Shown one piece after another: positions 1 to 64,000 of a DNA stretch of 64,000 nt (the first letter of the stretch is position 1; each line of letters begins with the position of its first letter). Source of the DNA: Croceimicrobium hydrocarbonivorans (lineage in GTDB: Bacteria; Bacteroidota; Bacteroidia; Flavobacteriales; Schleiferiaceae). The DNA is taken from NCBI RefSeq assembly GCF_014524565.1, contig NZ_CP060139.1, forward strand, positions 2,301,501-2,365,500, written 5' to 3'. The notes beneath the pieces were generated by a model that saw only the letters and a list, made by a program, of their open reading frames with translations, made no database searches and was not told the origin of the DNA. The translations under genes were made by a program, and so were the position numbers.

Positions 1-385
1 GATGAGTTACGAAAGTTGCTTTACCAAATATTTTTGGATACAATATTTGTAGGTTTAGAATGTAGTTGTCCCATCTAAAAATTTTAGAAGCGTTTTTTTG
101 TTCGTATATGACTTCAAGATTTTCATATTCGCTAAAATTTAAATTTTTCAATTCAATTTTTTTGTCTATAATATATTCTTGAATTACTTCTGGTGAATTT
201 AATAAATCATAGTGTCTATCTATGTGTAGGAATATATTTTTGCCTTCTTGATCTACTTCTTGGAGCCAGCACCATGCAGAGGCGAGATGATTATCCATGA
301 TATAGATATTATCTTCTTTATAGAGGAAATTAACATTTTCATCAAGTGATTGTTTTAATTTATAGTGAGGTTTTTTAATCCACAT
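1..385 (-). CDS. UPF0489-like protein (C-terminus beyond window)
   Basis: This is an open frame of 128 codons starting with ATG at 385 and running off the left edge. The visible part carries MDNHLASAWCW at about residues 30-40 and LHIDRHYD at about 53-60. This pairing of an N-terminal DNH...W segment with an HxDxHxD-type metal site is what I recognise from the UPF0489 (C5orf22-like) family, whose fold resembles arginases and includes peptidyl-arginase-type enzymes. A Mn-dependent hydrolase is therefore possible, but the substrate is unknown. It lies 21 nt downstream of the Abi-alpha-like gene on the same strand, so the two are probably co-transcribed. The region is clearly more AT-rich than the core genes to its right. 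The family call rests on motif recall only, because the second half is missing. Confidence 0.6.
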   Translation of the reverse strand, partial: MWIKKPHYKLKQSLDENVNFLYKEDNIYIMDNHLASAWCWLQEVDQEGKNIFLHIDRHYDLLNSPEVIQEYIIDKKIELKNLNFSEYENLEVIYEQKNASKIFRWDNYILNLQILYPKIFGKATFVTH

Positions 386-406
386 ATTGGTAAAAATAAA
401 TCTTTG

Positions 407-1183
407 TTAAAGAACCGATCTATTGGTGTTTAAAGCGTGAAAGTGTCCGATTGAATTATAGTAATGTTCGGTGTCGTTTTGGCCATTTACAGCGGCGTTT
501 AAATGGAGAAGGAATGGAGAAGGGATGAACTTAATGTCTTGTATGTTGTCCATATTCTCATGAAAACCAGAAACGATTGAGTTGTTTAAGGCATCAGTAA
601 TTAATGATAAGCCTCTTAGGTTGTCGATTTCTCTATCCAAGCGATGTATATCTGAAGTGTTGCTAATCGAAAATAATTTATCTAGTGATGTTTCAACGTG
701 TTGTAGTGGGACTATTAGTCCGTTTTTATCCTTGCCAACTATCACTTCGTCGCAAATGAACTTAATTATGCGGGCTTGAACGGTAGAAAGGGATTTTAAA
801 GTCTGAATATATATAATTTTTGAGTCGTCATTTTGTTTTTTGCTAAGAGATGATACCAATAACCCGGCCCACATATCTAATAGGTTTTCGTCGTCTTGCC
901 ATGAAGAATTATTCATGATCTCATTTGCTATTCTGGGATTGAGAATTAAGTTATGATGTGTAGGATCAATTTTGAGTTTATCTTGAGATTTTTGAGCCAT
1001 CTTTATTAAGTTGCAAATACGCCAGTATCTAACTTTATCTTGGAGCATTAATCCAAATTCATCAGCTGCTGGAGTGCAAATCTTGCTAAGAAAGTTGATA
1101 GCTCCTTTCGCCCCTTGGTCAACAAAAATTTTAAGTGCTTCTCCGTAAGGCTTGAGGCCTAGAATATCTTTTGATTCAGACAT
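407..1183 (-). CDS. Abi-alpha (DUF4393)-like protein, possible phage defence
   Basis: The protein has 258 residues and no signal peptide or membrane segment. The central stretch, about residues 50-115, has the pattern I associate with the Abi-alpha/DUF4393 family: an R..N motif, a helix with many lysines, a proline-containing loop (LNPRIAN), then acidic residues followed by LLDMWAGLLVSSLS. The C-terminal half is predicted mixed alpha/beta and is not recognised. Abi-alpha proteins were named from abortive infection, but their mechanism is not established. The gene is the first of a likely two-gene operon with the UPF0489-like gene and sits next to an att-like scar at tRNA-Leu, the usual place for defence cargo. 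The ATG at 1183 gives the full domain. The defence role is inferred from family and location. Confidence 0.6.
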   Translation of the reverse strand: MSESKDILGLKPYGEALKIFVDQGAKGAINFLSKICTPAADEFGLMLQDKVRYWRICNLIKMAQKSQDKLKIDPTHHNLILNPRIANEIMNNSSWQDDENLLDMWAGLLVSSLSKKQNDDSKIIYIQTLKSLSTVQARIIKFICDEVIVGKDKNGLIVPLQHVETSLDKLFSISNTSDIHRLDREIDNLRGLSLITDALNNSIVSGFHENMDNIQDIKFIPSPFLLHLNAAVNGQNDTEHYYNSIGHFHALNTNRSVL

Positions 1184-1417
1184 TTCGTGAGGGTGTTAAT
1201 GTTTGATCGATTAATATATCAAGAAAATTGAGCATTTTTTTGGCTTGTTATCGAAGTGCCTTCCTTGAATGAGAAAGGACCGTTGGTAGCGAGGGGCGAA
1301 AACCGGCTCGGTTTTGCGTCTTTAAGGGGAAGCTTCAGGGGGTAAGTGGCAGTAAGTTAGATAGTTGTGCTTAAAGGTGCTAAGGTCACGATTTGGCTAA
1401 TTTTTCGTGATTTGGGC

Positions 1418-1450
1418 AAAAAAAAACACCTTACTTTTTCGTAAGGTGTT
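1418..1450 (-). terminator. Duplicated tRNA-Leu terminator in copy A
   Basis: A 10-bp perfect stem (arms 1425-1434 and 1441-1450) with a 6-nt loop is followed on the minus strand by a run of T. It is identical to the hairpin after the intact tRNA gene. It may now end transcription that enters from 1491 onwards. Confidence 0.7.
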
Positions 1451-1470
1451 CTAAATCAGTGATTTAAAAG

Positions 1471-1490
1471 TGCCCGGAGCCGGAGTCGAA
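1471..1490 (-). pseudogene. tRNA-Leu 3'-end fragment (att-like scar)
   Basis: Twenty bases match exactly the 3' acceptor strand, discriminator base and part of the T-arm of the intact tRNA-Leu at 2846-2929. The rest of the tRNA is absent. A duplicated tRNA 3' end is the standard trace left by a tyrosine-recombinase element that integrated into a tRNA gene. No integrase gene is visible nearby. Confidence 0.75.
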
Positions 1491-1560
1491 TTGCAAACGG
1501 CTGTAATGGCTGTTAATAATCAATGTGTTATGTTTTTAGGATTGTTTCAGTATTTATGGT

Positions 1561-1582
1561 TTTCGGCAAACTTTCGGCAAAC
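1561..1582. repeat. Tandem 11-bp repeat, left end of the insert
   Basis: TTTCGGCAAAC occurs twice back to back (1561-1571 and 1572-1582). A similar 11-bp pair lies near the other end of the insert at 2757-2778. One-helical-turn spacing near an att scar suggests arm-type integrase or accessory-protein binding sites. Confidence 0.5.
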
Positions 1583-1622
1583 TTTTTGTCTGACTAATAC
1601 GGTAAAAGATATTGATAAATAG

Positions 1623-1901
1623 TTAGTTAGGGTCAACTAAGTCTTTTTCTGATACTAAAAATGTGTCAGAAAATGAAGAGTGATTATGTTCCCTGCAAAG
1701 AGGTGTGATGAATTCTTTTGATGTTGAATTTACATTGAATACATGGCCACCTGCTTCTGCTGGCCAAATGCAGCCTGGGACTCTACATGAAATGTTAGCA
1801 TTCGTGTTGCCTGATTTTTGTTTCCATAAATCAAGCCAATCTTCATATCCTGCAGGACGAACTCGATTCGAAGTGGATTTCTTATTCTTTACTGTAATCA
1901 T
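1623..1901 (-). CDS. Small HNH-like zinc protein, function unknown
   Basis: The protein has 92 residues. It has a basic N-terminus, then YEDWLDLW at about 19-26, and a likely zinc site made of Cys39 and Cys44 (CRVPGC), His53 in GGHV and a PLCREHN motif near residue 70. The C/C...GGH...CxxH layout is like small HNH-type zinc folds, and I recall short stand-alone bacterial proteins with a similar WLDFW start, all uncharacterised. No nuclease active-site asparagine-histidine pair can be asserted with confidence. The gene lies inside the 1.2-kb insert between the two direct repeats, with a 42-nt gap to the next gene on the same strand. It may be cargo of a mobile element. Confidence 0.5.
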   Translation of the reverse strand: MITVKNKKSTSNRVRPAGYEDWLDLWKQKSGNTNANISCRVPGCIWPAEAGGHVFNVNSTSKEFITPLCREHNHSSFSDTFLVSEKDLVDPN

Positions 1902-1943
1902 TTGAAACTCATTTAATGAAAATATGAAAGTGTTGGCACCAGA

Positions 1944-2429
1944 TTAGCTTGGGGGAGTTGGGCTTTTCAAAAAGAATTGGATAAAAAAACCAATTAATGC
2001 ACCAGTAAGGATAAAAATTAGCTGCCAATGATGTTGATATTTATACCTCCGGTATTCTTTAATAAACATTAGACCCTTTACTGTAGTGTATAATTTAATG
2101 TCAGGCACTTTACCGTGTTCCCCAACCGCCTTAAGGAGTCTTTTCGATGATTTTTTATTGATATCACTTTTTGATCTTTGAGCGCTATATGTTGTGCTAT
2201 TCCAGTGGGTTTTCAAGAATTCGACAGGGTCTTGATTACCTATACTAGAAATTCTGATGTAATCTTCTTGAATAAGTTCGATCAAAGCTCTTCTTATTGT
2301 TCCAAGATCTTCATGAAGACCGTGTAAGAATTTATTGGCAACCGTCTCAGAAGTGGATCTATTAAGGCTTTCAAAATGTTGTAGAATCTGTAATCTTAGG
2401 TCAGATCTTTTGTGTAGCCATTTTTTCAT
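1944..2429 (-). CDS. Predicted winged-helix protein with C-terminal membrane anchor
   Basis: The protein has 161 residues and is not recognised. The first ~70 residues look like a winged helix: LRLQILQHFESL, then ETVANKF, then LGTIRRALIELIQEDYI, ending in a beta-wing-like IRISS. Residues about 133-153 (start WQLIFILTGALIG) form one strong membrane segment at the C-terminus, with only a short tail after it. A DNA- or protein-binding head tethered to the membrane is the simplest reading. It is upstream of the small zinc protein on the same strand, inside the insert between the direct repeats. No assignment to a named family is possible from the sequence alone. Confidence 0.45.
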   Translation of the reverse strand: MKKWLHKRSDLRLQILQHFESLNRSTSETVANKFLHGLHEDLGTIRRALIELIQEDYIRISSIGNQDPVEFLKTHWNSTTYSAQRSKSDINKKSSKRLLKAVGEHGKVPDIKLYTTVKGLMFIKEYRRYKYQHHWQLIFILTGALIGFFIQFFLKSPTPPS

Positions 2430-2756
2430 TAGTCTAAGGCTTCAGGTAAGTTGGGGTTAAAAGGTTTGGTGATTAAGTTAAAGGAATCGTTAAGATACAA
2501 TAGTTTGAGAATATGGATTGTGAAGAAAATCAAGTAGTTCCTCCAATTCAAAATAAGATAAACCTTAGTTGAATATGTCGTCATGTAGCCTCTTCATTTC
2601 CCGTATTTATTGTAAACGGTGCGGGCTGTTATTTGGGATTAAAACTACAACCGAGTTGGGTGAAAACCGGCTCGGTTTTGCATCTTGAAGGGGAAGCTTC
2701 AGGGGGTAAGTGGCAGTAAGTTAGATAGTTGTGCTTAAAGGTGCTAAGGTCATGAT

Positions 2757-2778
2757 TTGGCTAACTTTTGGCTAACTT
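2757..2778. repeat. Tandem 11-bp repeat, right end of the insert
   Basis: TTGGCTAACTT occurs twice in tandem (2757-2767 and 2768-2778). In copy A of the large repeat only one degenerate unit is present. It resembles the pair at 1561-1582 and may be its counterpart at the opposite end of the element. Confidence 0.5.
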
Positions 2779-2791
2779 TTCGGGATTTGGG

Positions 2792-2825
2792 CAAAAAAAA
2801 ACACCTTACTTTTTCGTAAGGTGTT
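2792..2825 (-). terminator. Intrinsic terminator of tRNA-Leu
   Basis: Perfect 10-bp arms (2800-2809 and 2816-2825) are followed on the minus strand by nine T. It lies about 20 bp past the tRNA 3' end. Confidence 0.85.
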
Positions 2826-2845
2826 CTAAATCAAAGATTTAAAAG

Positions 2846-2929
2846 TGCCCGGAGCCGGAGTCGAACCGGCACGGGTGTTACCCCATTGGTGTTTGAGACC
2901 AACGCGTCTACCAATTCCGCCATCCGGGC
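2846..2929 (-). tRNA. tRNA-Leu (anticodon CAA)
   Basis: On the minus strand the sequence starts GCCCGGATGGCGG and ends TCCGGGC plus discriminator A, giving a 7-bp acceptor stem. The anticodon stem TTGGT/ACCAA encloses a loop with CAA (2893-2895 on the plus strand). A long variable arm (GGGGTAAC..CCGTG region) and the GGTTCGACTCC T-arm are present. CCA is not encoded. Its 3' end is duplicated at 1471-1490. Confidence 0.95.
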
Positions 2930-2983
2930 TTTTCCGATTTAGCGGGCGGCAAATATAAAAACTATTTTAATTGGGAAGGCTTT

Positions 2984-3361
2984 TTAAATCAGCTCTTTTT
3001 CATTGTAGCGATTTACACCCAGGGCAATGATTTTTCGGATTTCTGCTTGCTGCTCCTCGCTAAGCTTCTTTACATGAAAGCAGCTCTTGCCCTTCAACAT
3101 CTTTTGCAATCCTTCCGAAAGTTGAAAGAGCTCGGGATCGGTGTAGATCGGGAAGAAGTAAAAGCGGATATCCTTGGGCTTGGCGGCAGTAGAGGCGAAA
3201 TAGTATCCATCTACCTTTTGCTTGCCTTGCATGGTTTCTTTACGACCACAAACCTCCAAGCCTCCCGGGCCTTCTTTGCGCACTCGTAAAGGCGGACATT
3301 GTTCCTTGAGGCTTTGCGCTAGGAAGCTTTGAATTTCAGCTAAGTCAGAAAGTTCACTCAT
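2984..3361 (-). CDS. DUF1801-like small protein
   Basis: The protein has 125 residues if it starts at ATG 3361, which begins 3 nt after the stop codon of haaO. A longer frame to 3406 would overlap haaO and adds an unlikely N-terminus. The core has the pattern FYFFPIYTDPELF (about 67-79) and GKSCFHVKKL (about 91-100), which I associate with DUF1801/YdhG-type small proteins of unknown function. It is alpha/beta, soluble, and has no signal peptide. Tight spacing suggests translational coupling with the kynurenine-pathway gene upstream, but nothing in the sequence links it to that pathway. Confidence 0.55.
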   Translation of the reverse strand: MSELSDLAEIQSFLAQSLKEQCPPLRVRKEGPGGLEVCGRKETMQGKQKVDGYYFASTAAKPKDIRFYFFPIYTDPELFQLSEGLQKMLKGKSCFHVKKLSEEQQAEIRKIIALGVNRYNEKELI

Positions 3362-3363
3362 GC

Positions 3364-3894
3364 TTAATCGGTAAATCTTGGATCCGTTTCCATCTGGGTA
3401 CCGCAATTGCTACAAGTGCGTTTTTCTTCCGAGCCATAATAGTCTTTAAAGCGAGGTAGAAAGTCCTTTTCAATATTGTTGAGGTGGAAATAGGTCTCAT
3501 GCAATTTGTGATTGCAATTATCACAGAACCACATTAAACCATCCTGATGCTTGCTTTCACGCACGCGCTCAATTACCAAACCTACAGAACCTTCACTACG
3601 CATGGGTGAATGTGGCACCTTGGGTGGAAGTAAGAACATGTCTCCTGGCCCCAAATGAATATCAACCGGCTTCCCTTCATCCTGAATGCGAACGGTGATA
3701 TTGCCTTCTAATTGATAGAAGAGCTCCTCCGTTTCATTATAGTGGTAATCTTTACGGGCATTTGGTCCGCCCACGATCATTACGATATAATCTTCGCCCG
3801 CGGGATACAGATTTTTATTACCAACCGGGGGTTTTAATAAGTCCCGGTTTTCATCGATCCACTGCTGAAGATTAAAGGGTTTTGCTACCGCCAT
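3364..3894 (-). CDS. haaO: 3-hydroxyanthranilate 3,4-dioxygenase
   Basis: This iron-dependent ring-opening dioxygenase converts 3-hydroxyanthranilate to the semialdehyde that cyclises to quinolinate, in the kynurenine route of tryptophan breakdown and NAD synthesis. The length of 176 residues fits the bacterial enzyme. The cupin iron ligands His51, Glu57 and His95 fall at the same numbers as in the well-studied bacterial enzyme, and Arg47 and Arg99 match the substrate-binding arginines. A second rubredoxin-like metal site is present as C124xxC127 and a CSNC pair near the C-terminus. No other kynurenine gene is in the window. A -7-like element at 3914-3921 lies 19 nt upstream of the start. Confidence 0.93.
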   Translation of the reverse strand: MAVAKPFNLQQWIDENRDLLKPPVGNKNLYPAGEDYIVMIVGGPNARKDYHYNETEELFYQLEGNITVRIQDEGKPVDIHLGPGDMFLLPPKVPHSPMRSEGSVGLVIERVRESKHQDGLMWFCDNCNHKLHETYFHLNNIEKDFLPRFKDYYGSEEKRTCSNCGTQMETDPRFTD

Positions 3895-3913
3895 GCTTGT
3901 CTTGTCTTTGCGA

Positions 3914-3921
3914 CGAAGATA
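3914..3921 (-). promoter_or_regulatory. -7 promoter element TATCTTCG for haaO
   Basis: On the minus strand TATCTTCG resembles the Bacteroidota -7 element TAnnTTTG, with C in the sixth position as in several other promoters of this window. It ends 19 nt before the haaO start. No clear -33 TTTG is seen. Confidence 0.4.
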
Positions 3922-3941
3922 AGAATTTGGCCTACTCTGTG

Positions 3942-3985
3942 GTTAGTAGTTGGTCGCTGGTAGCTAGTAGTTTGTTGTTGGTGGC
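3942..3985. repeat. Low-complexity GGT/AGT-rich spacer
   Basis: This is a degenerate run of GTAGT, TTGGT and GGTAGC words between haaO and the marC-family gene. It looks like slippage-derived filler. No function is apparent. Confidence 0.4.
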
Positions 3986-3989
3986 TTAT

Positions 3990-4571
3990 TTAAGCCATGG
4001 TGAAAAGCATTTTCGCATTTTCACTGAAAAGCTTCACGGCAATCGCTAAGAGGATCACCCCAAAAACCTTGCGAAGGATATTTAATCCGCCTTCTCCTAA
4101 AATGCGCTCCAGCCAGGCTGCACTTTTAAGCACGGCATATACCAAAATAGAATTAAGGATAATGGCAACCACAATGTTTTCAGCGGCAAATTCAGCGCGA
4201 ATAGATACAATGGTAGTCATTACTCCCGCTCCGGCGATCAGGGGGAAAGCCAGGGGAACGATGGATGCTGATTTGGGTTCTTCATCCTTTATAATGGTAA
4301 TGCCCAGCACCATTTCCAGGGCCAGGATAAGCAGCACCAAGGCTCCTGCAACAGCAAAGGAGTTGATGTCTACCCCGAAGTATTTCAGGATTTGCTCACC
4401 AACAAAGAGGAAGAGGATCATAATTGCCGCTGCAACAATGCTCGCCTTCTCACTTTGAATATGCCCTACTTTTTTGCGGAGGGAAATAATGAGGGGGATG
4501 CTTCCCATCACGTCGATTACTGCGAACAAGATCAGGGTTGCCGATAAAATTTCCTTAAAACTAAATGACAT
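3990..4571 (-). CDS. MarC/UPF0056-family integral membrane protein
   Basis: The protein has 193 residues with about six membrane segments. It starts FKEILSATLILFAVIDVMGSIPL and contains the family-typical DVMGSIP and PLAFPLIAGAGVMTT (about 108-122). MarC proteins are inner-membrane proteins of unknown transport substrate. The original link to multiple antibiotic resistance in E. coli has not held up. The gene has its own -7-like element, and a perfect hairpin lies directly in front of the ATG. It seems monocistronic, with haaO downstream on the same strand 95 nt away. Confidence 0.88.
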   Translation of the reverse strand: MSFSFKEILSATLILFAVIDVMGSIPLIISLRKKVGHIQSEKASIVAAAIMILFLFVGEQILKYFGVDINSFAVAGALVLLILALEMVLGITIIKDEEPKSASIVPLAFPLIAGAGVMTTIVSIRAEFAAENIVVAIILNSILVYAVLKSAAWLERILGEGGLNILRKVFGVILLAIAVKLFSENAKMLFTMA

Positions 4572-4600
4572 GGCCTCTTTTTTTTGAGGCCGCGAAATTA
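4572..4600 (-). promoter_or_regulatory. Promoter and start-proximal hairpin of the MarC-family gene
   Basis: On the minus strand TAATTTCG (4600-4593) fits the local -7 element. It is followed by GGCCTC, eight A and GAGGCC (4591-4572), a perfect 6-bp stem whose last base touches the ATG at 4571. If transcription starts just past the -7 element, the whole leader would be this hairpin. Confidence 0.45.
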
Positions 4601-4654
4601 GTCTTTCCCTTTGGATTGGGGAACCCCCTCAACAAAAGCTTAATCAAGTAATGA

Positions 4655-5098
4655 TTAACGCATAACTTGTACGTTTACAGCGGATGGGCCTTTAGGGCCT
4701 TTCATGGTCTCGAAGCTTACGAGGTTACCCTCTTTCACTTCTTCTTTCAGCTGATTTACGTGCATGAATACGCTTTGTCCGGTTTTCTTATCCTTGATAA
4801 AACCGTAACCTTTAGATTCATTGTAAAAGGTAACCGTTCCTTTGCGGAGGCCATCCTCTTCTTCATCTTCACGGGCCCCTTTAGGTACACCAATTTCAAT
4901 GTTCTTGGCTTTTACCTTTTCGGCGGCCTCTGGTGGGGTGTCGTGGAAATTGCCATAGACGTCCATATAGGTGATGTTGTCACCCTTGTCGCCAGCATTG
5001 GCTTTGCGCTCTAAGCGCTTGCGTTCTTTCTCTTCTTTCTTTTTAGCGCGTTTCTTTTCGCGTTCTTTCTTTCCGAAGGTTTCTTGAGATCTTCCCAA
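4655..5098 (-). CDS. Cold-shock-domain protein with basic N-terminal extension
   Basis: The protein has 147 residues. The last ~65 form a cold-shock domain with RNP1-like KGYGFI and RNP2-like VFMHV, so it should bind single-stranded RNA or DNA. In front is an unusual Lys/Glu/Arg-rich ~35-residue helix and a linker containing YMDVYGNFHDTPPE. The N-terminus MGRSQETFGKKE resembles that of homologues in related bacteria, which supports the TTG start at 5098. It lies 12 nt after the DEAD-box helicase gene on the same strand. That pairing suggests both act on structured RNA, for instance in the cold. Confidence 0.88.
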   Translation of the reverse strand: MGRSQETFGKKEREKKRAKKKEEKERKRLERKANAGDKGDNITYMDVYGNFHDTPPEAAEKVKAKNIEIGVPKGAREDEEEDGLRKGTVTFYNESKGYGFIKDKKTGQSVFMHVNQLKEEVKEGNLVSFETMKGPKGPSAVNVQVMR

Positions 5099-5110
5099 AT
5101 TGATATTTAT

Positions 5111-6322
5111 TTATGATTCTATAAAAGTGTAAGCGATTCCGGTTTTGCCTGCGCGGCCGGTACGACCCACGCGGTGGATATAGCTATCCATGCTGCGAGG
5201 GATTTGATAATTGATCACATGTGATACATCATCCACATCAATCCCACGGGCCGCTACATCGGTAGCAATTAAAACCTGCAGCTTGCCGGCTTTAAAGGAG
5301 TTTAAGGCCTTTTGACGGTAATTTTGGCTTTTATCACCATGAATTTCATCGGAACGAATATCCGCTTGACGGAGTTTGCGATTGATCTTGCTTACCCAAC
5401 GCTTGGTCTCGGCAAAGATGATCACCTTATCGAAGCCAGGTCTTTGCAGCATCTCCTTTAAGACCTCTATTTTAACCTGTCCGTCTTTTAAATGGATTAA
5501 CTCCTGCTGAACATGGTTGTTCGTTAGGTCACCGCTGCTAATTTGCAAGCGTACCGGATCCACGAGAATTTCACTTATACGACGTTCTTGGGCTCGATCC
5601 AAGGTGGCAGAGAACAACAAGTTCTGGCGTTCAATCGGCAAGAGGTCAATAATGTGATTGAGGTCGCGCTCAAAGCCCATGTCTAAAAGGCGGTCGAACT
5701 CATCAATAACCAACATCTTAATGGAGCGGAAATGCAAGGCATTACGCTGGTGTAAATCTAAAAGTCGACCCGGAGTGGCAACGATCAAATCTTGATTACG
5801 AGCCGCTTTACGCAGGTCGGTATTCATATTGGTGCCGCCAATAAAAACAGCACTATATAATTTAAGTCCTTTACTTAAGCTGCGGTATTCTTCTTCAATT
5901 TGTACTGCAAGCTCACGGGTAGGGGCTAAGATTAAGGCTTGGTGTTTACCTTGAATCTGTCTTTGTAATAAGGGTAATAAAAAGGCTGCCGTTTTACCAC
6001 TACCGGTTTTGGCAATCCCTAAAAGATCACGACCCGCTAATAGGGGTTCCAAACTTTTTTCTTGAATTTCAGTGGGCTTTTCATAGCCTTTAGCGGCCAG
6101 TAATTCCTTTAATTTAGGATGGAGGGCGCTGTCTTGATATTCGAAGCTGGCTTCAAAGTGACGTTCTTCACGGGGCTCAGCCTGGTTTAATAAATCCTGC
6201 GGCTTAATGCTGCTAGGATTCTTAGGCTTGCCTTGCGGTCGACGTCTTCCTTTAGGTTTGCCAGTATGTTGAGATTTAGGCTTTCCCGGTCTACGGGATG
6301 GAGCCGTTGTTTTTCTATTCAT
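5111..6322 (-). CDS. DEAD-box-family RNA helicase (DEFD variant)
   Basis: This is an ATP-dependent RNA helicase of 403 residues. The first ~45 residues are a basic Lys/Arg/Pro/Gly-rich tail. The core has Walker A AKTGSGKT (104-111), PTREL (134-138), motif II as DEFD (207-210) instead of DEAD, SAT (238-240) and HRVGRTGRAG near 385. The final residue block ends soon after motif VI, so there is no long C-terminal extension. The Asp-Glu pair needed for catalysis is kept; only the A of DEAD is changed, a variant I recall in related bacteria. It is probably in an operon with the cold-shock protein downstream. Confidence 0.93.
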   Translation of the reverse strand: MNRKTTAPSRRPGKPKSQHTGKPKGRRRPQGKPKNPSSIKPQDLLNQAEPREERHFEASFEYQDSALHPKLKELLAAKGYEKPTEIQEKSLEPLLAGRDLLGIAKTGSGKTAAFLLPLLQRQIQGKHQALILAPTRELAVQIEEEYRSLSKGLKLYSAVFIGGTNMNTDLRKAARNQDLIVATPGRLLDLHQRNALHFRSIKMLVIDEFDRLLDMGFERDLNHIIDLLPIERQNLLFSATLDRAQERRISEILVDPVRLQISSGDLTNNHVQQELIHLKDGQVKIEVLKEMLQRPGFDKVIIFAETKRWVSKINRKLRQADIRSDEIHGDKSQNYRQKALNSFKAGKLQVLIATDVAARGIDVDDVSHVINYQIPRSMDSYIHRVGRTGRAGKTGIAYTFIES

Positions 6323-6621
6323 AAATAAGATACTAAAACCCAGTCTTTAGCTCGCGGAGAAGGCAATAGGCGAAAGACTTCAGCAATTGAAGCTGAAGAT
6401 ATATTTTCGGATATGGGACTAAAGGCAGTGGTGTTGATGTGCGACTTAATTTAGAGTCAATTGTTTATACGGGGCCAGGGGTTCCTAGCCTAATCACTTA
6501 AGAAAACAATTGCTTGTCGCTAAGAATTGAGCGGCAAAGATAACTAATATTTAGAATTCTGTTTTCATAGGCCACCCAGCTATTCTATCTTTCTGGGCGT
6601 TAAACTTGTAAATCCTCCCCT
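6323..6621. other. Divergent intergenic region
   Basis: This gene-poor stretch separates the helicase gene (minus) from the T9SS protein gene (plus) and must hold both promoters. TAAACTTG at about 6601-6608 is a weak -7 candidate for the plus gene. No long repeat, RNA gene or terminator is visible. A long 5' leader for the helicase, as in cold-regulated genes, is possible but not shown. Confidence 0.35.
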
Positions 6622-7476
6622 ATGAAGCAATTTCTATTCGCTGTTATGCTCTTTTTCTCAGGTCTGGCTCAGGCTCAATATCTCAAGTTTTCGGACAATA
6701 GTAATGAGTGGTATGTTAATCACTATCCCACTTTCGGGATACATGGAACCAATGCCTATGTCTGTCGATTGGATACCGTCATCGGATCAGTGCGGCATTC
6801 CCGCTTTATTCGGATAAATTTAAGTGGTCAAGCTTTAGATACCCTTGCTTGGGTGCTTGAAGATACTCTTGCTCAAACCTTAAGTTTTGATTTTCCGGTA
6901 GGTGGTCCGGTGGATTACAGTATCGATTTTACCTGGCAGCAAGGCGATACCTTTTCTATATCAGCCTTTTCAGGGGGAATGCAGCAAATGAAAGTGGACA
7001 CGGTTTACCAGGCACAGTATTATAGTAATGGCCCCCTTCGTAAAACTTTGTGGATAAGCGCTACCGATCCTAGCTGTACCTGGACTACCGCGGTGGTAGA
7101 GGGTTTAGGACCTATGACTTCACCTATTTGGGCTTTTGAAGATTGCCAGATTATAAGCGAAGTGGGATATGAGTTGCGTTGCAAATTAGAGCAAGGTCAA
7201 AGGGTTTATGGTGCGCCAGGAGAGTGCTATATATTATCTGAATCTGAAATGGAGATCCAATCCTTAAGTCTCTATCCCAACCCAACGCGGAATGACTTGC
7301 ATATTGACGGTCTGGATAAGCCTCGCGATTATACATTATATAATAGTCAGGGAGCTTTGCTTTTAAAGGGGCGGCTTTCGCCGAATAGGCCTTTAACTAT
7401 TAGTGTGCTTCCTAACGGAGTGTATACCTTATCGATAGAAGGTATCGAAGAGCGACTGTCTTTTTGCAAGCAATAA
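6622..7476 (+). CDS. Secreted T9SS type A sorting-domain protein
   Basis: The protein has 284 residues. Residues 1-18 are a signal peptide ending in AQAQ. The middle ~190 residues are beta-rich with several cysteines and aromatic repeats and match nothing I know. The last ~70 residues are a type A C-terminal sorting domain: the SLYPNPT motif at about 217-223, LYNSQGALLLKG, and LPNGVYTLSIEG. It should be exported by Sec and then by the type IX secretion system, with the C-terminal domain removed at the surface. The cargo function is unknown. It seems monocistronic, 27 nt before the DUF3109 gene. Confidence 0.85.
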   Translation: MKQFLFAVMLFFSGLAQAQYLKFSDNSNEWYVNHYPTFGIHGTNAYVCRLDTVIGSVRHSRFIRINLSGQALDTLAWVLEDTLAQTLSFDFPVGGPVDYSIDFTWQQGDTFSISAFSGGMQQMKVDTVYQAQYYSNGPLRKTLWISATDPSCTWTTAVVEGLGPMTSPIWAFEDCQIISEVGYELRCKLEQGQRVYGAPGECYILSESEMEIQSLSLYPNPTRNDLHIDGLDKPRDYTLYNSQGALLLKGRLSPNRPLTISVLPNGVYTLSIEGIEERLSFCKQ

Positions 7477-7491
7477 TGATGCGGAGAGCCG

Positions 7492-7499
7492 TACTTTTG
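7492..7499 (+). promoter_or_regulatory. -7 element TACTTTTG for the DUF3109 gene
   Basis: This is an exact match to TAnnTTTG. Only CCCC separates it from the ATG at 7504, so the transcript could be leaderless. A TTTG at 7463-7466 is 25 bp upstream, longer than the usual spacing. Confidence 0.45.
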
Positions 7500-7503
7500 C
7501 CCC

Positions 7504-8079
7504 ATGATTTCACATGGTAATACCCTGCTCTCCGAAGAATTGCTTTCGGAACAATTTGTTTGTGACTTGCTAAAGTGCAAAGGTGCCTGCTGCGTAGAAG
7601 GCGATGCCGGTGCACCTTTAGAGCCTGAGGAGGTAGACATCCTTAAAAAGGAATATTCCAATTTTGAAAGCTATCTGCGCCCTGAAGGACGAGTAGCAGT
7701 TGCGGAGCAAGGTACTCATGTGATTGACCCCATGGACGACGAACCCGTTACTCCTTTGGTAAATGGTGCCGAATGTGCCTATGTAGTTTTCGATGAGAAA
7801 GGAACCACGCTCTGTGGAATTGAAAAAGCTTGGCGCGATGGAAAGACTTCCTTCCGCAAACCTGTTTCCTGTCATTTATATCCCATCCGAATTCAACGAT
7901 ACAAATCCTTCGATGCGGTGAATTATCATCAATGGCAAATTTGTGCTCCGGCCTGCGACTTAGGTAAGGAGTTGAAAGTGCCTGTGTTCCGCTTTGCCAA
8001 AGACGCTTTGATCCGTAAATACGGGGAAAAATGGTATCAAGACTTAGAAAATTTAGCGGAGGAGTGGGAGCAGTGCTAA
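7504..8079 (+). CDS. DUF3109 family protein
   Basis: The protein has 191 residues. The hallmark is CDLLKCKGACCVEGDAGAPL at about residues 20-39, a Cys-rich block, with further cysteines at CAYV, CGIE, CHLYPIRI and CAPACDLG. The layout suggests a metal or Fe-S site as in the related YkgJ-type zinc/iron-binding family, but no reaction is known. It is a cytoplasmic conserved Bacteroidota family. The start is fixed by the usual family N-terminus (ISHGNTLLSEELL). A perfect -7 element lies only 4 nt upstream. Confidence 0.85.
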   Translation: MISHGNTLLSEELLSEQFVCDLLKCKGACCVEGDAGAPLEPEEVDILKKEYSNFESYLRPEGRVAVAEQGTHVIDPMDDEPVTPLVNGAECAYVVFDEKGTTLCGIEKAWRDGKTSFRKPVSCHLYPIRIQRYKSFDAVNYHQWQICAPACDLGKELKVPVFRFAKDALIRKYGEKWYQDLENLAEEWEQC

Positions 8080-8484
8080 GGCCTTGAAGCCCAGTGGTTA
8101 GCTTTTAAATTTCTGATAATCAGCGTTTTGTATTCTTGTTTCTAAAAATCCGCCTTCATATTGTTATGCAGTTGTTAACAATTAGTGTGGATTATTTTTG
8201 GGAAAATCGCAGAAAATGGAGTTGGAAATTTTTTAACTCCCGCCAATCCTGCCTTTGCGGATTTTGCGCTCTTAACCTTGTGTTAATAAATGCGGCTAAA
8301 TGTGAAAAAGTAGCCGTTGTGATCCCTTGACCCATTAGCCATATTTGTATAGCAAGCTATTCTACCTAAAGAGTTTGTAATCTCTACTCACCGTTCGAAT
8401 TTGTTGAAATTCAATGAGATAACATTTTTTCTCTAGGCCTTATAGCCCCTGAAACAGGCGTTTAACACAGAAAACAGCGAATAC
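8080..8484 (+). promoter_or_regulatory. 405-bp leader region of nrdB
   Basis: There is no convincing gene here. A palindrome TTGTTAACAA is at 8172-8181. The best promoter candidate is GTTG (8316-8319), 20 bp, CATATTTG (8340-8347), one base off the -7 consensus, which would leave a leader of about 130 nt before nrdB. I see no riboswitch I can name and no paired NrdR boxes. A 64-codon frame inside looks like chance. Confidence 0.35.
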
Positions 8485-9459
8485 ATGTCGGCATTGGAAC
8501 CCATTTTAGCAGAAAATAAAAACCGCTTCGTATTATTCCCCATCGAGCATCATGATATCTGGGAATGGTATAAGAAGCAAGAAGCGAGTTTCTGGACTGC
8601 GGAAGAAATCGATTTACAACAAGATGTAACCGATTGGGCGACCAAGCTTAATGATGATGAGCGTTATTTTATTAAACATATCCTGGCCTTTTTTGCAGCC
8701 TCCGATGGTATTGTAAATGAAAACCTCGCTGAGAACTTTGTGAACGAGGTGCAATACACCGAGGCGAAGTTCTTCTACGGTTTCCAAATTATGATGGAGA
8801 ACATCCACAGTGAAACCTACAGCTTATTAATTGATACCTATATAAAGGACAAAGAGGATCGCAATCGTTTATTCCGCGCTATCGAAAACTTCGATGCCAT
8901 TAAGCGTAAAGCGGATTGGGCCTTGAAATGGATTGAGAGCGATTCTTTTGCAGAACGCCTAATCGCCTTTGCTGCCGTAGAAGGAATTTTCTTCTCGGGT
9001 GCTTTCTGCTCTATTTTCTGGTTGAAGAAACGTGGCTTGATGCCCGGCTTAACCTTCTCTAATGAGCTTATTTCTCGGGATGAGGGTATGCACTGTGATT
9101 TTGCCGTGCACCTGCATAATAATCACCTGATCAATAAAGTACCCGAAGAGCGCATCAAAGAAATCATTGTGAACGCTTTAGATATTGAGCGCGAGTTCAT
9201 CACCGAGTCTTTACCCGTTAACCTTATTGGTATGAACTCCAAATTGATGACTCAGTACCTCGAGTTTGTAGCCGATCGTCTTTTAGTGGAACTGAACTGC
9301 GAGAAGGTTTACAATGTGGATAATCCCTTCGACTTTATGGAAATGATCAGCCTGCAAGGAAAAACCAATTTCTTCGAAAAGCGCGTTGCCGAGTATCAGA
9401 AAAGCGGCGTAGTGCAGGGAAGTCAGTCGAACGCAATTTCTTTCGACGCAGATTTTTAA
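8485..9459 (+). CDS. nrdB: Ribonucleoside-diphosphate reductase small subunit
   Basis: This class I R2 subunit holds the dimetal centre and tyrosyl radical that start ribonucleotide reduction for dNTP supply. It has 324 residues. Metal ligands are visible at Asp74, Glu105, His108, Glu166, Glu200 and His203. The radical tyrosine is Tyr112 in the ENIHSETY context, so this looks like a tyrosyl-radical enzyme rather than a tyrosine-less subclass. The C-terminal tail (about 300-324), which docks into the large subunit, ends in SFDADF. nrdA follows after 63 nt, so the order is nrdB-nrdA, the reverse of E. coli. Confidence 0.97.
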
Positions 9460-9522
9460 TAAGACCGATAAACACCTAATGATATCGCTTCGGGAAAAGA
9501 AGCAACCACCAAAATTCAGAAT

Positions 9523-12018
9523 ATGTACGTACTAAAAAGAGATGGCCGCAAAGAGGCTGTGAAGTTTGACAAAATCACAGCCAGGATACAGAAATTATGC
9601 TACGGTTTAAGTGAGTTGGTAGATCCAACCAGCGTAGCCATGAAAGTGATTGAAGGAATCTACGAAGGAGTAACTACCTCCGAACTGGATAGCCTTGCGG
9701 CTGAGGTGGCAGCGAGTATGACCACTCGTCACCCTGATTATGCACAATTAGCAGCGCGTATCGCGGTAAGCAATTTGCATAAAAATACCACTAAGTCTTT
9801 CAGTGAAACCATGCGTGATCTGTACGACTATGTGAATCCTAAAACTGGAAAGCACGCACCTCTTATCTCTAAGGAAGTAATTGAGATTATCGAGAAGAAT
9901 GCAGAAATGCTGGATTCTACTTTAATCTACGATCGCGACTTTGGTTACGATTACTTCGGTTTTAAAACTTTAGAGCGCTCCTATCTTCTCCGCATGAGCG
10001 GTAAAATTGCCGAGCGTCCTCAGCATATGTTAATGCGGGTGGCTATCGGTATCCACTTTGAAGATTTGGATGCAGTGATTGAGACTTATGATTTGATGAG
10101 TAAGAAATACTTTACTCATGCTACGCCAACTCTATTCAATAGTGGTACGCCTAAACCTCAAATGAGTAGCTGCTTCTTGCTGTCTATGAAAGACGACAGT
10201 ATTGATGGTATCTACGATTCATTGAAGCAATCGGCGCGCATTAGCCAAAGTGCAGGTGGTATTGGCTTAAGCATTCACAATGTACGTGCAACCGGTTCTT
10301 ATATCCGCGGAACAAATGGTACTTCCAATGGTATTGTACCTATGCTGCGTGTGTTTAACGACACCGCTCGTTATGTAGATCAAGGTGGTGGTAAGCGTAA
10401 GGGATCCTTCGCTATTTATGTGGAGCCCTGGCATGCGGATATCTTCGATTTCCTTGATTTGAAAAAGAACCACGGTAAAGAAGAATTACGTGCCCGTGAT
10501 TTATTCTATGCTCTGTGGATTCCAGATCTGTTTATGGAAAGAGTAAAAGCGGATGCCGAATGGACTTTGATGTGTCCTAATGAGTGCCCGGGCTTATTCG
10601 ACGTACACAGCGAGGAGTTCAATAAGAAATATTTGGAGTACGAAAAGGCCGGTAAAGGTCGTCGTACCATTAAAGCTCGCGAATTATGGGGTAAGATTCT
10701 GGAATCTCAAATTGAGACCGGAACGCCTTATATGCTTTATAAAGATGCAGCCAACTCTAAGAGTAACCAGCAGAACTTGGGAACTATTCGTTCTTCTAAC
10801 CTTTGTACTGAGATTATCGAGTACACCAGCGAGGATGAGGTAGCGGTATGTAACCTTGCTTCTTTAGCGCTGCCTATGTTTGTGGATGGCGATAAGTTCG
10901 ATCACCAGAAATTATATGAGGTAACCTATAAGGTAACCAAGAACTTGAACCGTATTATCGACCGTAACTACTATCCGGTACCAGAGGCGCGCAATTCAAA
11001 CATGCGTCACCGTCCGGTAGGTTTAGGAGTACAAGGTTTAGCTGATACCTTCATTAAACTGCGTTTACCCTTTACCTCAGAAGAGGCGAAGAGCTTAAAC
11101 AAGGACATCTTCGAAACCATTTACTTCGCTTCATTAGTAGCAAGTAAGGATGAGGCCATTAAAGATGGTGCTTACGAAAGCTACGAAGGATCACCTATCA
11201 GCCAAGGTAAATTCCAGTTTAACCTTTGGGGTGTAGAAGAGCAAAAATTGAGCGGTCGTTGGGATTGGTCAGCTCTTCGCAAAGAGATCAAAAACCATGG
11301 TGTGCGTAATAGCTTATTATTAGCGCCCATGCCAACTGCATCTACCAGCCAGATTTTAGGAAATAATGAGTGCTTTGAGCCTTATACTTCCAATATCTAT
11401 ACGCGTCGGGTATTAAGTGGTGAGTTTATCGTAGTAAACAAACACTTGTTACTGGATTTAGTAAATCTAGGCTTGTGGAATGAGGAATTGAAAAACGAGA
11501 TTATCCGTAATAATGGATCTATCCAAGATATCGATGTGATTCCTCAAAACATTAAAGAACTCTACAAAACCGTTTGGGAGCTCAGTATGCGTGATATTAT
11601 CGATATGAGTGCCGAGCGTGGTTACTTTATTGATCAGTCTCAGTCCTTGAACTTATTCATGGAAGGAGCCAATATCGCGAAGCTGACTTCTATGCACTTT
11701 TATGCATGGGAAAAAGGCCTCAAGACCGGAATGTATTACTTACGTACCAAAGCGGCTTCAGACGCCATTAAATTCACCGTACAAAAGCAAACCAAATCAG
11801 AGGTTGAGCCTGTGGTAAACAGCAAGCAAACTGAGAAGATTGCCAGCGGTGATAAAATGAAAGAGATGAAGGCCAATATGGAGAAGGCAGCTGCCGTAGG
11901 TGAAATCCGTGCTTCAGAACTCGCCAAAGCGATTAAAGAGCAAAGTGAAATGACCCCAGAAGAGCAGTTAAGCTGCAGTCTCGACAATCCAGATGATTGT
12001 ATCGCCTGCGGATCTTAG
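9523..12018 (+). CDS. nrdA: Ribonucleoside-diphosphate reductase large subunit
   Basis: This catalytic R1 subunit has 831 residues. The N-terminal ATP-cone (about 1-90) provides overall activity control. Active-site residues follow the eukaryote-like numbering: Cys217 and Cys443 as the reducing pair, with Asn426, Cys428 and Glu430 in the SNLCTE loop for the thiyl radical. The radical-transfer tyrosine pair is in GMYYLRT near 745. The C-terminal shuttle cysteines are C826xxC829 followed by GS. About residues 770-815 form a lysine/glutamate-rich linker before that tail. A strong terminator follows at 12041-12070, closing the nrdBA unit. Confidence 0.97.
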
Positions 12019-12040
12019 TTCCTTTCTTTAGATATAGTGG

Positions 12041-12070
12041 AAAAGTCGGTACTTTGTGCCGACTTTTTTT
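12041..12070 (+). terminator. Terminator after nrdA, touching the next start codon
   Basis: A 12-bp stem (12041-12052 with 12056-12067, one G-T pair) with a 3-nt loop and a T tract ends at 12070. The ATG of the next gene begins at 12071. Confidence 0.85.
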
Positions 12071-12550
12071 ATGTTTCGTATACTACTATTTATAGCATTA
12101 AGCATTTCACTGCAAGCGCAGGAAATGACAGGAGAGCAGGCCATTAGCAAAGTGTTTAAAGTGCTAAATGGAGAGGAGGTGAAAATCCCTGATCCAGGCA
12201 AGCGAGAGGCGCTCTTACAAAGTGGTGCCTGGGAGGCTTTGGCTTATATAGATGTTCGTTTGACATTTCAAGCCAGTGAAGAGGATCTCCAAGAAGCGGT
12301 GCCCGATTACTATCGTTTTAAAGCGGAGGATTTGATATTTAAGCTCATCAACCCGGAAGATCATAATCAATACGGTTATGAGGGCAAGCTAAAATACCGT
12401 TGGGAGAAGGATACCTTGCTGGTTCTTTCGGCCGATGGTCGGGAAGTAAAAGATCGCTGGCAATTATTGTATTTGGATGAGAATTACCTGGCATTAAAAA
12501 TGGATGCTTTAAGGGTGTTTTTTGCCCATACCGCTACCCAAGAAAACTAA
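12071..12550 (+). CDS. Exported hypothetical protein
   Basis: The protein has 159 residues from ATG 12071. An upstream GTG at 12056 lies inside the terminator stem and is unlikely. Residues 1-16 look like a signal peptide (FRILLFIALSISLQAQ), and the absence of a cysteine at the cleavage site argues against a lipoprotein. The mature part is acidic and rich in beta-forming stretches such as YEGKLKYRWEKDTLLVL, reminiscent of small lipocalin-like periplasmic domains, but no family is recognised. Expression requires read-through of the terminator or a promoter inside it. It is followed 26 nt later by another small gene on the same strand. Confidence 0.6.
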   Translation: MFRILLFIALSISLQAQEMTGEQAISKVFKVLNGEEVKIPDPGKREALLQSGAWEALAYIDVRLTFQASEEDLQEAVPDYYRFKAEDLIFKLINPEDHNQYGYEGKLKYRWEKDTLLVLSADGREVKDRWQLLYLDENYLALKMDALRVFFAHTATQEN

Positions 12551-12576
12551 ATTGAAAAATTAGATAACAGGCAAAA

Positions 12577-12981
12577 ATGACGGCAGAAAGACAGAATTTA
12601 GAGATTGCCAAGCTGCAGAAAGAAGTGGAAACCTACCTCAGTTTAGGGAGTACTCAAATGATATTCGATTATCGCGAAACGGGTCAGGGAATTCGTTTGG
12701 ATGTGATTACCGTGAACCCTCGTCATAATCAATCTTTTCTTTTTCACCATAGCACAGGCTATGATCGAATAGATGCTCTAAAACAGATTCATACTTATGT
12801 AAAGGATCATTATGAGCGTCAGAATTCCTATACCGTACAATGGAGTGCCAAGGGTGATAATGAGTTGCACACCTCTTATTTTCGTGCTAAGGATATTCCC
12901 GAGGCCTTAGATAAGTTAAACTTTGGCAGAGACCCCAATAGTTTAACCATCTTCAGCGTTGTATTAAACCCCATTAGCTAA
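12577..12981 (+). CDS. Conserved hypothetical cytoplasmic protein
   Basis: The protein has 134 residues with no signal or membrane segment. An N-terminal amphipathic helix (NLEIAKLQKEVETYLSLG) is followed by alternating strands such as MIFDYRETGQGIRLDVITVN and a region with YTVQWSAKGD. Composition and codon use match the neighbouring core genes, so it is likely real. I do not recognise the family. It could be co-transcribed with the exported protein in front of it. Confidence 0.55.
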   Translation: MTAERQNLEIAKLQKEVETYLSLGSTQMIFDYRETGQGIRLDVITVNPRHNQSFLFHHSTGYDRIDALKQIHTYVKDHYERQNSYTVQWSAKGDNELHTSYFRAKDIPEALDKLNFGRDPNSLTIFSVVLNPIS

Positions 12982-13034
12982 GCCCTGAAATTTTGTAACT
13001 TCGACGGAAACAGGGTTAAAAATTTAGGGAGATT

Positions 13035-13199
13035 ATGGAAAAACAACGACGAAGTGACGTACGGCAAAGGGCCAGACAAATCAGAAAAGCCCAGAAAGCA
13101 AATCTAAGTACCAAGGATTACTTGCAAAGGGCCTTGGTGGTGCTTATCATTTTAATCATTCTTGCTGCGGCACTATTTATTTACGAGAACTTAACCTAG
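13035..13199 (+). CDS. Micro membrane protein (54 aa)
   Basis: The protein has 54 codons. The first ~28 residues are strongly basic (MEKQRRSDVRQRARQIRKAQ), followed by one membrane helix at about 32-48 (ALVVLIILIILAAALFIY) and a short NLT tail. An AGGGAGA ribosome-binding-like sequence precedes the ATG by 2-3 nt. The positive-inside pattern predicts a cytoplasmic N-terminus. It lies alone between a hypothetical gene and a second micro protein. Function unknown. Confidence 0.55.
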   Translation: MEKQRRSDVRQRARQIRKAQKANLSTKDYLQRALVVLIILIILAAALFIYENLT

Positions 13200-13261
13200 G
13201 GGCATTAGCTTTAAATCGCTGTTAGGGCCTTTTTAAGAAATGTAGAATTTACACTTTTTCC

Positions 13262-13291
13262 TTTGGATTTAGCTGATTTTTAGTATATTCG
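13262..13291 (+). promoter_or_regulatory. Promoter of the 32-aa micro protein
   Basis: TTTG (13262-13265), 18 bp, TATATTCG (13284-13291) matches the Bacteroidota pattern with one change in the -7 element. The ATG is 24 nt further on at 13316. Confidence 0.5.
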
Positions 13292-13315
13292 AGTACTAAC
13301 TAAACAGGGAAAGCT

Positions 13316-13414
13316 ATGGAAGAAGTTACTAGAAAACGTTCTGACATGGCTCAACGAGTGGGAATTGTATTAATCATTGTGGCCATTGTTGCCGTAGCAC
13401 TTTCGATCACATAA
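13316..13414 (+). CDS. Micro membrane protein (32 aa)
   Basis: The protein has 32 codons: a charged head (MEEVTRKRSDMAQR) and one membrane helix (VGIVLIIVAIVAVALSI) at the extreme C-terminus. It has its own promoter-like element at 13262-13291 and AGGGAAAG before the ATG. It overlaps the 3' end of the convergent HTH regulator gene by 8 nt. Its layout parallels the 54-residue protein 117 nt upstream, with basic head and single helix. Function unknown; it is too short for a family call. Confidence 0.5.
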   Translation: MEEVTRKRSDMAQRVGIVLIIVAIVAVALSIT

Positions 13415-14429
13415 AAGGATTGGTCATTTCTATTTTGCTCTTGAGCTGATCGATTCGGGTTTTAATCCGAATGAAAAATTTATTCCTCTCTTTTTCAGAA
13501 ATATTGCTGATAAGAGAGGATTTTTCTTTTTGACCATTCAAGTAAAGAGACATGCTTTCGGTAAGCAAGGGGTCATTAGTGTTTAAATAATTAAGACCCG
13601 CATAAGGAACGAAATAGAGTTTCTTGTTTTGATCCAATTCAGCCAGGATATGATTATCCATGATTAAGATTTCATGGTAATACATTTTGTACTCTGCAGC
13701 ACTGAATTCTTCTGCATTACTGTGATGGGCTTTTTTACCGCGTAAGGCCTGGCGGTAAATCAACTTCATCATATCCTGATATTCATCACAAATGGCGATG
13801 GCCTCTTCCTTAGAGTTTAAGAGACCGGCTTCGTAATAGTATTCCAATTGATTGAGCAGGCTGAGGATGGTGGTATCGTTCCAAATCTCAACACTGTTGA
13901 TTTTGGAATAGGCTTCCCAGAGGTCCTCCCCTAACTTAAGTAGATCCTTGGGGATCATATTAACCTCGTATTGGAAACTATCCAGTCGATCTACTCCATA
14001 GATAGACTTCAGCCAAACAAACATTTTAAAGGCACTTAGGCGAGGATAGCGGAATTGATAATAGATCGGGATATCCTTGGCCTGATATATTAACTGATGT
14101 GACTTATAGTTCTTAATACTGTGTAATTGTACTAAGCTATTTTGGAGATAATTCCGGAAATCATCCAAACTGCGAATAAAAGAACCCTTTTGGAAAACTA
14201 CCGATTGATCACTTTGTCCAATCAAGTGATTTAATGGAATGCTGAAATGCCTGGCGATAACCACGGTGTCATTTAAGCTTAGGTCGGTAGTTCCACGAAT
14301 TCTCCGGTAGGCTGAGTCCCGACTGCAGTGTAAAAGGTCGGTGATTACATCTACCAGGATTTCATGATCGCTAACGCGCTCACGTACCATATTGAAAAAT
14401 AGGCGCTGGAAATTGTTTGGGTTCTTCAT
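13407..14429 (-). CDS. HTH-domain regulatory protein
   Basis: The protein has 340 residues and is cytoplasmic. Residues about 10-75 look like an XRE/BetR-type helix-turn-helix: VDVITDLLHCSRDSAYRRIRG as the recognition region and SLNDTVVIARHFSIPLNHLIG as the following helices. The remaining ~260 residues are all-alpha with many Tyr and Leu residues, resembling TPR-like or ligand-sensing regions of larger Bacteroidota regulators. No target is evident. A direct divergent neighbour is absent: the next gene upstream is 250 nt away on the other strand. Confidence 0.65.
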   Translation of the reverse strand: MKNPNNFQRLFFNMVRERVSDHEILVDVITDLLHCSRDSAYRRIRGTTDLSLNDTVVIARHFSIPLNHLIGQSDQSVVFQKGSFIRSLDDFRNYLQNSLVQLHSIKNYKSHQLIYQAKDIPIYYQFRYPRLSAFKMFVWLKSIYGVDRLDSFQYEVNMIPKDLLKLGEDLWEAYSKINSVEIWNDTTILSLLNQLEYYYEAGLLNSKEEAIAICDEYQDMMKLIYRQALRGKKAHHSNAEEFSAAEYKMYYHEILIMDNHILAELDQNKKLYFVPYAGLNYLNTNDPLLTESMSLYLNGQKEKSSLISNISEKERNKFFIRIKTRIDQLKSKIEMTNPFM

Positions 14430-14684
14430 ACTCTGCAGGGGTAAAATTATTATAAATCCTTGTTTCTGCGGAATTAAGAAGTATTCATATATGACAAAGC
14501 TGTATTAATTCGCGACAAAGTGCAGCTTAAATCCTGAAAAATGCAGTTTCTGCCCTCTTGTAGAAATTGCAGTTGCAGTTTTTGCCAAAGCCATTAATCA
14601 ATAAAGAGTAAACTAGAGACGGAAATCAGCCTACGGATAAATGCTTATCTTAGAGCAGGGTGGGAGCTGATCAAATTAGTGGAG

Positions 14685-15008
14685 ATGGCGGAACAGAAGA
14701 CCTACAAAAGCTTAAAGGAGTTTTATCCTTTTTACCTTTCAGAACATCAGGATAGCACCTGTCGAATATTGCATTTCATAGGCACCGGATTGGTGCTACT
14801 TAGTTTTTTATCCTTTTTAGTGACTTTCAATTTCTGGTTTTTAGGCATTATTCCCTTTTTGGGATATGGCTTTGCTTGGGTGGGGCATTTCTTTTTCGAG
14901 CAGAATAAACCCGCGACTTTCCAATACCCAGCCTACAGTTTGGCTAGTGATTTTATAATGTTTTGGGATTTACTCCGTGGTAAAGAGTCATTCCATCCGA
15001 AGAAATAA
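14685..15008 (+). CDS. Mpo1-like (DUF962) membrane protein
   Basis: The protein has 107 residues from ATG 14685; a GTG two codons earlier is an alternative. The family signature is clear: FYPFYLSEH at about 12-20, a conserved His in LHFIGTG, two membrane helices, then GHFFFEQNKPATFQYPAYSL (about 66-85). The yeast relative Mpo1 is an Fe(II) dioxygenase for alpha-oxidation of 2-hydroxy fatty acids in sphingolipid breakdown, and the conserved histidines are present here. In this bacterium a role in hydroxy-fatty-acid or sulfonolipid metabolism is only a guess. It seems monocistronic. Confidence 0.82.
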   Translation: MAEQKTYKSLKEFYPFYLSEHQDSTCRILHFIGTGLVLLSFLSFLVTFNFWFLGIIPFLGYGFAWVGHFFFEQNKPATFQYPAYSLASDFIMFWDLLRGKESFHPKK

Positions 15009-15148
15009 TCTCGATGTGGGACAATTTGGAAATATATTCCCGAAATGGGAATACAAACAAATAATTGAAAAACTTAATCACTTGTAAATCAGAAATATAG
15101 TAACTTGGCACCTTCTCTGTTAATTAATGGCATGTCTAAAAACCCCTA

Positions 15149-17353
15149 ATGATGAAATTAGTAGCCAAAACTTCAATACTAATCGCAACTGCCCTCTTTT
15201 TCACGGCCTGTGAAAAGGATAATAATACGGATTCAGGTCCAACAGCTGTGAATCAAAGCAGCTCTACTTTGGATCTTAAAATTCCGGCCGGTTTCAATTT
15301 TGAGACTACCGAAAGTGTAAATCTTGATCTGAATATCGATCAGGCTCCTTTAAATGCCAGATACTTATTAAAGGTTTATACCGAGAATCCTTCAGTAGTA
15401 GCTTCTCCTATTTACCAAGCTTTCATTTCGAATGGTGCAAGCTTAAATACGGCTGTTACCATTCCTTCCGGATTACAGCAATTGTATTTGGTAATGCAAG
15501 CTCCAGATGGTTCAAGCTTCTTAACCATCGTTCCAAAGGCTAAGAATATTGCCCACACTTTCTATCGTTCCAAGAATAAAGCTCAAGTAGAGAGCTTCGG
15601 TAGTCCTGATTGTGTGAGTGGATGTGATCATTCTCTAACTCACAATAACTGGTGGGAAGCCAATATCGAAGATGATGTTTACTGCGTAACCGGTAGCTAT
15701 AATGGCAACGGCGGTATTACCGTAAAAAATGGTGCTATCCTACGTCTTTGTGGTAGTGGTTCCATTCCGAACCTTACTTTGAATAAAGGACAAATTCAAA
15801 TTGTTGCCGGTGCCAATGTAACCGTGAACAACTTCAACATCAATTCAAACAGCGATAATGAATTAGTAGTTTATCAGGGTGCAACCCTAACTATCACCAA
15901 CTGGTTTTCGCCCAATGCTGATGTAGTAAACTACGGTACTATGAATGTTGCTGCTCTGAACCTGAACTCAGAAGCCAATCTTGAAAACCACGGTGACTTT
16001 ACCGTTACTACCACTAACTACTGCTCATTTAATGGAGATGTAGATAACTATGGAACTTTAATCGTTTCTGGAAATGCTTCTATCAACAGCGGTTCCAAAT
16101 TTGAGAACTATTGTGGTTTATACTTTAATGGAGACTTGCAGCATAATGGAGAGATTAAATGTTTCTCTTATACTAAGGTTGGTGGCAAGTGGACCATCAA
16201 TGGTGGAGCTAAGCACGAAATGAAAGATGGTGCTATGGCCGTATGTGAGGATCTTATGCTGAACGGAAAAATCGAAGGAAAAGGAAGTACTTCTCTCTTC
16301 AAGGTAAATGATCGCTCGGATGCCAACTCTGGTGCCGAAATCAAGAAAAACCTTCAGTTCTGTGATATGAACGGGATTGAGAATATCGCTAGCAGCATCT
16401 TTAAGGATGGCGCTGTTGAAGGTTGTAGCTTGGTAATTCCTAGTGGTTCTTGTAATCCAGAAGGAAACGGTCAACCACAAATTGCTGATGCCGATAATGA
16501 TGGTGTTGCTGATGAATTGGATGCTTATCCAAATGATGCCAGTCGCGCAGCCAACTCTTACTTCCCATCTGAGAATTCTTATGGTACGGTTGCTTATGAA
16601 GATTTATGGCCAGCTTTCGGTGACTATGATTTTAATGACTTAGTAGTGGATTACCGTTATCAGCAAGTTTTAAATGCGAATAATGAAGTGGTTGATTTGA
16701 AAGCTCGCTTTGTATCTCGCGCCATGGGTGGTTCTTTGGATAATGGCTTCGGTATTGCTTTAGATGTAGCTCCAAGCGCAATTAGCTCTGTAAGTGGAAC
16801 TCGTTACTTTAACAATGTGGTGTCTACCAATGCAAATGGAACGGAAAGCGGTCAGTCTAATGCGGTAATCATTGTATATGATGATGCTTCTCAAGTACTT
16901 GTAAATACCACCGGTCAGGCATTTGTGAATACCGTTAGTGGTAACCCAACTGTAGCGCCTGATACTACTGATATTACCATCAACTTTAGCAGTGCTCAAA
17001 CTGCTGCTTCTTTAGGAACTGCTCCTTACAATCCTTTCATCTTCGTAGATCAGACTCGTGGTCGTGAGGTGCACCTTGCCGGTGAAGCGCCAACTGATTT
17101 AGCAGATGCTAGCTTGTTCGGTACCCTTGATGATGATACCGATCCTAATAGTGCAGATGATACTTATAAGAGTGCCAACAACTTACCTTGGGCTATCCAC
17201 GTAGTAGGTGGTTTTAATTACCCCGAAGAGCGAGTAGATATCTCTCAAGCCTATAATTACTTCAGTGTTTGGGCGCAATCAGGTGGTTCTTCTTATACTA
17301 CCTGGTACGATGATCAACCTGGATACATCAATCCTTCTGATCTCTATCAATAG
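15149..17353 (+). CDS. LruC-domain surface lipoprotein
   Basis: The protein has 734 residues. The lipobox FFTAC puts the lipidated Cys at 21, followed by EKDNN, which resembles the lipoprotein export signal that sends lipoproteins to the Bacteroidota cell surface. Residues about 170-420 form a beta-helix-like region of repeating INN/VDNYGTL strands. Next comes a thrombospondin type 3-like calcium loop (DADNDGVADELDAYPND, about 450). The C-terminal ~250 residues are the LruC domain, with YEDLWPAFGDYDFNDLVVDYR at its start. LruC proteins occur near surface or S-layer-like structures, and their role is unknown. It is transcribed alone and ends at a bidirectional terminator. Confidence 0.85.
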   Translation: MMKLVAKTSILIATALFFTACEKDNNTDSGPTAVNQSSSTLDLKIPAGFNFETTESVNLDLNIDQAPLNARYLLKVYTENPSVVASPIYQAFISNGASLNTAVTIPSGLQQLYLVMQAPDGSSFLTIVPKAKNIAHTFYRSKNKAQVESFGSPDCVSGCDHSLTHNNWWEANIEDDVYCVTGSYNGNGGITVKNGAILRLCGSGSIPNLTLNKGQIQIVAGANVTVNNFNINSNSDNELVVYQGATLTITNWFSPNADVVNYGTMNVAALNLNSEANLENHGDFTVTTTNYCSFNGDVDNYGTLIVSGNASINSGSKFENYCGLYFNGDLQHNGEIKCFSYTKVGGKWTINGGAKHEMKDGAMAVCEDLMLNGKIEGKGSTSLFKVNDRSDANSGAEIKKNLQFCDMNGIENIASSIFKDGAVEGCSLVIPSGSCNPEGNGQPQIADADNDGVADELDAYPNDASRAANSYFPSENSYGTVAYEDLWPAFGDYDFNDLVVDYRYQQVLNANNEVVDLKARFVSRAMGGSLDNGFGIALDVAPSAISSVSGTRYFNNVVSTNANGTESGQSNAVIIVYDDASQVLVNTTGQAFVNTVSGNPTVAPDTTDITINFSSAQTAASLGTAPYNPFIFVDQTRGREVHLAGEAPTDLADASLFGTLDDDTDPNSADDTYKSANNLPWAIHVVGGFNYPEERVDISQAYNYFSVWAQSGGSSYTTWYDDQPGYINPSDLYQ

Positions 17354-17380
17354 AATTAGAAAAGACATTGGATTCAAATA

Positions 17381-17412
17381 AAAAGCCCCGCTGGAAACAG
17401 CGGGGCTTTTTT
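17381..17412. terminator. Bidirectional terminator
   Basis: A 13-bp perfect stem (17381-17393 with 17398-17410) with a GAAA loop has A- and T-rich flanks. It serves the convergent LruC gene and acyl-CoA dehydrogenase gene. Confidence 0.9.
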
Positions 17413-17432
17413 GTGCTTGATAAAAGCAAATC

Positions 17433-18611
17433 TTATTTAAAAGCAGGGATGCCTGTTACATCCATACCGGTAATTAAGAGGTGAATGTCATGAGTTCCCT
17501 CATAAGTAACTACTGATTCGAGGTTCATCATGTGGCGCATAATGCTGTAATCACCAGTAATTCCCATGCCGCCTAACATCTGACGCGCTTCACGGGCAAT
17601 TTTTAAGGCGATTTCTACGCTGTTACGCTTAGCCATGCTGATCTGCGCGCTGGTGGCTTTGCCCTCATTTTTAAGGGTTCCCAAGCGCCAAACCATTAAT
17701 TGTGCTTTGGTGATTTCGGTAATCATCTCCGCCAATTTCTTTTGTTGCAATTGGAAGCCAGCAATCGGGCGATCAAACTGAATACGCTCTTTGGCATAGC
17801 GCAAGGCAGTGTCATAGCAATCCATAGCTGCACCTAAAGCACCCCAGGCGATACCATAACGCGCACTATCGAGGCAGCTCAATGGAGCACCTAAGCCACT
17901 GCGACCAGGTAAAATATTTTCTTTAGGAACCTTAACATTATCGAATACCAGTTCACCGGTAGCGCTGGCACGTAAACTCCATTTGTTATGAGTTTCGGGA
18001 GTGGTAAAACCTTCCATTCCGCGCTCCACGATTAAACCGTGAATTCGACCTGCTTCATCTTTAGCCCATACTACAGCTACATCAGCATAAGGAGCATTGG
18101 AAATCCACATTTTGGCACCATTCAGTAAATAGTGATCACCCATATCTTTAAAGTTGGTGATCATGCCACTTGGATTAGATCCAAAGTTGGGCTCGGTTAA
18201 ACCGAAAGAACCTAAAAACTCACCGCTGGCCAATTTGGGAAGAAACTTGCGTTTTTGCTCCTCACTACCATAGGCATAAATAGGGTACATCACTAAGGAA
18301 GATTGAACGGAGCAAGTAGAGCGAACTCCAGAATCACCACGCTCAATTTCCTGCATCATTAAACCGTAGGAAATTTGATCTAAACCGGCACCACCATATT
18401 CCTCAGGGATATAGGGTCCAAAGGCGCCAATTTCGGCTAATCCTTTAATCAATTGCGTAGGGAATGCTGCTTTTTGAGCAAAGTCCTCGATGATAGGGCT
18501 TACTTCTTTTTTTACCCAATCGCGGGTAGCAGCTCTTACTAATTTATGCTCTTCCGACAGAAGATCATCTACGCCATAGTAGTCAGGCGACTCGAATAAA
18601 TCACTAGCCAT
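17433..18611 (-). CDS. Acyl-CoA dehydrogenase, glutaryl-CoA dehydrogenase type
   Basis: This flavoenzyme oxidises acyl-CoA at C2-C3. It has 392 residues from ATG 18611; a TTG six codons upstream is less likely because a -7 element lies just upstream of it. The catalytic base is in YEGTHDIH (Glu371), the arrangement of glutaryl-CoA dehydrogenases rather than of short/medium-chain enzymes. FGLTEPNFGSNP and WISNAPYADVAVVWAK match the same branch. If correct it decarboxylates glutaryl-CoA to crotonyl-CoA in lysine or tryptophan breakdown. It is transcribed alone, so the exact substrate is inferred from motifs. Confidence 0.88.
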   Translation of the reverse strand: MASDLFESPDYYGVDDLLSEEHKLVRAATRDWVKKEVSPIIEDFAQKAAFPTQLIKGLAEIGAFGPYIPEEYGGAGLDQISYGLMMQEIERGDSGVRSTCSVQSSLVMYPIYAYGSEEQKRKFLPKLASGEFLGSFGLTEPNFGSNPSGMITNFKDMGDHYLLNGAKMWISNAPYADVAVVWAKDEAGRIHGLIVERGMEGFTTPETHNKWSLRASATGELVFDNVKVPKENILPGRSGLGAPLSCLDSARYGIAWGALGAAMDCYDTALRYAKERIQFDRPIAGFQLQQKKLAEMITEITKAQLMVWRLGTLKNEGKATSAQISMAKRNSVEIALKIAREARQMLGGMGITGDYSIMRHMMNLESVVTYEGTHDIHLLITGMDVTGIPAFK

Positions 18612-18626
18612 GAAATCAATTTTGAG

Positions 18627-18634
18627 CAAAAATA
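18627..18634 (-). promoter_or_regulatory. -7 element TATTTTTG for the acyl-CoA dehydrogenase gene
   Basis: On the minus strand this is an exact TAnnTTTG match ending 15 nt before the ATG at 18611. It supports ATG 18611 over the upstream TTG. Confidence 0.45.
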
Positions 18635-18685
18635 GGTATCCCGCTAAGAGAAATAAGCATATTTTTAGAACAAAATCTCTATAGT

Positions 18686-19489
18686 ATGAAGAAAAAATAC
18701 GCAGTATTACTCACTTTAGGACTAAGCGTTTTTGTTGCGCATCAGGCCTATACCAATGCGGGTGGGGCGCCATCCGGAAACAGTGGATCGCCCGCTAGTA
18801 ACAATAATACCTGTGCCCGTGCCGGTTGCCATAGTGGTCCAGCCGCTGCAGGTCAAAGTATTAGTATTAGCACTGATATCCCCACCGCTGGATTTAAAGA
18901 AGACTCTATTTATCAAATTAGCATTACCGCCGATAATAATGCAGCAAGCTCAGATCGAATGGGCTTTATGGCTAGTGTAGAATCAACCTCTGGTCATGAA
19001 GGAAGCATTAGTATTACCGACGCTGCCCGTACCAAAAAAGCGGGAAGTTATATTACTCATACCAGTTCCGGAATCAGCGGAAGCGCAGGTACTAATACCT
19101 GGTCATTTGATTGGAATGCCGGTCAGGCTCCAGATCAAACTACCGTTTATGTTGCGGTTAATTTCACCAATTTTAATGGAAGTACTTCCGGTGATGTGAT
19201 TGTAACGCAAAGCTTGAGTTTGGATAAAAACTTAGGTATTGGACAAGAGGAATTGGCAGTTCAAAAATTGGCGGCCTATCCTAATCCTGCTCAAAATGAA
19301 ATCACCCTGGCTTCCGGTCAAGTATTGGAAGCACCATTCATGGCTATTGCCGCAGATGGTAAAATGGTGGAGCTTCAAGCGGAAGCCGATAACAATCAGC
19401 ACGTGCGCTTAGATTTAAGTGAGCTACCAGCAGGTTTGTACATGATCCGCGATGCCCAGGGTCATCAAGTGCAAATCTCCAAGCTTTAA
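18686..19489 (+). CDS. Choice-of-anchor V-type T9SS protein
   Basis: The protein has 267 residues. It has a signal peptide (about 1-22), then a region with NTCARAGCHSGP at about 46-57, a Cys-x3-Cys-His motif in the place where choice-of-anchor V domains carry a CxxCH-like site. A reelin-like beta domain follows to about 180. The C-terminus is a type A sorting domain: AAYPNPAQNEI, then LPAGLYMIRD. It should be secreted by the T9SS and attached outside. The CARAGCH motif is one residue longer than a normal haem-c site, so haem binding is doubtful. The gene is divergent from the acyl-CoA dehydrogenase gene. Confidence 0.75.
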   Translation: MKKKYAVLLTLGLSVFVAHQAYTNAGGAPSGNSGSPASNNNTCARAGCHSGPAAAGQSISISTDIPTAGFKEDSIYQISITADNNAASSDRMGFMASVESTSGHEGSISITDAARTKKAGSYITHTSSGISGSAGTNTWSFDWNAGQAPDQTTVYVAVNFTNFNGSTSGDVIVTQSLSLDKNLGIGQEELAVQKLAAYPNPAQNEITLASGQVLEAPFMAIAADGKMVELQAEADNNQHVRLDLSELPAGLYMIRDAQGHQVQISKL

Positions 19490-19492
19490 AAG

Positions 19493-19500
19493 TATCTTTG
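19493..19500 (+). promoter_or_regulatory. -7 element TATCTTTG for DUF4271-hemD
   Basis: This is an exact TAnnTTTG match with only TCCC between it and the GTG start at 19505, which suggests a leaderless transcript. No clear -33 element is seen. Confidence 0.4.
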
Positions 19501-19504
19501 TCCC

Positions 19505-20155
19505 GTGGGGACAGCATTAAGTCACAGAGCCAGCGATTGGATCTTGATCATAAGTTTAGCGGCCGGAACCCTTGTGGTTCTGGCTCGCTATTTTAATGCT
19601 ATGCGGGTAAATCAATTATTGCGCTTTCCCTGGCAATCGCAGGCCGATGAATTCAGCTTACAGTTTAATACTGGAAAGGTGGGGCTCAATGCCGATCGCC
19701 TGCTAATCATCAGTGCCTGGATATTTTTTCCCCTTCTAATTACCGCTCTGAAAATGAAGGGCGAAAGTGCGGCCATTCTCAATTACGATTGGGCGAGCTA
19801 TTTCCGGATTTTATTGATTTCGGGCCTCTATCTGATCTTAAAATTATTGGTCGCCAGTGCAGTGGGTTATGCTTTTGAAAGAGAGGAAGAGATGTTTAAA
19901 GGGCAGAACCTGGCTCTGGCACATTTTACCTGGTTGGCCTTGGTGGGTGGGGCCCTTGCCTTTGTACTTTACTTTTTACCCTTAGGTTCTTGGCAGTTTT
20001 ACCTTCTCCTTCTGCCGCTGGTCTTGGTTGGACTTATTTTCCTGATTCGTAGTGTACTTTATTGTCTGCGCATAGGCTTTAATACAAGCTATATTATTTT
20101 ATACCTTTGCGCGCTGGAAATAATACCCTTGTTTTTCCTGTATAGCTTAGTTTGA
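19505..20155 (+). CDS. DUF4271 membrane protein
   Basis: The protein has 216 residues with about six membrane helices, starting at GTG. The family is found in Bacteroidota directly upstream of hemD, as here (49 nt gap), and is of unknown function. Sequence features that support it are the N-terminal WILIISLAAGTLVVLARYF helix, the charged FEREEEMFKGQN loop at about 124-135, and the C-terminal helices ending in IIPLFFLYSLV. Conserved linkage to the haem gene hints at a link with tetrapyrrole or membrane biology, but there is no direct evidence. Confidence 0.85.
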   Translation: MGTALSHRASDWILIISLAAGTLVVLARYFNAMRVNQLLRFPWQSQADEFSLQFNTGKVGLNADRLLIISAWIFFPLLITALKMKGESAAILNYDWASYFRILLISGLYLILKLLVASAVGYAFEREEEMFKGQNLALAHFTWLALVGGALAFVLYFLPLGSWQFYLLLLPLVLVGLIFLIRSVLYCLRIGFNTSYIILYLCALEIIPLFFLYSLV

Positions 20156-20204
20156 AAGTCATCTAAGCTCTTAATATTCAAGGGTTAATAAAATTAGCTG
20201 CGCT

Positions 20205-20951
20205 GTGAAGGTAAAATCCATTCTGGTATCCCAACCCGAGCCTCAAACCGAAAACTCACCTTATTTCGACTTGGCGAATAAGTACAAGTTAAAGGTTGAC
20301 TTTATTCCTTTCATTCACGTGGCAGGAGTTGATGTAGCTGAAGTCCGAAAGCAGAAAATCAATCTGGCCAATCATACGGCGGTAATCCTTACCAGTCGTA
20401 ATGCCGTAGATCATTTTTTCCGTATTGCAGAAGAGATGCGCTACACTGTACCTAATGATTTGAAATACTTCTGTACTAGTGAAGCGATTGCCTACTATTT
20501 GCAGAAATACGTGGTTTACCGCAAGCGTAAGATTTACTTTGGTCAAAGTAAGTTTCAAGATCTCGTGCCTTTATTCAAAAAGCACAAGACCGAGAAATAC
20601 CTTTTACCCACTTCCGATATTTTAAAACCTCAGGTTCCAGAAACCTTGGCTGAGTGCGGAGTAGATTATACTCGCGCCGTTCTGTACAATACCGTGAGTA
20701 GCGATTTGTCGCATTTGGCGGATGTGAAGTACGATATCCTGGTGTTCTTTAGTCCTTCAGGAATCAAGTCTCTTTTTGAGAACTTCCCTGATTTTGAGCA
20801 AGGCAATACCCGCATTGCTGGCTTTGGAAATACTACCCATAAGGCAATTGAGGAAGCAGGCTTAACGGTGAATATCAAAGCTCCATCGCCTAAATTGCCA
20901 TCCATGACAATGGCGATTGAGCACTACATCAAAGAGATGAACAAGAAATAA
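20205..20951 (+). CDS. hemD: Uroporphyrinogen-III synthase
   Basis: This enzyme cyclises hydroxymethylbilane with inversion of ring D to uroporphyrinogen III, the branch point to haem, sirohaem and cobalamin. It has 248 residues, starting at GTG. Diagnostic features are the N-terminal ILVSQPEP, AVILTSRNAVDHFF at about 59-72, and the C-terminal VFFSPSGIKSLF and IAGFGNTTHKAIEEAG stretches. As usual for HemD the sequence is otherwise poorly conserved. It is downstream of DUF4271 and followed by a hairpin and rnpA. The other hem genes are outside the window. Confidence 0.9.
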   Translation: MKVKSILVSQPEPQTENSPYFDLANKYKLKVDFIPFIHVAGVDVAEVRKQKINLANHTAVILTSRNAVDHFFRIAEEMRYTVPNDLKYFCTSEAIAYYLQKYVVYRKRKIYFGQSKFQDLVPLFKKHKTEKYLLPTSDILKPQVPETLAECGVDYTRAVLYNTVSSDLSHLADVKYDILVFFSPSGIKSLFENFPDFEQGNTRIAGFGNTTHKAIEEAGLTVNIKAPSPKLPSMTMAIEHYIKEMNKK

Positions 20952-20968
20952 GGCATTTTTATACCTTC

Positions 20969-21003
20969 AAGGCCGTCTCGGAATACCCAGGCGGCCTTTT
21001 TTG
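20969..21003 (+). terminator. Terminator-like hairpin after hemD
   Basis: Arms AAGGCCG (20969-20975) and CGGCCTT (20992-20998) are followed by a T tract. The loop contains TCTCGGAATACC, very like the hairpin at 47529. The rnpA ATG follows within 4 nt. Confidence 0.75.
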
Positions 21004-21006
21004 TTT

Positions 21007-21366
21007 ATGGACCAAAGCTTTCCCCAAAATGAACGGCTGAAAAGCCCGCAGCGCATTTCCGAAATCTATACTTCGGGGACTAAGCTGAAGCATTCTTTCT
21101 TTTTACTCTTCTATTTAGCTGGGGAAGAGGAGCAAAGCCGCATTGCCTTTGCAGTGCCGAAGCGAAAAATCGCCTCTGCTGTAGGTCGAAATCGCATCAA
21201 GCGAAAGCTGAGAGAAATTTACCGCCTCCATAAAGAGGCCCTTCCCCAAGAGGCGCCGCAGGATTTTATTTTACTCTATCTGGGAGCAGCGGATGCCGAC
21301 TATCAAAAGTTGGAAAAAGCCTACCTTAAACTCTGGGAGAAATGGCACAATGCGCCTAAGGTGTAG
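21007..21366 (+). CDS. rnpA: Ribonuclease P protein component
   Basis: This protein cofactor of RNase P, which trims tRNA 5' leaders, has 119 residues from ATG 21007. A TTG at 21001 lies inside the T tract of the preceding hairpin and is rejected. The RNR motif region is clear: AVGRNRIKRKLREIYRLHK at about 59-77, preceded by IAFAVPKRKIASA. It is not next to rpmH as in most bacteria but between hemD and a C-terminal protease, the arrangement I know from Bacteroidota. The hairpin immediately upstream raises the question of how it is transcribed. Confidence 0.93.
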   Translation: MDQSFPQNERLKSPQRISEIYTSGTKLKHSFFLLFYLAGEEEQSRIAFAVPKRKIASAVGRNRIKRKLREIYRLHKEALPQEAPQDFILLYLGAADADYQKLEKAYLKLWEKWHNAPKV

Positions 21367-21402
21367 CCGTTTTACCTAAATTAGCAATCTTAGATTTCCC
21401 GC

Positions 21403-23046
21403 ATGAAGAAATTGTACCGAAAGTCAGGTCGTTGGTTTGGGCTTTTGCTATTGCTGAGCTTCTCCTTCGCCTATCGGCCGGATTATTTTGAAATCAGTAA
21501 GCAGCTCGATATTTACACCAGTGTTTTTAAAGAGGTGAGCCTTTATTATGTGGATGATACTGATCCCGAAGAGCTTACCCAAAAGGCACTAAACTCCATG
21601 CTTTCGAGCCTGGACCCCTATACCAATTACATTCCCGAAGAAGCGGTGGAGGATTTTAAAATTCGCCAAACCGGGAATTATGGAGGTATTGGTGCATCGG
21701 TTGGGAATTATGAAGGTCAGATGTTGGTGACCACTATTTACCAGGGTTTTGGAGCGGATAAGGCGGGTCTTAAAGCCGGTGATATTATTCTGGAAGTAGA
21801 TGGTGAGGATGTGGAAGATCGCAGTGAAGAGGCCTTGTCTGAAATGCTGAAAGGAGCTCCGGGGACCAAAACAAAGGTCTTAATTAAAAGAGGCGATAAA
21901 AATTTGAACCTCGAAATTGAACGCGAGGAAGTTCATCTAAAAGCAGTTCCTTTTGCCGGTCGGGTAAAGGATGGCTATGCCTATATCTACTTAAATAGCT
22001 TTACCCAAAATTGCAGCGCTGAAGTATTAAAGGCCTGGCAAGAATTAAAGGCGCAAGGTCCTTTGAAAGGTCTCATTCTCGATTTGAGAAATAATCCTGG
22101 AGGTCTTTTAAATGAGGCCATTGCCCTTACCAATTTGTTTATCCCAAAAGATAAGCCGGTGGTTTTAACCAAAGGAAAATTGGAAGAATGGCAAAAGACT
22201 TATAAAACGCCCAAACAAGCTTTTGATAAGGATTTGCCGGTAGCGGTTCTCATTAATTCCGGTAGTGCTTCGGCCTCTGAAATTGTAGCCGGAACTTTAC
22301 AGGATTATGATCGCGGCATTATTGTAGGTCGTCGTTCTTTTGGTAAAGGTCTGGTGCAAGAATCCCGGATGTTGCCCTATGGAGCCCAACTAAAGGTGAC
22401 CATCGCCAAGTATTATACCCCCAGTGGTCGTTTGATTCAAGCGATTGATTATGCGGAGCGCGCTGAAGATGGTTCCGTAGTAAAGATTCCTGATTCCTTG
22501 CGAAGTGAGTTTAAAACGCAAAATGGACGGACCGTTTTAGACGGTGGTGGGATAGACCCCGATATTGAAACTCCTAGTGAGGAAGCCAGCGATTTAATAG
22601 TGGCTCTGTTTCAACAGATGCATTTCTTTGATTTCGCTACAGATTACTATCGTAGTCATCCGGAAATTGCCCCCGCCTCTGACTTTAAAGCAGATGATGC
22701 TTTATTCCGTGAATTTGAAGCTTGGCTCAAAACGCGCGACTTTAAGTTTGACACCCATACCGGTAGGATTTTAAAACGCTTGCAGAAGGCCACAGAACAA
22801 GATGGTTTTGATGGCGCTTTGGCTTCGCAAATGCAGAGTCTGGAAAGTGCTTACGAAAAGGAAAAGGCCCAGGAATTAGAGCGAAATAAGACCGTGGTAT
22901 TGGAGCTTTTGCAAGAAGAGATAGTAGCACGATATTATTACGATAGTGGTAGATTGGCCAATGCCTTGGGTCATGATAAAGACATTGCAACTGCCTTGGA
23001 GTACCTTGCTAATCCTGAAAAGTACCAAGCTATTTTAAAGCCTTAA
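21403..23046 (+). CDS. S41 C-terminal processing protease
   Basis: This is an exported serine protease of the CtpA/Prc family with 547 residues. Residues 1-23 form a signal anchor or signal peptide. A PDZ domain spans about 86-170 (GGIGASVG start). The catalytic serine is Ser290 in SGSASASEI and the general-base lysine is Lys315 in RRSFGKG, 25 residues later as in the family. About 180 residues after the protease core form a mostly helical C-terminal extension of unknown use. It probably acts in the periplasm on envelope proteins or lipoproteins. TAGATTTC with 4 nt before the ATG is a weak -7 candidate. It is followed by the polysaccharide locus 1 nt later. Confidence 0.92.
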   Translation: MKKLYRKSGRWFGLLLLLSFSFAYRPDYFEISKQLDIYTSVFKEVSLYYVDDTDPEELTQKALNSMLSSLDPYTNYIPEEAVEDFKIRQTGNYGGIGASVGNYEGQMLVTTIYQGFGADKAGLKAGDIILEVDGEDVEDRSEEALSEMLKGAPGTKTKVLIKRGDKNLNLEIEREEVHLKAVPFAGRVKDGYAYIYLNSFTQNCSAEVLKAWQELKAQGPLKGLILDLRNNPGGLLNEAIALTNLFIPKDKPVVLTKGKLEEWQKTYKTPKQAFDKDLPVAVLINSGSASASEIVAGTLQDYDRGIIVGRRSFGKGLVQESRMLPYGAQLKVTIAKYYTPSGRLIQAIDYAERAEDGSVVKIPDSLRSEFKTQNGRTVLDGGGIDPDIETPSEEASDLIVALFQQMHFFDFATDYYRSHPEIAPASDFKADDALFREFEAWLKTRDFKFDTHTGRILKRLQKATEQDGFDGALASQMQSLESAYEKEKAQELERNKTVVLELLQEEIVARYYYDSGRLANALGHDKDIATALEYLANPEKYQAILKP

Positions 23047-23047
23047 A

Positions 23048-24355
23048 ATGCCTCAGCTTTCCCGCTATTGGTCCTTTCTGTTTTTTGCCAGTTTGGGGTA
23101 TTATACCCTGCTTTTACCTTGGCAAGTGCAGTGGCTGCCAGTAACTTTGGGAATTATGCTGAGTGGTTTGTTTTGGCTCTTAAGTGCCGACTTCCGCTCT
23201 AAGCTTCAAAACCTATCCGGTAATAAATACGCTGCATTTCTTTTTGCCAGTTTTCTGATTGTAGTCCTGGGCTCCATGCATTCGGCAGAACAAGAGCAAG
23301 CCTCCAAAGAAGTATTTTCGAAACTGCCATTTTTAGTTTGGCCCTTGATGCTGGGGAGTGTAAAAGCTCTGGAGAAAAACCGCATGGAGCAGATCCTGCG
23401 CATTTTTGTGCTCTCCACCGCAGTATTGGTTTTAGTTTCTTTCGGATACGCCTTTTATCGCTATCAACAGTTTTCGGATCCGGTGGTCTTTTATTTCGCA
23501 GATTTACTGATCCTCACTAAGGTGCCGCCGCATTATTTAGGCATGTATGTAACCTTTGCCTATGCGCTTTTAATGTATCGTCTGATCCGCGGAACCCCAC
23601 TTCTACCCAAAATTTGGCTTAATGCCTTCATCCTTTGTTTGTTTATTCTGGCGATTATTTTCATTTGGGTTCGGATGCAATATTTGCTCTTTATCCTGGT
23701 CAATGCTTTTTTGGTAGGACAGTATATCAAAGCCAAGAAAGGGAAGAAGGTAGCCTATGCCGCTTTTGCGATGTTTACCCTGTTTTTCAGTCTGCTGCTA
23801 TTAGCCATTCCTGGCAGTAGAAGCCGCCTGCTCGACACTTACAATGAACTACGCTCATTCGAGCAAATGGTGGAAAACAAGCAAACCAATCCCCGTAAGT
23901 TTTTGTGGAGTGAAGGGGTAGAGGTTATTGCAGAGCATTTCTGGATGGGCGTTGGAACCGGCTCAGAGAATACGGCCCTCAATGAAAAGCTCGAAAAGGT
24001 GGATGCTATCTTTTGGGATGGTAAGCATACCTATCAGCTTTATGAAATGCGCTTCAATTACCACAATAGCTTTTTGCAGGTCTTTGCCGCCAATGGAGTT
24101 TTTGCCTTTGCCCTTTTCTTGATTTTACTCTTTTACCCACTCTTTGATATTCGCAAGCATCCCTATCGGACCGAGGTTCGTCTCTTTTTAGGAATTTGCA
24201 TTTTGAGCTTTATTACCGAGAGTATGCTCGAACGCCAGGCTGGAGTACTTTTCTTTAGCTTCTTTTATGCCCTTTTACTGGCCATGCCCCATACTAAAAG
24301 TCAGGACTTAAAGCCGCGCCGACCCGCTCTTGAAGCAGAGTCGGAGAAAGCCTGA
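23048..24355 (+). CDS. O-antigen ligase/polymerase-type membrane protein (first copy)
   Basis: The protein has 435 residues with about ten membrane helices. The signature is the large periplasmic loop after about 250 with VENKQTNPRKFLWSEGVEVI, GVGTGSENTALNEK and FNYHNSFLQVFAANGV, which matches the Wzy_C/WaaL group. These inner-membrane enzymes either join repeat units on undecaprenyl carriers (Wzy) or transfer finished O-antigen to lipid A core (WaaL), and motifs cannot separate the two. It starts 1 nt after the protease stop and opens the polysaccharide locus. A second member is at 33116. About 25 C-terminal residues are a charged cytoplasmic tail. Confidence 0.8.
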   Translation: MPQLSRYWSFLFFASLGYYTLLLPWQVQWLPVTLGIMLSGLFWLLSADFRSKLQNLSGNKYAAFLFASFLIVVLGSMHSAEQEQASKEVFSKLPFLVWPLMLGSVKALEKNRMEQILRIFVLSTAVLVLVSFGYAFYRYQQFSDPVVFYFADLLILTKVPPHYLGMYVTFAYALLMYRLIRGTPLLPKIWLNAFILCLFILAIIFIWVRMQYLLFILVNAFLVGQYIKAKKGKKVAYAAFAMFTLFFSLLLLAIPGSRSRLLDTYNELRSFEQMVENKQTNPRKFLWSEGVEVIAEHFWMGVGTGSENTALNEKLEKVDAIFWDGKHTYQLYEMRFNYHNSFLQVFAANGVFAFALFLILLFYPLFDIRKHPYRTEVRLFLGICILSFITESMLERQAGVLFFSFFYALLLAMPHTKSQDLKPRRPALEAESEKA

Positions 24356-24364
24356 TTTTACTTC

Positions 24365-24372
24365 TACCTTTG
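24365..24372 (+). promoter_or_regulatory. -7 element TACCTTTG before the GT2 gene
   Basis: This is an exact TAnnTTTG match ending 16 nt before the ATG at 24389. No clear -33 element is seen. It could start an internal transcript of the polysaccharide locus. Confidence 0.45.
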
Positions 24373-24388
24373 TTGCAGCCTTATAGCC

Positions 24389-25216
24389 ATGACCAAAGCC
24401 TTTAGTGTAATTCTACCTTTCTACCGTGGAGATCAGCCGGAGCAGTTAAATGCGGCGATTCAAAGCTTGGTGGATCAAAGCCTGAGGGCCCAGGAAATTG
24501 TTTTGATTCAAGATGGTCCGGTTCCAGCCGCGCTTAGCGATTTGGTTGCGAAATGGCAGGTCGAGTACCCCGAAATCAAAACGGTAATCTTGGAGAAAAA
24601 CCAAGGGCTGTCTCAGGCGCTAAATGCTGGAATTAAAGCAGCCAGATATGAATGGTTGGCCCGCATGGATGCGGATGATATTTGTTTACCCGATCGCTTT
24701 GAAAAACAATGGGCATTAATTGAGGAACAACCCGAACTGGCCATTTTAGGCTCTTGGATAGAGGAGTACGATGAGCAGATGGAAAAGCCATTGTCCATTC
24801 GGCGATTACCCGAAAAGCATGCAGATATTATCGGCTATGCTCGTTGGCGCTGTCCCTTTAATCACATGACCGTGATGTACCGTAAATCAGTAGTTATTGC
24901 CTTGGGCATGTATGCAGATTATGGGGCCGTGGGTGATGATTATGAGCTTTGGGCGCGCTTCTTAATGAAAGGCTATCGCTCCGCAAATATTCAGGAGGTC
25001 TTGGTAAAGGCTCGGACCGGTAATGCAATGTTTTCGAAGCGCCGTCGAGGTTGGAAATACCTGAAGCATGAACTGCAGGAAATCCGTGATCTCTATCGTT
25101 TAGGACTCTTAAAACCCTGGCATTTCGTTTTTCATGTTACTTTAAAAACAGTGGTTCGCCTGGCGCCACCCTTTATGGTGAAATGGATTTATAAAGGAAT
25201 TCGCAAAACCAGCTAA
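24389..25216 (+). CDS. Family 2 glycosyltransferase
   Basis: The protein has 275 residues. The GT-A core starts FSVILPFYRG, with the nucleotide-binding aspartate in QDGPVP (about 36-41) and the metal-binding DAD in ARMDADD (about 90-96), then VGDDYELWARFL at about 182-193 as the likely base region. It should transfer a sugar from a nucleotide donor to the lipid-linked glycan on the cytoplasmic side. The donor and linkage are unknown. The stop codon overlaps the flippase start (TAATG), so the two are translationally coupled. Confidence 0.87.
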   Translation: MTKAFSVILPFYRGDQPEQLNAAIQSLVDQSLRAQEIVLIQDGPVPAALSDLVAKWQVEYPEIKTVILEKNQGLSQALNAGIKAARYEWLARMDADDICLPDRFEKQWALIEEQPELAILGSWIEEYDEQMEKPLSIRRLPEKHADIIGYARWRCPFNHMTVMYRKSVVIALGMYADYGAVGDDYELWARFLMKGYRSANIQEVLVKARTGNAMFSKRRRGWKYLKHELQEIRDLYRLGLLKPWHFVFHVTLKTVVRLAPPFMVKWIYKGIRKTS

Positions 25217-26460
25217 TGCAGCGCCTCGGTCGGAATATCGGATTTATGGGCCTTTCGCAGGCGGCTAATTATCTGCTGCCGCTGGTTACCCTGCCTTTTA
25301 TTACCCGGATTGTTGGTCCTGATAATTATGGACTGATTGAATTCGCTACCGTTACTGTCCTTTATTTTTCCGCGCTGGTTACTTATGGGTTTACCTTTAC
25401 CGGCACTCGTAAGATTGCCGAATTAGGCGAATCCCATCATCGAATTTCCAAGGTTTATTCGGTAGTGATGCAATCGAAATTATTGCTGCTACTGCTAAGT
25501 ACCCTTCTTTTCATTCTACTATTATTCCTGGTGCCCGAGTATGCTACGGAAAAGAAGCTGATGATCTTCGCCTTTCCCTTTGTGATAGGCTGGGGCCTTT
25601 ATCCTGATTTTCTATTTCAAGGTCGGCAGGATTTAGGGGTCATCGCCTTAGCCAATTTGGGTATCAAAACGGTAGGAGCCGTGCTTATTCTTAGCCTTTT
25701 ACGCGAGCCGGAAGATTATCCGCTGGTAGTGGGGATTAATTCCATAACTCAAATAGCCGCAGCAGCAATTACCCTTTGGTATGCCCATTATCGTTATAAA
25801 TGGCTCCATTTTCAATGGCAGGCCTGGCGCATGGTAAAGGCCTATCTCAAAAGCGGCTTTTACATTTTTGCTTCGCATTTCTTTACTCGGGTTTACACCT
25901 TTGGTAGTATCCTCTTTTTAGGCTTTATCCTCGCCGAAAGGGAATTGGGGCTTTTCGCCGCTGCCATGAAGCTTATTACCGTAGGGCAAAGCTTTCTCTT
26001 TACTCCAGTTGGTAGTGCGCTTTATCCCCATTTAGCTCAAAAGCTTAAGGATGATCCTGCCAGCTATTTCAAAGAAAGACGTCGATTTTTGGGCTATCTC
26101 CTGGCCCTTAGTGCCCTGCTTTCAATAGTGCTGATCGTCGGTCAGGATTTTTGGGTACGATTGCTTTTTGGTGCAGCCTATGAGGAAGCGGCTCCGGCAT
26201 TGGCCTTAATGGCTCCAGTGATGGTATTTACGGCTTTAAGTCATTTTGGAATGAAGCAGGGCTTAATGGTGCTCAAGGCAGATGGATGGAATTTCCGCAT
26301 TGTACTGATCACCGGATTGGCTTCTATTGCCTTTAATTATTTCTTTATCGAATGGATGGGGATGATAGGAGCCGCTTGGGCCAAATTGGCGCTCGAAGCT
26401 TTACTGGCGATCCTCAGTCTCTACTATTTTCAAAAGGCGGTGCAGCGTTTTAAGCGCTAA
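25216..26460 (+). CDS. Wzx-type oligosaccharide flippase
   Basis: The protein has 414 residues with about twelve membrane helices. The start GFMGLSQAANYLLPLVTLPFITRIVGPDNYGLIEFA is typical of the MOP/PST exporter group, as are FQGRQDLG near 138 and the central KLITVGQSFLFTPVGSALYPHL. It should move undecaprenyl-linked repeat units across the inner membrane. It is coupled to the glycosyltransferase upstream and overlaps the convergent gene at 26450 by 11 nt. It is the only flippase in the locus. Confidence 0.88.
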   Translation: MQRLGRNIGFMGLSQAANYLLPLVTLPFITRIVGPDNYGLIEFATVTVLYFSALVTYGFTFTGTRKIAELGESHHRISKVYSVVMQSKLLLLLLSTLLFILLLFLVPEYATEKKLMIFAFPFVIGWGLYPDFLFQGRQDLGVIALANLGIKTVGAVLILSLLREPEDYPLVVGINSITQIAAAAITLWYAHYRYKWLHFQWQAWRMVKAYLKSGFYIFASHFFTRVYTFGSILFLGFILAERELGLFAAAMKLITVGQSFLFTPVGSALYPHLAQKLKDDPASYFKERRRFLGYLLALSALLSIVLIVGQDFWVRLLFGAAYEEAAPALALMAPVMVFTALSHFGMKQGLMVLKADGWNFRIVLITGLASIAFNYFFIEWMGMIGAAWAKLALEALLAILSLYYFQKAVQRFKR

Positions 26461-27484
26461 AATAGTCTCGCAGAAAAGCGGCCTCTCTTACACTCTCAAA
26501 GCCCCAATAGTCGGCGGTCGCGGCTCTTTGTTCCGCACTAATATCCATTCGTAATTCGGAGAAAAGCTGTGAAAAATAAGCACGTTCGGCAGCCACTCGC
26601 TCCTTTACAGATCCGGCTGAACCTCCCGCTTCAAAGCGTTTCAATTCCTTGAGATTGGAAGCCTTTTGGTCGATTTGCTGTTGGAAGATATAATGCGGTT
26701 TGTTGAGGTATACACAAAAGCCGGTTTGGGTACCCATACCATTGCTCATGGTGAGGTCGGCCAATTCGATATGGCTGCGCTGTCGCGCGATGAAATGCCG
26801 ATCGAAACGATGACCGGCGGTAACCAAATGAAATCCCTCAGCCCGATAAGCTGCTACTTTATCCGGATCTCGAGCATCTAAATAATAGAGGCAAATCAAC
26901 ACCGAATCAAAATCCTTTGCTACACCTTTAATTTCACTAATCAATTCCTGATCGTTGAAACCGGCCTTCACATTTTTCATGCTGTGAAAGGGGTATACTA
27001 AGAGCGTTTTTCCCAATCGCGCTTTCAATTTTACTTGTTCCTCTGCTTCCAAAATAGAAGAAGCATAATGGATATAGGGGCCGATCGCCAGGCTTTCCTT
27101 ATTGGGGATTTTAGCCGCTAAGATTTCACGACGCTGTTCGCTGAGCGTAATGATTCTAGGAAAATGCCAATGAAATTGATCAGGATGAACAATTCCGCCT
27201 AAAAAAAGTCCGTGCTCCATATAGGCTCTCAAGTCACTTTTGATACCCGCATATTTTTTCAGGTAGGAAGCGTAGCCATAGAGATTGTTATCTATCACTC
27301 TTTCTTCCGGACCAAAGGCAATGTCCTGCGAAAGTTGCTCAATATCAAAAAGATCAATTTTTCTTCTACGTTCAATTTCAGCGTCCACGGCCTTGCCTTT
27401 TTGCCAGCGGTAGGCATAAAACATGGATTTTTCCAGCAGGGGCTGGGAGGCTATAAAGCGCTTTAATTGGTCTTTGGCCGACAA
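26450..27484 (-). CDS. Unrecognised protein of the polysaccharide locus, GT-B-like
   Basis: The protein has 344 residues with no membrane segment. The start codon appears to be TTG at 27484; the next Met is at residue 21. The N-terminal half contains YMEHGLFLGG and FPRIITLSEQRREIL, the second half TLLVYPFHSMKN, SVLICLYYLD and ADLTMSNGMGTQTGFCVYLNKP. A HG..G segment, a linker and a C-terminal 'S/N-G-x-G-T-x-x-G...L..P' segment are the pattern of GT-B glycosyltransferases and capsule-synthesis proteins such as polysialyltransferases. This is a structural guess only. It is the one gene in the locus on the opposite strand and has its own promoter-like element, divergent from the acyltransferase gene. 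Confidence 0.45.
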   Translation of the reverse strand: MSAKDQLKRFIASQPLLEKSMFYAYRWQKGKAVDAEIERRRKIDLFDIEQLSQDIAFGPEERVIDNNLYGYASYLKKYAGIKSDLRAYMEHGLFLGGIVHPDQFHWHFPRIITLSEQRREILAAKIPNKESLAIGPYIHYASSILEAEEQVKLKARLGKTLLVYPFHSMKNVKAGFNDQELISEIKGVAKDFDSVLICLYYLDARDPDKVAAYRAEGFHLVTAGHRFDRHFIARQRSHIELADLTMSNGMGTQTGFCVYLNKPHYIFQQQIDQKASNLKELKRFEAGGSAGSVKERVAAERAYFSQLFSELRMDISAEQRAATADYWGFESVREAAFLRDYFSA

Positions 27485-27498
27485 AAGAAAATTTTGCT

Positions 27499-27506
27499 CG
27501 AAGATA
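27499..27506 (-). promoter_or_regulatory. -7 element TATCTTCG for the GT-B-like gene
   Basis: On the minus strand TATCTTCG ends 14 nt before the TTG start at 27484 and supports that start. It faces the plus-strand element at 27556. Confidence 0.4.
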
Positions 27507-27532
27507 ATCCGGTTTTAGGAAATTGGAGGCTT

Positions 27533-27563
27533 TCGGGCTCCCCGTACCTTCTTTGTACCTTTG
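27533..27563 (+). promoter_or_regulatory. Promoter of the acyltransferase-NeuA/NeuB operon
   Basis: TACCTTTG (27556-27563) exactly matches the -7 consensus, and a TTTC at 27531-27534 lies 21 bp upstream in the -33 place. The ATG at 27582 is 18 nt further on. It probably drives the genes from 27582 to at least 32027. Confidence 0.5.
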
Positions 27564-27581
27564 CCGCCAATATTTGGAGCC

Positions 27582-28127
27582 ATGAGCCAGTTACGGCAAC
27601 ATTTAAAATACGGATTCGGCCAAAAATGGCGGGCCTTTCGCCAAAAACGCCGACTCTCTCATTTAGGTTCACGCGTGTGGATTGATAAGAATGTGGAGCT
27701 GATGCGTTACCCCATTAATATCCGCATTGAGGATGAGGTGGTACTTAAGGAAGGCGCTCGTATTTGTGCTTGTAATGATCGAGCGAAAATCAGTATTGGT
27801 GCTCGCACCACCATTGGTTACCATAATTTCATCTTCGCCAGTGCGGGAATTGAAATTGGCTCCGATTGTTTGATTGCCCCCTTTGTTTATTTGGTCGATT
27901 CAGATCATGGGATTCAAAAAGATCAGTTGATTAATCAGCAACCAAATCAAACAGCCCCTATAAAAATTGCTAATGGCGCTTGGATAGCCAGTAATGTCAC
28001 CATCCTCAAAGGAGTGGAGATTGGCGAAGGCGCGGTGATTGCAGCCAATTCCGTGGTGAACCGGAATGTTCCCGCTTTCGAAATTTGGGGTGGTAGCCCC
28101 GCTAAAAAGATTGGGGAGCGTGAATAA
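27582..28127 (+). CDS. Hexapeptide-repeat acyltransferase
   Basis: The protein has 181 residues from ATG 27582; an upstream TTG lies within the promoter. After a basic N-terminus the sequence is built of left-handed beta-helix hexapeptides: INIRIEDEVVLKEG, AKISIGARTTIGYHN, GIEIGSDCLIAPFVYLVDSDHG (with the typical extended loop and catalytic His), and IANGAWIASNVTILKG. This WbbJ/LbetaH type O- or N-acetylates sugars with acetyl-CoA. In this operon it may acylate the nonulosonic acid or another sugar of the repeat unit. Its end overlaps the next gene by 8 nt. Confidence 0.85.
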   Translation: MSQLRQHLKYGFGQKWRAFRQKRRLSHLGSRVWIDKNVELMRYPINIRIEDEVVLKEGARICACNDRAKISIGARTTIGYHNFIFASAGIEIGSDCLIAPFVYLVDSDHGIQKDQLINQQPNQTAPIKIANGAWIASNVTILKGVEIGEGAVIAANSVVNRNVPAFEIWGGSPAKKIGERE

Positions 28128-28827
28128 TTCTCAAGCCGCCGTAATTCTCGCTCGCTACTCCTCCTCCCGATTACCGGGAAAGGCCCTCATGGAAATCGCC
28201 GGAAAACCGGTACTTCAGCATATTGTAGATCGTTTAAAAAGCCTGCTCAAAGCAGAGCAGATTATTTTAGCAACCAGCGATTTAGCTTCTGATGATGCCT
28301 TAGAAGATTTTGCCGCTAAAGCGGGAATTGCCTGCTATCGCGGAAGCTTGGAAAGGGTGGGAGAACGTTTTTATGCCGCCGCCAAACAAAGCGGATGCGA
28401 TTATGCCATGCGCATTAATGGCGATAATATTTTTCTGGATCCGGCCTTGGTGGAGCATTTAATGCAAGCGGCAAACACTGGTAAATACCGTTTCTTAAGT
28501 AATGTGAAAGGCCGTTCCTTTCCCAAGGGAATGAGCGTTGAAATGGTAGAAATGGATTTCTATCAGCAAAAGCTAGAAGGCATTAAAGCCGACCCTTATT
28601 GCAATGAGCATGTAATGGTTTGCCTGTATGAAGAGGAGGCTCCGCCCGATCATTATTATTGGCAAAACGATATTTTACCCGAGGCCGCCGGTATTCAACT
28701 GGCCCTCGATACCCCTGAAGACTTTGAGCGTAGTCGCTATATGCTGGAGCAGATGCCCGCCGGTCACTACGATTTGAATACTACTTTTGAGTACTATCGC
28801 AACTATGAAGAATCTCTTAAAAGGTAA
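28120..28827 (+). CDS. SpsF-like acylneuraminate cytidylyltransferase family protein
   Basis: The protein has 235 residues from GTG 28120; upstream in-frame codons lie within the acyltransferase gene. The nucleotidyltransferase signature is AAVILARYSSSRLPGKAL (about 6-23), followed by GKPVLQHIVDRL, ILATSDLASDDAL and MRINGDNIFLDPALV. SpsF/NeuA-family proteins activate sugar acids with CTP, or in some lineages handle other sugars. It is directly followed by the NeuB-type synthase with a 23-nt overlap, which supports a nonulosonate role. A second, NeuA-like domain in this operon is fused to a glycosyltransferase, so the division of labour is unclear. Confidence 0.78.
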   Translation: MNNSQAAVILARYSSSRLPGKALMEIAGKPVLQHIVDRLKSLLKAEQIILATSDLASDDALEDFAAKAGIACYRGSLERVGERFYAAAKQSGCDYAMRINGDNIFLDPALVEHLMQAANTGKYRFLSNVKGRSFPKGMSVEMVEMDFYQQKLEGIKADPYCNEHVMVCLYEEEAPPDHYYWQNDILPEAAGIQLALDTPEDFERSRYMLEQMPAGHYDLNTTFEYYRNYEESLKR

Positions 28828-30655
28828 GCACGGACCTTTATTAATCGCCGAAATTGGTGGAAACCACGAAGGTGATTTTGAATACGCAAAGAGCCTTTGC
28901 CAATTGGCCATCGACACCGATGTAGATTTGGTGAAGTTTCAAATTTATACCGGAGATACCCTGGTTTCTCGCCTGGAAAGTCCTACCCGAAACCAACATT
29001 TTAAGAAATTCGAGTTAAGCAAAGAGCAGCATTTGGAATTGGCCAAAATGGTTACCGATGCGGGCTTGATGTACACTTCCTCCGTTTGGGATTTGGAGGC
29101 CATGAAATGGATTGACCCCTATATCCCCATCTATAAAATTGGTTCTGGCGACCTTACCGCCTATCCGGTGCTACGTGAAACCGCCGCTTTAGGCAAGCCC
29201 ATGATTATTTCTACCGGCCTATCTACCGAAGCCGAAGTTTTAGAAGCGGTGAGCTTTATTCAGAATTGCAATCCGATTTACAAAGACCCTTCGATGTTGG
29301 CGGTATTGCAGTGCACCAGTATGTATCCCATAAATCCCGGCGATGCGCATCTATCGGTAATGCAAAGCTTTAAAGAAAAGACGGGTCTTTGTGTGGGATA
29401 TTCGGATCATACCGAAGGTGCCAAAGCCCTGCATTATGCAGTGGCCATGGGTGCCGAAGTATTGGAATTCCATTTTACTGATGAAAGAGAAGGGAAAAGC
29501 TTCCGCGACCATAAGGTATCGCTAATGCCCAATGAGGTGAAGGAGCTTATCCAAGAGATAAAGTTGATTCAGGCTTATCAAGGAGAAGGCGAGAAAAAGC
29601 CCACCCAAATTGAGTTGGATAATGGGCATGAGCTTTCCTTCCGCCGAGCGGTTTATCCCAATCAAGATCTTAAGGCCGGAACGGTATTGTCTGCGGAAAA
29701 TTTAACCGTATTGCGTCCGAACCATGGTATTGATGCCCGTCATTTTGATAGCCTTATCGGGAAGCGACTTTTAAAGGATGTACAGGCCCATCAAAAATTA
29801 GAAACAGAAATGATTGATGGCTGGCAAAGTGAAGCCAGCTGCCCCCTTTGTAAGTCCGAGGTAAACAATTTGGTTTCAGCACTGGAGGCTAAGCCCGAAG
29901 GTGAAACTACCTATCTGCCGGAAGGCATGGCCTATTATCGTGAAATTCGCCACTGCGCCCATTGCGGCGTGTATTTCAATGCCCATAATTACGATCTCTT
30001 TACGGAGGAGTTTTATGCCGGCGAGTATAATTCGGCCATCGAAGAAGGGAAATTACAAGGTCGCTTTGAGCGGGTGATTAATCTACCGGAAGGTCAATCT
30101 GATAATCGCCTGCGAGTGCAGCGTATTATCCAATATTGTGAACTGGCATTGCCTACAGCTTTGAGTTCATTGAGAGGATTGGATGTAGGCTCAGGCACTG
30201 GCGTGTTCCCTTATGAGCTTTCCAAGCATATTGGCCAGATGAATGCTGTGGATCCCGATGGATTATCAGTAAAGCTGATGGGCAATAATCTGGACATTGA
30301 GAATATTTGGCATGGCAGCCTGAAGGATGTGCCTGCTCATGAGAAATTTGATTTGATCAGCTTTAATAAGGTTTTAGAGCATGTGCAGGATCCGGTGCAA
30401 ATGATGGCTCAGGCTAAAGATTATCTGAAACCCGGTGGGGCAGTTTATGTAGAATTGCCTTTTGCCGAGGGCATCATTAAACGTGGCGCCCAAATGGAGC
30501 GAGCCGAATTTTTTATAGAGCATTATACCACTTTCCCGCATAATGCATTCCGCTATTTACTGGAAGAAGCAGGTTATCAAATTCAATTGCAGAAGGATAT
30601 TCTGGAGCCTAGCGGCAAGGAAACGATTTACGGATTTGCAGTGATAAAGGAATAA
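28805..30655 (+). CDS. Fusion: NeuB-type nonulosonic acid synthase + methyltransferase
   Basis: The protein has 616 residues from ATG 28805. Residues 1-265 are an N-acetylneuraminate synthase barrel: LIAEIGGNHEGD (12-23), VKFQIYTGDTL, YKIGSGDLTAYPVL (110-123) and GYSDHTEG (198-205). It condenses phosphoenolpyruvate with a six-carbon sugar. About 275-336 are the SAF/antifreeze-like lid. About 340-616 are a separate module: a zinc finger (C346xxC349, C384xxC387) and a class I SAM methyltransferase with LDVGSGTGVFPYEL (459-472) and LEHVQDP. Other NeuB proteins end after the lid. The frame is continuous and well conserved in both parts, so this is a true fusion. It could make a methylated nonulosonic acid. 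Confidence 0.85.
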   Translation: MKNLLKGKHGPLLIAEIGGNHEGDFEYAKSLCQLAIDTDVDLVKFQIYTGDTLVSRLESPTRNQHFKKFELSKEQHLELAKMVTDAGLMYTSSVWDLEAMKWIDPYIPIYKIGSGDLTAYPVLRETAALGKPMIISTGLSTEAEVLEAVSFIQNCNPIYKDPSMLAVLQCTSMYPINPGDAHLSVMQSFKEKTGLCVGYSDHTEGAKALHYAVAMGAEVLEFHFTDEREGKSFRDHKVSLMPNEVKELIQEIKLIQAYQGEGEKKPTQIELDNGHELSFRRAVYPNQDLKAGTVLSAENLTVLRPNHGIDARHFDSLIGKRLLKDVQAHQKLETEMIDGWQSEASCPLCKSEVNNLVSALEAKPEGETTYLPEGMAYYREIRHCAHCGVYFNAHNYDLFTEEFYAGEYNSAIEEGKLQGRFERVINLPEGQSDNRLRVQRIIQYCELALPTALSSLRGLDVGSGTGVFPYELSKHIGQMNAVDPDGLSVKLMGNNLDIENIWHGSLKDVPAHEKFDLISFNKVLEHVQDPVQMMAQAKDYLKPGGAVYVELPFAEGIIKRGAQMERAEFFIEHYTTFPHNAFRYLLEEAGYQIQLQKDILEPSGKETIYGFAVIKE

Positions 30656-30656
30656 G

Positions 30657-32027
30657 ATGAGTCCATTAGTTTCGGTATACATTACCAATTACAATTACGA
30701 GCGTTTTATTCGCGAATCCATCGAAAGTGTATTGGCGCAAAGCCTGCAAGATTTCGAGTTAATCATCATCGACGATGGCTCTACCGATGCCAGTCGGGAT
30801 ATTATTGAAGAGTATCGCGAGCGCCCGGAGGTGACCATTATTTATCAGCAGAACAAAGGCCTTAACATCACCAATAATGTGGCGATGCGCGTGGCCAAGG
30901 GTAAATACCTCATGCGCTTGGATGCGGATGATTATTTGGTGCCCGAAGCATTGGAGAAAATGGTAGCCCCATTAGAGGCTGATCCCGAATTAGGACTGGT
31001 ATTTCCAGACTATTATTATGTGGATGCCGAAGGGCATATCACCGGCGAAGAACGTCGCCATAATTTTGAAAAGGAGGTAAGCCTCTACGATCAACCGGCC
31101 CACGGAGCTTGTACCATTATACGCCTGAGCTTCCTCAAGAAAATTGGTGGCTATAATGAAAGTTTCACTTGCCAGGATGGCTATGATCTGTGGTTGAAGT
31201 TCATCATTCACTATTCGGTGAAAAATGTAAATGAGCCACTATTCTATTACCGTCGTCATGGTTCTAACCTCACCACCAATGAGGAGCGAATTCTTGAGAC
31301 CCGTCGTGCCATTAAGGAAACCTTTTTAGACCTCAGCAATATTGAAAGCAGCACCCTAGCGGTAATTCCCGTGCGGAATAGCAAAATTAAAGGGGTGTCG
31401 ATCCCACTTTATGATTTGGGTACCGAAACCCTGCTTTCATTGAAGGTGAAAAAATTGCTGGAAGCCCGCAGTACCCAGCGGGTATATCTTATTTCGGAAG
31501 ATGCTGAAATATTGAGCTACGCCCGCAGCACTTTTGGCGATCATCAAAATGTGGTGGTATTGGAACGTCCCAGTCGATTGGCAGGACCCAACCAAACTTT
31601 GGGTGAAACAGTAAAATTGGCGACGCATCACGCGGAAGCGGAAAATTTAAACTACCGATTTGTAATGACCGCCGCTTTGGATTTCCCTTTTGTAGAAGCC
31701 GAAATTTTTGATGATGCGGTAAACACCGTAGAGCTCTTTAAGTCCGATTCGGTACTTAGCGTTCGTCCCGATAATAAGGCCTATTACCGCCATACTGGTC
31801 ATGGCTTGCAGGCCATTTTAGACCAGGAGAAATTTACCCGTATCGAAAGGGAAGCTTTGTATCGTGCTGCAGGTGGGGTGATGGTGGCAACCCGCGATAG
31901 CTTTGCGAAGAATGGTAAGATCAATGCCGGTAGAATGAGTCATGTGGTGGTGGATGAAAACACCGCCTTTGGTATATTTTCAGATTTCGATTTTCAGATA
32001 TTTAAGTCTTTAATGAGCGTAAATTAG
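30657..32027 (+). CDS. Fusion: GT2 glycosyltransferase + CMP-sialate-synthetase-like domain
   Basis: The protein has 456 residues. Residues 1-205 are a GT-A family 2 transferase: VSVYITNYNYERF, IIDDGSTD (37-44), RLDADDY (87-93) and CQDGYDLWLKF (172-182). From about 233 to the end is a NeuA-like nucleotidyltransferase: LAVIPVRNSKIKG (234-246) in place of the usual PARGGSKGIP, VYLISEDAEIL, VLERPSRLAG (301-310) and TAALDFPF where NeuA has LQPTSPL. The first CTP-loop is degenerate, so activity of this half is uncertain. One chain could activate a nonulosonic acid and transfer it. It starts 1 nt after the NeuB-fusion stop. Confidence 0.75.
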   Translation: MSPLVSVYITNYNYERFIRESIESVLAQSLQDFELIIIDDGSTDASRDIIEEYRERPEVTIIYQQNKGLNITNNVAMRVAKGKYLMRLDADDYLVPEALEKMVAPLEADPELGLVFPDYYYVDAEGHITGEERRHNFEKEVSLYDQPAHGACTIIRLSFLKKIGGYNESFTCQDGYDLWLKFIIHYSVKNVNEPLFYYRRHGSNLTTNEERILETRRAIKETFLDLSNIESSTLAVIPVRNSKIKGVSIPLYDLGTETLLSLKVKKLLEARSTQRVYLISEDAEILSYARSTFGDHQNVVVLERPSRLAGPNQTLGETVKLATHHAEAENLNYRFVMTAALDFPFVEAEIFDDAVNTVELFKSDSVLSVRPDNKAYYRHTGHGLQAILDQEKFTRIEREALYRAAGGVMVATRDSFAKNGKINAGRMSHVVVDENTAFGIFSDFDFQIFKSLMSVN

Positions 32028-32049
32028 CAGGGCATTTTTGCTTGGGTAC

Positions 32050-33141
32050 ATGGAAGAAATAATAGCGAAATACTCCGCTTATCTTGCTCCGGTTTTGGCC
32101 TTTGCCATTACCTATTTCTCCATTCCGGCCATTATTCGCCTAAGCTTGGTAAAGAAACTTTACGATCAACCGGATGAGCGTAAAAAGCATAATGCTCGCA
32201 TTTCCCCTTTAGGAGGAATGGCCATTTTCGGAGGTATGATCATCAGCTTTGTATTCTGCACGGCTCATTTATCCAATCCGGCGCTCAACTCCGTTTTAGT
32301 GGGTCTTTTTGTGCTCTTCATAACGGGAGTTAAGGACGATCTCTATCCTCTGGTTCCCTATAAAAAGATGCTGGGGCAATTGCTGGCCGTGGCGGTGGTG
32401 GTTATCCAGGGTGATGTGCGCCTGGTTAGCTTTTACGGTCTCTTCGGAGTTAATGAGCTTCCTTATGCCATTAGCGTGGCTCTGAGTATTGTTTTCTTTT
32501 TGGGGATCATCAATTCCTTTAATTTCATTGATGGGATCAATGGCCTCAGTGCCGGTATAGGGGTAGTGATTAGCGTAACTTATGCAGTGGTTTTCGACTA
32601 TCTCCATAATGACCTCTTCTTGATTTTAGCCCTCTGCATTGTAGGTTCACAATTGGCCTTTTTGCGTTTCAATTTGGTGAATGCCAAAATCTTCATGGGT
32701 GATTCGGGTTCCATGATCTTGGGCTTCCTGGTAGCCTTATTGAGTATTTCCTTCTTGCAGATAAATGAGCTGAGTGAGCAATTCTTATTGAAGAAAATTG
32801 ATGCTTTGGTCTTTGCTTTTGCGGTGATGATTATTCCGGTGGTAGATACCATTCGCGTGGTGTTTATCCGACTTTTCATTTTGCGCCGTTCTCCCTTTGC
32901 GGCCGATCGCAATCATATTCATCATGCCCTATTAGACATCGGCCTAAGCCATGTGCAAGCCAGCTTAAGCCTGATGGCTATAAATGTTTCCTTTGTGGTT
33001 TTGGCCTATTTTCTAAACGATTATCTCCGTGCCACCTATCTCTTTATAAGTCTATCTTTGTTGGCCTTGCTACTTTCGCAATTGCCATTTATAATCAAAC
33101 GCCAACAAAAGCGACTTGGGATTTACAAGCCATCTACCTAA
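32050..33141 (+). CDS. WecA/TagO-type undecaprenyl-phosphate sugar-1-phosphate transferase
   Basis: The protein has 363 residues from ATG 32050, with about eleven membrane helices. It links a HexNAc-1-phosphate to undecaprenyl phosphate and so starts repeat-unit synthesis. Motifs are SPLGGMAIFGG (about 51-61), the Asp pair in GVKDDLYPLVPYKKML, FNFIDGINGLSAG (about 156-168), NAKIFMGDSGSM and the histidine-rich DRNHIHHALL (about 286-295), all typical of the WecA/MraY superfamily. It lies near the end of the polysaccharide locus and overlaps the following O-antigen ligase-type gene if that starts at TTG 33116. Confidence 0.93.
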   Translation: MEEIIAKYSAYLAPVLAFAITYFSIPAIIRLSLVKKLYDQPDERKKHNARISPLGGMAIFGGMIISFVFCTAHLSNPALNSVLVGLFVLFITGVKDDLYPLVPYKKMLGQLLAVAVVVIQGDVRLVSFYGLFGVNELPYAISVALSIVFFLGIINSFNFIDGINGLSAGIGVVISVTYAVVFDYLHNDLFLILALCIVGSQLAFLRFNLVNAKIFMGDSGSMILGFLVALLSISFLQINELSEQFLLKKIDALVFAFAVMIIPVVDTIRVVFIRLFILRRSPFAADRNHIHHALLDIGLSHVQASLSLMAINVSFVVLAYFLNDYLRATYLFISLSLLALLLSQLPFIIKRQQKRLGIYKPST

Positions 33142-34384
33142 ATTAAATAGCGCGCCGGCTCGTTTTGAGCTCTTAATTGCCGCGCTCTTGTTTAGCCTGC
33201 CTCTGGGTCAGGAGGGCTTAACCAATATTTTGCTTTTCGCGCTCTTTATTCAGAGTCTTATTGCCTATCGTTGGCCTCAATGGAGTGAAGGTTTTAAGGA
33301 TCCGATTTGGATTTTATCGGCCTTGTTTTATGCTTATTTATTCTTGAGCATCACCTGGGCTGAAGATCAGGCTGGGGGTCTGCGGCAAATGGAAACCAAA
33401 ACCGCCTTTTTATTGGCGCCCTTATTCATTTTGGCGGGGCGGAAATTATGGCCTAGTACCAGTCGGGAATTTGCTTTAAAGGCATTTTGGTGGGGCTGTA
33501 TGGTAGCCATGTTATGGGCCCTTTCCAATGCGGCCATCCGATCCTGGGAAGCCGGTGCTTTGTATATCACTCATGAAGCGGGTAGACGCTATTTTTTCGC
33601 TTATACCCATTTAGCCTCTCCTTTGATGCATCCGGGTTATTTGGCGGCCTATTTAGGCTTGGGGCTCTTTGCGGCGGTGGAATTGCAGGATAAGGCGAAG
33701 AAGAATTGGCAGTGGATATACCGTCTTTCTATAGTGTTCTTGATCGTTTTTATGGTGCTCTTACAAGCGCGGATAAACCTGATTGCCCTGTTTATGGTAA
33801 TTGGTTTGGCCGCTCTGTTTTTGGCCTGGCAACGCAAGGCGTATATCTGGTTAGGACTTCCGCTCTTGCCCATCCTGGCATTAGGCTTATTCATGGGACT
33901 GGCATCTGAGGATATGCAAAAGCGCTATTTTCAGGTACCAGATTTTGATTATGATATATCGGGTACAGACTTTAATAGTGCCACCTATCGATTGGCAGAA
34001 TGGAAATGTGCAACTGAAGTTATCGAATCTAATTTTTGGTACGGAACCGGCATTGGCGATAATCGCCAGGCTTTATTCGATAGTTACGAAGCCAATCATT
34101 TTTGGGAAGGTCTGAATAAGGGCTATAATGCCCATAACCAATATTTGGAAACGATGATCGCAGGAGGGCTGCCAGCGGTGGTTTTATTGACCTTACTGCT
34201 CTTGTACTATACCTATCGTGCTTTAAAGCAGATGGATTTCTTGGCCCTGAGTGGATTATTGTTTTTGATGATCAGTTTGAGTACTGAATCGATGTTTGAG
34301 CGAGTATGGGGAGTTTTGATTTTCACCCTCTTTTTCCCCTTCCTTTTAATGCGGTCTAAAGAATCCGATTCAACTGCTTATTGA
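33116..34384 (+). CDS. O-antigen ligase/polymerase-type membrane protein (second copy)
   Basis: The protein has 422 residues with about ten membrane helices. The start codon is uncertain: TTG 33116 is the first possible and would overlap the transferase gene by 26 nt. After about residue 280 the periplasmic loop reads ATYRLAEWKCATEVI, GTGIGDNRQALFDSYE and YNAHNQYLETMIAGGLPAV, the Wzy_C/WaaL pattern. It shares this layout with the gene at 23048, but the sequences differ widely. One may be the polymerase and the other the ligase. Its end overlaps the convergent dnaG by 29 nt. Confidence 0.8.
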   Translation: MGFTSHLPKLNSAPARFELLIAALLFSLPLGQEGLTNILLFALFIQSLIAYRWPQWSEGFKDPIWILSALFYAYLFLSITWAEDQAGGLRQMETKTAFLLAPLFILAGRKLWPSTSREFALKAFWWGCMVAMLWALSNAAIRSWEAGALYITHEAGRRYFFAYTHLASPLMHPGYLAAYLGLGLFAAVELQDKAKKNWQWIYRLSIVFLIVFMVLLQARINLIALFMVIGLAALFLAWQRKAYIWLGLPLLPILALGLFMGLASEDMQKRYFQVPDFDYDISGTDFNSATYRLAEWKCATEVIESNFWYGTGIGDNRQALFDSYEANHFWEGLNKGYNAHNQYLETMIAGGLPAVVLLTLLLLYYTYRALKQMDFLALSGLLFLMISLSTESMFERVWGVLIFTLFFPFLLMRSKESDSTAY

Positions 34385-36317
34385 TTTCGATTTTCAAGCG
34401 GGTTAATTGCTGCGCAGTAGCCAGGGCATTAGGATCGGTAGAGGTGCCATTTTTAAAGGCTTCCTGAATTTCAGCAATTAATTGACCAATCTTCTTTTCC
34501 TTAAATCGAAGTACAGATTCCATGGCATAGGACTTTAGATAGGCATCCTTGTCCGGCGGATAAATACGTTTACGTTTCCAATCGTGCAGCTCCGGTTCAT
34601 CGGCAATTAAATCGACCACCAAGTTCATGCGGGCCGGATATTCGCCACGCAGAAATTCTTCGGGCAGGGCCACCCTTTCTTCCTCATTAAAAACTTTAAT
34701 GAAGTGATGGAGAATGGATTGCAATTCGGGATGTTCGAAGTCGAGTTCGTCATGAGTAAGCTCGGTGAGGATATACTCGCAGATGCTTTCTTTTTCACTG
34801 CCTTCTGTTTCTACCGGTTCTCCGTATTCATTTACAACTTCCTCAAAATTGAATTCTGTAGTACCATGATTCAATAAAAGACTGGTCAGTGCTTTTTCCT
34901 GAACAAAAAGAATAGAGTCTTCGAGGCCTTTGGCTTCGGGCTCTACCACTTTCATGATTTCCTCTTCCCTTAAACCGCGTTCTTCACGGCGCTGGCGCTG
35001 CTGTTCTTTTTCGAGCTTAGTAGCTCTAATTTGCCCTAATTCGCTGAAGAGAATGCGCTCTTCCATTTCGAGCATGCGGGCCGTTTCCTGAACGTAGGCA
35101 CTGCGCTCCAATTCATCGGGAATAAGAGCGATGCTCTGCACCATTTCGCGCGCTGCCTTTGCTTTGGATAAGGGATCGTTTCCAGCATCAGAAAGTAAGA
35201 GGCTGGCTTTAAAGCGCAGGAAGTTGTGCTTTTCTTCACTTAGGAAGTCGGTAAGCTCCTTTTGGGAATTATTCCGCGCAAAGGAATCGGGGTCTTCACC
35301 TTCGGGGAATAAGACCGTTTGCACGTGCATTCCCTGCTCGAGAATTAAATCGATTCCGCGCAAGCTGGCTTTGATACCCGCGGGGTCACCATCGTACAGT
35401 AGCGTGATATTGCGGGTGAAACGCTTCACCAATAAAATCTGATCCACCGTAAGGGCGGTTCCAGAACTGGCCACCACGTTTTTAACTCCGGCTTGATGCA
35501 GACTTACTACATCGGTATAACCTTCAACCAAAAAGCATTCATCGGCCTTGGCAATGGCTTGCTTCGCCTGATAAATACCGTAGAGAATTTTACTCTTATG
35601 GTAGATTTCCGATTCGGGGGAGTTGAGGTATTTAGCGGTTTTAGCGTCCTTTTTCAGAACTCGGCCACCAAAGCCTAAAACCCGACCGGTATGACTTAAA
35701 ATCGGGAACATTACCCTTCCGCGGAAGCGATCCGATTTACGCTCGCCATCTACCTTGGTTAAGCCTACCTGCGACAGGTATTCGAGCTGATAGCCTTTGT
35801 CTAGGGCATGTTGGGTAAACACTTCATAGCCTTCGTGACTATAGCCTAGTTGAAAGTCTTTGATGCTTTCATCCGTAAAGCCGCGTTCTTTGAAATAGCT
35901 TAGACCGATGCTGCGACCGGTTTCATTATTCCATAGTTGATCCTGGAAATACTCATTGGCAAATTGGTTTACCAGGAAGAGACTTTCACGGGTATCGCGC
36001 TTGGCCCTTTCTTCATCGCTCTGACCGCTTTCAACAATTTCAATATTGTATTTCTTGGCCAGGAATCGTAGTGCCTCAGGGTAGGTGAACTGCTCATGTT
36101 CCATCAAGAAGGTAACCACGCTTCCGCCTTTGCCACTACTGAAATCTTTGAAGATTTGTTTGGCTGGCGAAACCATAAAGGAAGGGGTCCTTTCATTGGA
36201 AAAGGGACTGAGGCCTTTGAAGCTGGAGCCCGCCTTTTTTAAGGTAATGAAATCACCAATCACCTCCTCAATACGAGCGGTGTCAATGATTTTTTGAATG
36301 GTTTCCTGAGTGATCAT
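34356..36317 (-). CDS. dnaG: DNA primase without zinc-finger ligands
   Basis: This primase makes RNA primers at the replication fork. It has 653 residues. The N-terminal domain (about 1-100) has the CHC2 fold sequence, but all four zinc ligands are replaced: Ser37, Ser40, Asp58 and Ser61 stand where Cys, His, Cys and Cys are expected. The catalytic core is intact: RFRGRVMFPI, the TOPRIM glutamate Glu265 in LVEGYTDV, and Asp309 and Asp311 in YDGDPAG. The C-terminal helicase-binding region follows, with an acidic linker. I recall that some related bacteria also lack these ligands. A -7 element lies 16 nt before the start. Confidence 0.93.
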   Translation of the reverse strand: MITQETIQKIIDTARIEEVIGDFITLKKAGSSFKGLSPFSNERTPSFMVSPAKQIFKDFSSGKGGSVVTFLMEHEQFTYPEALRFLAKKYNIEIVESGQSDEERAKRDTRESLFLVNQFANEYFQDQLWNNETGRSIGLSYFKERGFTDESIKDFQLGYSHEGYEVFTQHALDKGYQLEYLSQVGLTKVDGERKSDRFRGRVMFPILSHTGRVLGFGGRVLKKDAKTAKYLNSPESEIYHKSKILYGIYQAKQAIAKADECFLVEGYTDVVSLHQAGVKNVVASSGTALTVDQILLVKRFTRNITLLYDGDPAGIKASLRGIDLILEQGMHVQTVLFPEGEDPDSFARNNSQKELTDFLSEEKHNFLRFKASLLLSDAGNDPLSKAKAAREMVQSIALIPDELERSAYVQETARMLEMEERILFSELGQIRATKLEKEQQRQRREERGLREEEIMKVVEPEAKGLEDSILFVQEKALTSLLLNHGTTEFNFEEVVNEYGEPVETEGSEKESICEYILTELTHDELDFEHPELQSILHHFIKVFNEEERVALPEEFLRGEYPARMNLVVDLIADEPELHDWKRKRIYPPDKDAYLKSYAMESVLRFKEKKIGQLIAEIQEAFKNGTSTDPNALATAQQLTRLKIEINKQLNRIL

Positions 36318-36333
36318 GAGCCTGTAAAAGTAC

Positions 36334-36367
36334 CAAATCTATAGATGCTTCATGGAGCTCGGAAATG
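36334..36367 (-). promoter_or_regulatory. Promoter of dnaG
   Basis: On the minus strand TTTC, 20 bp, TAGATTTG (36341-36334) fits the Bacteroidota pattern. The dnaG ATG at 36317 is 16 nt downstream. Confidence 0.5.
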
Positions 36368-36472
36368 TCTTGATTGGACTCAAATTTTATAAATTGGCAG
36401 GGAATGCGGCTGGCTTTCGAGATCAGACAGATTCTTTTTCCTTAAAGCTATCAATCTGTATAAATTATTGCA

Positions 36473-36934
36473 ATGAGTATCGCTTTCAGAATCTTTGTAG
36501 TAGGATTTGTCCTAGTCATGTTTACCGCTTGTAATGATTCATCTGAATTAGAAATAGAAAATCAAGCATTAAGCGAACAGGTAGATAGTTTAATGACAGC
36601 ATTGGATCAGCAAAAGCAGAGTTTCAGTTTTCAAACTGTTCGTCCGCTATTGCTGCCAATGAAAGCGGCAGATACGCTTGGATCTAAGTTAAACTATGCC
36701 ATTTTGCTACAAGCAGCTACCATGGTTCGCGAAGGGCGAGCTCTTGATTTCAAAATTGAAGCATTTTCTAAAGCCGATAATTCTTTTGAGATACTAAATA
36801 GGAACGGATTGGATATACTAAGTATTGATTCCGACTTAGCCAATGAAGATACCATTCGATTGAAGCTCTTTTATTTTGATCCCGACTCATTAGTGCCAGG
36901 TTTTGTGTTTGAAACCGATTTAGAGCTGAATTGA
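36473..36934 (+). CDS. Small lipoprotein with coiled-coil start
   Basis: The protein has 153 residues. The lipobox MFTAC puts the lipidated Cys at 20, and the following NDSSELEIENQALSEQVDSL forms a short coiled coil up to about residue 50, reminiscent of Lpp-like or trimeric anchors. The rest is a small beta-rich domain with no recognised family. It ends 4 nt into the region of the serine hydrolase gene on the same strand, so the two may be co-transcribed. It should sit in the outer or inner membrane facing the periplasm. Confidence 0.65.
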   Translation: MSIAFRIFVVGFVLVMFTACNDSSELEIENQALSEQVDSLMTALDQQKQSFSFQTVRPLLLPMKAADTLGSKLNYAILLQAATMVREGRALDFKIEAFSKADNSFEILNRNGLDILSIDSDLANEDTIRLKLFYFDPDSLVPGFVFETDLELN

Positions 36935-36972
36935 CTGAAGTCCTTTCGGATTTGATTTCAACTATTAACACG

Positions 36973-38097
36973 ATGGCCCCGAGTTCAAAGCTTTCTACAC
37001 TACTTATAATTAGCCTGCTTTTTGGGTTTGCCCAGGCTCAATCCATAAATGATGAATTTCAAATGGTATTGGATTCCACATTCCATTCCCACCCAAAAGC
37101 GATTGGAATTCAAGTGGCCATTGTAGCAAATGATCCAAGCTTAAACTGGAATTCGGCTGTTGGCTTTAGTTCAGTCAAAAAGCAGGAAGCATTAGGTGAT
37201 TACCAAGCTTGTTTGATTGCAAGCAATACCAAAACTTATGTAGCTGCTGCGGTATTGAAATTGGTAGAATTAGGTCAGCTGAAGCTGGATGATTCTATCG
37301 GTTCCTTGTTAAGTGAGGATACCCGAAATTTACTGGAAGAGACGGGCTATAAAACTGATTCGATTAGCATTCGGAATCTACTTTCCCATAGTTCGGGAAT
37401 TCGCGACTATGTAGATATCCATTATTTGGACTTGGTAAATGAAGATCCCCAATATGCTTGGTCTAGAGACGAGCAAATTGAATTGGCGATGCAAGCGGGA
37501 GGTCCACTGGCGCCTCCTAACCAGGTCTTTCAATACGGAGATATCAATTACCTTTTGGCAACGGAGATTATTGAAAGGCTGCAGGGAAAGCCCTTTTATA
37601 CTGCCATTCGGGAACTTTTGGGTTTTGAGGAGTTGGGTTTGAAATCAACCTGGTTTTATCCGCTCGAAGCCTATCCAGTAGAACAGGGTTCTATAGCTCA
37701 TCAATATTGGGCAGAAGCAAATTGGGATTCGGATGCGATGAATCCATCCTGGGATTTGTTTGGCGGGGGTGGATTGGCAGCGAATGCTTTTGAAATGGCC
37801 ATCTTTTATCAAAAGCTGTTTAGTGCCGCTATTATTCGTGATACTAACCTTTTGGCTGAAATGACACAACCGGTGCTCCCCGAATCCAACTACGCTTTAG
37901 GTCTTCGCAGGATAGCCTTTCACGGTCGCACTGCCTATTACCATGGCGGCTTTTGGGGGACGGATGTAATGTACTTGCCCGACTATCAATTAAGCATCGC
38001 AGTAGTGTGTTTGGAAAAAGATCAAAGAGACCTAAATGCAGAGCTTAGTGAGGCCTTGGTATTGCGCATTGAGGCTTACCTTCGAAACTCGAAATAA
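36973..38097 (+). CDS. Secreted beta-lactamase-family serine hydrolase
   Basis: The protein has 374 residues from ATG 36973, which gives a clean signal peptide (STLLIISLLFGFAQAQ). A TTG at 36931 would add 14 polar residues and is rejected. The active-site motif SxxK is SNTK in ACLIASNTKTYVAAAVLKL, the second motif is Y-G-D in FQYGDINYLL, and the third is HGG in AYYHGGFWG. SHSSGIRDY is typical of the class C/AmpH/esterase clan. It may be an esterase or D-Ala-D-Ala carboxypeptidase-like enzyme, and there is nothing specific to beta-lactam resistance. It follows the lipoprotein gene closely and precedes the VOC gene by 13 nt. Confidence 0.82.
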   Translation: MAPSSKLSTLLIISLLFGFAQAQSINDEFQMVLDSTFHSHPKAIGIQVAIVANDPSLNWNSAVGFSSVKKQEALGDYQACLIASNTKTYVAAAVLKLVELGQLKLDDSIGSLLSEDTRNLLEETGYKTDSISIRNLLSHSSGIRDYVDIHYLDLVNEDPQYAWSRDEQIELAMQAGGPLAPPNQVFQYGDINYLLATEIIERLQGKPFYTAIRELLGFEELGLKSTWFYPLEAYPVEQGSIAHQYWAEANWDSDAMNPSWDLFGGGGLAANAFEMAIFYQKLFSAAIIRDTNLLAEMTQPVLPESNYALGLRRIAFHGRTAYYHGGFWGTDVMYLPDYQLSIAVVCLEKDQRDLNAELSEALVLRIEAYLRNSK

Positions 38098-38110
38098 GAC
38101 AAATTGAAAA

Positions 38111-38497
38111 ATGAAATTCGCCTACACCATTTTATACGTTCCCAATGTGCAAGAAAGCCTCAACTTTTACCAGCGGGCTTTTGGTTTTGAAATCAAGTTT
38201 GTGAGTCCGCAAGGAGATTATGGCGAACTGATTAGCGGTGAAACCACCTTGTCTTTTGCTTCCAATGAATTGGGAGAAGCTAATTTTAAGCAAGGCTTTC
38301 AAAAGGCGGATGGCCAAACAAAACCCTGGGGCGTAGAATTGGCCTTTAGCAGTGAAGAAGTAGAAGCTGATTTCCAAAGGGCATTAGAAGCTGGCGCCAC
38401 TTTATACGAGGAAATCAAGCAAAAACCCTGGGGCCAGAAAGTAGGCTATTTACGAGATTTGAATGGTTTCTTGATTGAGATGTGCAGCCCGATGTAG
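38111..38497 (+). CDS. VOC (glyoxalase-like) family protein
   Basis: The protein has 128 residues, a single vicinal-oxygen-chelate repeat pair. FAYTILYVPNVQESLNFYQRAFGFEIKF-type start, then ELISGETTLSFAS and a second half with VELAFSSEEVEADFQRALEAGA and GYLRDLNGFLIEMCSP. The C-terminal Glu-x-Cys position is where metal-dependent members keep a Glu ligand. The exact reaction cannot be read from this. It lies 13 nt after the serine hydrolase gene and 25 nt before a membrane protein gene, all on the same strand. Confidence 0.85.
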   Translation: MKFAYTILYVPNVQESLNFYQRAFGFEIKFVSPQGDYGELISGETTLSFASNELGEANFKQGFQKADGQTKPWGVELAFSSEEVEADFQRALEAGATLYEEIKQKPWGQKVGYLRDLNGFLIEMCSPM

Positions 38498-38522
38498 TTT
38501 ATAAGATCTAAGCGTTTCGAGA

Positions 38523-39137
38523 ATGTCACTATACCAGACCCTGATTTCTCTCTCAAGAATTTTGCAATTAGATTTTCTGCAAAGTTTTGGGATTTACTCC
38601 ATCGTGTATTTTATCCTAAGGCTTTTTTGGAAGGATGCTCGCTTAAAGGTCTTTGATGCTTATGCCGTAAAAGCCTTTGTATACTTAGGCCTGACCTGGT
38701 TTCTGCTATGGCTGATAGGCGATTTTGTTTACTATTTTCAAGTTCTCGATGAAGCGGGGCAGGAAGAGTTTCGATCCGAATTAGTGGGCAAATATTTCTT
38801 TCTTTTTTGGCTTCAGGCACTCCTTTGGTTACTCATCACGCAGGCCTTTCGCTGGAAGAGACTCTCTCGGTATTTATTGATCAGGATATTGGCAGGCTTA
38901 AGTTTTGTATTTAGCATTGAGAGACTCGTCATAATTATAACCAGTTTGCATCGGGATTACTTAGCTAGTTCATGGAAACTCTTTGGCGAACCCTTTAGTT
39001 TCGAAGTTATTTTAGGAAGCGATTCTATAATTCTTAGTCAAATTTTTAGGCTATGTCTTTATATCGCCTGCACTTTCCTGATTATCGGAATAGAAAAAGC
39101 CATTAGCAAGTGGAAACCCAATCCCGCTAATGGCTAA
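38523..39137 (+). CDS. Multi-pass membrane protein, unknown
   Basis: The protein has 204 residues with five predicted membrane helices, at about 15-35, 50-75, 90-115, 120-140 and 175-195, and a basic C-terminus (KAISKWKPNPANG). No family is recognised. It is probably the last gene of a small unit with the lipoprotein, hydrolase and VOC genes. A short repetitive spacer follows. Confidence 0.55.
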   Translation: MSLYQTLISLSRILQLDFLQSFGIYSIVYFILRLFWKDARLKVFDAYAVKAFVYLGLTWFLLWLIGDFVYYFQVLDEAGQEEFRSELVGKYFFLFWLQALLWLLITQAFRWKRLSRYLLIRILAGLSFVFSIERLVIIITSLHRDYLASSWKLFGEPFSFEVILGSDSIILSQIFRLCLYIACTFLIIGIEKAISKWKPNPANG

Positions 39138-39220
39138 ATGCTTTAGTAGTCTATATCAGTAGAAAGAAATGTAGTCTGTTGGTTCCGAAGCGATAAACAA
39201 AATTCCTTGTACCGCTCCAA

Positions 39221-39251
39221 TCTACCGTCTATCGTCTAAAATCTATCGTCT
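39221..39251. repeat. Short TCTAYCGTCTA direct repeats
   Basis: Three overlapping or adjacent copies of a TCTAYCGTCTA-like word lie in the 126-bp spacer between two convergent genes. It looks like slippage filler. Confidence 0.4.
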
Positions 39252-39263
39252 TATCCCCAACTA

Positions 39264-40088
39264 CTACTTCGTCCGGTCCTCCACCAAATGAAGATCCATT
39301 TGTGGGAATGGAATGCCCACTCCGGCGCCATCAAAGGCTTTCTTAACCTTTTCGTTCAGGCCGTTGAGTACGTCCCAGTAATCACCATTGGTAGTCCAGG
39401 CACGCAGGCGGATGTTAACACTGCTATCGGCTAAGGCTTCCACGAAAATGGTTACGCCTTTGTCTTCCAGAAAGCGATTTTCCGCACCAGCGATTTCATG
39501 TAAAATAGCTTTGGCTTTATCGATATCATCACCATAACCAATACCAAAGGTCATATCTAAACGACGGGTGCTGTTATAGCTGTAGTTTACAATGGAGTTA
39601 TTGGAAAGGCTGCCATTGGGAACCATAATTTCCTGGCCGGTAGGCGTGGTTAGGAAGGTGTAGAAAATTTGAATTTCGCGAACGGTACCTGATACACCGG
39701 CGCCTTCAATGAAATCGCCCACTTTAAAGGGCTTAAGAATCAAGATTAATACCCCACCGGCGAAATTGGAAAGGGAACCTTGTAAGGCTAAACCCACCGC
39801 TAAACCGGCCGCACCTAATACGGCTACAAAAGAGGTCATCTCAATGCCTACCATGCCAGCAATAGAGATAATCAACATCACTTTTAATGCGGCATTGATC
39901 AAGGAACTTAGGAAAGGAACCAGACTAGCATCCACCTCACGCTTGGTCATGGTTTTGCGGAAGGTATTCGAGATGCGCTTAATTACAGATAAACCAATAA
40001 TCAAAACGATTACGGCTAAAACCAATCGACCGCCATAGGTGATGATCAGATCCCAACTTTGACTTAAGAGTTCCTGTGCTTTTTCCAT
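39264..40088 (-). CDS. MscS-type mechanosensitive channel
   Basis: This pressure-relief channel has 274 residues from ATG 40088; longer starts would overlap the upstream gene. There are three membrane helices. TM3 carries the Gly/Ala-rich pore helix LGAAGLAVGLALQGSLSNFAGG (in two parts, about 90-112), then PFKVGDFIEG and the beta domain with VPNGSLSNNSIVNYS. It ends with the alpha/beta C-terminal domain, HLVEDRTK being the last residues, so it is a minimal MscS of usual length. It follows the polyprenyl synthase gene by 19 nt on the same strand, probably by chance operon. Confidence 0.93.
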   Translation of the reverse strand: MEKAQELLSQSWDLIITYGGRLVLAVIVLIIGLSVIKRISNTFRKTMTKREVDASLVPFLSSLINAALKVMLIISIAGMVGIEMTSFVAVLGAAGLAVGLALQGSLSNFAGGVLILILKPFKVGDFIEGAGVSGTVREIQIFYTFLTTPTGQEIMVPNGSLSNNSIVNYSYNSTRRLDMTFGIGYGDDIDKAKAILHEIAGAENRFLEDKGVTIFVEALADSSVNIRLRAWTTNGDYWDVLNGLNEKVKKAFDGAGVGIPFPQMDLHLVEDRTK

Positions 40089-40107
40089 GATAGGGGTTTT
40101 GTTTAGG

Positions 40108-41082
40108 TTATTTGCTTCGCTGAATAACGTATTCGGCGAGTTCAAGTAAAGAATTTTTGGCCGGAGAATCAGGGTATTGATCTAAAATTTGCAGGGCTTT
40201 TTGGTAGTAATTTTCCATCTGTTCGGAGGCATATTCGATGCCCCCGGAATTACGTACCATGGCCATTACCTGTTCTACTTTTTTACGATCGTGATTGTAG
40301 CGTTTAACTACGCGAATCATAAATTTTTTATCGGCAGGCTCTGCTGTGCGAAGCGCATAAATCAAGGGCAAAGTCATTTTTTGCTCCTGTATATCAATAC
40401 CGGTGGGTTTGCCAGTTTTGGCACTTTGCTGAAAATCGAAAAGGTCATCCTTAATCTGGAAGGCAATACCCAAGTATTCGCCAAAGAGGCGCATCTTTTC
40501 AATTTCTTCCTTATCCGAATTTACCGAAGCAGTACCCACGGCGCAGCAAGCGGCAATTAGGCTGGCGGTTTTTTTGGTGATGATATCGAAATAAACTTTC
40601 TCATCAATATCCAATCTGCGAGCCTTTTCAATTTGAAGCAATTCCCCCTCACTCATTTCTTGCACCGCAGTGCTAATGAGCTCTAGTAATTGATGCTCTT
40701 TATTTTGGACGGAAAGTAAGAGTACACGAGATAAAAGGTAATCGCCTACCAAAACCGCAATTTTGTTTTTCCAAAGGGCATTGAGGGAGAAAAATCCTCG
40801 GCGCATATTGGAGTCATCCACCACATCATCATGCACCAGGGTGGCAGTATGCATAAGCTCTACCAGGGCTGCTCCACGATAAGAAGAATCGCCGATATCG
40901 CCCTGCAGTTTAGCGCTTAGGAAAACCAGCATGGGGCGCAATTGCTTGCCCTTACGTTTAACGATGTAATAGGTAATGCGATCGAGCAAGGCCACCTTGG
41001 AAGCCATATAGTCGCGAAACTTAGGCTCAAAGGCCTTCATTTCTTCCTGGATCGGCGCTTGTATCTTTTTGAGGCTCGACAT
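40108..41082 (-). CDS. ispB: Polyprenyl diphosphate synthase
   Basis: This prenyltransferase makes the long isoprenoid tail of menaquinone or a related carrier from IPP. It has 324 residues from ATG 41082. A TTG at 41094 lies in the promoter and is rejected. The first aspartate motif is LVHDDVVDD (about 82-90), the chain-length region just before it has HTAT, and the second motif is FQIKDDLFDF (about 211-220). The residue five before the first motif is not bulky, in line with a long-chain product, but the exact length cannot be stated. It forms a pair with the MscS gene. Confidence 0.88.
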   Translation of the reverse strand: MSSLKKIQAPIQEEMKAFEPKFRDYMASKVALLDRITYYIVKRKGKQLRPMLVFLSAKLQGDIGDSSYRGAALVELMHTATLVHDDVVDDSNMRRGFFSLNALWKNKIAVLVGDYLLSRVLLLSVQNKEHQLLELISTAVQEMSEGELLQIEKARRLDIDEKVYFDIITKKTASLIAACCAVGTASVNSDKEEIEKMRLFGEYLGIAFQIKDDLFDFQQSAKTGKPTGIDIQEQKMTLPLIYALRTAEPADKKFMIRVVKRYNHDRKKVEQVMAMVRNSGGIEYASEQMENYYQKALQILDQYPDSPAKNSLLELAEYVIQRSK

Positions 41083-41091
41083 TCTGGGGCT

Positions 41092-41099
41092 CAAAGTTA
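41092..41099 (-). promoter_or_regulatory. -7 element TAACTTTG for the polyprenyl synthase gene
   Basis: On the minus strand this is an exact TAnnTTTG match ending 9 nt before the ATG at 41082. It decides the start codon and leaves a leader of only a few bases. Confidence 0.45.
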
Positions 41100-41113
41100 C
41101 ATTATCCCCGAGT

Positions 41114-42163
41114 TTAAGACTCGCTCAATAATTCATTTTTATTGGCCAACTGACCACAGGCGGCATCAATGTCTTTTCCGCGACTGCGACGAACAGTGGC
41201 TACCACGCCAACCGCCTGAAGGGCTTGCTGATAGGCTTCTACTGCGGCGAAGTCGGCTTGTTGGAACATGCCGTCATCAATAGGATTGTATTCAATCAGG
41301 TTAACTTTGGTAGGTACTTGCTTGCAGAATTGCACCAGGGCATCAATGTCTTCCGGCTTATCATTGATATCGCGCCACACCACATATTCGAGGGTAACCC
41401 GACTTTTGGTTTGCTGATACCAGTATTGCAGCGCTTCAATTAAATCGCCTACTGGGTTCTTTAAATTGATAGACATGATTTGATCCCGCACTTCATCTCG
41501 AGCAGAGTGCAAGCTTAAGGCCAGCTTGAATTTGGGATCTTCATCCGCCAATTTGCGAATCATCTTGGAGAGGCCCACAGTAGAAACAGTAATACGGCGC
41601 GGCGACATCCCCAAACCTTCCGGTGAAGTGATTTTTTCGATGGCCGCTAAAACATTATTGTAATTCATCAGGGGTTCACCCATACCCATGAAAACAATAT
41701 TGGTAAGGGGGCGACCAAAGAAAGACTCCGCTTCATTTTGAATGGCAACCACCTGGTCGTAAATCTCATCCGGATTTAAATTCCGCATCCGCTTTAAGCG
41801 CGCCGTAGCACAGAAATTACAGTCGAGGCTACAACCTACTTGCGAACTAATACAAGCGGTAATGCGGGTGTCGGTAGGAATTAATACCGATTCTACAATC
41901 TTACCATCGTAAAGACGTACGGCATTTTTAATGGTGCCATCTTCACTGCGTTGCATTTGGTCGACCCGTATGTGGTTAATCACAAAGTCGGCTTTCATCT
42001 TATCACGAAGCGAAAGCGAGAGATTGGTCATTTGATCGAAATCCTTGGCACCCTTTTGCCAGAGCCATTCATAGACTTGCTTAGCTCGAAATTTGGGTTC
42101 GCCAATCGATTCAAAATATTCTTGTATTTGGGCCTTGCTTAAGGCGCGGATGTCTCGGGCCAT
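41114..42163 (-). CDS. rlmN: 23S rRNA/tRNA (adenine-C2) methyltransferase
   Basis: This radical-SAM enzyme methylates A2503 of 23S rRNA and A37 of some tRNAs. It has 349 residues from ATG 42163. The Fe-S motif is C111xxxC115xxC118 (CSLDCNFC). The methyl-transfer cysteine pair is Cys104 in ITACISSQVG and Cys336 in KDIDAACGQLA. FMGMGEPLMNYNNV and SLHSARDEVR are typical. In RlmN the resistance-linked Cfr sequence differs, and nothing here suggests Cfr. Only about 6 nt separate a perfect -7 element from the start codon. Confidence 0.96.
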   Translation of the reverse strand: MARDIRALSKAQIQEYFESIGEPKFRAKQVYEWLWQKGAKDFDQMTNLSLSLRDKMKADFVINHIRVDQMQRSEDGTIKNAVRLYDGKIVESVLIPTDTRITACISSQVGCSLDCNFCATARLKRMRNLNPDEIYDQVVAIQNEAESFFGRPLTNIVFMGMGEPLMNYNNVLAAIEKITSPEGLGMSPRRITVSTVGLSKMIRKLADEDPKFKLALSLHSARDEVRDQIMSINLKNPVGDLIEALQYWYQQTKSRVTLEYVVWRDINDKPEDIDALVQFCKQVPTKVNLIEYNPIDDGMFQQADFAAVEAYQQALQAVGVVATVRRSRGKDIDAACGQLANKNELLSES

Positions 42164-42169
42164 ATGCGG

Positions 42170-42203
42170 CAAAGGTATTAGTTTAATAAAGGAACTAAGC
42201 AAA
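42170..42203 (-). promoter_or_regulatory. Promoter of rlmN
   Basis: On the minus strand TTTG, 22 bp, TACCTTTG (42177-42170) is followed after only 6 nt by the ATG at 42163. Both elements match the Bacteroidota consensus. Confidence 0.55.
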
Positions 42204-42331
42204 ATAGGAGCTTCCTAAAGCTATTATTCTGAGGTGAAAGAAGACTGTGATAATCGAGTTGGTATTTGGATAAGTAACTGACTTAGGAATTAGATTGCCG
42301 ATAGGTTTTGCTTTACTTTGCCTAGTAAAAC

Positions 42332-45300
42332 ATGGTTATGATTCGCTGTTATTCTCTTCTTGGAGTTTTAATATTCTATTTAAACTCTTTTGGGCAGAGC
42401 ATTTTGCCACCCTATGTCAATAATTTTGATAGTTCAAATGCGAGTGTTGGATGGTCACATTATGCAATAACTGGCACAGATGTGTGGGAACTTGGTACCC
42501 CAAATGGCCTTAAACTTTTTAAAACTCTAACTCCAAGCGGTGCCTGGGCAACAAATTTGGATGGTGTACATCCCAAGAGTTCCATTATGGCGCTTCAAAC
42601 TCCTGCATTTAATTTATCAGATACAAGTAAGACTTATAGGATTGGTCTGGCATTGCAGCTTTATACTAATAGTTACAGCAATGGATTAAATATTCAATAT
42701 TCAGTCAACTATGGACCATGGACACTTTTAAATGGTGCAGGAAATGAAAAAACCAATTGGTACAATAATCAGTTTTCATGTAGTGCATTAGCTTATGATC
42801 CTGCATGGTCAGGGAATAATTCAGCCTATTTATTTAAGTTGGCCTTTCACAGTTTAGAAAGCCTGAAAGGTCATTCTAACGTTCGTTTTAGGATTCGCTT
42901 CGGAGCGGGCTCTGGGAATAATTATGAGGGAGTAGTCATGGACTATTTTACCATCGAGGAGGATATCCCCAATTTAGAAATTCCATATGCCGGCCCATTG
43001 ATATCGGAAGGATTGTGTGATTTGGAAGTTAGAGATAATATAGTTTATGCTGAGACAAATGAGGGTCCAAAATCCTTTAAACTAAAATATTACTTGTCCT
43101 CAGATTCCTTGTATGACTCTAGCGATTCCCTTATTTTTTCACAGAATCGATATTTTATAGAATCCCAAAATGTTTCCAACTTTTTATCAGTTGCAGGCCT
43201 AGCACCTGGCCAATATTATATCCTCACCTATATAGACGCAGATAGTTCTTTTAGTGAACTCAGGGAAGATGATAATATAGGAGCACATAAATTGACGGTT
43301 TTGTCATCATTGGAAATACCGATTGTGGACAACTTTGATGACTTGAATTCCAAATGGTTTGCTCATCATGGTCAGAATTGGGTGTTTGGAACTCCGGAGC
43401 TGCATCAAATGAGTGGTTCCCACTCTGGTCAAAATGCCTGGAGTATATATAATGGTGGGAATTCTAATATTATTGAATCCCCTTCTTTTAATCCTAGGAA
43501 GGCGGACTCTATGTTGCTTGCCTTCTGGTATATGAGTGATAATGCGATGCACCGATTTTCAAACCATTTACCAGTTAGATATATCCAGGATTGCCAGGGA
43601 TCGGGTAATTATACTAGTTTAGGTCAATTGGAAAGCTCAAAGAATAATACTTGGGAACATGTGAATTTCAGGTTTCCAGAGTCTTTGGATACTTCGGTAG
43701 AAGCGCGACTTCAAATTAATAACCTAGGTTTTAACTTAATTATTGATGATGTATATATTGGCCCTCCAAGGCCAGATCTATCCATTGAAAACAAGGATTT
43801 TTTACATCATGGAAGTGCTGCGCCAGGTGTGGCTACACTGAATTATGAACTTAATAACTCGGGCCTGAGATGGGCTGATAGCAGTACTACAAAATTTTAT
43901 TGGTCAACGGATAGTCTATTGGACTCAGGAGATTTGCTGTTAGGGTCAAAAACTGAAGCCTCAATAAGTGATACTTCTTATGTTAACGCCCAGTTTAGTT
44001 TTAATAAACCAAGCGCTCAGGCGGGACGGTACTTTATTATCTATCAGTTAGATGCGGACTCAGTTGTTAATGAAATGAGGGAGTATAATAATATTGGTTT
44101 TATTCGGTTCGAATTGGTTCCAATTTTTTCCTTACCCTATTTTAATGATTTTGAAACCCAGATTGATGGTTGGACCCATAATGCCACTTTGGCTCAGGAT
44201 AATTGGCAATGGGGAACCCCTTATGGGGATCGTTTGAATTTTGCCTTCTCAGGTAACAAAGCTCTAATGGCAATTGACACCAGTAGCGATCCAATAAAAA
44301 GGAGGGCTCATCTTTATAGTCCTGCATTTGACTTTAGCACTTTGACTGATCCAGCGATGGCCTTTGATATGATTATTGATGGGGATTCAGTCTGTTCATG
44401 CAGTTTTGCCGAAATGAACATGAGTTATTCACTCGATGGAGGTGCTACCTGGCAATTACTTGATACCACAAATAATTCCTACAATAAGTGGTATTATCCA
44501 CAGAATTATAATGCTAGCACTGGAATTGACCATATCTATGGAAACCCATATTCAAGCTCTAAGTTGTTTGACAAGGAGGAAAGGGCCTTTGCAGCGATCA
44601 ACTTTTATAACAGTCGCGATTTAGCGAGAAATACGCGATATGTAGTGGATTTAAAGTTTTTGGCTGGAAATCCTGATGTTCGATTTCGTTATAATGTAGC
44701 TTTTGAGATTTACACTTTTTCAGGTTGGCAAATACCCGAGGGAGTAGTTTTGGATAATTTCGAGATTCAGGACCATTATACAGACTTGGTGGTCGAAAAT
44801 CAGAAAAACTTGTTGCTTGGTCGTAATCAAGCCAATGTTAGCTTTTCGATGAATGTGCGTAACCTGGGAAATTTTAGGGCTACAAGTACTGTTTCGGAGT
44901 ATTATTTGTCAGTTGATAGTATTCTGGATCCTAGCGATTTACTTTTAGGGACAGATACTGTATCTGCAATTCGTCCTGATTTGATAAGACACCGCAATTT
45001 GTCATTCCCTAGTCCTACAAATCTCTCTTCTTTTAATTATTTGATTTATAAACTTGACGTCAACAATTCATTAGTGGAGTCAGTGGAAAACAACAATATT
45101 GGGGCATGGCCTCTCGGAATGGGAGGTGTAACGCAATATCCTTACTACGAAGAGTTTAGTGCAAGTGCTATAAGCGGTTGGAACTATGGCAGTCGAAAGT
45201 CTGGAACAACCACTCCTACAGCTTACCGGTTCAGACATAAAGTAGTTCCTGGAGAGAATGCTTATTGGTATGATTTTCAGTCAAATGAGTTTTTCACAGA

Positions 45301-46720
45301 TGTTCAGCAAGGGTCTTCAGAGTCAAAGGCACCTTTTATATACCTGTATACTCCCACCTTTGATTTTAGTGGCTCAGACAGAATAGAGATATCCTTCGAT
45401 TTAATGTCCACAGGGATAAATGGAGGAGGCAATTTGCAATATAGTGTGGATGGTGGTGTCACATGGAGCCTTGTAACTGCAGCCATGGGCGTAGTTAAGT
45501 ATAATTGGTACAATAATAATAGCCTGAGCTTATTAAATAGTGAGGCTGGTTGGAATGGTCAAGCCACAGGGTACAGGGAAGCCGATTTAGATTCAACTTT
45601 CTTCCAGACTTCAGCTTTCAAAGGAATGCAACAAGTACAGTTTCGATTTCAGTACCGCAGTAATAAATATGCTTACGGATTAGGGTCGCCTCAAGGTATG
45701 CGGTTGGATAATTTTAAAATCAGTTCTGCAAGTGCAGATTTAGAAGTCGATAGTTCACAAGTTATTCTTAATGCAGACCTTACTAAGCCTTTGTATTTGC
45801 CTTTTGAAATAATAAATATTGGAGAACTTCAGAGTCGGCCGTTTAAATCCCGATTCTATTTATCCTTGGACAACGTTTGGGATACATCGGATATCCAGAT
45901 TGGAGTTATAAATCATCCATCCCTCTATTTTGGTTCAACCCTAAGAGATTCAATTATAATTAATCACCCGAGTCCTTTACATCAAAATGAGTATTACGTG
46001 TTTTGGTTAACGGATTCCGATCAGAATAATTTTGAATCGAATGAGGAAAATAATTTTGGTTCTTACAAATTAGTGTATCCAGAGTATCCCAACTTGAGCG
46101 GTAATAGCAAACACGATACTATTTATTGCCTCCCTTCCTTATATCGAGTACACCCTTATTATTTTGTGAAAAATGCGAGTGTAGAACATGCGGGTCCCAG
46201 TGCATTGGCCTTTTATTGGTCAATAGACAGCATTTTAAGTCAATCAGACATCTTTTTAGATTCTGTTAATATTAGTTCCTTGAATGCAGGAGACAGTTTG
46301 AGCGGTCAGCACTTAGCCCTGGCCTTCCCGTGGCCTAGCCCATCTAGGCTTAGTTATATTCTTTATGAAATCGATTACTTGGATCAGGTATATGAAAAGA
46401 ATGAAGAAGATAATGTTTCAGTTATTGCACTGATTGTAGATTCAGTAAACCATATCGATGAAAATAGCTTAGAGAATGTGATCAGAGTTAATTTTAGGGC
46501 CAATGCTTTGGAAATTAACTGTAATGAAGGTATACCGTCAGGAGCTTTTCAATTAGTAGTTTTAAATTCATCAGGAGCAATAATTGCCCAGTCGAAAATG
46601 GCATTAACTGAAGGAGATCATAAGCTTGAATTACAATCACCTCTAGCAGCTGGAATTTACATTGTCCAAATATTTAATGAAGAATACTTTTATTCAGAAA
46701 AATTGGTGAAGCTAAACTAG
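42332..46720 (+). CDS. Giant T9SS protein with CARDB-like and jelly-roll repeats
   Basis: The protein has 1462 residues. It has a signal peptide (about 1-21), then alternating modules. Jelly-roll-type units start with PYVNNFD, PIVDNFD, PYFNDFE and PYYEEFS, each followed by an aromatic W.FGTP-like segment. CARDB-like Ig units carry YWSTDSLLDSGDLLLG-type and EEDNIG-type ends (five copies, the last near 1320-1380). The C-terminus is a T9SS sorting domain (LVVLNSSGAIIAQS, LAAGIYIVQIFN). It should be a long fibrous surface or secreted protein, for adhesion or polymer binding. It stands alone, has AT-rich codon use compared with its neighbours, and has no enzymatic motif. Confidence 0.83.
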   Translation: MVMIRCYSLLGVLIFYLNSFGQSILPPYVNNFDSSNASVGWSHYAITGTDVWELGTPNGLKLFKTLTPSGAWATNLDGVHPKSSIMALQTPAFNLSDTSKTYRIGLALQLYTNSYSNGLNIQYSVNYGPWTLLNGAGNEKTNWYNNQFSCSALAYDPAWSGNNSAYLFKLAFHSLESLKGHSNVRFRIRFGAGSGNNYEGVVMDYFTIEEDIPNLEIPYAGPLISEGLCDLEVRDNIVYAETNEGPKSFKLKYYLSSDSLYDSSDSLIFSQNRYFIESQNVSNFLSVAGLAPGQYYILTYIDADSSFSELREDDNIGAHKLTVLSSLEIPIVDNFDDLNSKWFAHHGQNWVFGTPELHQMSGSHSGQNAWSIYNGGNSNIIESPSFNPRKADSMLLAFWYMSDNAMHRFSNHLPVRYIQDCQGSGNYTSLGQLESSKNNTWEHVNFRFPESLDTSVEARLQINNLGFNLIIDDVYIGPPRPDLSIENKDFLHHGSAAPGVATLNYELNNSGLRWADSSTTKFYWSTDSLLDSGDLLLGSKTEASISDTSYVNAQFSFNKPSAQAGRYFIIYQLDADSVVNEMREYNNIGFIRFELVPIFSLPYFNDFETQIDGWTHNATLAQDNWQWGTPYGDRLNFAFSGNKALMAIDTSSDPIKRRAHLYSPAFDFSTLTDPAMAFDMIIDGDSVCSCSFAEMNMSYSLDGGATWQLLDTTNNSYNKWYYPQNYNASTGIDHIYGNPYSSSKLFDKEERAFAAINFYNSRDLARNTRYVVDLKFLAGNPDVRFRYNVAFEIYTFSGWQIPEGVVLDNFEIQDHYTDLVVENQKNLLLGRNQANVSFSMNVRNLGNFRATSTVSEYYLSVDSILDPSDLLLGTDTVSAIRPDLIRHRNLSFPSPTNLSSFNYLIYKLDVNNSLVESVENNNIGAWPLGMGGVTQYPYYEEFSASAISGWNYGSRKSGTTTPTAYRFRHKVVPGENAYWYDFQSNEFFTDVQQGSSESKAPFIYLYTPTFDFSGSDRIEISFDLMSTGINGGGNLQYSVDGGVTWSLVTAAMGVVKYNWYNNNSLSLLNSEAGWNGQATGYREADLDSTFFQTSAFKGMQQVQFRFQYRSNKYAYGLGSPQGMRLDNFKISSASADLEVDSSQVILNADLTKPLYLPFEIINIGELQSRPFKSRFYLSLDNVWDTSDIQIGVINHPSLYFGSTLRDSIIINHPSPLHQNEYYVFWLTDSDQNNFESNEENNFGSYKLVYPEYPNLSGNSKHDTIYCLPSLYRVHPYYFVKNASVEHAGPSALAFYWSIDSILSQSDIFLDSVNISSLNAGDSLSGQHLALAFPWPSPSRLSYILYEIDYLDQVYEKNEEDNVSVIALIVDSVNHIDENSLENVIRVNFRANALEINCNEGIPSGAFQLVVLNSSGAIIAQSKMALTEGDHKLELQSPLAAGIYIVQIFNEEYFYSEKLVKLN

Positions 46721-46745
46721 TAATCTTTAAATGCTAATTTTTTCT

Positions 46746-47267
46746 TTATTCGGATAGACTTGAATCATCCAAGGCCTCATTCAATTCAGGGGCCAGGCTA
46801 GAATGCGCACTGTCCATTACCGTGTCATCCATCTGCAGACTATCGGCCTCCAAGTTTAGGCTGTCCGTGGCTGTGCTATCCGCAGGGAGTCCAGTGTTTG
46901 AGGGGAGATAAGTATCTAAATGGGGTAATTCAATTTCATCGGTGAAAACCTTAAAGGCAATAAAAGCGATGAAAGTAAGCAGGATGAGCAGGATCAAATT
47001 AGCGGAGAGGCGCAAATTCTTTTTCCAAACCACCGGTTCTGTGCGTGCTCTTCGTCGGCGAATCCAGATAATAGTAATGATGCAAGCCAGAACAATGCTG
47101 AGGATGCCAATCCAGCGATCGGTTAAATCGACGGCAAATACATAACGAGATACTAAATGACTGCTAACAAATACCAGCAGGTACACTAAGGCCAAGGCCA
47201 AAAGGCTTAGGCAGATGCTTAGGATAAGGTGCAGCCAGTCAGGAATTCGTTTTTGCTCTTCAGCCAT
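46746..47267 (-). CDS. Three-helix membrane protein with acidic tail
   Basis: The protein has 173 residues. Membrane helices lie at about 11-36, 50-69 and 88-110, with a basic RRRRARTEP loop between the second and third. The last ~55 residues are an acidic Ser/Asp/Leu-rich tail (DSTATDSLNLEADSLQMDD) that is probably disordered. No family is recognised. It is convergent with the giant T9SS gene. GATATTTG about 35 nt before the start is a weak -7 candidate. Confidence 0.6.
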   Translation of the reverse strand: MAEEQKRIPDWLHLILSICLSLLALALVYLLVFVSSHLVSRYVFAVDLTDRWIGILSIVLACIITIIWIRRRRARTEPVVWKKNLRLSANLILLILLTFIAFIAFKVFTDEIELPHLDTYLPSNTGLPADSTATDSLNLEADSLQMDDTVMDSAHSSLAPELNEALDDSSLSE

Positions 47268-47361
47268 AATAGGGAATGCTCTCGCAAATATCCGCTCTTA
47301 GACTTCGGAATCCAAACTTTTTCATTTTCCTTATCTTCTGAGCTCAACCAATTTAGAGTTT

Positions 47362-47517
47362 ATGAAACGAATAGCATCGATAATCTTGCTAATCCTCGGG
47401 ATCTATATGATTTATCTGAGTATTCCCTCCGAAGGAGTGATCATGCGCCCTCCCATGGTAAGTGGGGTGGCCTTTATTTTAATCGGCCTGGTTTGGTTAA
47501 ATCCCAAAACTGCCTGA
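47362..47517 (+). CDS. Small two-helix membrane protein (51 aa)
   Basis: The protein has 51 codons. A first helix (ASIILLILGIYMIYLSI) is followed by a short loop with EGVIMRPPMV and a second helix (SGVAFILIGLVWLN), ending KTA. The hydrophobic hairpin pattern with a proline loop is not expected by chance. It is preferred over a longer frame (47229-47522) in another phase. A strong terminator follows 12 nt after the stop. Function unknown. Confidence 0.55.
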   Translation: MKRIASIILLILGIYMIYLSIPSEGVIMRPPMVSGVAFILIGLVWLNPKTA

Positions 47518-47528
47518 TCTGAAAAAGA

Positions 47529-47564
47529 AAAAGCCGTCTCGGGTATACCGGGACGGCTTTTTTT
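47529..47564. terminator. Bidirectional terminator
   Basis: Arms AAAGCCGTC (47530-47538) and GACGGCTTT (47552-47560) have A and T tracts on both sides. It serves the 51-aa gene and the convergent queA. The loop TCGGGTATACCG resembles that of the hairpin after hemD. Confidence 0.85.
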
Positions 47565-47581
47565 GAGCTTTTAGCTGCGGA

Positions 47582-48631
47582 TTAGATAATCAGCATTGCG
47601 TCTCCATAGCTTAGGAAACGGTACTTTTCTTTAACCGCTGTTTTATACGCTTCCATCAATAGATCATAACCGGCAAAAGCGGCGGTCATCATCATTAAAG
47701 TGCTTTGAGGCGGATGGAAGTTGGTGATCATACGATCAGCAATTTGGAACTCATAAGGAGGGAAGATGAACTTATTGGTCCATCCGTCAAATGGTTTTAA
47801 ATGACCATCTGTACTCACTGAGCTTTCCATGGCGCGCATAGAAGTAGTACCTACAGCACAAACCTTTTTACGGGCATCAATGGCTTTGTTTACTACTGCG
47901 GCAGTATGATCGTAAATCATAAACTGCTCAGAGTCCATTTTATGCTTGCTAAGGTCTTCCACTTCTACCGGACGGAAAGTTCCCAAACCAACGTGTAGGG
48001 TAAGCTCACCAAAGGTTACGCCCTTAATCTCCAAACGTTTCATCAATTGCTTGCTGAAGTGGAGGCTGGCCACCGGAGCGGCTACTGCACCTTCATGCTT
48101 GGCGAAAATCGATTGGTAACGATCCTCATCATCTTCTTCAGGTTCGCGGTCGATGTACTTAGGCAGTGGAGTTTGTCCCAATTCTTTCAATTTGGCACGA
48201 AACTCTTCATAAGATCCGTCAAACAAAAAGCGGAGGGTACGTCCTCGAGAAGTGGTGTTGTCGATTACTTCAGCTACCAGGCTGTCGTCATCACCGAAAT
48301 ACAATTTGTTGCCAATCCGGATTTTACGGGCTGGGTCTACCAGTACATCCCATAAACGGCTTTCGGCATTCAGTTCACGCAGTAAGAAAACTTCGATACG
48401 AGCGCCGGTTTTTTCTTTATTACCGTACATACGGGCAGGAAAAACCTTGGTATTGTTCAATACCAGAGCGTCGCCCTCGTCGAAATAATCAATGATTTCA
48501 TTGAACATCTTGTGCTCAATAGTGCCTTCGGCACGGTTAACTACCATCATACGACTATCGTCGCGGTGGGTGGTGGGATACTTCGCAATAAGCTCCTGCG
48601 GAAGCTTATAGTTAAAGTGCGAAAGTTTCAT
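47582..48631 (-). CDS. queA: tRNA queuosine ribosyltransferase-isomerase
   Basis: QueA moves the ribose of SAM onto preQ1 in tRNA to give epoxyqueuosine. It has 349 residues from ATG 48631, where the family N-terminus ([18 protein letters not shown]) begins; ATG 48637 two codons earlier is possible. Typical blocks are [28 protein letters not shown] (catalytic region) and [11 protein letters not shown] written here as [11 protein letters not shown], plus [13 protein letters not shown] near the end. It is transcribed alone. The other queuosine genes are elsewhere. Confidence 0.95.
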
Positions 48632-48680
48632 TTTCATAGCTTACGGGCTTTGAATTGATTAGAAAAAAAATAAGAGGGCG

Positions 48681-48688
48681 CGAAATTA
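48681..48688 (-). promoter_or_regulatory. -7 element TAATTTCG for queA
   Basis: On the minus strand TAATTTCG followed by CGCCC is the same string as before the MarC-family gene. It ends about 50 nt before ATG 48631. Confidence 0.4.
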
Positions 48689-48710
48689 CGAAAAAGAGGG
48701 GAATAGATTC

Positions 48711-49496
48711 TTACCAATCTTCACCGAAGCGCTTCTTCACTAAATTGATGAGACGCTCTTCGTAGGGTTTTTTATCATCCCAGTCGTAATCGGGTTTCAC
48801 TAGATTTTCGATGAAATACATAGACTCCAAATAGGTGTCCAGAGTATTCAGTTGAGAAAGTACTCGGTTAAAATCGGATTGTGAATCATTAAAGAGATGC
48901 TTCACAAAAGCAATACGATCGTTCAAACCTACTTGAATGGCACCTTTGGCTAATTGATCATTTACTGATTTAGGAGCTTGGTGACCGGCATTCAGATCTT
49001 TGGCCTCGGTATTTTCTTTGATCTCAGCTTTAGGAAGCTCTTTTTCAAGAGGAGCCTCTGCTGTTTCCATTTCTTCTTGAGGCGCTTCTTCCTCTTCTTG
49101 ACTTGCCTCAGCCTCTAAGGGCATTTCCATTGGCTGGGCTTCTGCCTGTGCTGGTACTTCGGGTTCCGGACTTTCGGCTATGGCTTCGTTGGGAATTTCT
49201 TCAGGCTCCGCTGGAGCTTCCTCAATTTTGGGTGCCGGCTTTTCAAATTCCGGGGCTTGAGGTTTTTCTACGGCTGGCGGAGGAGGTGCAGGGGCTTCAG
49301 CTTTGGCTGGGCTCGCGCTGCTACTCGCTTTGACACTCTTGCGCTCGGCTTCAACTTCTTCGAGATAGTTTAAAACCAGTAGCCTTTCGTAGAGCATTTG
49401 CACGCGAGTGAGTTGTTCGGGGCGCGAAAGAGCATTGTTGTTTTCTATGATGAAGTAACATAATTCCTTTAGTTCCTGGCGAACATTGTCTTTCAT
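48711..49496 (-). CDS. Conserved protein with Ala/Glu/Pro-rich linker
   Basis: The protein has 261 residues. An N-terminal helical domain (about 1-50, RQELKELCYFIIENNNALSRP) and a C-terminal helical domain (about 175-261, SVNDQLAKGAIQVGLNDRIAFVKHLF-like, split here by position) flank a ~115-residue linker of Ala, Pro and Glu. The C-terminal part ends in VKKRFGEDW. It is cytoplasmic with no membrane segment. I know similar uncharacterised Bacteroidota proteins in this position next to tdk, but no function. The linker composition suggests a flexible spacer between two binding domains. It is divergent from tdk. Confidence 0.6.
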   Translation of the reverse strand: MKDNVRQELKELCYFIIENNNALSRPEQLTRVQMLYERLLVLNYLEEVEAERKSVKASSSASPAKAEAPAPPPPAVEKPQAPEFEKPAPKIEEAPAEPEEIPNEAIAESPEPEVPAQAEAQPMEMPLEAEASQEEEEAPQEEMETAEAPLEKELPKAEIKENTEAKDLNAGHQAPKSVNDQLAKGAIQVGLNDRIAFVKHLFNDSQSDFNRVLSQLNTLDTYLESMYFIENLVKPDYDWDDKKPYEERLINLVKKRFGEDW

Positions 49497-49524
49497 CGAA
49501 CGGCGTGTTTATTCCTTAGTTTTG
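49495..49524 (+). promoter_or_regulatory. Promoter of tdk-murF/alr
   Basis: TTTC (49491-49494), 22 bp, TAGTTTTG (49517-49524), exact for the -7 element, lies 20 nt before the tdk ATG at 49545. Confidence 0.5.
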
Positions 49525-49544
49525 TGCTGTAATTAAGCGAAAAA

Positions 49545-50141
49545 ATGTTCCTCGAAAATACAGTAAATCATCAAAAGCCTAGCGGCTGTATCGAAGTAAT
49601 CTGCGGAAGCATGTTTTCCGGCAAGACCGAGGAGCTTATTCGTCGTTTAAAAAGAGCGCAATTTGCTCGTCAAAAAGTGGAAATTTTTAAACCTCTGGTC
49701 GACACGCGCTATAGCGATGAAGAGGTGGTGAGCCACGATAATAACGCCATTCGCAGTACACCGGTGGAGGGAAGTTCCAATATTCTGATTTTAGCCGATG
49801 ATGTAGATGTGGTGGGGATTGATGAGGCTCAATTTTTTGATGAGGGAATCGTAGAGGTTTGCAATGAACTGGCCAATCGCGGTTGCCGGGTTATTGTGGC
49901 AGGTTTGGATATGGATTTTCAAGGAAGGCCTTTTGGCCCCATGCCTTATTTAATGGCTACTGCCGAATATGTTACCAAGGTGCACGCGGTATGCATGCGT
50001 ACCGGCAATTTGGCTCATTATTCACATCGCACCACTGCCGATCAGAAGCAGGTGTTTTTAGGAGCTAAAGAGCAATACGAACCTTTAAGCAGGGCGGCCT
50101 TTAACGAAATTCGCGCTCAGGAAAAGAAGGCTAAACTGTGA
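49545..50141 (+). CDS. tdk: Thymidine kinase (type II)
   Basis: This enzyme salvages thymidine by phosphorylation. It has 198 residues. The P-loop is GSMFSGKT (21-28), the Walker B-like segment is [10 protein letters not shown] (about 86-95), and the lasso is [28 protein letters not shown]. Where TK1 enzymes carry a CxxC zinc pair, only VHAVCMRTG remains, so the zinc ribbon is incomplete, as in relatives I recall. The stop overlaps the GTG start of the next gene by 3 nt. Confidence 0.93.
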
Positions 50142-52603
50142 ATTGGAACAGTCAACAAATAGCGGATCGCATCGGGGCGAAGCACCCACCGATTCCAGCT
50201 CAGGAAGTTGGCAGAATCCTTTTTGATAGCAGACAGTTTAGTGCCGGCGAGGGACAATTATTCTTTGCGCTTCGCGGCAAGCATCACGACGGACATCATT
50301 ATATCGAAAGTCTTTACCAGAAAGGGATTCGGCTTTTTGTGGTAGAGGAAATCCCCAGTTCATCGGCTTTGGATGAAGCTTTGTTTTTAGTTTGTCCCAA
50401 CAGTCTGGAGGCCTTGCAAAAATTAGCTCGGGCGATTCGCCAGGAGCTAAATCCCAAATTGATTGCCATTACCGGTAGCAATGGTAAAACAGTGGTGAAG
50501 GAATGGCTGTATCGTCTGATGAATAGCCTGCCGAATGTGTACCGCAGTCCTAAAAGTTTCAATTCACAAATTGGGGTTCCTCTGGCCTTATGGGCGATGC
50601 CAGAAAATTGTGAGATCGGCATTTTTGAGGCCGGAATTTCCCTTCCGGGTGAAATGGCCCAATTAGAGTCGATCTTAAAACCCGAAGCCGGAATCTTCAC
50701 CAATATTGGTTCGGCCCACGGGGAGAATTTCCGTGATAACAAACAAAAGATACAAGAGAAGTTAAAGCTCTTTCAAGAAGCGAAGTTTTTAATCTATCCG
50801 GCCGATCTAGCAGAATTGGCGGAAGAAATTGAAAGCTTTAAATCCAATCCTAATTTGAAGACTTATCCCTGGTCTGTTATTCAGGGGAAAGCCGAAGCCT
50901 GGTTAGAGGTTTTGGACCAAGGAAGTGATCATTGCCATTTCCGCTTTCATAATCCTATTTTCGATTTAGAGGCGCGGATACCTTTCGGAGATGAGGCCTC
51001 TATTCAGAATGCGGTCAATGCTTTGTATATGGCCTTGTATTTAGGAGTGGAGCCTAAAACTTTGCAAAGGTCGCTTCAGGCCTTGAGCCCAATTGAAATG
51101 CGGTTGGAGATGAAGGAGGGGCATCAAAATACCCTGCTCATCAATGATGCCTACAATAGCGATTTAGAATCTTTGCGCATTGCTCTGCATTTTTTGCAGG
51201 AACATGGTAAGGATCGTTCTAAGGTTTTGATCTTGAGTGATATGATGCAGTCTGGCCTTTCGGCGGAAGCCTTGCAAGAGGCCTTGGCACAGGTGATTGC
51301 TAATCAGGATCTGGAGCAAATTTTCGCGATTGGACCCCAATTGCAGGCCCATCCTTTAAATATTCAAATTCCGGTAGAGTACTTCGAATCTACCGAGGCC
51401 TTTATGGCTCAGATGTTTCAATACACCTGGCAGGGGCGGGCTGTGCTTTTAAAGGGTTCCCGACCTTTTGCTTTTGAGAAGATCGATAAGATATTAGCTC
51501 GCCAACGACATGAAACGGTGATGGAAATTCACTTGAATCGCCTTGTGCACAATCTTAACTATTACCGCAGTCGCCTGCAGAAGGGTACCAAGCTCATGGT
51601 GATGGTTAAGGCCTTTGCTTATGGCACGGGTAGCGAGGAGGTTGCGCGGGTACTGGCTTTTCATGGCGTGGATTATCTGGCTGTGGCTTATGCCGATGAA
51701 GGAGTGGCGCTGCGCAAAGCAGGAATTTCGCTTCCGATAATGGTGCTTAATCCTGAAACTTCGGCCTTGGATTCTTTTTTTGATTATCAGTTGGAGCCTG
51801 AGGTCTACAGCTTTAAAAGATTGGAGGAAATCGTGCAATTAGCTCGATTGCGAAATGAAGGACTCAAAATTCATTTGAAGCTGGAAACCGGCATGAATCG
51901 CCTAGGCTTTTCCACCAATGAATTGGAGCAAGTGATGCTGGAATTAAAGGCTTGCCCGGAATTGGAATTGGCTTCTGTTTTCTCGCATTTAGCTGCTTCA
52001 GACGATCCGGCGGAAGCTGAGTTTACCCGGACTCAGATTGCTCGCTTTCAAAGCATGACCACACTTTTAGAAAAGGAGCTCGGCGCAGGCTTTCTAAAGC
52101 ATATCGCCAATACCGGTGCCATTGAAGCTTTTCCGGAAGCCTATTTTGATATGGTGCGTTTGGGAATCGGCTTGTATGGTGTAGCACCTCATCCAGAGGA
52201 GCAAGCTCAGTTGTTGGCAGTGGCGGAATTAAAGGCCACCGTATCTCAAGTTAAAGTGGTGGAAGCGGGTGATAGTGTTGGCTATGGCCGCACTTGGAAG
52301 GCGGAAGCTAAGGAGCGTATTGCGGTGGTTTCCATTGGCTATGCCGATGGTTATGCCCGCAGTTTAAGCAATGGCAAGGGCCATATTAGCATTCGTGGAA
52401 AGCGTTATCCGATTGTAGGTCGGGTTTGCATGGATATGTGCATGGTGGCCGTTGGCGATGACCCTATAAAAGAGGGCGATGAGGTACTCATATTTGGTCA
52501 GGATTTGCCGGTTCAGGAAATGGCCACTGCGATGAATACCATTGCTTATGAGGTTTTAACCGGAATTTCAGCCCGGGTGAAAAGAGTCTATTATATGGCT
52601 TAA
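50138..52603 (+). CDS. murF-alr: Bifunctional MurF ligase / alanine racemase
   Basis: The protein has 821 residues from GTG 50138. Residues 1-~450 are UDP-MurNAc-tripeptide:D-Ala-D-Ala ligase: ATP loop GSNGKT (113-118), [13 protein letters not shown] and [11 protein letters not shown]. Residues ~460-821 are a PLP-dependent alanine racemase: the PLP lysine is Lys491 in [11 protein letters not shown], with [11 protein letters not shown] carrying the catalytic Tyr and [10 protein letters not shown]. So one chain makes D-Ala and adds D-Ala-D-Ala to the peptidoglycan precursor. This fusion is known in Bacteroidota. It overlaps tdk and is followed by an AT-rich spacer. Confidence 0.95.
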
Positions 52604-52647
52604 ATTAGAGCGCTGTTTCTTCCCCCAATTTTAATAGTTTGATTAAG

Positions 52648-52659
52648 CGTTTATAAACG
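52648..52659. promoter_or_regulatory. Palindrome CGTTTATAAACG
   Basis: This perfect 12-bp palindrome lies in the 152-bp spacer after murF-alr, with the word CGTTTA repeated at 52669. It may be an operator for the small lipoprotein and membrane-thioredoxin genes. Confidence 0.3.
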
Positions 52660-52755
52660 TTTCATAGGCGTTTAATATCGCGCTATCCTTATTTTATTTG
52701 AGTGTTTTACCCCCAGGTGTGAAAGCCGCACTCATGAATTCTAAAATTTTAAGTG

Positions 52756-52857
52756 ATGAAGAAGAACATCGCAATCTTTCTGGGGGCCCTATGTTTATTG
52801 TTTGCCTGCCAAAATGAGGAGGGGGAATCTGTTTCTTTAAAGGATTGTAGCTTTTAA
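52756..52857 (+). CDS. Tiny lipoprotein (33 aa)
   Basis: The protein has 33 codons: a lysine start, a hydrophobic stretch (IAIFLGALCLLFAC), a lipobox with the lipidated Cys at 18, then QNEEGESVSLKDCSF. The signal sequence is complete, but the mature peptide has only 16 residues, with one further Cys. It lies 5 nt before the membrane-thioredoxin-like gene and is probably co-transcribed with it. It could be a genuine micro-lipoprotein or the start of a truncated gene; no downstream continuation in another frame is obvious. Confidence 0.5.
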   Translation: MKKNIAIFLGALCLLFACQNEEGESVSLKDCSF

Positions 52858-52862
52858 GAGCC

Positions 52863-53648
52863 ATGGGGTACTTTAAGAAAATTGCAATCGGTCTTATTTG
52901 GGCTTTCGTCTTTTTTGTCCTTCGAAACTTAAGCTTTCAATACGATGATATTATCGTTGTTTTAGACTCTCTGGCTTTGGGTTTTTTAGTGGGTAAATTA
53001 CCACAGCGACTATGGCAGTGGATGGTTATCGTGGCTTTGGCCTTGCCTTTATCTGATATTCCCACTATCCTTTTTAACAGTACTCTTCCCCTCTTAATAG
53101 CCTATTTTACGTTTCAGAAAAAACAGCCTTGGACCTTTTACCTATTATACTTATTAATACCTATTTCCATGCTAGGGGTTTGGGTTTATCGCTCTGAGGT
53201 TAATGGTGTAGAAATTGAGGATACTTCGTCTGATGAACTTCAGTTATATCCATTTCAAAAAGGTTTTAAGGAAGCTTACCAGTTTAGTCCCGATACCACC
53301 TACTTTCTGAGCTATTGGCATTTGGGTTGTTCAGCCTGCATCCGGCAAGATCGAAGTCTGAGAATTTTTGCCTATCGACACAAGGGGGAGGCGCTTAAGG
53401 TTTTATCGGTTTATTTGGGGGACACGACTAATAGGCGCTTTCAGCCAAGTCTTGAATTGTATCATCAGGACTTTCCAAATTTCTATGATCGGAATCAAAT
53501 GGTGCAAAAAAAGTTTCAACAGAATGTTGGTCCTGCATTGCTTTTAATCAAGGATGGAGAGCCTTGCATGTTATGGAGAGGTTTTACTTTCGATAGCTGG
53601 CGGGAGTATTTTATGCAGTTTTATTGGGATCAATATTTAGAAGATTGA
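52863..53648 (+). CDS. Membrane-anchored thioredoxin-like protein
   Basis: The protein has 261 residues. Four to five N-terminal membrane helices (about 5-105) are followed by a periplasmic domain from about 115. That domain contains FLSYWHLGCSACIRQ (CSAC, about 154-168), a strand-turn LKVLSVYLGD, and near the end PALLLIKDGEPCMLWRG, which parallels the cis-Pro and following strand of a thioredoxin fold (GPALLL). A disulfide or thiol-reductase role is therefore plausible, possibly in redox-coupled envelope maturation. The family is not identified. It follows the 33-aa lipoprotein with its own cysteine. Confidence 0.6.
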   Translation: MGYFKKIAIGLIWAFVFFVLRNLSFQYDDIIVVLDSLALGFLVGKLPQRLWQWMVIVALALPLSDIPTILFNSTLPLLIAYFTFQKKQPWTFYLLYLLIPISMLGVWVYRSEVNGVEIEDTSSDELQLYPFQKGFKEAYQFSPDTTYFLSYWHLGCSACIRQDRSLRIFAYRHKGEALKVLSVYLGDTTNRRFQPSLELYHQDFPNFYDRNQMVQKKFQQNVGPALLLIKDGEPCMLWRGFTFDSWREYFMQFYWDQYLED

Positions 53649-53691
53649 AGGCTTGTTACGCAGGCGGCTAAGCAAATGCGGCAAATGCCTT

Positions 53692-53723
53692 ATTGATGGC
53701 GCTGGCCACAGCATCTAGTTTTG
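53692..53723 (+). promoter_or_regulatory. Promoter of the 53752 lipoprotein gene
   Basis: ATTG (53692-53695), 20 bp, TAGTTTTG (53716-53723), exact for the -7 element. The ATG is 28 nt further on. Confidence 0.5.
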
Positions 53724-53751
53724 GCCTAAATCAATTTAAACCCCCATTTTT

Positions 53752-54363
53752 ATGAAACGTCTGCTAATCTTACCATTGCTCGCATTAAGTTTAATCGCCT
53801 GTGAAAAGGATGATGACTCTACAACGAATGATCCGGGTAATAATGGTAACAGCAATCCTTCAGCCTTAACCAATAACATGATTTCAGTAGGCACTGATAG
53901 CACCAGCTTAAACAAGTACAGTGCTTATGTCGCCACTGATGTGAATACCAATAAAACCTATTTCGACATTTTCATTTATAAGGATGATGTATTGGACCGC
54001 AAGCAATACATGTTATTGCATCTTACTGAAATTCCAACTGCTTCTAAAACCCTGAACTGGCAAAGTGGTGCCAATGCTCCAGGAGCTATTAAGGCGGATG
54101 AATTTGTGATTTATCCCAAGGTGAATGATAAACGTTGGTTTGGTGTGTATTCCGTAAGTGGTTACGAAACGACCGGAACCATGCAGGCCACAGTTAACAA
54201 TGGCAAACTCACCCTTTCTTACGAGGACATTGAGTTGGCCGATGAGTTTATTTCGGTGAACGTAACTGAGCGCAAGAAATGCAGCGGTAAACTCACCTTC
54301 TTATTATCAGATTTACAAGGGCTTACTACTACCGCCCAAACGCTTGATTTGGTTGCAGAATAG
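53752..54363 (+). CDS. Surface lipoprotein, unknown
   Basis: The protein has 203 residues. The lipobox SLIAC puts the lipidated Cys at 17, followed by EKDDDSTT, a good match to the K-(D/E)2 lipoprotein export signal of Bacteroidota, so it is probably exposed on the cell surface. An Asn/Gly/Ser-rich linker (about 25-40) precedes a compact beta-rich domain. No family is recognised. It is transcribed alone, with its own promoter and a strong terminator right after it. Confidence 0.7.
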   Translation: MKRLLILPLLALSLIACEKDDDSTTNDPGNNGNSNPSALTNNMISVGTDSTSLNKYSAYVATDVNTNKTYFDIFIYKDDVLDRKQYMLLHLTEIPTASKTLNWQSGANAPGAIKADEFVIYPKVNDKRWFGVYSVSGYETTGTMQATVNNGKLTLSYEDIELADEFISVNVTERKKCSGKLTFLLSDLQGLTTTAQTLDLVAE

Positions 54364-54383
54364 TATTTTCTGCTTATCGGAGG

Positions 54384-54413
54384 CCGCCTGGTTAGAACCA
54401 GGCGGTTTTTTTT
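54384..54413 (+). terminator. Terminator after the lipoprotein gene
   Basis: A 10-bp perfect stem (54384-54393 with 54396-54405) with a 2-nt centre is followed by eight T. Confidence 0.9.
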
Positions 54414-54422
54414 GCTCCCTAT

Positions 54423-55247
54423 TTAAGGCCGACCCGTTTTGTCCTGATCCAAAATCCTTTGCATCTCTGTTTTAAGCTCTGTTGATACTAAGGGCGTCAA
54501 GGCCATGGTTTGCAGGTTTAAAGCATAGAACTCAATCGGTTCTTCATATTTGTAAATGTCATTCTCATTTAAATCCAGGCGTGTTTCGATCGCAATTAAG
54601 GGGCTTCCTTCCATGGGTTTAAAATCAATTGCCTGATGATGGGCAATTTTAAATTCCTTTAGTTTTTGATTTTGAATACTGTATACAAATAGTTTTTGAT
54701 GATCCAGATCATCCAGAACGGCATCATGATTATTATCCTCCGTGCTGGCTTTGAAGAGTAAAACCTTATTGCTGTCATTGCGGTAATAGGCCCATTGGCT
54801 TACTGCTACTAATTGATCGAAAACCTTTCTACGACTTTCATCTTGATGATTGTAGATCACAAAATTGTTGTGAAGCCCGATTTGATATTGGAAATAACCT
54901 TTGAAAGAATTCAGCAACTCACCAGAGCCAAACTTATAATTCTCCCGACCATCACGGGGTTCTTGATTTTTTTGTCCCACGGCTATCAGGTAGTAGGATC
55001 CTATGGTATCTAATCGTACCGGATCGTAAAAACTCAAGCTTTGTTTTACAGTAGGGGCCTCAGGATCGGCATTGGGATTCTCCGGATCTTGAATTAAAAC
55101 TCCAGTTTCCTGGCGCTGCGGAGAGTCGAAAAACTCATCCACAAGCCAAATTCCTAAACCCAGGAGAATACTGCCAGCACCGATAATGAGTACAATGGTG
55201 CCAATTATGGCCAAGAGTTTTTGATTATAACGATTGAGTTTCGACAT
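54423..55247 (-). CDS. Single-pass membrane protein, unknown
   Basis: The protein has 274 residues. An N-terminal membrane helix (about 11-34, KLLAIIGTIVLIIGAGSILL) anchors a soluble domain of about 235 residues. That domain has repeated short beta stretches with many Asn, Asp and Gln residues (e.g. NNHDAVLDDLDHQKLFVYSI), as in propeller-like or WD-type folds, but no repeat register can be defined. It is transcribed alone, convergent with the lipoprotein gene. Function unknown. Confidence 0.6.
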   Translation of the reverse strand: MSKLNRYNQKLLAIIGTIVLIIGAGSILLGLGIWLVDEFFDSPQRQETGVLIQDPENPNADPEAPTVKQSLSFYDPVRLDTIGSYYLIAVGQKNQEPRDGRENYKFGSGELLNSFKGYFQYQIGLHNNFVIYNHQDESRRKVFDQLVAVSQWAYYRNDSNKVLLFKASTEDNNHDAVLDDLDHQKLFVYSIQNQKLKEFKIAHHQAIDFKPMEGSPLIAIETRLDLNENDIYKYEEPIEFYALNLQTMALTPLVSTELKTEMQRILDQDKTGRP

Positions 55248-55326
55248 AATTAGATTTTGTAAGCAAACTGAGCTTTTCTGTCTTTAGTATAAAGACCATC
55301 TTAAGCCTTGATCTTATTCCAATAAA

Positions 55327-55359
55327 AAAGCCCGTCATGTATAAAACGAAACGGGCTTT
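55327..55359 (-). terminator. Terminator of the M1 peptidase gene
   Basis: Arms AAAGCCCGT (55327-55335) and ACGGGCTTT (55351-55359) are followed on the minus strand by a T tract, 18 nt after the stop codon of the peptidase gene. Confidence 0.8.
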
Positions 55360-55377
55360 GCTGAAATTCTTTAGCTA

Positions 55378-57258
55378 TTATTCTTTCCAGTCCAATAACG
55401 CGTCCATCGTTTCGCGGCTTACCGCGTGGTAATTAGGACGGGCTTTAGTGTAAATGTCTTTCGCCATCTTATCCTGACCAGCACTTAATAAGGCCTTATA
55501 GGTAGGGGTTAAGAATTTACGACGACCCACTGAAGTTAAGAAGCTTTCCACCTTAGGATATACTGCTTCGTATCCGGCAGCAATGGTAGGTTGGAACCAA
55601 GCGGCGGAGATTTCACTATTTCCGCTGGCACTTAAACCATAGGCTTCGTCCAATTGTGCTAATTGCTCTAAGCTGGTACTGTCTGGCAAGCTATTAATAA
55701 GGTGCAACCACTCATGGGTGGTCCAGGCATCAGTAATAGTGCTGGCAGGCAGATCTCCACTGCTTAAGAATGTGTTTAGAGCAGCATCTACTTTTTGGAA
55801 GCGATCGCTTTGTACTTCGGGTAAATTATCTGGAATACCAGTTTCGTAAATCCAGGTATCTCCTTTAATAGCCGCATATTCCTCTTCGCTTAAAAGGTTC
55901 TCCTTTAAGTAAGTGATAAACTCTTCGGTAGTCATCACTTCAAATTTGTGACCTTGGAAGTAGTTTTTCAAGAACTCGTCAAAACGCTCACGACCCACTC
56001 TTTCTTCAATTAAGCGCAGGAAGAAATAACCTTTGTCATAAGGAATGCTGGTAACGCCATCATCCGGATTACGCCCTTCCAAATCCAATTTTAATTTGGT
56101 GTCATTAGGTACTTCTTTCAGCATTTCGACGGCAGCTTCTTGTAGGCCTGCACGAGTAAGACTAGCTAACATTTCGGAGTATTCATGGCCATAAACCGCT
56201 TCCATAATACGGTGCTCGAAGTACACGGTAAAACCTTCGTTTAACCAGAAATCATCCCAGGTGGCATTAGTTACCAGGTTGCCACTCCAGCTATGCGCCA
56301 ACTCATGTGCTACTAAGCTCACCAAAGAACGGTCGCCCGCCAGGATGGTAGGGGTGGCAAAGGTTAAGCGTGGGTTCTCCATCCCGCCAAAGGGGAAAGA
56401 GGGAGGTAAAACGATCAGGTCATAGCGTCCCCAGGCATAAGGACCATACAGACCTTCGGCGGCCTGAACCATTTTTTCAAGATCGGCAAATTCGTAGGCT
56501 GAGGTATCTAAAAGCGAGGGCTCAGCATAAACTCCAGTGCGATCACTAATTGCTTCGAAACGCACATTACCCACAGCCATTGCCAATAAATAAGATGGGA
56601 TGGCTTGGGGCATTTGGAATTTATAAACACCATCATCCAAGCGTTCCATAGGGTTGGAAGCACTCATAAGGGCAATCATATCTTTAGGTACGCTCACCTT
56701 GGCATCATAGGTAAAACGAATACCGGGGCTGTCTTGAGTAGGTACCCAGGAGCGGGCTAATATCGCCTGACTTTGGGTAAAGAGGAAGGGGTGATTTTTA
56801 TCGGCAGTTTGAGCGGGATCTAACCATTGCAGAGCGCGAGCATCATCACCAGTACGGTAATAGATACTTACTTTTTTAGAGCTTTCGCCGATGGGAATAC
56901 GCAATCCCTGACCTAAGTGATGATCGAATGGACTTAAAGCAAAATTTACCAAATCGCCATCCACTTTAATGGAGTCGATTTGCAAATCGTAGATGTCGAA
57001 GAAAATGTTTTGAGCACCGGCTTGTACCTCGATATCCCAATTGGCCACGGCACTGATTTCCTTCTTTTCGAAGTTTACATCAGCAATCCAATTCAGGTGC
57101 TTTACTTTGGCATCAGCCTGGGCATAGGAATGCGGATCCTGCCCGGTTTTCATGGCTTCTTCACTAAGCATCATGCTTTCTTTTTCTTTGGTTGGAGCGT
57201 TTTGGCAAGAAATTAAGGCCAGAACAGGAAGTCCTAGCAGGAATGATCTCATTCTCAT
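55378..57258 (-). CDS. M1-family metallopeptidase lipoprotein
   Basis: The protein has 626 residues. The lipobox ALISC puts the lipidated Cys at 18. The peptidase core has GGMEN (291-295) for substrate N-terminus binding and the zinc site His318-Glu319-x-x-His322 with Glu341 in WLNEGF. The spacing and the C-terminal helical part are closest to the leukotriene-A4-hydrolase/aminopeptidase branch. It should trim N-terminal residues from peptides in the periplasm or at the surface. It is divergent from the phage-holin-family gene with only 39 nt between the starts, and has its own terminator. Confidence 0.93.
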   Translation of the reverse strand: MRMRSFLLGLPVLALISCQNAPTKEKESMMLSEEAMKTGQDPHSYAQADAKVKHLNWIADVNFEKKEISAVANWDIEVQAGAQNIFFDIYDLQIDSIKVDGDLVNFALSPFDHHLGQGLRIPIGESSKKVSIYYRTGDDARALQWLDPAQTADKNHPFLFTQSQAILARSWVPTQDSPGIRFTYDAKVSVPKDMIALMSASNPMERLDDGVYKFQMPQAIPSYLLAMAVGNVRFEAISDRTGVYAEPSLLDTSAYEFADLEKMVQAAEGLYGPYAWGRYDLIVLPPSFPFGGMENPRLTFATPTILAGDRSLVSLVAHELAHSWSGNLVTNATWDDFWLNEGFTVYFEHRIMEAVYGHEYSEMLASLTRAGLQEAAVEMLKEVPNDTKLKLDLEGRNPDDGVTSIPYDKGYFFLRLIEERVGRERFDEFLKNYFQGHKFEVMTTEEFITYLKENLLSEEEYAAIKGDTWIYETGIPDNLPEVQSDRFQKVDAALNTFLSSGDLPASTITDAWTTHEWLHLINSLPDSTSLEQLAQLDEAYGLSASGNSEISAAWFQPTIAAGYEAVYPKVESFLTSVGRRKFLTPTYKALLSAGQDKMAKDIYTKARPNYHAVSRETMDALLDWKE

Positions 57259-57297
57259 CTTTCACTTAAATTTGGAATCGCAAGTTAAGTTTTAGCT

Positions 57298-57663
57298 ATG
57301 AGAAGTATTCTATTAAGACTATTGGTTAATACCCTAAGCGTATTTTTTACTGCCTGGATTTTAGGTGATGCCGTTCGACTGGATGGATTTACCAGTGCCA
57401 TTGGGGTGGCAATTGTGCTGGGCCTTCTCAATGTGTTTATAAAACCCCTGTTGGTGATTTTTACTTTGCCGGCTACACTCTTCACTTTTGGACTTTTCCT
57501 ATTTGTGATTAATGCTTTGGTTATAATGTTGGCCGACTCCATGTTAAGCAGCTTCCACGTAGCCAATTTTTGGTGGGCCCTCTTATTTTCTCTTGTTTTG
57601 AGTTTCATTAACTCTCTGCTCCGAAATCTTGGAGAAGATCGCCAGAGTCAGGAGCCTTATTAA
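57298..57663 (+). CDS. PF04020-type (phage holin family) membrane protein
   Basis: The protein has 121 residues with four membrane helices. It starts LLRLLVNTLSVFFTAWIL, contains VAIVLGLLNVFIKPLLVIFTLPATLFTFGLFLF (about 39-71, split by the IKP motif) and ends FSLVLSFINSLL. This is the widespread bacterial family named after holins, present in non-phage contexts and of unknown function. No other phage gene is near, so it is not a prophage marker. Its stop codon directly touches that of the convergent gene at 57664. Confidence 0.85.
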   Translation: MRSILLRLLVNTLSVFFTAWILGDAVRLDGFTSAIGVAIVLGLLNVFIKPLLVIFTLPATLFTFGLFLFVINALVIMLADSMLSSFHVANFWWALLFSLVLSFINSLLRNLGEDRQSQEPY

Positions 57664-58449
57664 TTAGAGCATCAGGCGAAAGCCGAAAAGCCATTCCAGT
57701 TTTTGGGCATCACCATTATAGGCACTGCGATCGTTGAGGAAGGAGGCTTCAACTCCGGTATACAGGCCCCAGCTTGTAAGCAAATGGGCCGAAAGGAAAT
57801 ACTGATGAGGCATTTCGATATCAGAGGCCTTTTCGCCATAACTAAGTGGCACTAGGTTTTTGAGGTGAAAGGTGTAATCAGCCTGTAGTTCCAAAAGGAA
57901 GAAATCAGAGATTAGATAATCGGCCATTAAAGCCGGGCCCAGGCCTACATACCATCCATGAGGAGCCGGAGTAAAAGGATGCTCATATCCCAGGGAGTCT
58001 TTCACAATGAAAGTGCTACCCAAGGCTAAATCCGTAAGATTGAAACCCATGGCCAAAGCCCATCGATCCCGAACCCAGAGGTTCCAATTGAAGTCATGAG
58101 CACCAATCAGAAAATGACTAAAAGTACTGCCTTCCGCCCGAGCGATATCGGTAAAGTCTTCTCCGAAGCCATAGAATATTTCTCCCAAAATCTTATTGCG
58201 GAAAAGATAGCGCATGCCGCCTGCTTCCAGATTGGTGCGGTAGAGGAGGAAGTCGCCTGTCCAGGCATTCACCCGGTGTTTTTCTGGCGGTAGGGCATTG
58301 GGGAATTCCAGATCAACATGGCGAATGGCAAGACCCAGATAAAGTTCATCTGCATAGTAGTCTTCTCCCAAATACTGGAAGGCGCTGAGCTGAGCTTTTA
58401 AAGGGAGATGAAATAGGCCTGCAAAAAGGCAGAGGCTGAATAAGCGCAT
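57664..58449 (-). CDS. Exported outer-membrane-type beta protein
   Basis: The protein has 261 residues. It has a signal peptide (about 1-19, FSLCLFAGLFHLPLKAQ). The rest alternates short hydrophobic and polar strands with many Tyr, Phe and Asp residues (YLGEDYYADELYLGLAIRHVD) and ends in ...EWLFGFRLML, a terminal Leu after aromatic residues, as in outer-membrane barrels. This layout is like the PorP/SprF-type barrels, but I cannot confirm that family. The start overlaps the stop of the upstream gene by one base, so both are translated together. Confidence 0.6.
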   Translation of the reverse strand: MRLFSLCLFAGLFHLPLKAQLSAFQYLGEDYYADELYLGLAIRHVDLEFPNALPPEKHRVNAWTGDFLLYRTNLEAGGMRYLFRNKILGEIFYGFGEDFTDIARAEGSTFSHFLIGAHDFNWNLWVRDRWALAMGFNLTDLALGSTFIVKDSLGYEHPFTPAPHGWYVGLGPALMADYLISDFFLLELQADYTFHLKNLVPLSYGEKASDIEMPHQYFLSAHLLTSWGLYTGVEASFLNDRSAYNGDAQKLEWLFGFRLML

Positions 58450-59381
58450 TACTTATTCCATTTCACCAGGGTGATGCCCAAGCCACCGCTAATGTACCAA
58501 CCGATATAGGGGCGGTAACCTGCTTCATAATTGGTAGACATACCGAATTTTTTACCGGTTCGGTCTTTCTTTTCTACCTGGAAGGTACTTAAGCCGATTC
58601 GAAATCCAAGGGGCAGGGAGCCAATGGCATCTTTAGCGGCATCTTCATCAAAGGGAAGAGTGGGATTCTCATAAGGGTCGCTGATGCTGGTTCCGGCAAA
58701 AATGGCGTCCAAATAGAGCAAGCGACCCATGGAGGTAAATTGCTCGCCAAAATTATCGGTCTTGATAAAGACATTGCGAATGGTTCGCGTGCTTAAACCG
58801 GCATAAAGCCCATTGATGGAAGCTTTGCCGAGTCCATCTGCGAAGATATCGGTGCCATTATCATCGGTAACATCATCTACAGAAATGGGACTCGAGAGGT
58901 GATAGTAGCCGGCTCGAAGCATATAGTCGCGACGATTTTTAGCTTGAATACTGATGGATTTCATCGCGAAGACTCTTTCATCATTAAAGTCATTGCCGTC
59001 GGCATCCCATTCGATATCCAGGATCACGGGAGTGGCTTTTACTTTGGTATAGCCAGCAAAGCGGAAGTAGCCTCCTAATTCGAAATTGCTAAAAGAAGGA
59101 GGACTTTTATAGCCGATTTGGGCCATGGTGAGGTAGCTGCGACGGTAGCGATAATCAATACCAATACCTTCTACAGGTTCTACATTCCCCCAAATACCGG
59201 CATTGAAGTTTATGGCGTCCAAATTGAGTACCGGGACATCTACATCAAAGTAGGAGAGGTTGAGGTTCCAGAATGGCCGAAAGTCGGGATTATCATAGGT
59301 GATTTCGTATTGCACATTTTGGGCTTTCAAGCCATTGGAGAGCAAGAAAATCAATAAGATAGCTGCTGTAATATTTTTCAT
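58449..59381 (-). CDS. Exported outer-membrane-type beta protein
   Basis: The protein has 310 residues with a signal peptide ending in LKAQ at about 21. The mature part is beta-rich (FRPFWNLNLSYFDVDVPVLN, RRSYLTMAQIGYKS, GYRPYIGWYISGGLGITLVKW) and ends ...LVKWNK. Strand spacing and aromatic girdles suggest an outer-membrane barrel. It is co-translated with the next gene downstream, so the two may form one complex. Two inverted repeats upstream (59387-59403 and 59429-59448) could control the pair. Confidence 0.6.
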   Translation of the reverse strand: MKNITAAILLIFLLSNGLKAQNVQYEITYDNPDFRPFWNLNLSYFDVDVPVLNLDAINFNAGIWGNVEPVEGIGIDYRYRRSYLTMAQIGYKSPPSFSNFELGGYFRFAGYTKVKATPVILDIEWDADGNDFNDERVFAMKSISIQAKNRRDYMLRAGYYHLSSPISVDDVTDDNGTDIFADGLGKASINGLYAGLSTRTIRNVFIKTDNFGEQFTSMGRLLYLDAIFAGTSISDPYENPTLPFDEDAAKDAIGSLPLGFRIGLSTFQVEKKDRTGKKFGMSTNYEAGYRPYIGWYISGGLGITLVKWNK

Positions 59382-59386
59382 CGGAG

Positions 59387-59448
59387 TTTGATTTTAAATC
59401 AAATGTCCCCGAATGAAAAGGGCTCGGCAATACGGCAATTGCCGTATT
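59387..59448. promoter_or_regulatory. Two inverted repeats before the outer-membrane pair
   Basis: TTTGATTT-T-AAATCAAA (59387-59403) and the perfect 20-bp palindrome AATACGGCAATTGCCGTATT (59429-59448) fill the short gap between the SPOR gene and the outer-membrane genes. The second is followed by T6 on the plus strand, where no gene would need a terminator. Confidence 0.4.
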
Positions 59449-59457
59449 TTTTAGGGC

Positions 59458-61698
59458 TTAGTCAACTTTTAAAACCCAGGCATCAGGATAGCTGGTCATT
59501 AAATTAATCACCTCCTTGTTAGCACTGCGGCGATCTTCAAAATTAGCGTAGGAAACCCGATAAGTATCATTGGCTGCTACATAGAGAAGCTCCATGGATT
59601 TCTTTTTCCTTCGAACGAATTCTTCAGCCATAGCCTTATCCGGGAAGCTGGCAATGATAACATGCCAACGCGGACCACTATTTTCACTAATAGCTTCCTG
59701 AGCGGGGGCTTCAGTTTCTTCGGGCTGGCTTTCGGTGGTATTGGGATTTTCTTGACTTAAATTATCAGCAGGCAGTTCTTCCTTGGGTTCTGGACTTTCG
59801 CCTTGATAAACCATAGCATCGATTTCCTCTGGAGCTTTAAAGTCTTTGGCTTTGAAATTAGAGGGTAAACGACCTCCTAGTTTGTAGCGTTTATCAAGAA
59901 TAGGACGGGTGCTTTTAGGTCTGTTATTAGTGCTGTTAAACCCTGCGCTAAGCTCTTCGTTTTGTGGTGCCGGATCCTCCTCTTCAAATTCGGTATCCGA
60001 TGCACCAGATTCAGAATCCAGCATACTGTCTACAATCGCTTCGGCTCGATTTTGGGCGGCTTTTTCAGCGGCAGCTTTCATTTGAGCTCGGCGCTTCATT
60101 TCGGCCTTTGTGAGTGGGATATTAACTGGGATACGACCTCCTCGTAAATAGGTGGAGTCGATCTTAATCAAACGATAAGGGTCAGCAAATTCTCCAACTC
60201 CTCGAACGGAATCCAAACGGCGACGCTTAATAGAGTCGCGGCGGGACTGCATGGAGTTCTCATAACGCGTTTGCTCCTCCAGTTCCATCATTTCTTTATC
60301 AGTAAGGAAAACGGTATCGCCATATTGGCCAATATAATAGCCGGTTCTGGAGGCTTCCTCACGTTCCGCTTGTAGTACTGAATCTCGGTAGGCACGTTCC
60401 TTATACTCGGAACCCAATACTTCATTAGGATTGTAAACTCGGCCGCTGGCGATCAGGTCCACATCCGGTAACGGGATATTGTAGCGACGGTAATAAGGGA
60501 TATAATTTCGATGGACGGGCGGAAGAGGCCTAGGGCCTTCCAAAGAATCCATTACATCGATATAGTCATTGAAAAGTCCGGATACCAAAGGTTCATAATA
60601 TTCCCAGAAGAACTTTTTTCGATCGAGGTCATCACGGTTATTATAGAAGAACTTCCGCATAAACTGAACTCCTTTAAAATAGCTCAGTCCAAATGGGGTA
60701 GGTGAATCGGCCCAGTCTCCGCAGAAATACCAGCGTAAATGTTCTTGATGGTCGCCAATGATCGCCGGAAATTCATTGGGAAGGTGATGGGAGGCCATAA
60801 TCGAATCGCCTCTTTCGGTAGTATGTATTTTATAGGTAGAGAATACATCATTGGTATCCTTGGCAAAACAGACATCAAACCAATAAGGATAGCGGATGAA
60901 CTCGGGTAAATTATACTGATCAATAAGGTATTCACCGGTGTTAATGATGGGGAGTTCATGCTCTACATCTTTATCCATTTGTAAAACAAAGATGCGCTCC
61001 GTTTCATGCACGAATACCATTCCCGGAATATCGGGATAGTCAAAGGGTTTTTTATAATAATACCGATGCAGGCGTCGCATCCAGCCGGGGATATCCGGGT
61101 TAAGAAGAGTGTCGAGCGAATGGTAATATCGACCGGTCCAGCCAGTGAAATCCAGTTCCAATAAGCGCTGCATTTTAAAGCGCAATTGCAGCGGAGTAGG
61201 AGAGGCCAGGTTGTTGAATTCCGTCAGCGTAAGCTTCCGATTGCGGAACATTTTTTCGAAGAGCTTATAACTCTGTTCCGATAATCCTCCATATACCAAG
61301 CGCGAACGTTCGTTGATATCCCGTCCGTAAACCCACTCATTGGTATAAACGCCATAGGCATCGGTATAGTAGACGTACTCCATGTCGCGCGCCATACTAT
61401 CCAAATCAGCATTGTTAAAAACCGTTAGATCCTTAACTACATATTCCGGTCGGTTCACTGGGAAGAAACCATAGTAGTCCTCACTGATTTCATATTGGGA
61501 ACCATCTGGTTTTACAAACTTCCTATTGGTGGTAATCCAGTTAAAGGAGCGGTGCTCCACGCCAGAAGACTCCAATACAGTTTTGTCTAAAATCAAGCCC
61601 GGAAGCTCGGTTTTAGGGTAAAAGAACCAAACCAAAAAACTCCAAAAGGGAATCAGGATGATAAGGAAGAAGACTATTTTTCGTCCCAGGTACTTCAA
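59458..61698 (-). CDS. Large SPOR-domain envelope protein
   Basis: The protein has 746 residues, apparently starting at TTG 61698. One N-terminal membrane helix (about 9-30, IVFFLIILIPFWSFLVWFFY) is followed by a long periplasmic part rich in Tyr, Arg and Pro, with no recognised family to about 480. Next comes a charged low-complexity region (REEASR..RRRLDSVR, then Glu/Pro/Asn-rich to about 665). The C-terminal ~75 residues are a SPOR domain (WHVIIASFPDKAMAEEFVRRK...YRVSYANF), which binds denuded peptidoglycan glycan strands at division sites. It may act in cell division or envelope assembly. Its neighbour ftsX, divergent, also belongs to division. Confidence 0.7.
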   Translation of the reverse strand: MKYLGRKIVFFLIILIPFWSFLVWFFYPKTELPGLILDKTVLESSGVEHRSFNWITTNRKFVKPDGSQYEISEDYYGFFPVNRPEYVVKDLTVFNNADLDSMARDMEYVYYTDAYGVYTNEWVYGRDINERSRLVYGGLSEQSYKLFEKMFRNRKLTLTEFNNLASPTPLQLRFKMQRLLELDFTGWTGRYYHSLDTLLNPDIPGWMRRLHRYYYKKPFDYPDIPGMVFVHETERIFVLQMDKDVEHELPIINTGEYLIDQYNLPEFIRYPYWFDVCFAKDTNDVFSTYKIHTTERGDSIMASHHLPNEFPAIIGDHQEHLRWYFCGDWADSPTPFGLSYFKGVQFMRKFFYNNRDDLDRKKFFWEYYEPLVSGLFNDYIDVMDSLEGPRPLPPVHRNYIPYYRRYNIPLPDVDLIASGRVYNPNEVLGSEYKERAYRDSVLQAEREEASRTGYYIGQYGDTVFLTDKEMMELEEQTRYENSMQSRRDSIKRRRLDSVRGVGEFADPYRLIKIDSTYLRGGRIPVNIPLTKAEMKRRAQMKAAAEKAAQNRAEAIVDSMLDSESGASDTEFEEEDPAPQNEELSAGFNSTNNRPKSTRPILDKRYKLGGRLPSNFKAKDFKAPEEIDAMVYQGESPEPKEELPADNLSQENPNTTESQPEETEAPAQEAISENSGPRWHVIIASFPDKAMAEEFVRRKKKSMELLYVAANDTYRVSYANFEDRRSANKEVINLMTSYPDAWVLKVD

Positions 61699-61884
61699 TG
61701 CCTAGATTTTTAATGCTTTACGCTTGTAATCCGATGAAACGAAATTACAAGTTGCGGAAATTGATTTATTCACGAGCTAACTTATTTGTTAACAGAGGAG
61801 CCTGAGTAGAAAATTATTTAAAGGGTCGACTTTCTTCGATGAAGGGTTAACTTTATCTTAGGTTCCGCATTTATTGATTTTGGC

Positions 61885-61892
61885 TACTTTCG
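61885..61892 (+). promoter_or_regulatory. -7 element TACTTTCG for ftsX
   Basis: TACTTTCG is the TAnnTTCG form seen elsewhere in the window. It ends 26 nt before the ATG at 61919, arguing against a TTG start at 61874. Confidence 0.4.
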
Positions 61893-61918
61893 CCAGCAGT
61901 CAGAACAGCACTCTACGA

Positions 61919-62797
61919 ATGACAAAACGGGAAGACCGATTTACTAAGCGCCGTTTGCGCTCTTCATACTTTTCGGTAGTGATCAGCATTTCACTGGTAC
62001 TTTTTGTACTGGGCCTTTTTGGGGTTCTTATTATGAATACCCAGGAAATCAGTCGCTCCGTGAAGGAAGATTTTAGTCTGACCATTTTACTTAGCGAAGA
62101 CGCTTCTAAAGCGGAGGTGAACCAATTCTTCACCACTTTGCAAGTAGCTCCTTATACTAAGTCAGCCCGAATTATTTCGAAAGACGACGCTGCGGAGGAA
62201 CTCATGCAAATTTTGGATGAAGACTTTGTGGACTTTTTAGGCTACAATCCATTGCGGGATGGCATAGAATTAAAGTTGAAGGCTGAAGAATTGGAAGTAG
62301 AGCGATTGGCCGCTTTAAGCAAAGAGTTTGAAGTACTCGATTTTGTGAGTGAGGTGGTTTACGATCGTTTGTTGATTGAGAAAATGAATGAGAACCTAAA
62401 AATGTTGGGTTATGCCCTTCTCGCAGGAGCGGTTCTATTAAGTTTAATCGCAATAGCCTTGATAAACTCTAGCATTCGTTTGGCAATTTACTCCAAGCGC
62501 TTCCTGATAAAGACCATGCAATTGGTAGGGGCCACCCGAAACTTCATTCGCAAACCCTTCTTAATGATGAGTTTAGTGCATGGAGCTATTGGTGCTCTTA
62601 TTGCCCTAGGACTCTTGGCCTTGTGCCTTTACTATCTTCAAATTTACATTCCGGGCTTATCCGAGTTTCAAGCGCCATTGGGCTTGAGCTTAATTGCGAT
62701 CGCAATTTTTGGCGCCGGACTTTTAATATCGTTTACTTGTACTTTCTTTGCACTCAGGAAATACCTGAAGCTAAAGACCGATCAATTATACTTTTAG
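61919..62797 (+). CDS. ftsX: Cell division permease-like protein FtsX
   Basis: This FtsE partner in division and peptidoglycan hydrolase activation has 292 residues from ATG 61919, four membrane helices and a large periplasmic loop after the first. The N-terminus is basic (TKREDRFTKRRLRSSYF). The loop contains ISKDDAAEELMQIL and the last three helices are followed by KYLKLKTDQLYF. KTMQLVGATRNFIRKPFL at about 199-216 is the FtsX/MacB-type cytoplasmic coupling loop. No ftsE is in the window. It is followed by DUF3098, uppP and truB, a conserved Bacteroidota order. Confidence 0.92.
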   Translation: MTKREDRFTKRRLRSSYFSVVISISLVLFVLGLFGVLIMNTQEISRSVKEDFSLTILLSEDASKAEVNQFFTTLQVAPYTKSARIISKDDAAEELMQILDEDFVDFLGYNPLRDGIELKLKAEELEVERLAALSKEFEVLDFVSEVVYDRLLIEKMNENLKMLGYALLAGAVLLSLIAIALINSSIRLAIYSKRFLIKTMQLVGATRNFIRKPFLMMSLVHGAIGALIALGLLALCLYYLQIYIPGLSEFQAPLGLSLIAIAIFGAGLLISFTCTFFALRKYLKLKTDQLYF

Positions 62798-62801
62798 AGA
62801 C

Positions 62802-63035
62802 ATGCAAGAACAAACTTTTGTATTCGGAAAAAAGAATTATCTCTTAATGGGAGCGGGAGTTCTGCTGATAGGTATTGGATACCTTTTAATGGCCGGCGGC
62901 GGTAGTGAAGATCCCAATGTTTTTAACCCGGAGATTTTCAATAGTCGCAGATTAACCTGGGCCCCTCTTATTCTCTTAGCTGGTCTGGCTTTAGAGATTT
63001 ACGCAATTATGACACCTAGCGAGAAAAATGGGTAA
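62802..63035 (+). CDS. DUF3098 membrane protein
   Basis: The protein has 77 residues with two membrane helices around a GGGSEDPNVFNPEIFNSRRL loop, the signature of the family. It starts 4 nt after the ftsX stop and overlaps uppP by 8 nt. The family is confined to Bacteroidota and uncharacterised. Its fixed place between ftsX and uppP suggests a role in envelope growth. Confidence 0.88.
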   Translation: MQEQTFVFGKKNYLLMGAGVLLIGIGYLLMAGGGSEDPNVFNPEIFNSRRLTWAPLILLAGLALEIYAIMTPSEKNG

Positions 63036-63825
63036 ACTGGAAGCCATTGTCCTGGGGATTATTCAGGGCTTGACTGAGTTTTTACCGGTAAGTAGTAGTG
63101 GTCACCTCGAATTGGCGAAGGCCATTTTTGGGGATACCTCAGTGCCGGAAGAGAGTTTGTTGTTTACCGTGGTGGTGCACTTTGCAACTGCCTTGGCAAC
63201 CATTCTGGTTTTCCGCAAAGAAGTGGGAATCATATTTAGAGGCCTTTTCCAATTTAAGAAGAACGACGAGTTTCGTTTTAGCCTTAATATTGTCATCTCC
63301 ATGATTCCAGCCGCTCTGGTAGGTGTTTTATTGGATGAACAAATTGAAGCCCTTTTCGGGGGGCAAGTGATGCTGGTTGGTTTTATGTTACTCATAACCG
63401 GGGTACTCTTACTTTTTGCAAATAACACTAAGGCTGGCGACGGCTACGTAACCAGTGGTAAGGGATTAATGATTGGTCTTGCCCAAGCGATTGCCATCTT
63501 ACCAGGTATTAGCCGTAGCGGTGCAACCATATCAACCGCCTTATTATTAGGGGTAAGTCGTGAGCGTGCGGCTCGTTTTTCCTTTTTAATGGTAGTACCT
63601 CTGATTGTAGGAAAAATGGCTAAGGATATTATGGACGGTGGCTTAAGCTTGGAAGAAGGTATCCCAGTGCCCATTTTCCTGGGTTTTGGAGCAGCCTTTG
63701 TTACCGGATGGTGGGCTTGTAATTGGATGATTGATATCGTTAAGCGCGCCAACCTAAACTACTTTGCCCTCTACTGTTTCTTAGTAGGTATCTTGGCGAT
63801 CATCTTTAGCTTCATCGCTTTTTGA
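63028..63825 (+). CDS. uppP: Undecaprenyl-diphosphate phosphatase
   Basis: This enzyme recycles undecaprenyl pyrophosphate to the monophosphate carrier used for peptidoglycan and for the polysaccharide made by the 23-34 kb locus. It has 265 residues with about eight membrane helices. Family motifs are [16 protein letters not shown] (about 15-30) and the second one [17 protein letters not shown] (about 154-170), carrying the catalytic Glu/Ser/Arg residues. High copy of this gene gives bacitracin resistance. The stop overlaps the TTG start of truB. Confidence 0.95.
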
Positions 63826-64000
63826 TTTATAGCAAAACTGAAATTGAGGAAGGTCAGTTATTACTGATTGATAAACCTCTGAATTGGACCTCTTTCGACG
63901 TGGTGAACAAACTACGTTATGCCCTTCGTAAGGCTTATGGCTTTAAGAAGTTAAAGGTAGGTCATGCCGGTACCCTCGATCCATTAGCGACTGGCTTACT
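63822..64000 (+). CDS. truB: tRNA pseudouridine-55 synthase (partial, cut by window edge)
   Basis: There are 59 codons visible, running off the right edge. The start is probably TTG 63822, overlapping the uppP stop (TTGA); there is no ATG in this frame between the stop at 63807 and the family start. Motifs are [18 protein letters not shown] (about 14-31) and [13 protein letters not shown], with the catalytic Asp in GTLDPL. TruB converts U55 of tRNAs to pseudouridine. It closes the ftsX-DUF3098-uppP-truB unit. Confidence 0.9.

Follow-up and report, generated by a model that had tools for sequence, protein, structure and literature searches.

Does a protein that joins a glycosyltransferase (GT) to a domain resembling the CMP-sialate synthetase NeuA make the very CMP-sugar that it transfers? 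Such a fusion invites a make-and-use reading, and an earlier sequence-only reading of the locus described here proposed just this coupling of synthesis with transfer. The window is a 64,000-nucleotide stretch of the Croceimicrobium hydrocarbonivorans genome (NZ_CP060139.1, positions 2,301,501 to 2,365,500), and all coordinates below count from its first letter. The chain in question consists of:

30657..32027, + strand: fusion protein of 456 aa with an ATG start and no internal stop, GT2 plus NeuA-like domain.
30657..31322, + strand: GT2 glycosyltransferase domain, residues 1-222 (PF00535, E 1.7e-31).
31350..32024, + strand: NeuA-like domain, residues 232-456, catalytic residues lost (from hhalign, a predicted model, its PDB matches and residue mapping).

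The presence of both domains in one chain, as first proposed, is borne out. At the N-terminal end Pfam Glycos_transf_2 (PF00535) matches residues 6-143 with 109.9 bits against a gathering score of 23.3, and an alignment of the eight fusions that we found shows D39-D40-G41-S42, D89-A90-D91-D92 and Q173-D174-G175 to be invariant in all of them. We take D39-D40-G, D89-A-D91-D92 and Q173-D174-G175 to be the nucleotide/metal and base motifs of GT2 enzymes. The best NCBIfam matches of this domain are PRK10073 (E 4e-25), EpsE (7e-25) and TuaG (4e-24), all of them far under the curated cut-offs (88 versus 450 bits for EpsE, 86 versus 400 bits for TuaG, and likewise for PRK10073). The GT2 domain would act as a glycosyltransferase of a surface-glycan locus.

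The C-terminal domain proved recognizable as NeuA only once its relatives were brought in. Single-sequence Pfam searches were weak (PF12804, E 0.012; CTP_transf_3, PF02348, E 0.11 and 12.8 bits, under the gathering cut-off of 22.6), and searches of PDB sequences gave no match with the C-terminal domain at E up to 1 or with its 7-row profile at E up to 10; because these single-sequence and shallow-profile searches came up empty, NeuA relatives were needed for the assignment. Aligned by hhalign against 18 NeuA/PseF proteins or domains, the eight fusion C-termini scored 99.4 % (E 3e-21, 218 columns), versus 3.3 % over a short stretch only for the SpsF-like family and 0.2 % for an unrelated protein of the cluster. 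An AlphaFold2 model of residues 228-456 only, built from a 30-row alignment, reached a pLDDT of 92.0 and a pTM of 0.87, and depends partly on the NeuA assignment because that alignment held NeuA relatives. The top PDB matches of the predicted model are CMP-NeuAc, CMP-Kdn and CMP-Pse synthetases with Z of 21.1-23.8 (6ifd 23.8 with an rmsd of 2.5 over 220, 9t4z 23.2, 1eyr 22.6, 9ftc 22.2; Foldseek E 4e-15 to 6ifd), followed by IspD, KdsB, TarI and GlmU at Z of about 18-21. Taken together, the profile-profile and structure methods are decisive that the C-terminal domain shares the fold and ancestry of NeuA, and an unrelated C-terminal fold, which would have undone the first interpretation, is ruled out by the model's PDB matches to NeuA enzymes.

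Whether this NeuA body still carries out NeuA chemistry can be judged from its pocket. Residues were mapped by a MAFFT alignment onto Neisseria meningitidis NeuA, whose numbering is used throughout, and compared with 23 relatives lacking a GT, picked from 38; 18 of these are single-domain proteins and 5 are NeuA parts taken from proteins with two domains. The relevant sites are:

31368..31406, + strand: altered CTP P-loop, residues 238-250; Arg12 kept as R240, Lys21 replaced by I249 and Asn22 by P250.
31563..31604, + strand: cytosine-loop equivalent, residues 303-316; Arg71 kept as R304 (8/8 fusions).
31674..31688, + strand: residues 340-344 (ALDFP); A340 at the Gln104 position, D342 at the Thr106 position.
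31965..31979, + strand: former Mg2+ site, residues 437-441 (AFGIF); Asp209 replaced by G439 and Asp211 by F441.

The loop earlier flagged as altered (VRNSKIKG) is indeed there, at residues 239-246, and the losses extend well beyond it. Four positions that are nearly fixed among the relatives are kept in none of the eight fusions: Lys21 (I, W or a gap; kept in 22/23 relatives), Asn22 (P or a gap; 23/23), Gln104 (A, T or S; 21/23) and Asp211 (F, H or K; 22/23), with gaps at the Lys21 and Asn22 positions in the fusion of G1048, a genome of another order. Gln166, kept in all 23 relatives, is I or L in every fusion. The Asp209 position is Gly in 8/8 fusions and is a weaker marker because it is D in only 4/23 relatives (E in 16, N in 3). 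The relatives that break the conserved pattern are the L026 protein and, at Gln104, also that of L085. The accessible text of PMC2901514, from which we take the roles of Arg12 and Lys21 in the CTP P-loop, reports for N. meningitidis NeuA that D211A lowers kcat 15,000-fold and that D209A has the greatest effect. Asn22 reads the ribose of the nucleotide (PMC6580227, available portion), so that its loss would weaken nucleotide binding.

Other parts of the pocket have been retained. Arg12 and Arg71, the latter described as reading cytosine in the available portion of PMC6580227, are kept in 8/8 fusions; both are also invariant in 23/23 relatives and may thus be structural. Around Arg71 the loop reads AGPNQTL in the seven fusions of the family and differs in G1048. 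Arg165, paired with the sugar carboxylate by docking (PMC2901514, accessible text), corresponds to R395 and is Arg in 7/8 fusions, the window's included, and Lys in G1048. Tyr179 has become M or T, so that the sugar bound, if any, would differ; Lys142 and Phe192/193 have not been retained either, though these positions vary among the 23 relatives as well. Judged by its residues, the NeuA-like domain has very probably lost synthetase activity. The second domain had been suggested to have either changed its substrate or lost its activity, and with Lys21, Asn22, Gln104 and Asp211 gone from all eight fused homologues found, loss is the alternative that fits better.

A candidate maker of the CMP-sugar stands among the neighbours of the fusion:

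26450..27484, - strand: opposite-strand protein of no known family, in 11/88 family genomes.
27561..28127, + strand: hexapeptide acetyltransferase (PF00132, E 2.6e-16), conserved in 8/8 cassettes.
28066..28827, + strand: SpsF-like cytidylyltransferase (PF02348, E 6.7e-25), intact motifs.
28787..30655, + strand: NeuB ulosonate synthase (about residues 7-344; PF03102, E 2.6e-61) plus methyltransferase (about residues 350-622; PF13489, E 6e-19).
32038..33141, + strand: WecA/MraY-type sugar-phosphate transferase, lipid-linked glycan start (PF00953, E 1.2e-35).

The independent SpsF-like activator that had been noticed two genes upstream is confirmed; its nearest PDB relative is 6oew (E 2e-23). Its R30, K39, D120 and D215, covering the P-loop and both metal-type aspartates, are invariant in 8/8 loci, and we presume these roles from the KdsB pattern. 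Across the whole genome PF02348 finds two matches at E up to 1e-3, the SpsF-like protein and one that looks KdsB-like by eye. Since NeuB and an intact-motif SpsF-like protein accompany the fusion in 8/8 loci, the fused domain does not have to act as the synthetase, and the SpsF-like protein is likely to be the real CMP-ulosonate synthetase of the locus, as far as motifs can tell.

The reading that we prefer, at about even confidence, is that of a NeuA-derived pseudoenzyme domain carried on a GT2, which would bind an ulosonate or its CMP form, would dimerise, or would do both. A sialic-acid-like (nonulosonic) sugar would come from NeuB and be activated by the SpsF-like protein. The fused domain would most likely synthesize no CMP-sugar, because its triphosphate and Mg2+ residues are gone; it is predicted instead to bind the ulosonate, either as CMP-ulosonate or as a residue of the growing glycan, and to pair two chains in a dimer, and the GT2 would thereby be placed on an ulosonate-containing glycan intermediate. 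What the analysis shows is the fusion with its conservation and gene context, the predicted fold, and which residues were lost or kept; synthetase loss, ligand binding, dimerisation and the sugar transferred by the GT2 are the steps that we infer.

How selection has treated the domain bears both on this reading and on its main rival, in which the domain is a scaffold that dimerises the GT2 or docks onto the SpsF-like protein or NeuB and its former pocket stands empty. One further segment matters here:

31770..31874, + strand: dimerisation / sugar-recognition segment, residues 372-406, including R395 (= Arg165).

Of all parts of NeuA enzymes the dimerisation domain is conserved least, and it contributes to sugar specificity (PMC6580227, available portion). 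We counted invariant residues over residues 232-446 (215 positions), with seven fusions or with eight once G1048 was added. Among the seven, 94/215 positions are invariant, and residues 372-406 (24/35) rank first of nine regions, by a narrow margin over residues 351-371 (14/21), with the cytosine loop (9/14) and the P-loop region (8/19) behind them; the hypergeometric value for this segment is 0.001, for neighbouring sites that are not independent. With all eight, 42/215 remain invariant (residues 372-406, 11/35; 351-371, 11/21; cytosine loop, 3/14; P-loop region, 2/19; residues 430-446, 6/17). Residues 372-406 as the best conserved part in their own right, narrow with seven fusions, thus fail once G1048 is added, and we narrowed the claim to residues 351-406, a stretch picked after seeing the data, which hold 22/56 invariant positions versus 20/159 elsewhere. 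Nucleotide-binding loops that drift while residues 351-406 are held would fit a domain left with a role in binding or pairing. The window and G408, the one pair whose dS stays below 1 in all regions, gave a dN/dS of 0.008 for the GT2 and 0.045 for the C-terminal domain (0.115 in its N-terminal half, 0.014 in its C-terminal half), so that purifying selection acts on the C-terminal domain, though more weakly than on the GT2.

These figures leave the scaffold alternative somewhat unlikely and the most credible of the rivals. The falling behind of residues 372-406 with G1048 weakens the binding or pairing reading and strengthens the scaffold alternative. The latter is also favoured by the position of the dimerisation segment within the best conserved stretch, residues 351-406; NeuA enzymes are, moreover, domain-swapped dimers (PMC6580227, available portion), and the equal invariance of Arg12 and Arg71 in the relatives could reflect structure. 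However, retention of R240 and R304 in every fusion and of R395 in all but one exceeds what a pure scaffold would need.

A different fate would be that of a nucleotidyltransferase with a changed substrate, whose metal site was rebuilt with D/E342 and another acid so that a different sugar acid is activated. At the Thr106 position 8/8 fusions carry D or E, versus T or S in 23/23 relatives without a GT, and D433 and D445 are invariant in 8/8 fusions. By way of the equivalence of Q96 and Q104, the place of Thr106 corresponds to the metal-binding Asp98 of capsule-type KdsB (PMC2901514, accessible text), and the acid there may represent a partly rebuilt acid site. However, G, F, H or K stands in place of the second KdsB ligand, Asp225 (the counterpart of Asp209/211), and Lys21 and Gln104 are gone too, leaving this alternative improbable. 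With a similarly slim chance, the GT2 itself may transfer the sialic-acid-like sugar, the dead domain taking CMP-ulosonate from the SpsF-like enzyme and holding it as donor; were this so, it would constitute a GT2-fold route to ulosonate transfer in which an activating enzyme has turned donor reader.

The coupling that was proposed at the outset, in which CMP-ulosonate is produced by the NeuA-like domain and then transferred by the GT2, has in its favour the NeuA fold and ancestry of the C-terminal domain, the NeuB gene next door and a precedent for a GT-NeuA gene in Campylobacter cgtA/neuA1 (orf5/10; PMC7248181, in its accessible part). It is nevertheless very improbable and we do not uphold it, the catalytic residues being replaced or missing in every fusion beside a cytidylyltransferase with intact motifs in every locus. 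GT2 enzymes use UDP-, GDP- or dTDP-sugars and are not known to use CMP-sugars, which again counts against it.

A survey of other genomes, suggested by the sequence-only reading, found the fusion to be real and old. It is present at full length in 7/88 genomes of the family, the window's own included (the other six 68-98 % identical), and again at full length in G1048 (E 3e-42 with the fusion profile, 47 % identical). It thus spans 8 genomes, 5 genera and 2 orders, the seven others being 47-98 % identical to the window's; the UBA7878 MAG, which gave one locus in the contig scan, and G408 are counted as one genome. That the chain arose by a recent fusion or an assembly artefact and has no function, for which the residue losses and nothing else would speak, has a negligible chance given full-length copies in these genomes and purifying selection on the domain, and a sequencing artefact or pseudogene is rejected on the same two grounds.

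Beyond these eight genomes the survey brought up no further fusion in the samples covered. A single query of the phylum sample matched it in 44/395 genomes (own included; E 5e-7 to 1e-3 for the remainder), and apart from the window's frame no matched frame exceeded 321 aa (29 loci opened, the rest judged by frame length). With the fusion profile, 17/395 genomes of the order sample matched, seven of them the fusions and ten others, all opened, with no GT2 in any. In the class sample 8/395 matched, namely the window's own genome, G1048 and six others, all opened, with no GT2-domain match; one of this sample, L099, has an 801-aa frame of which 750 residues lie within the locus, and its NeuA-like stretch covers 501-561 of these. 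Within the order of G1048 6/42 genomes matched, G1048 and five others, all opened and without the GT2 fusion, and a tblastn search with the C-terminal domain as query gave no match in plasmids and phages at E 1e-5. An unrooted tree, with G1048 as a long row, puts the eight fused domains together on the same side of a branch supported at 100/96.

A protein without a GT, at L026:1426-2175 (-) in G368, is also NeuA-like and has lost Lys21, Gln104 and Asp211. It groups with the fusions at 98/97, on a very long branch that makes the grouping unsure, and a single gene separates it from the C-terminal end of a canonical-looking NeuA (by eye). It is possibly a second NeuA-derived pseudoenzyme.

The fusion travels as part of a cassette. 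In the seven family genomes the common gene order is flippase-like, opposite-strand ORF, hexapeptide acetyltransferase, SpsF-like, NeuB, fusion, WecA-like and ligase-like (flippase and ligase named by eye; G396 has one extra gene), and in G1048 it is acetyltransferase, SpsF-like, NeuB, separate methyltransferase and fusion. NeuB is a separate protein in 6/8 fusion loci. The gap between NeuB and the fusion holds a second hexapeptide acetyltransferase in five family genomes and, instead, the NeuB-fused methyltransferase in the window and G408, an exchange that suggests, from gene content, the swapping of an ulosonate-modifying enzyme. That NeuB-fused methyltransferase (28787-30655) also carries a Cys-rich stretch (CPLC...CAHCG). 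A NeuB close to the window's (76-99 %) occurs in exactly the seven fusion genomes of the family at a threshold of 1e-40, versus 33-39 % for other NeuB proteins. Two O-antigen-ligase/polymerase-like membrane proteins (by eye) lie at 23048-24355 and 33116-34384 of the window, with homologues in 5/6 and 6/6 related loci, respectively.

The opposite-strand protein (26450-27484) matches no Pfam family and no PDB entry, and a model folded with six orthologues was poor (pLDDT 47.6). The family genomes that carry its gene are the seven fusion genomes plus G418, G421, G427 and G428. In G418 (L113) the ORF lies near a pseudaminate cassette, with PseB, PseC, PseF and PseI above NCBIfam cut-offs, that replaces the NeuB/SpsF-like/fusion cassette between similar flanking genes; in G428 (L117) a PseF above cut-off and a gene of the NeuB family lie close to it, and G427 (L115) has a pseudaminate-type cassette like that of G428 by similarity only. 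In G421 the 19 kb read around the ORF showed no nonulosonate cassette genes. The ORF is therefore found near a fusion/NeuB or pseudaminate-type cassette in 10 of the 11 family genomes carrying it, and since it stands beside two kinds of cassette the locus appears to swap nonulosonate cassettes, the fusion being part of one. On gene context the opposite-strand protein is a candidate for a new family of ulosonate transferases. Just upstream of the G1048 cassette, L112:4518-5420 (+) encodes a protein with a GNGPSLK motif, a Pfam MptE-like match below cut-off (E 1.1e-4) and no PDB match. We take this motif to be that of GT42 sialyltransferases, and the protein is possibly GT42-like.

What the fusion seems to record is a NeuA body kept after its chemistry was lost, a loss seen in all eight fused homologues found, across two orders, beside a second cytidylyltransferase whose motifs are intact. 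Should the domain bind CMP-ulosonate or an ulosonate-capped glycan, it would be an enzyme-derived reader of sialic-acid-like sugars, a small and testable case of an activating enzyme becoming a recognition module, and a reason for caution before proteins of this kind are annotated as bifunctional sialate synthetases. A literature search on NeuB clusters of Bacteroidetes gave no match, and another on fusions of this kind and on NeuA domains without activity, which covered few subscription journals and was judged by titles and the openings of abstracts, brought up nothing beyond the C. jejuni gene.

Among known systems, the GT2 polymer transferases EpsE and TuaG are described by models that span 265 and 252 positions and so leave no room for a NeuA-like extension. 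NeuA-phosphatase and NeuA-PseG two-domain proteins (L084, L091; partners named by eye) likewise place a NeuA domain in a multi-domain chain, but there NeuA is N-terminal, Lys21, Gln104 and Asp211 are kept and the partner is not a GT2. The fused domain resembles NeuA/CMAS enzymes (1eyr, 6ifd) in fold, length, the equivalents of Arg12, Arg71 and Arg165 and the dimerisation segment, and differs from them at the positions of Lys21, Asn22, Gln104, Gln166, Asp209 and Asp211, replaced or missing in 8/8 fusions. A known precedent for a GT-NeuA fusion is Campylobacter jejuni cgtA/neuA1, which encodes one fused two-domain protein whose NeuA part is an active CMP-Neu5Ac synthetase supplying the CMP-sialate of the locus, and whose GT is a GalNAc transferase of another GT family. 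This gene (orf5/10), like the one here, is named for a GT and NeuA and lies with neuB1 in a sialic-acid glycan locus, so that a GT-NeuA gene as such is already known (PMC7248181, in its accessible part). Unlike CgtA/NeuA1, the fusion described here has, by its residues, a NeuA part without catalytic residues, and a separate SpsF-like enzyme stands beside it in all eight loci.
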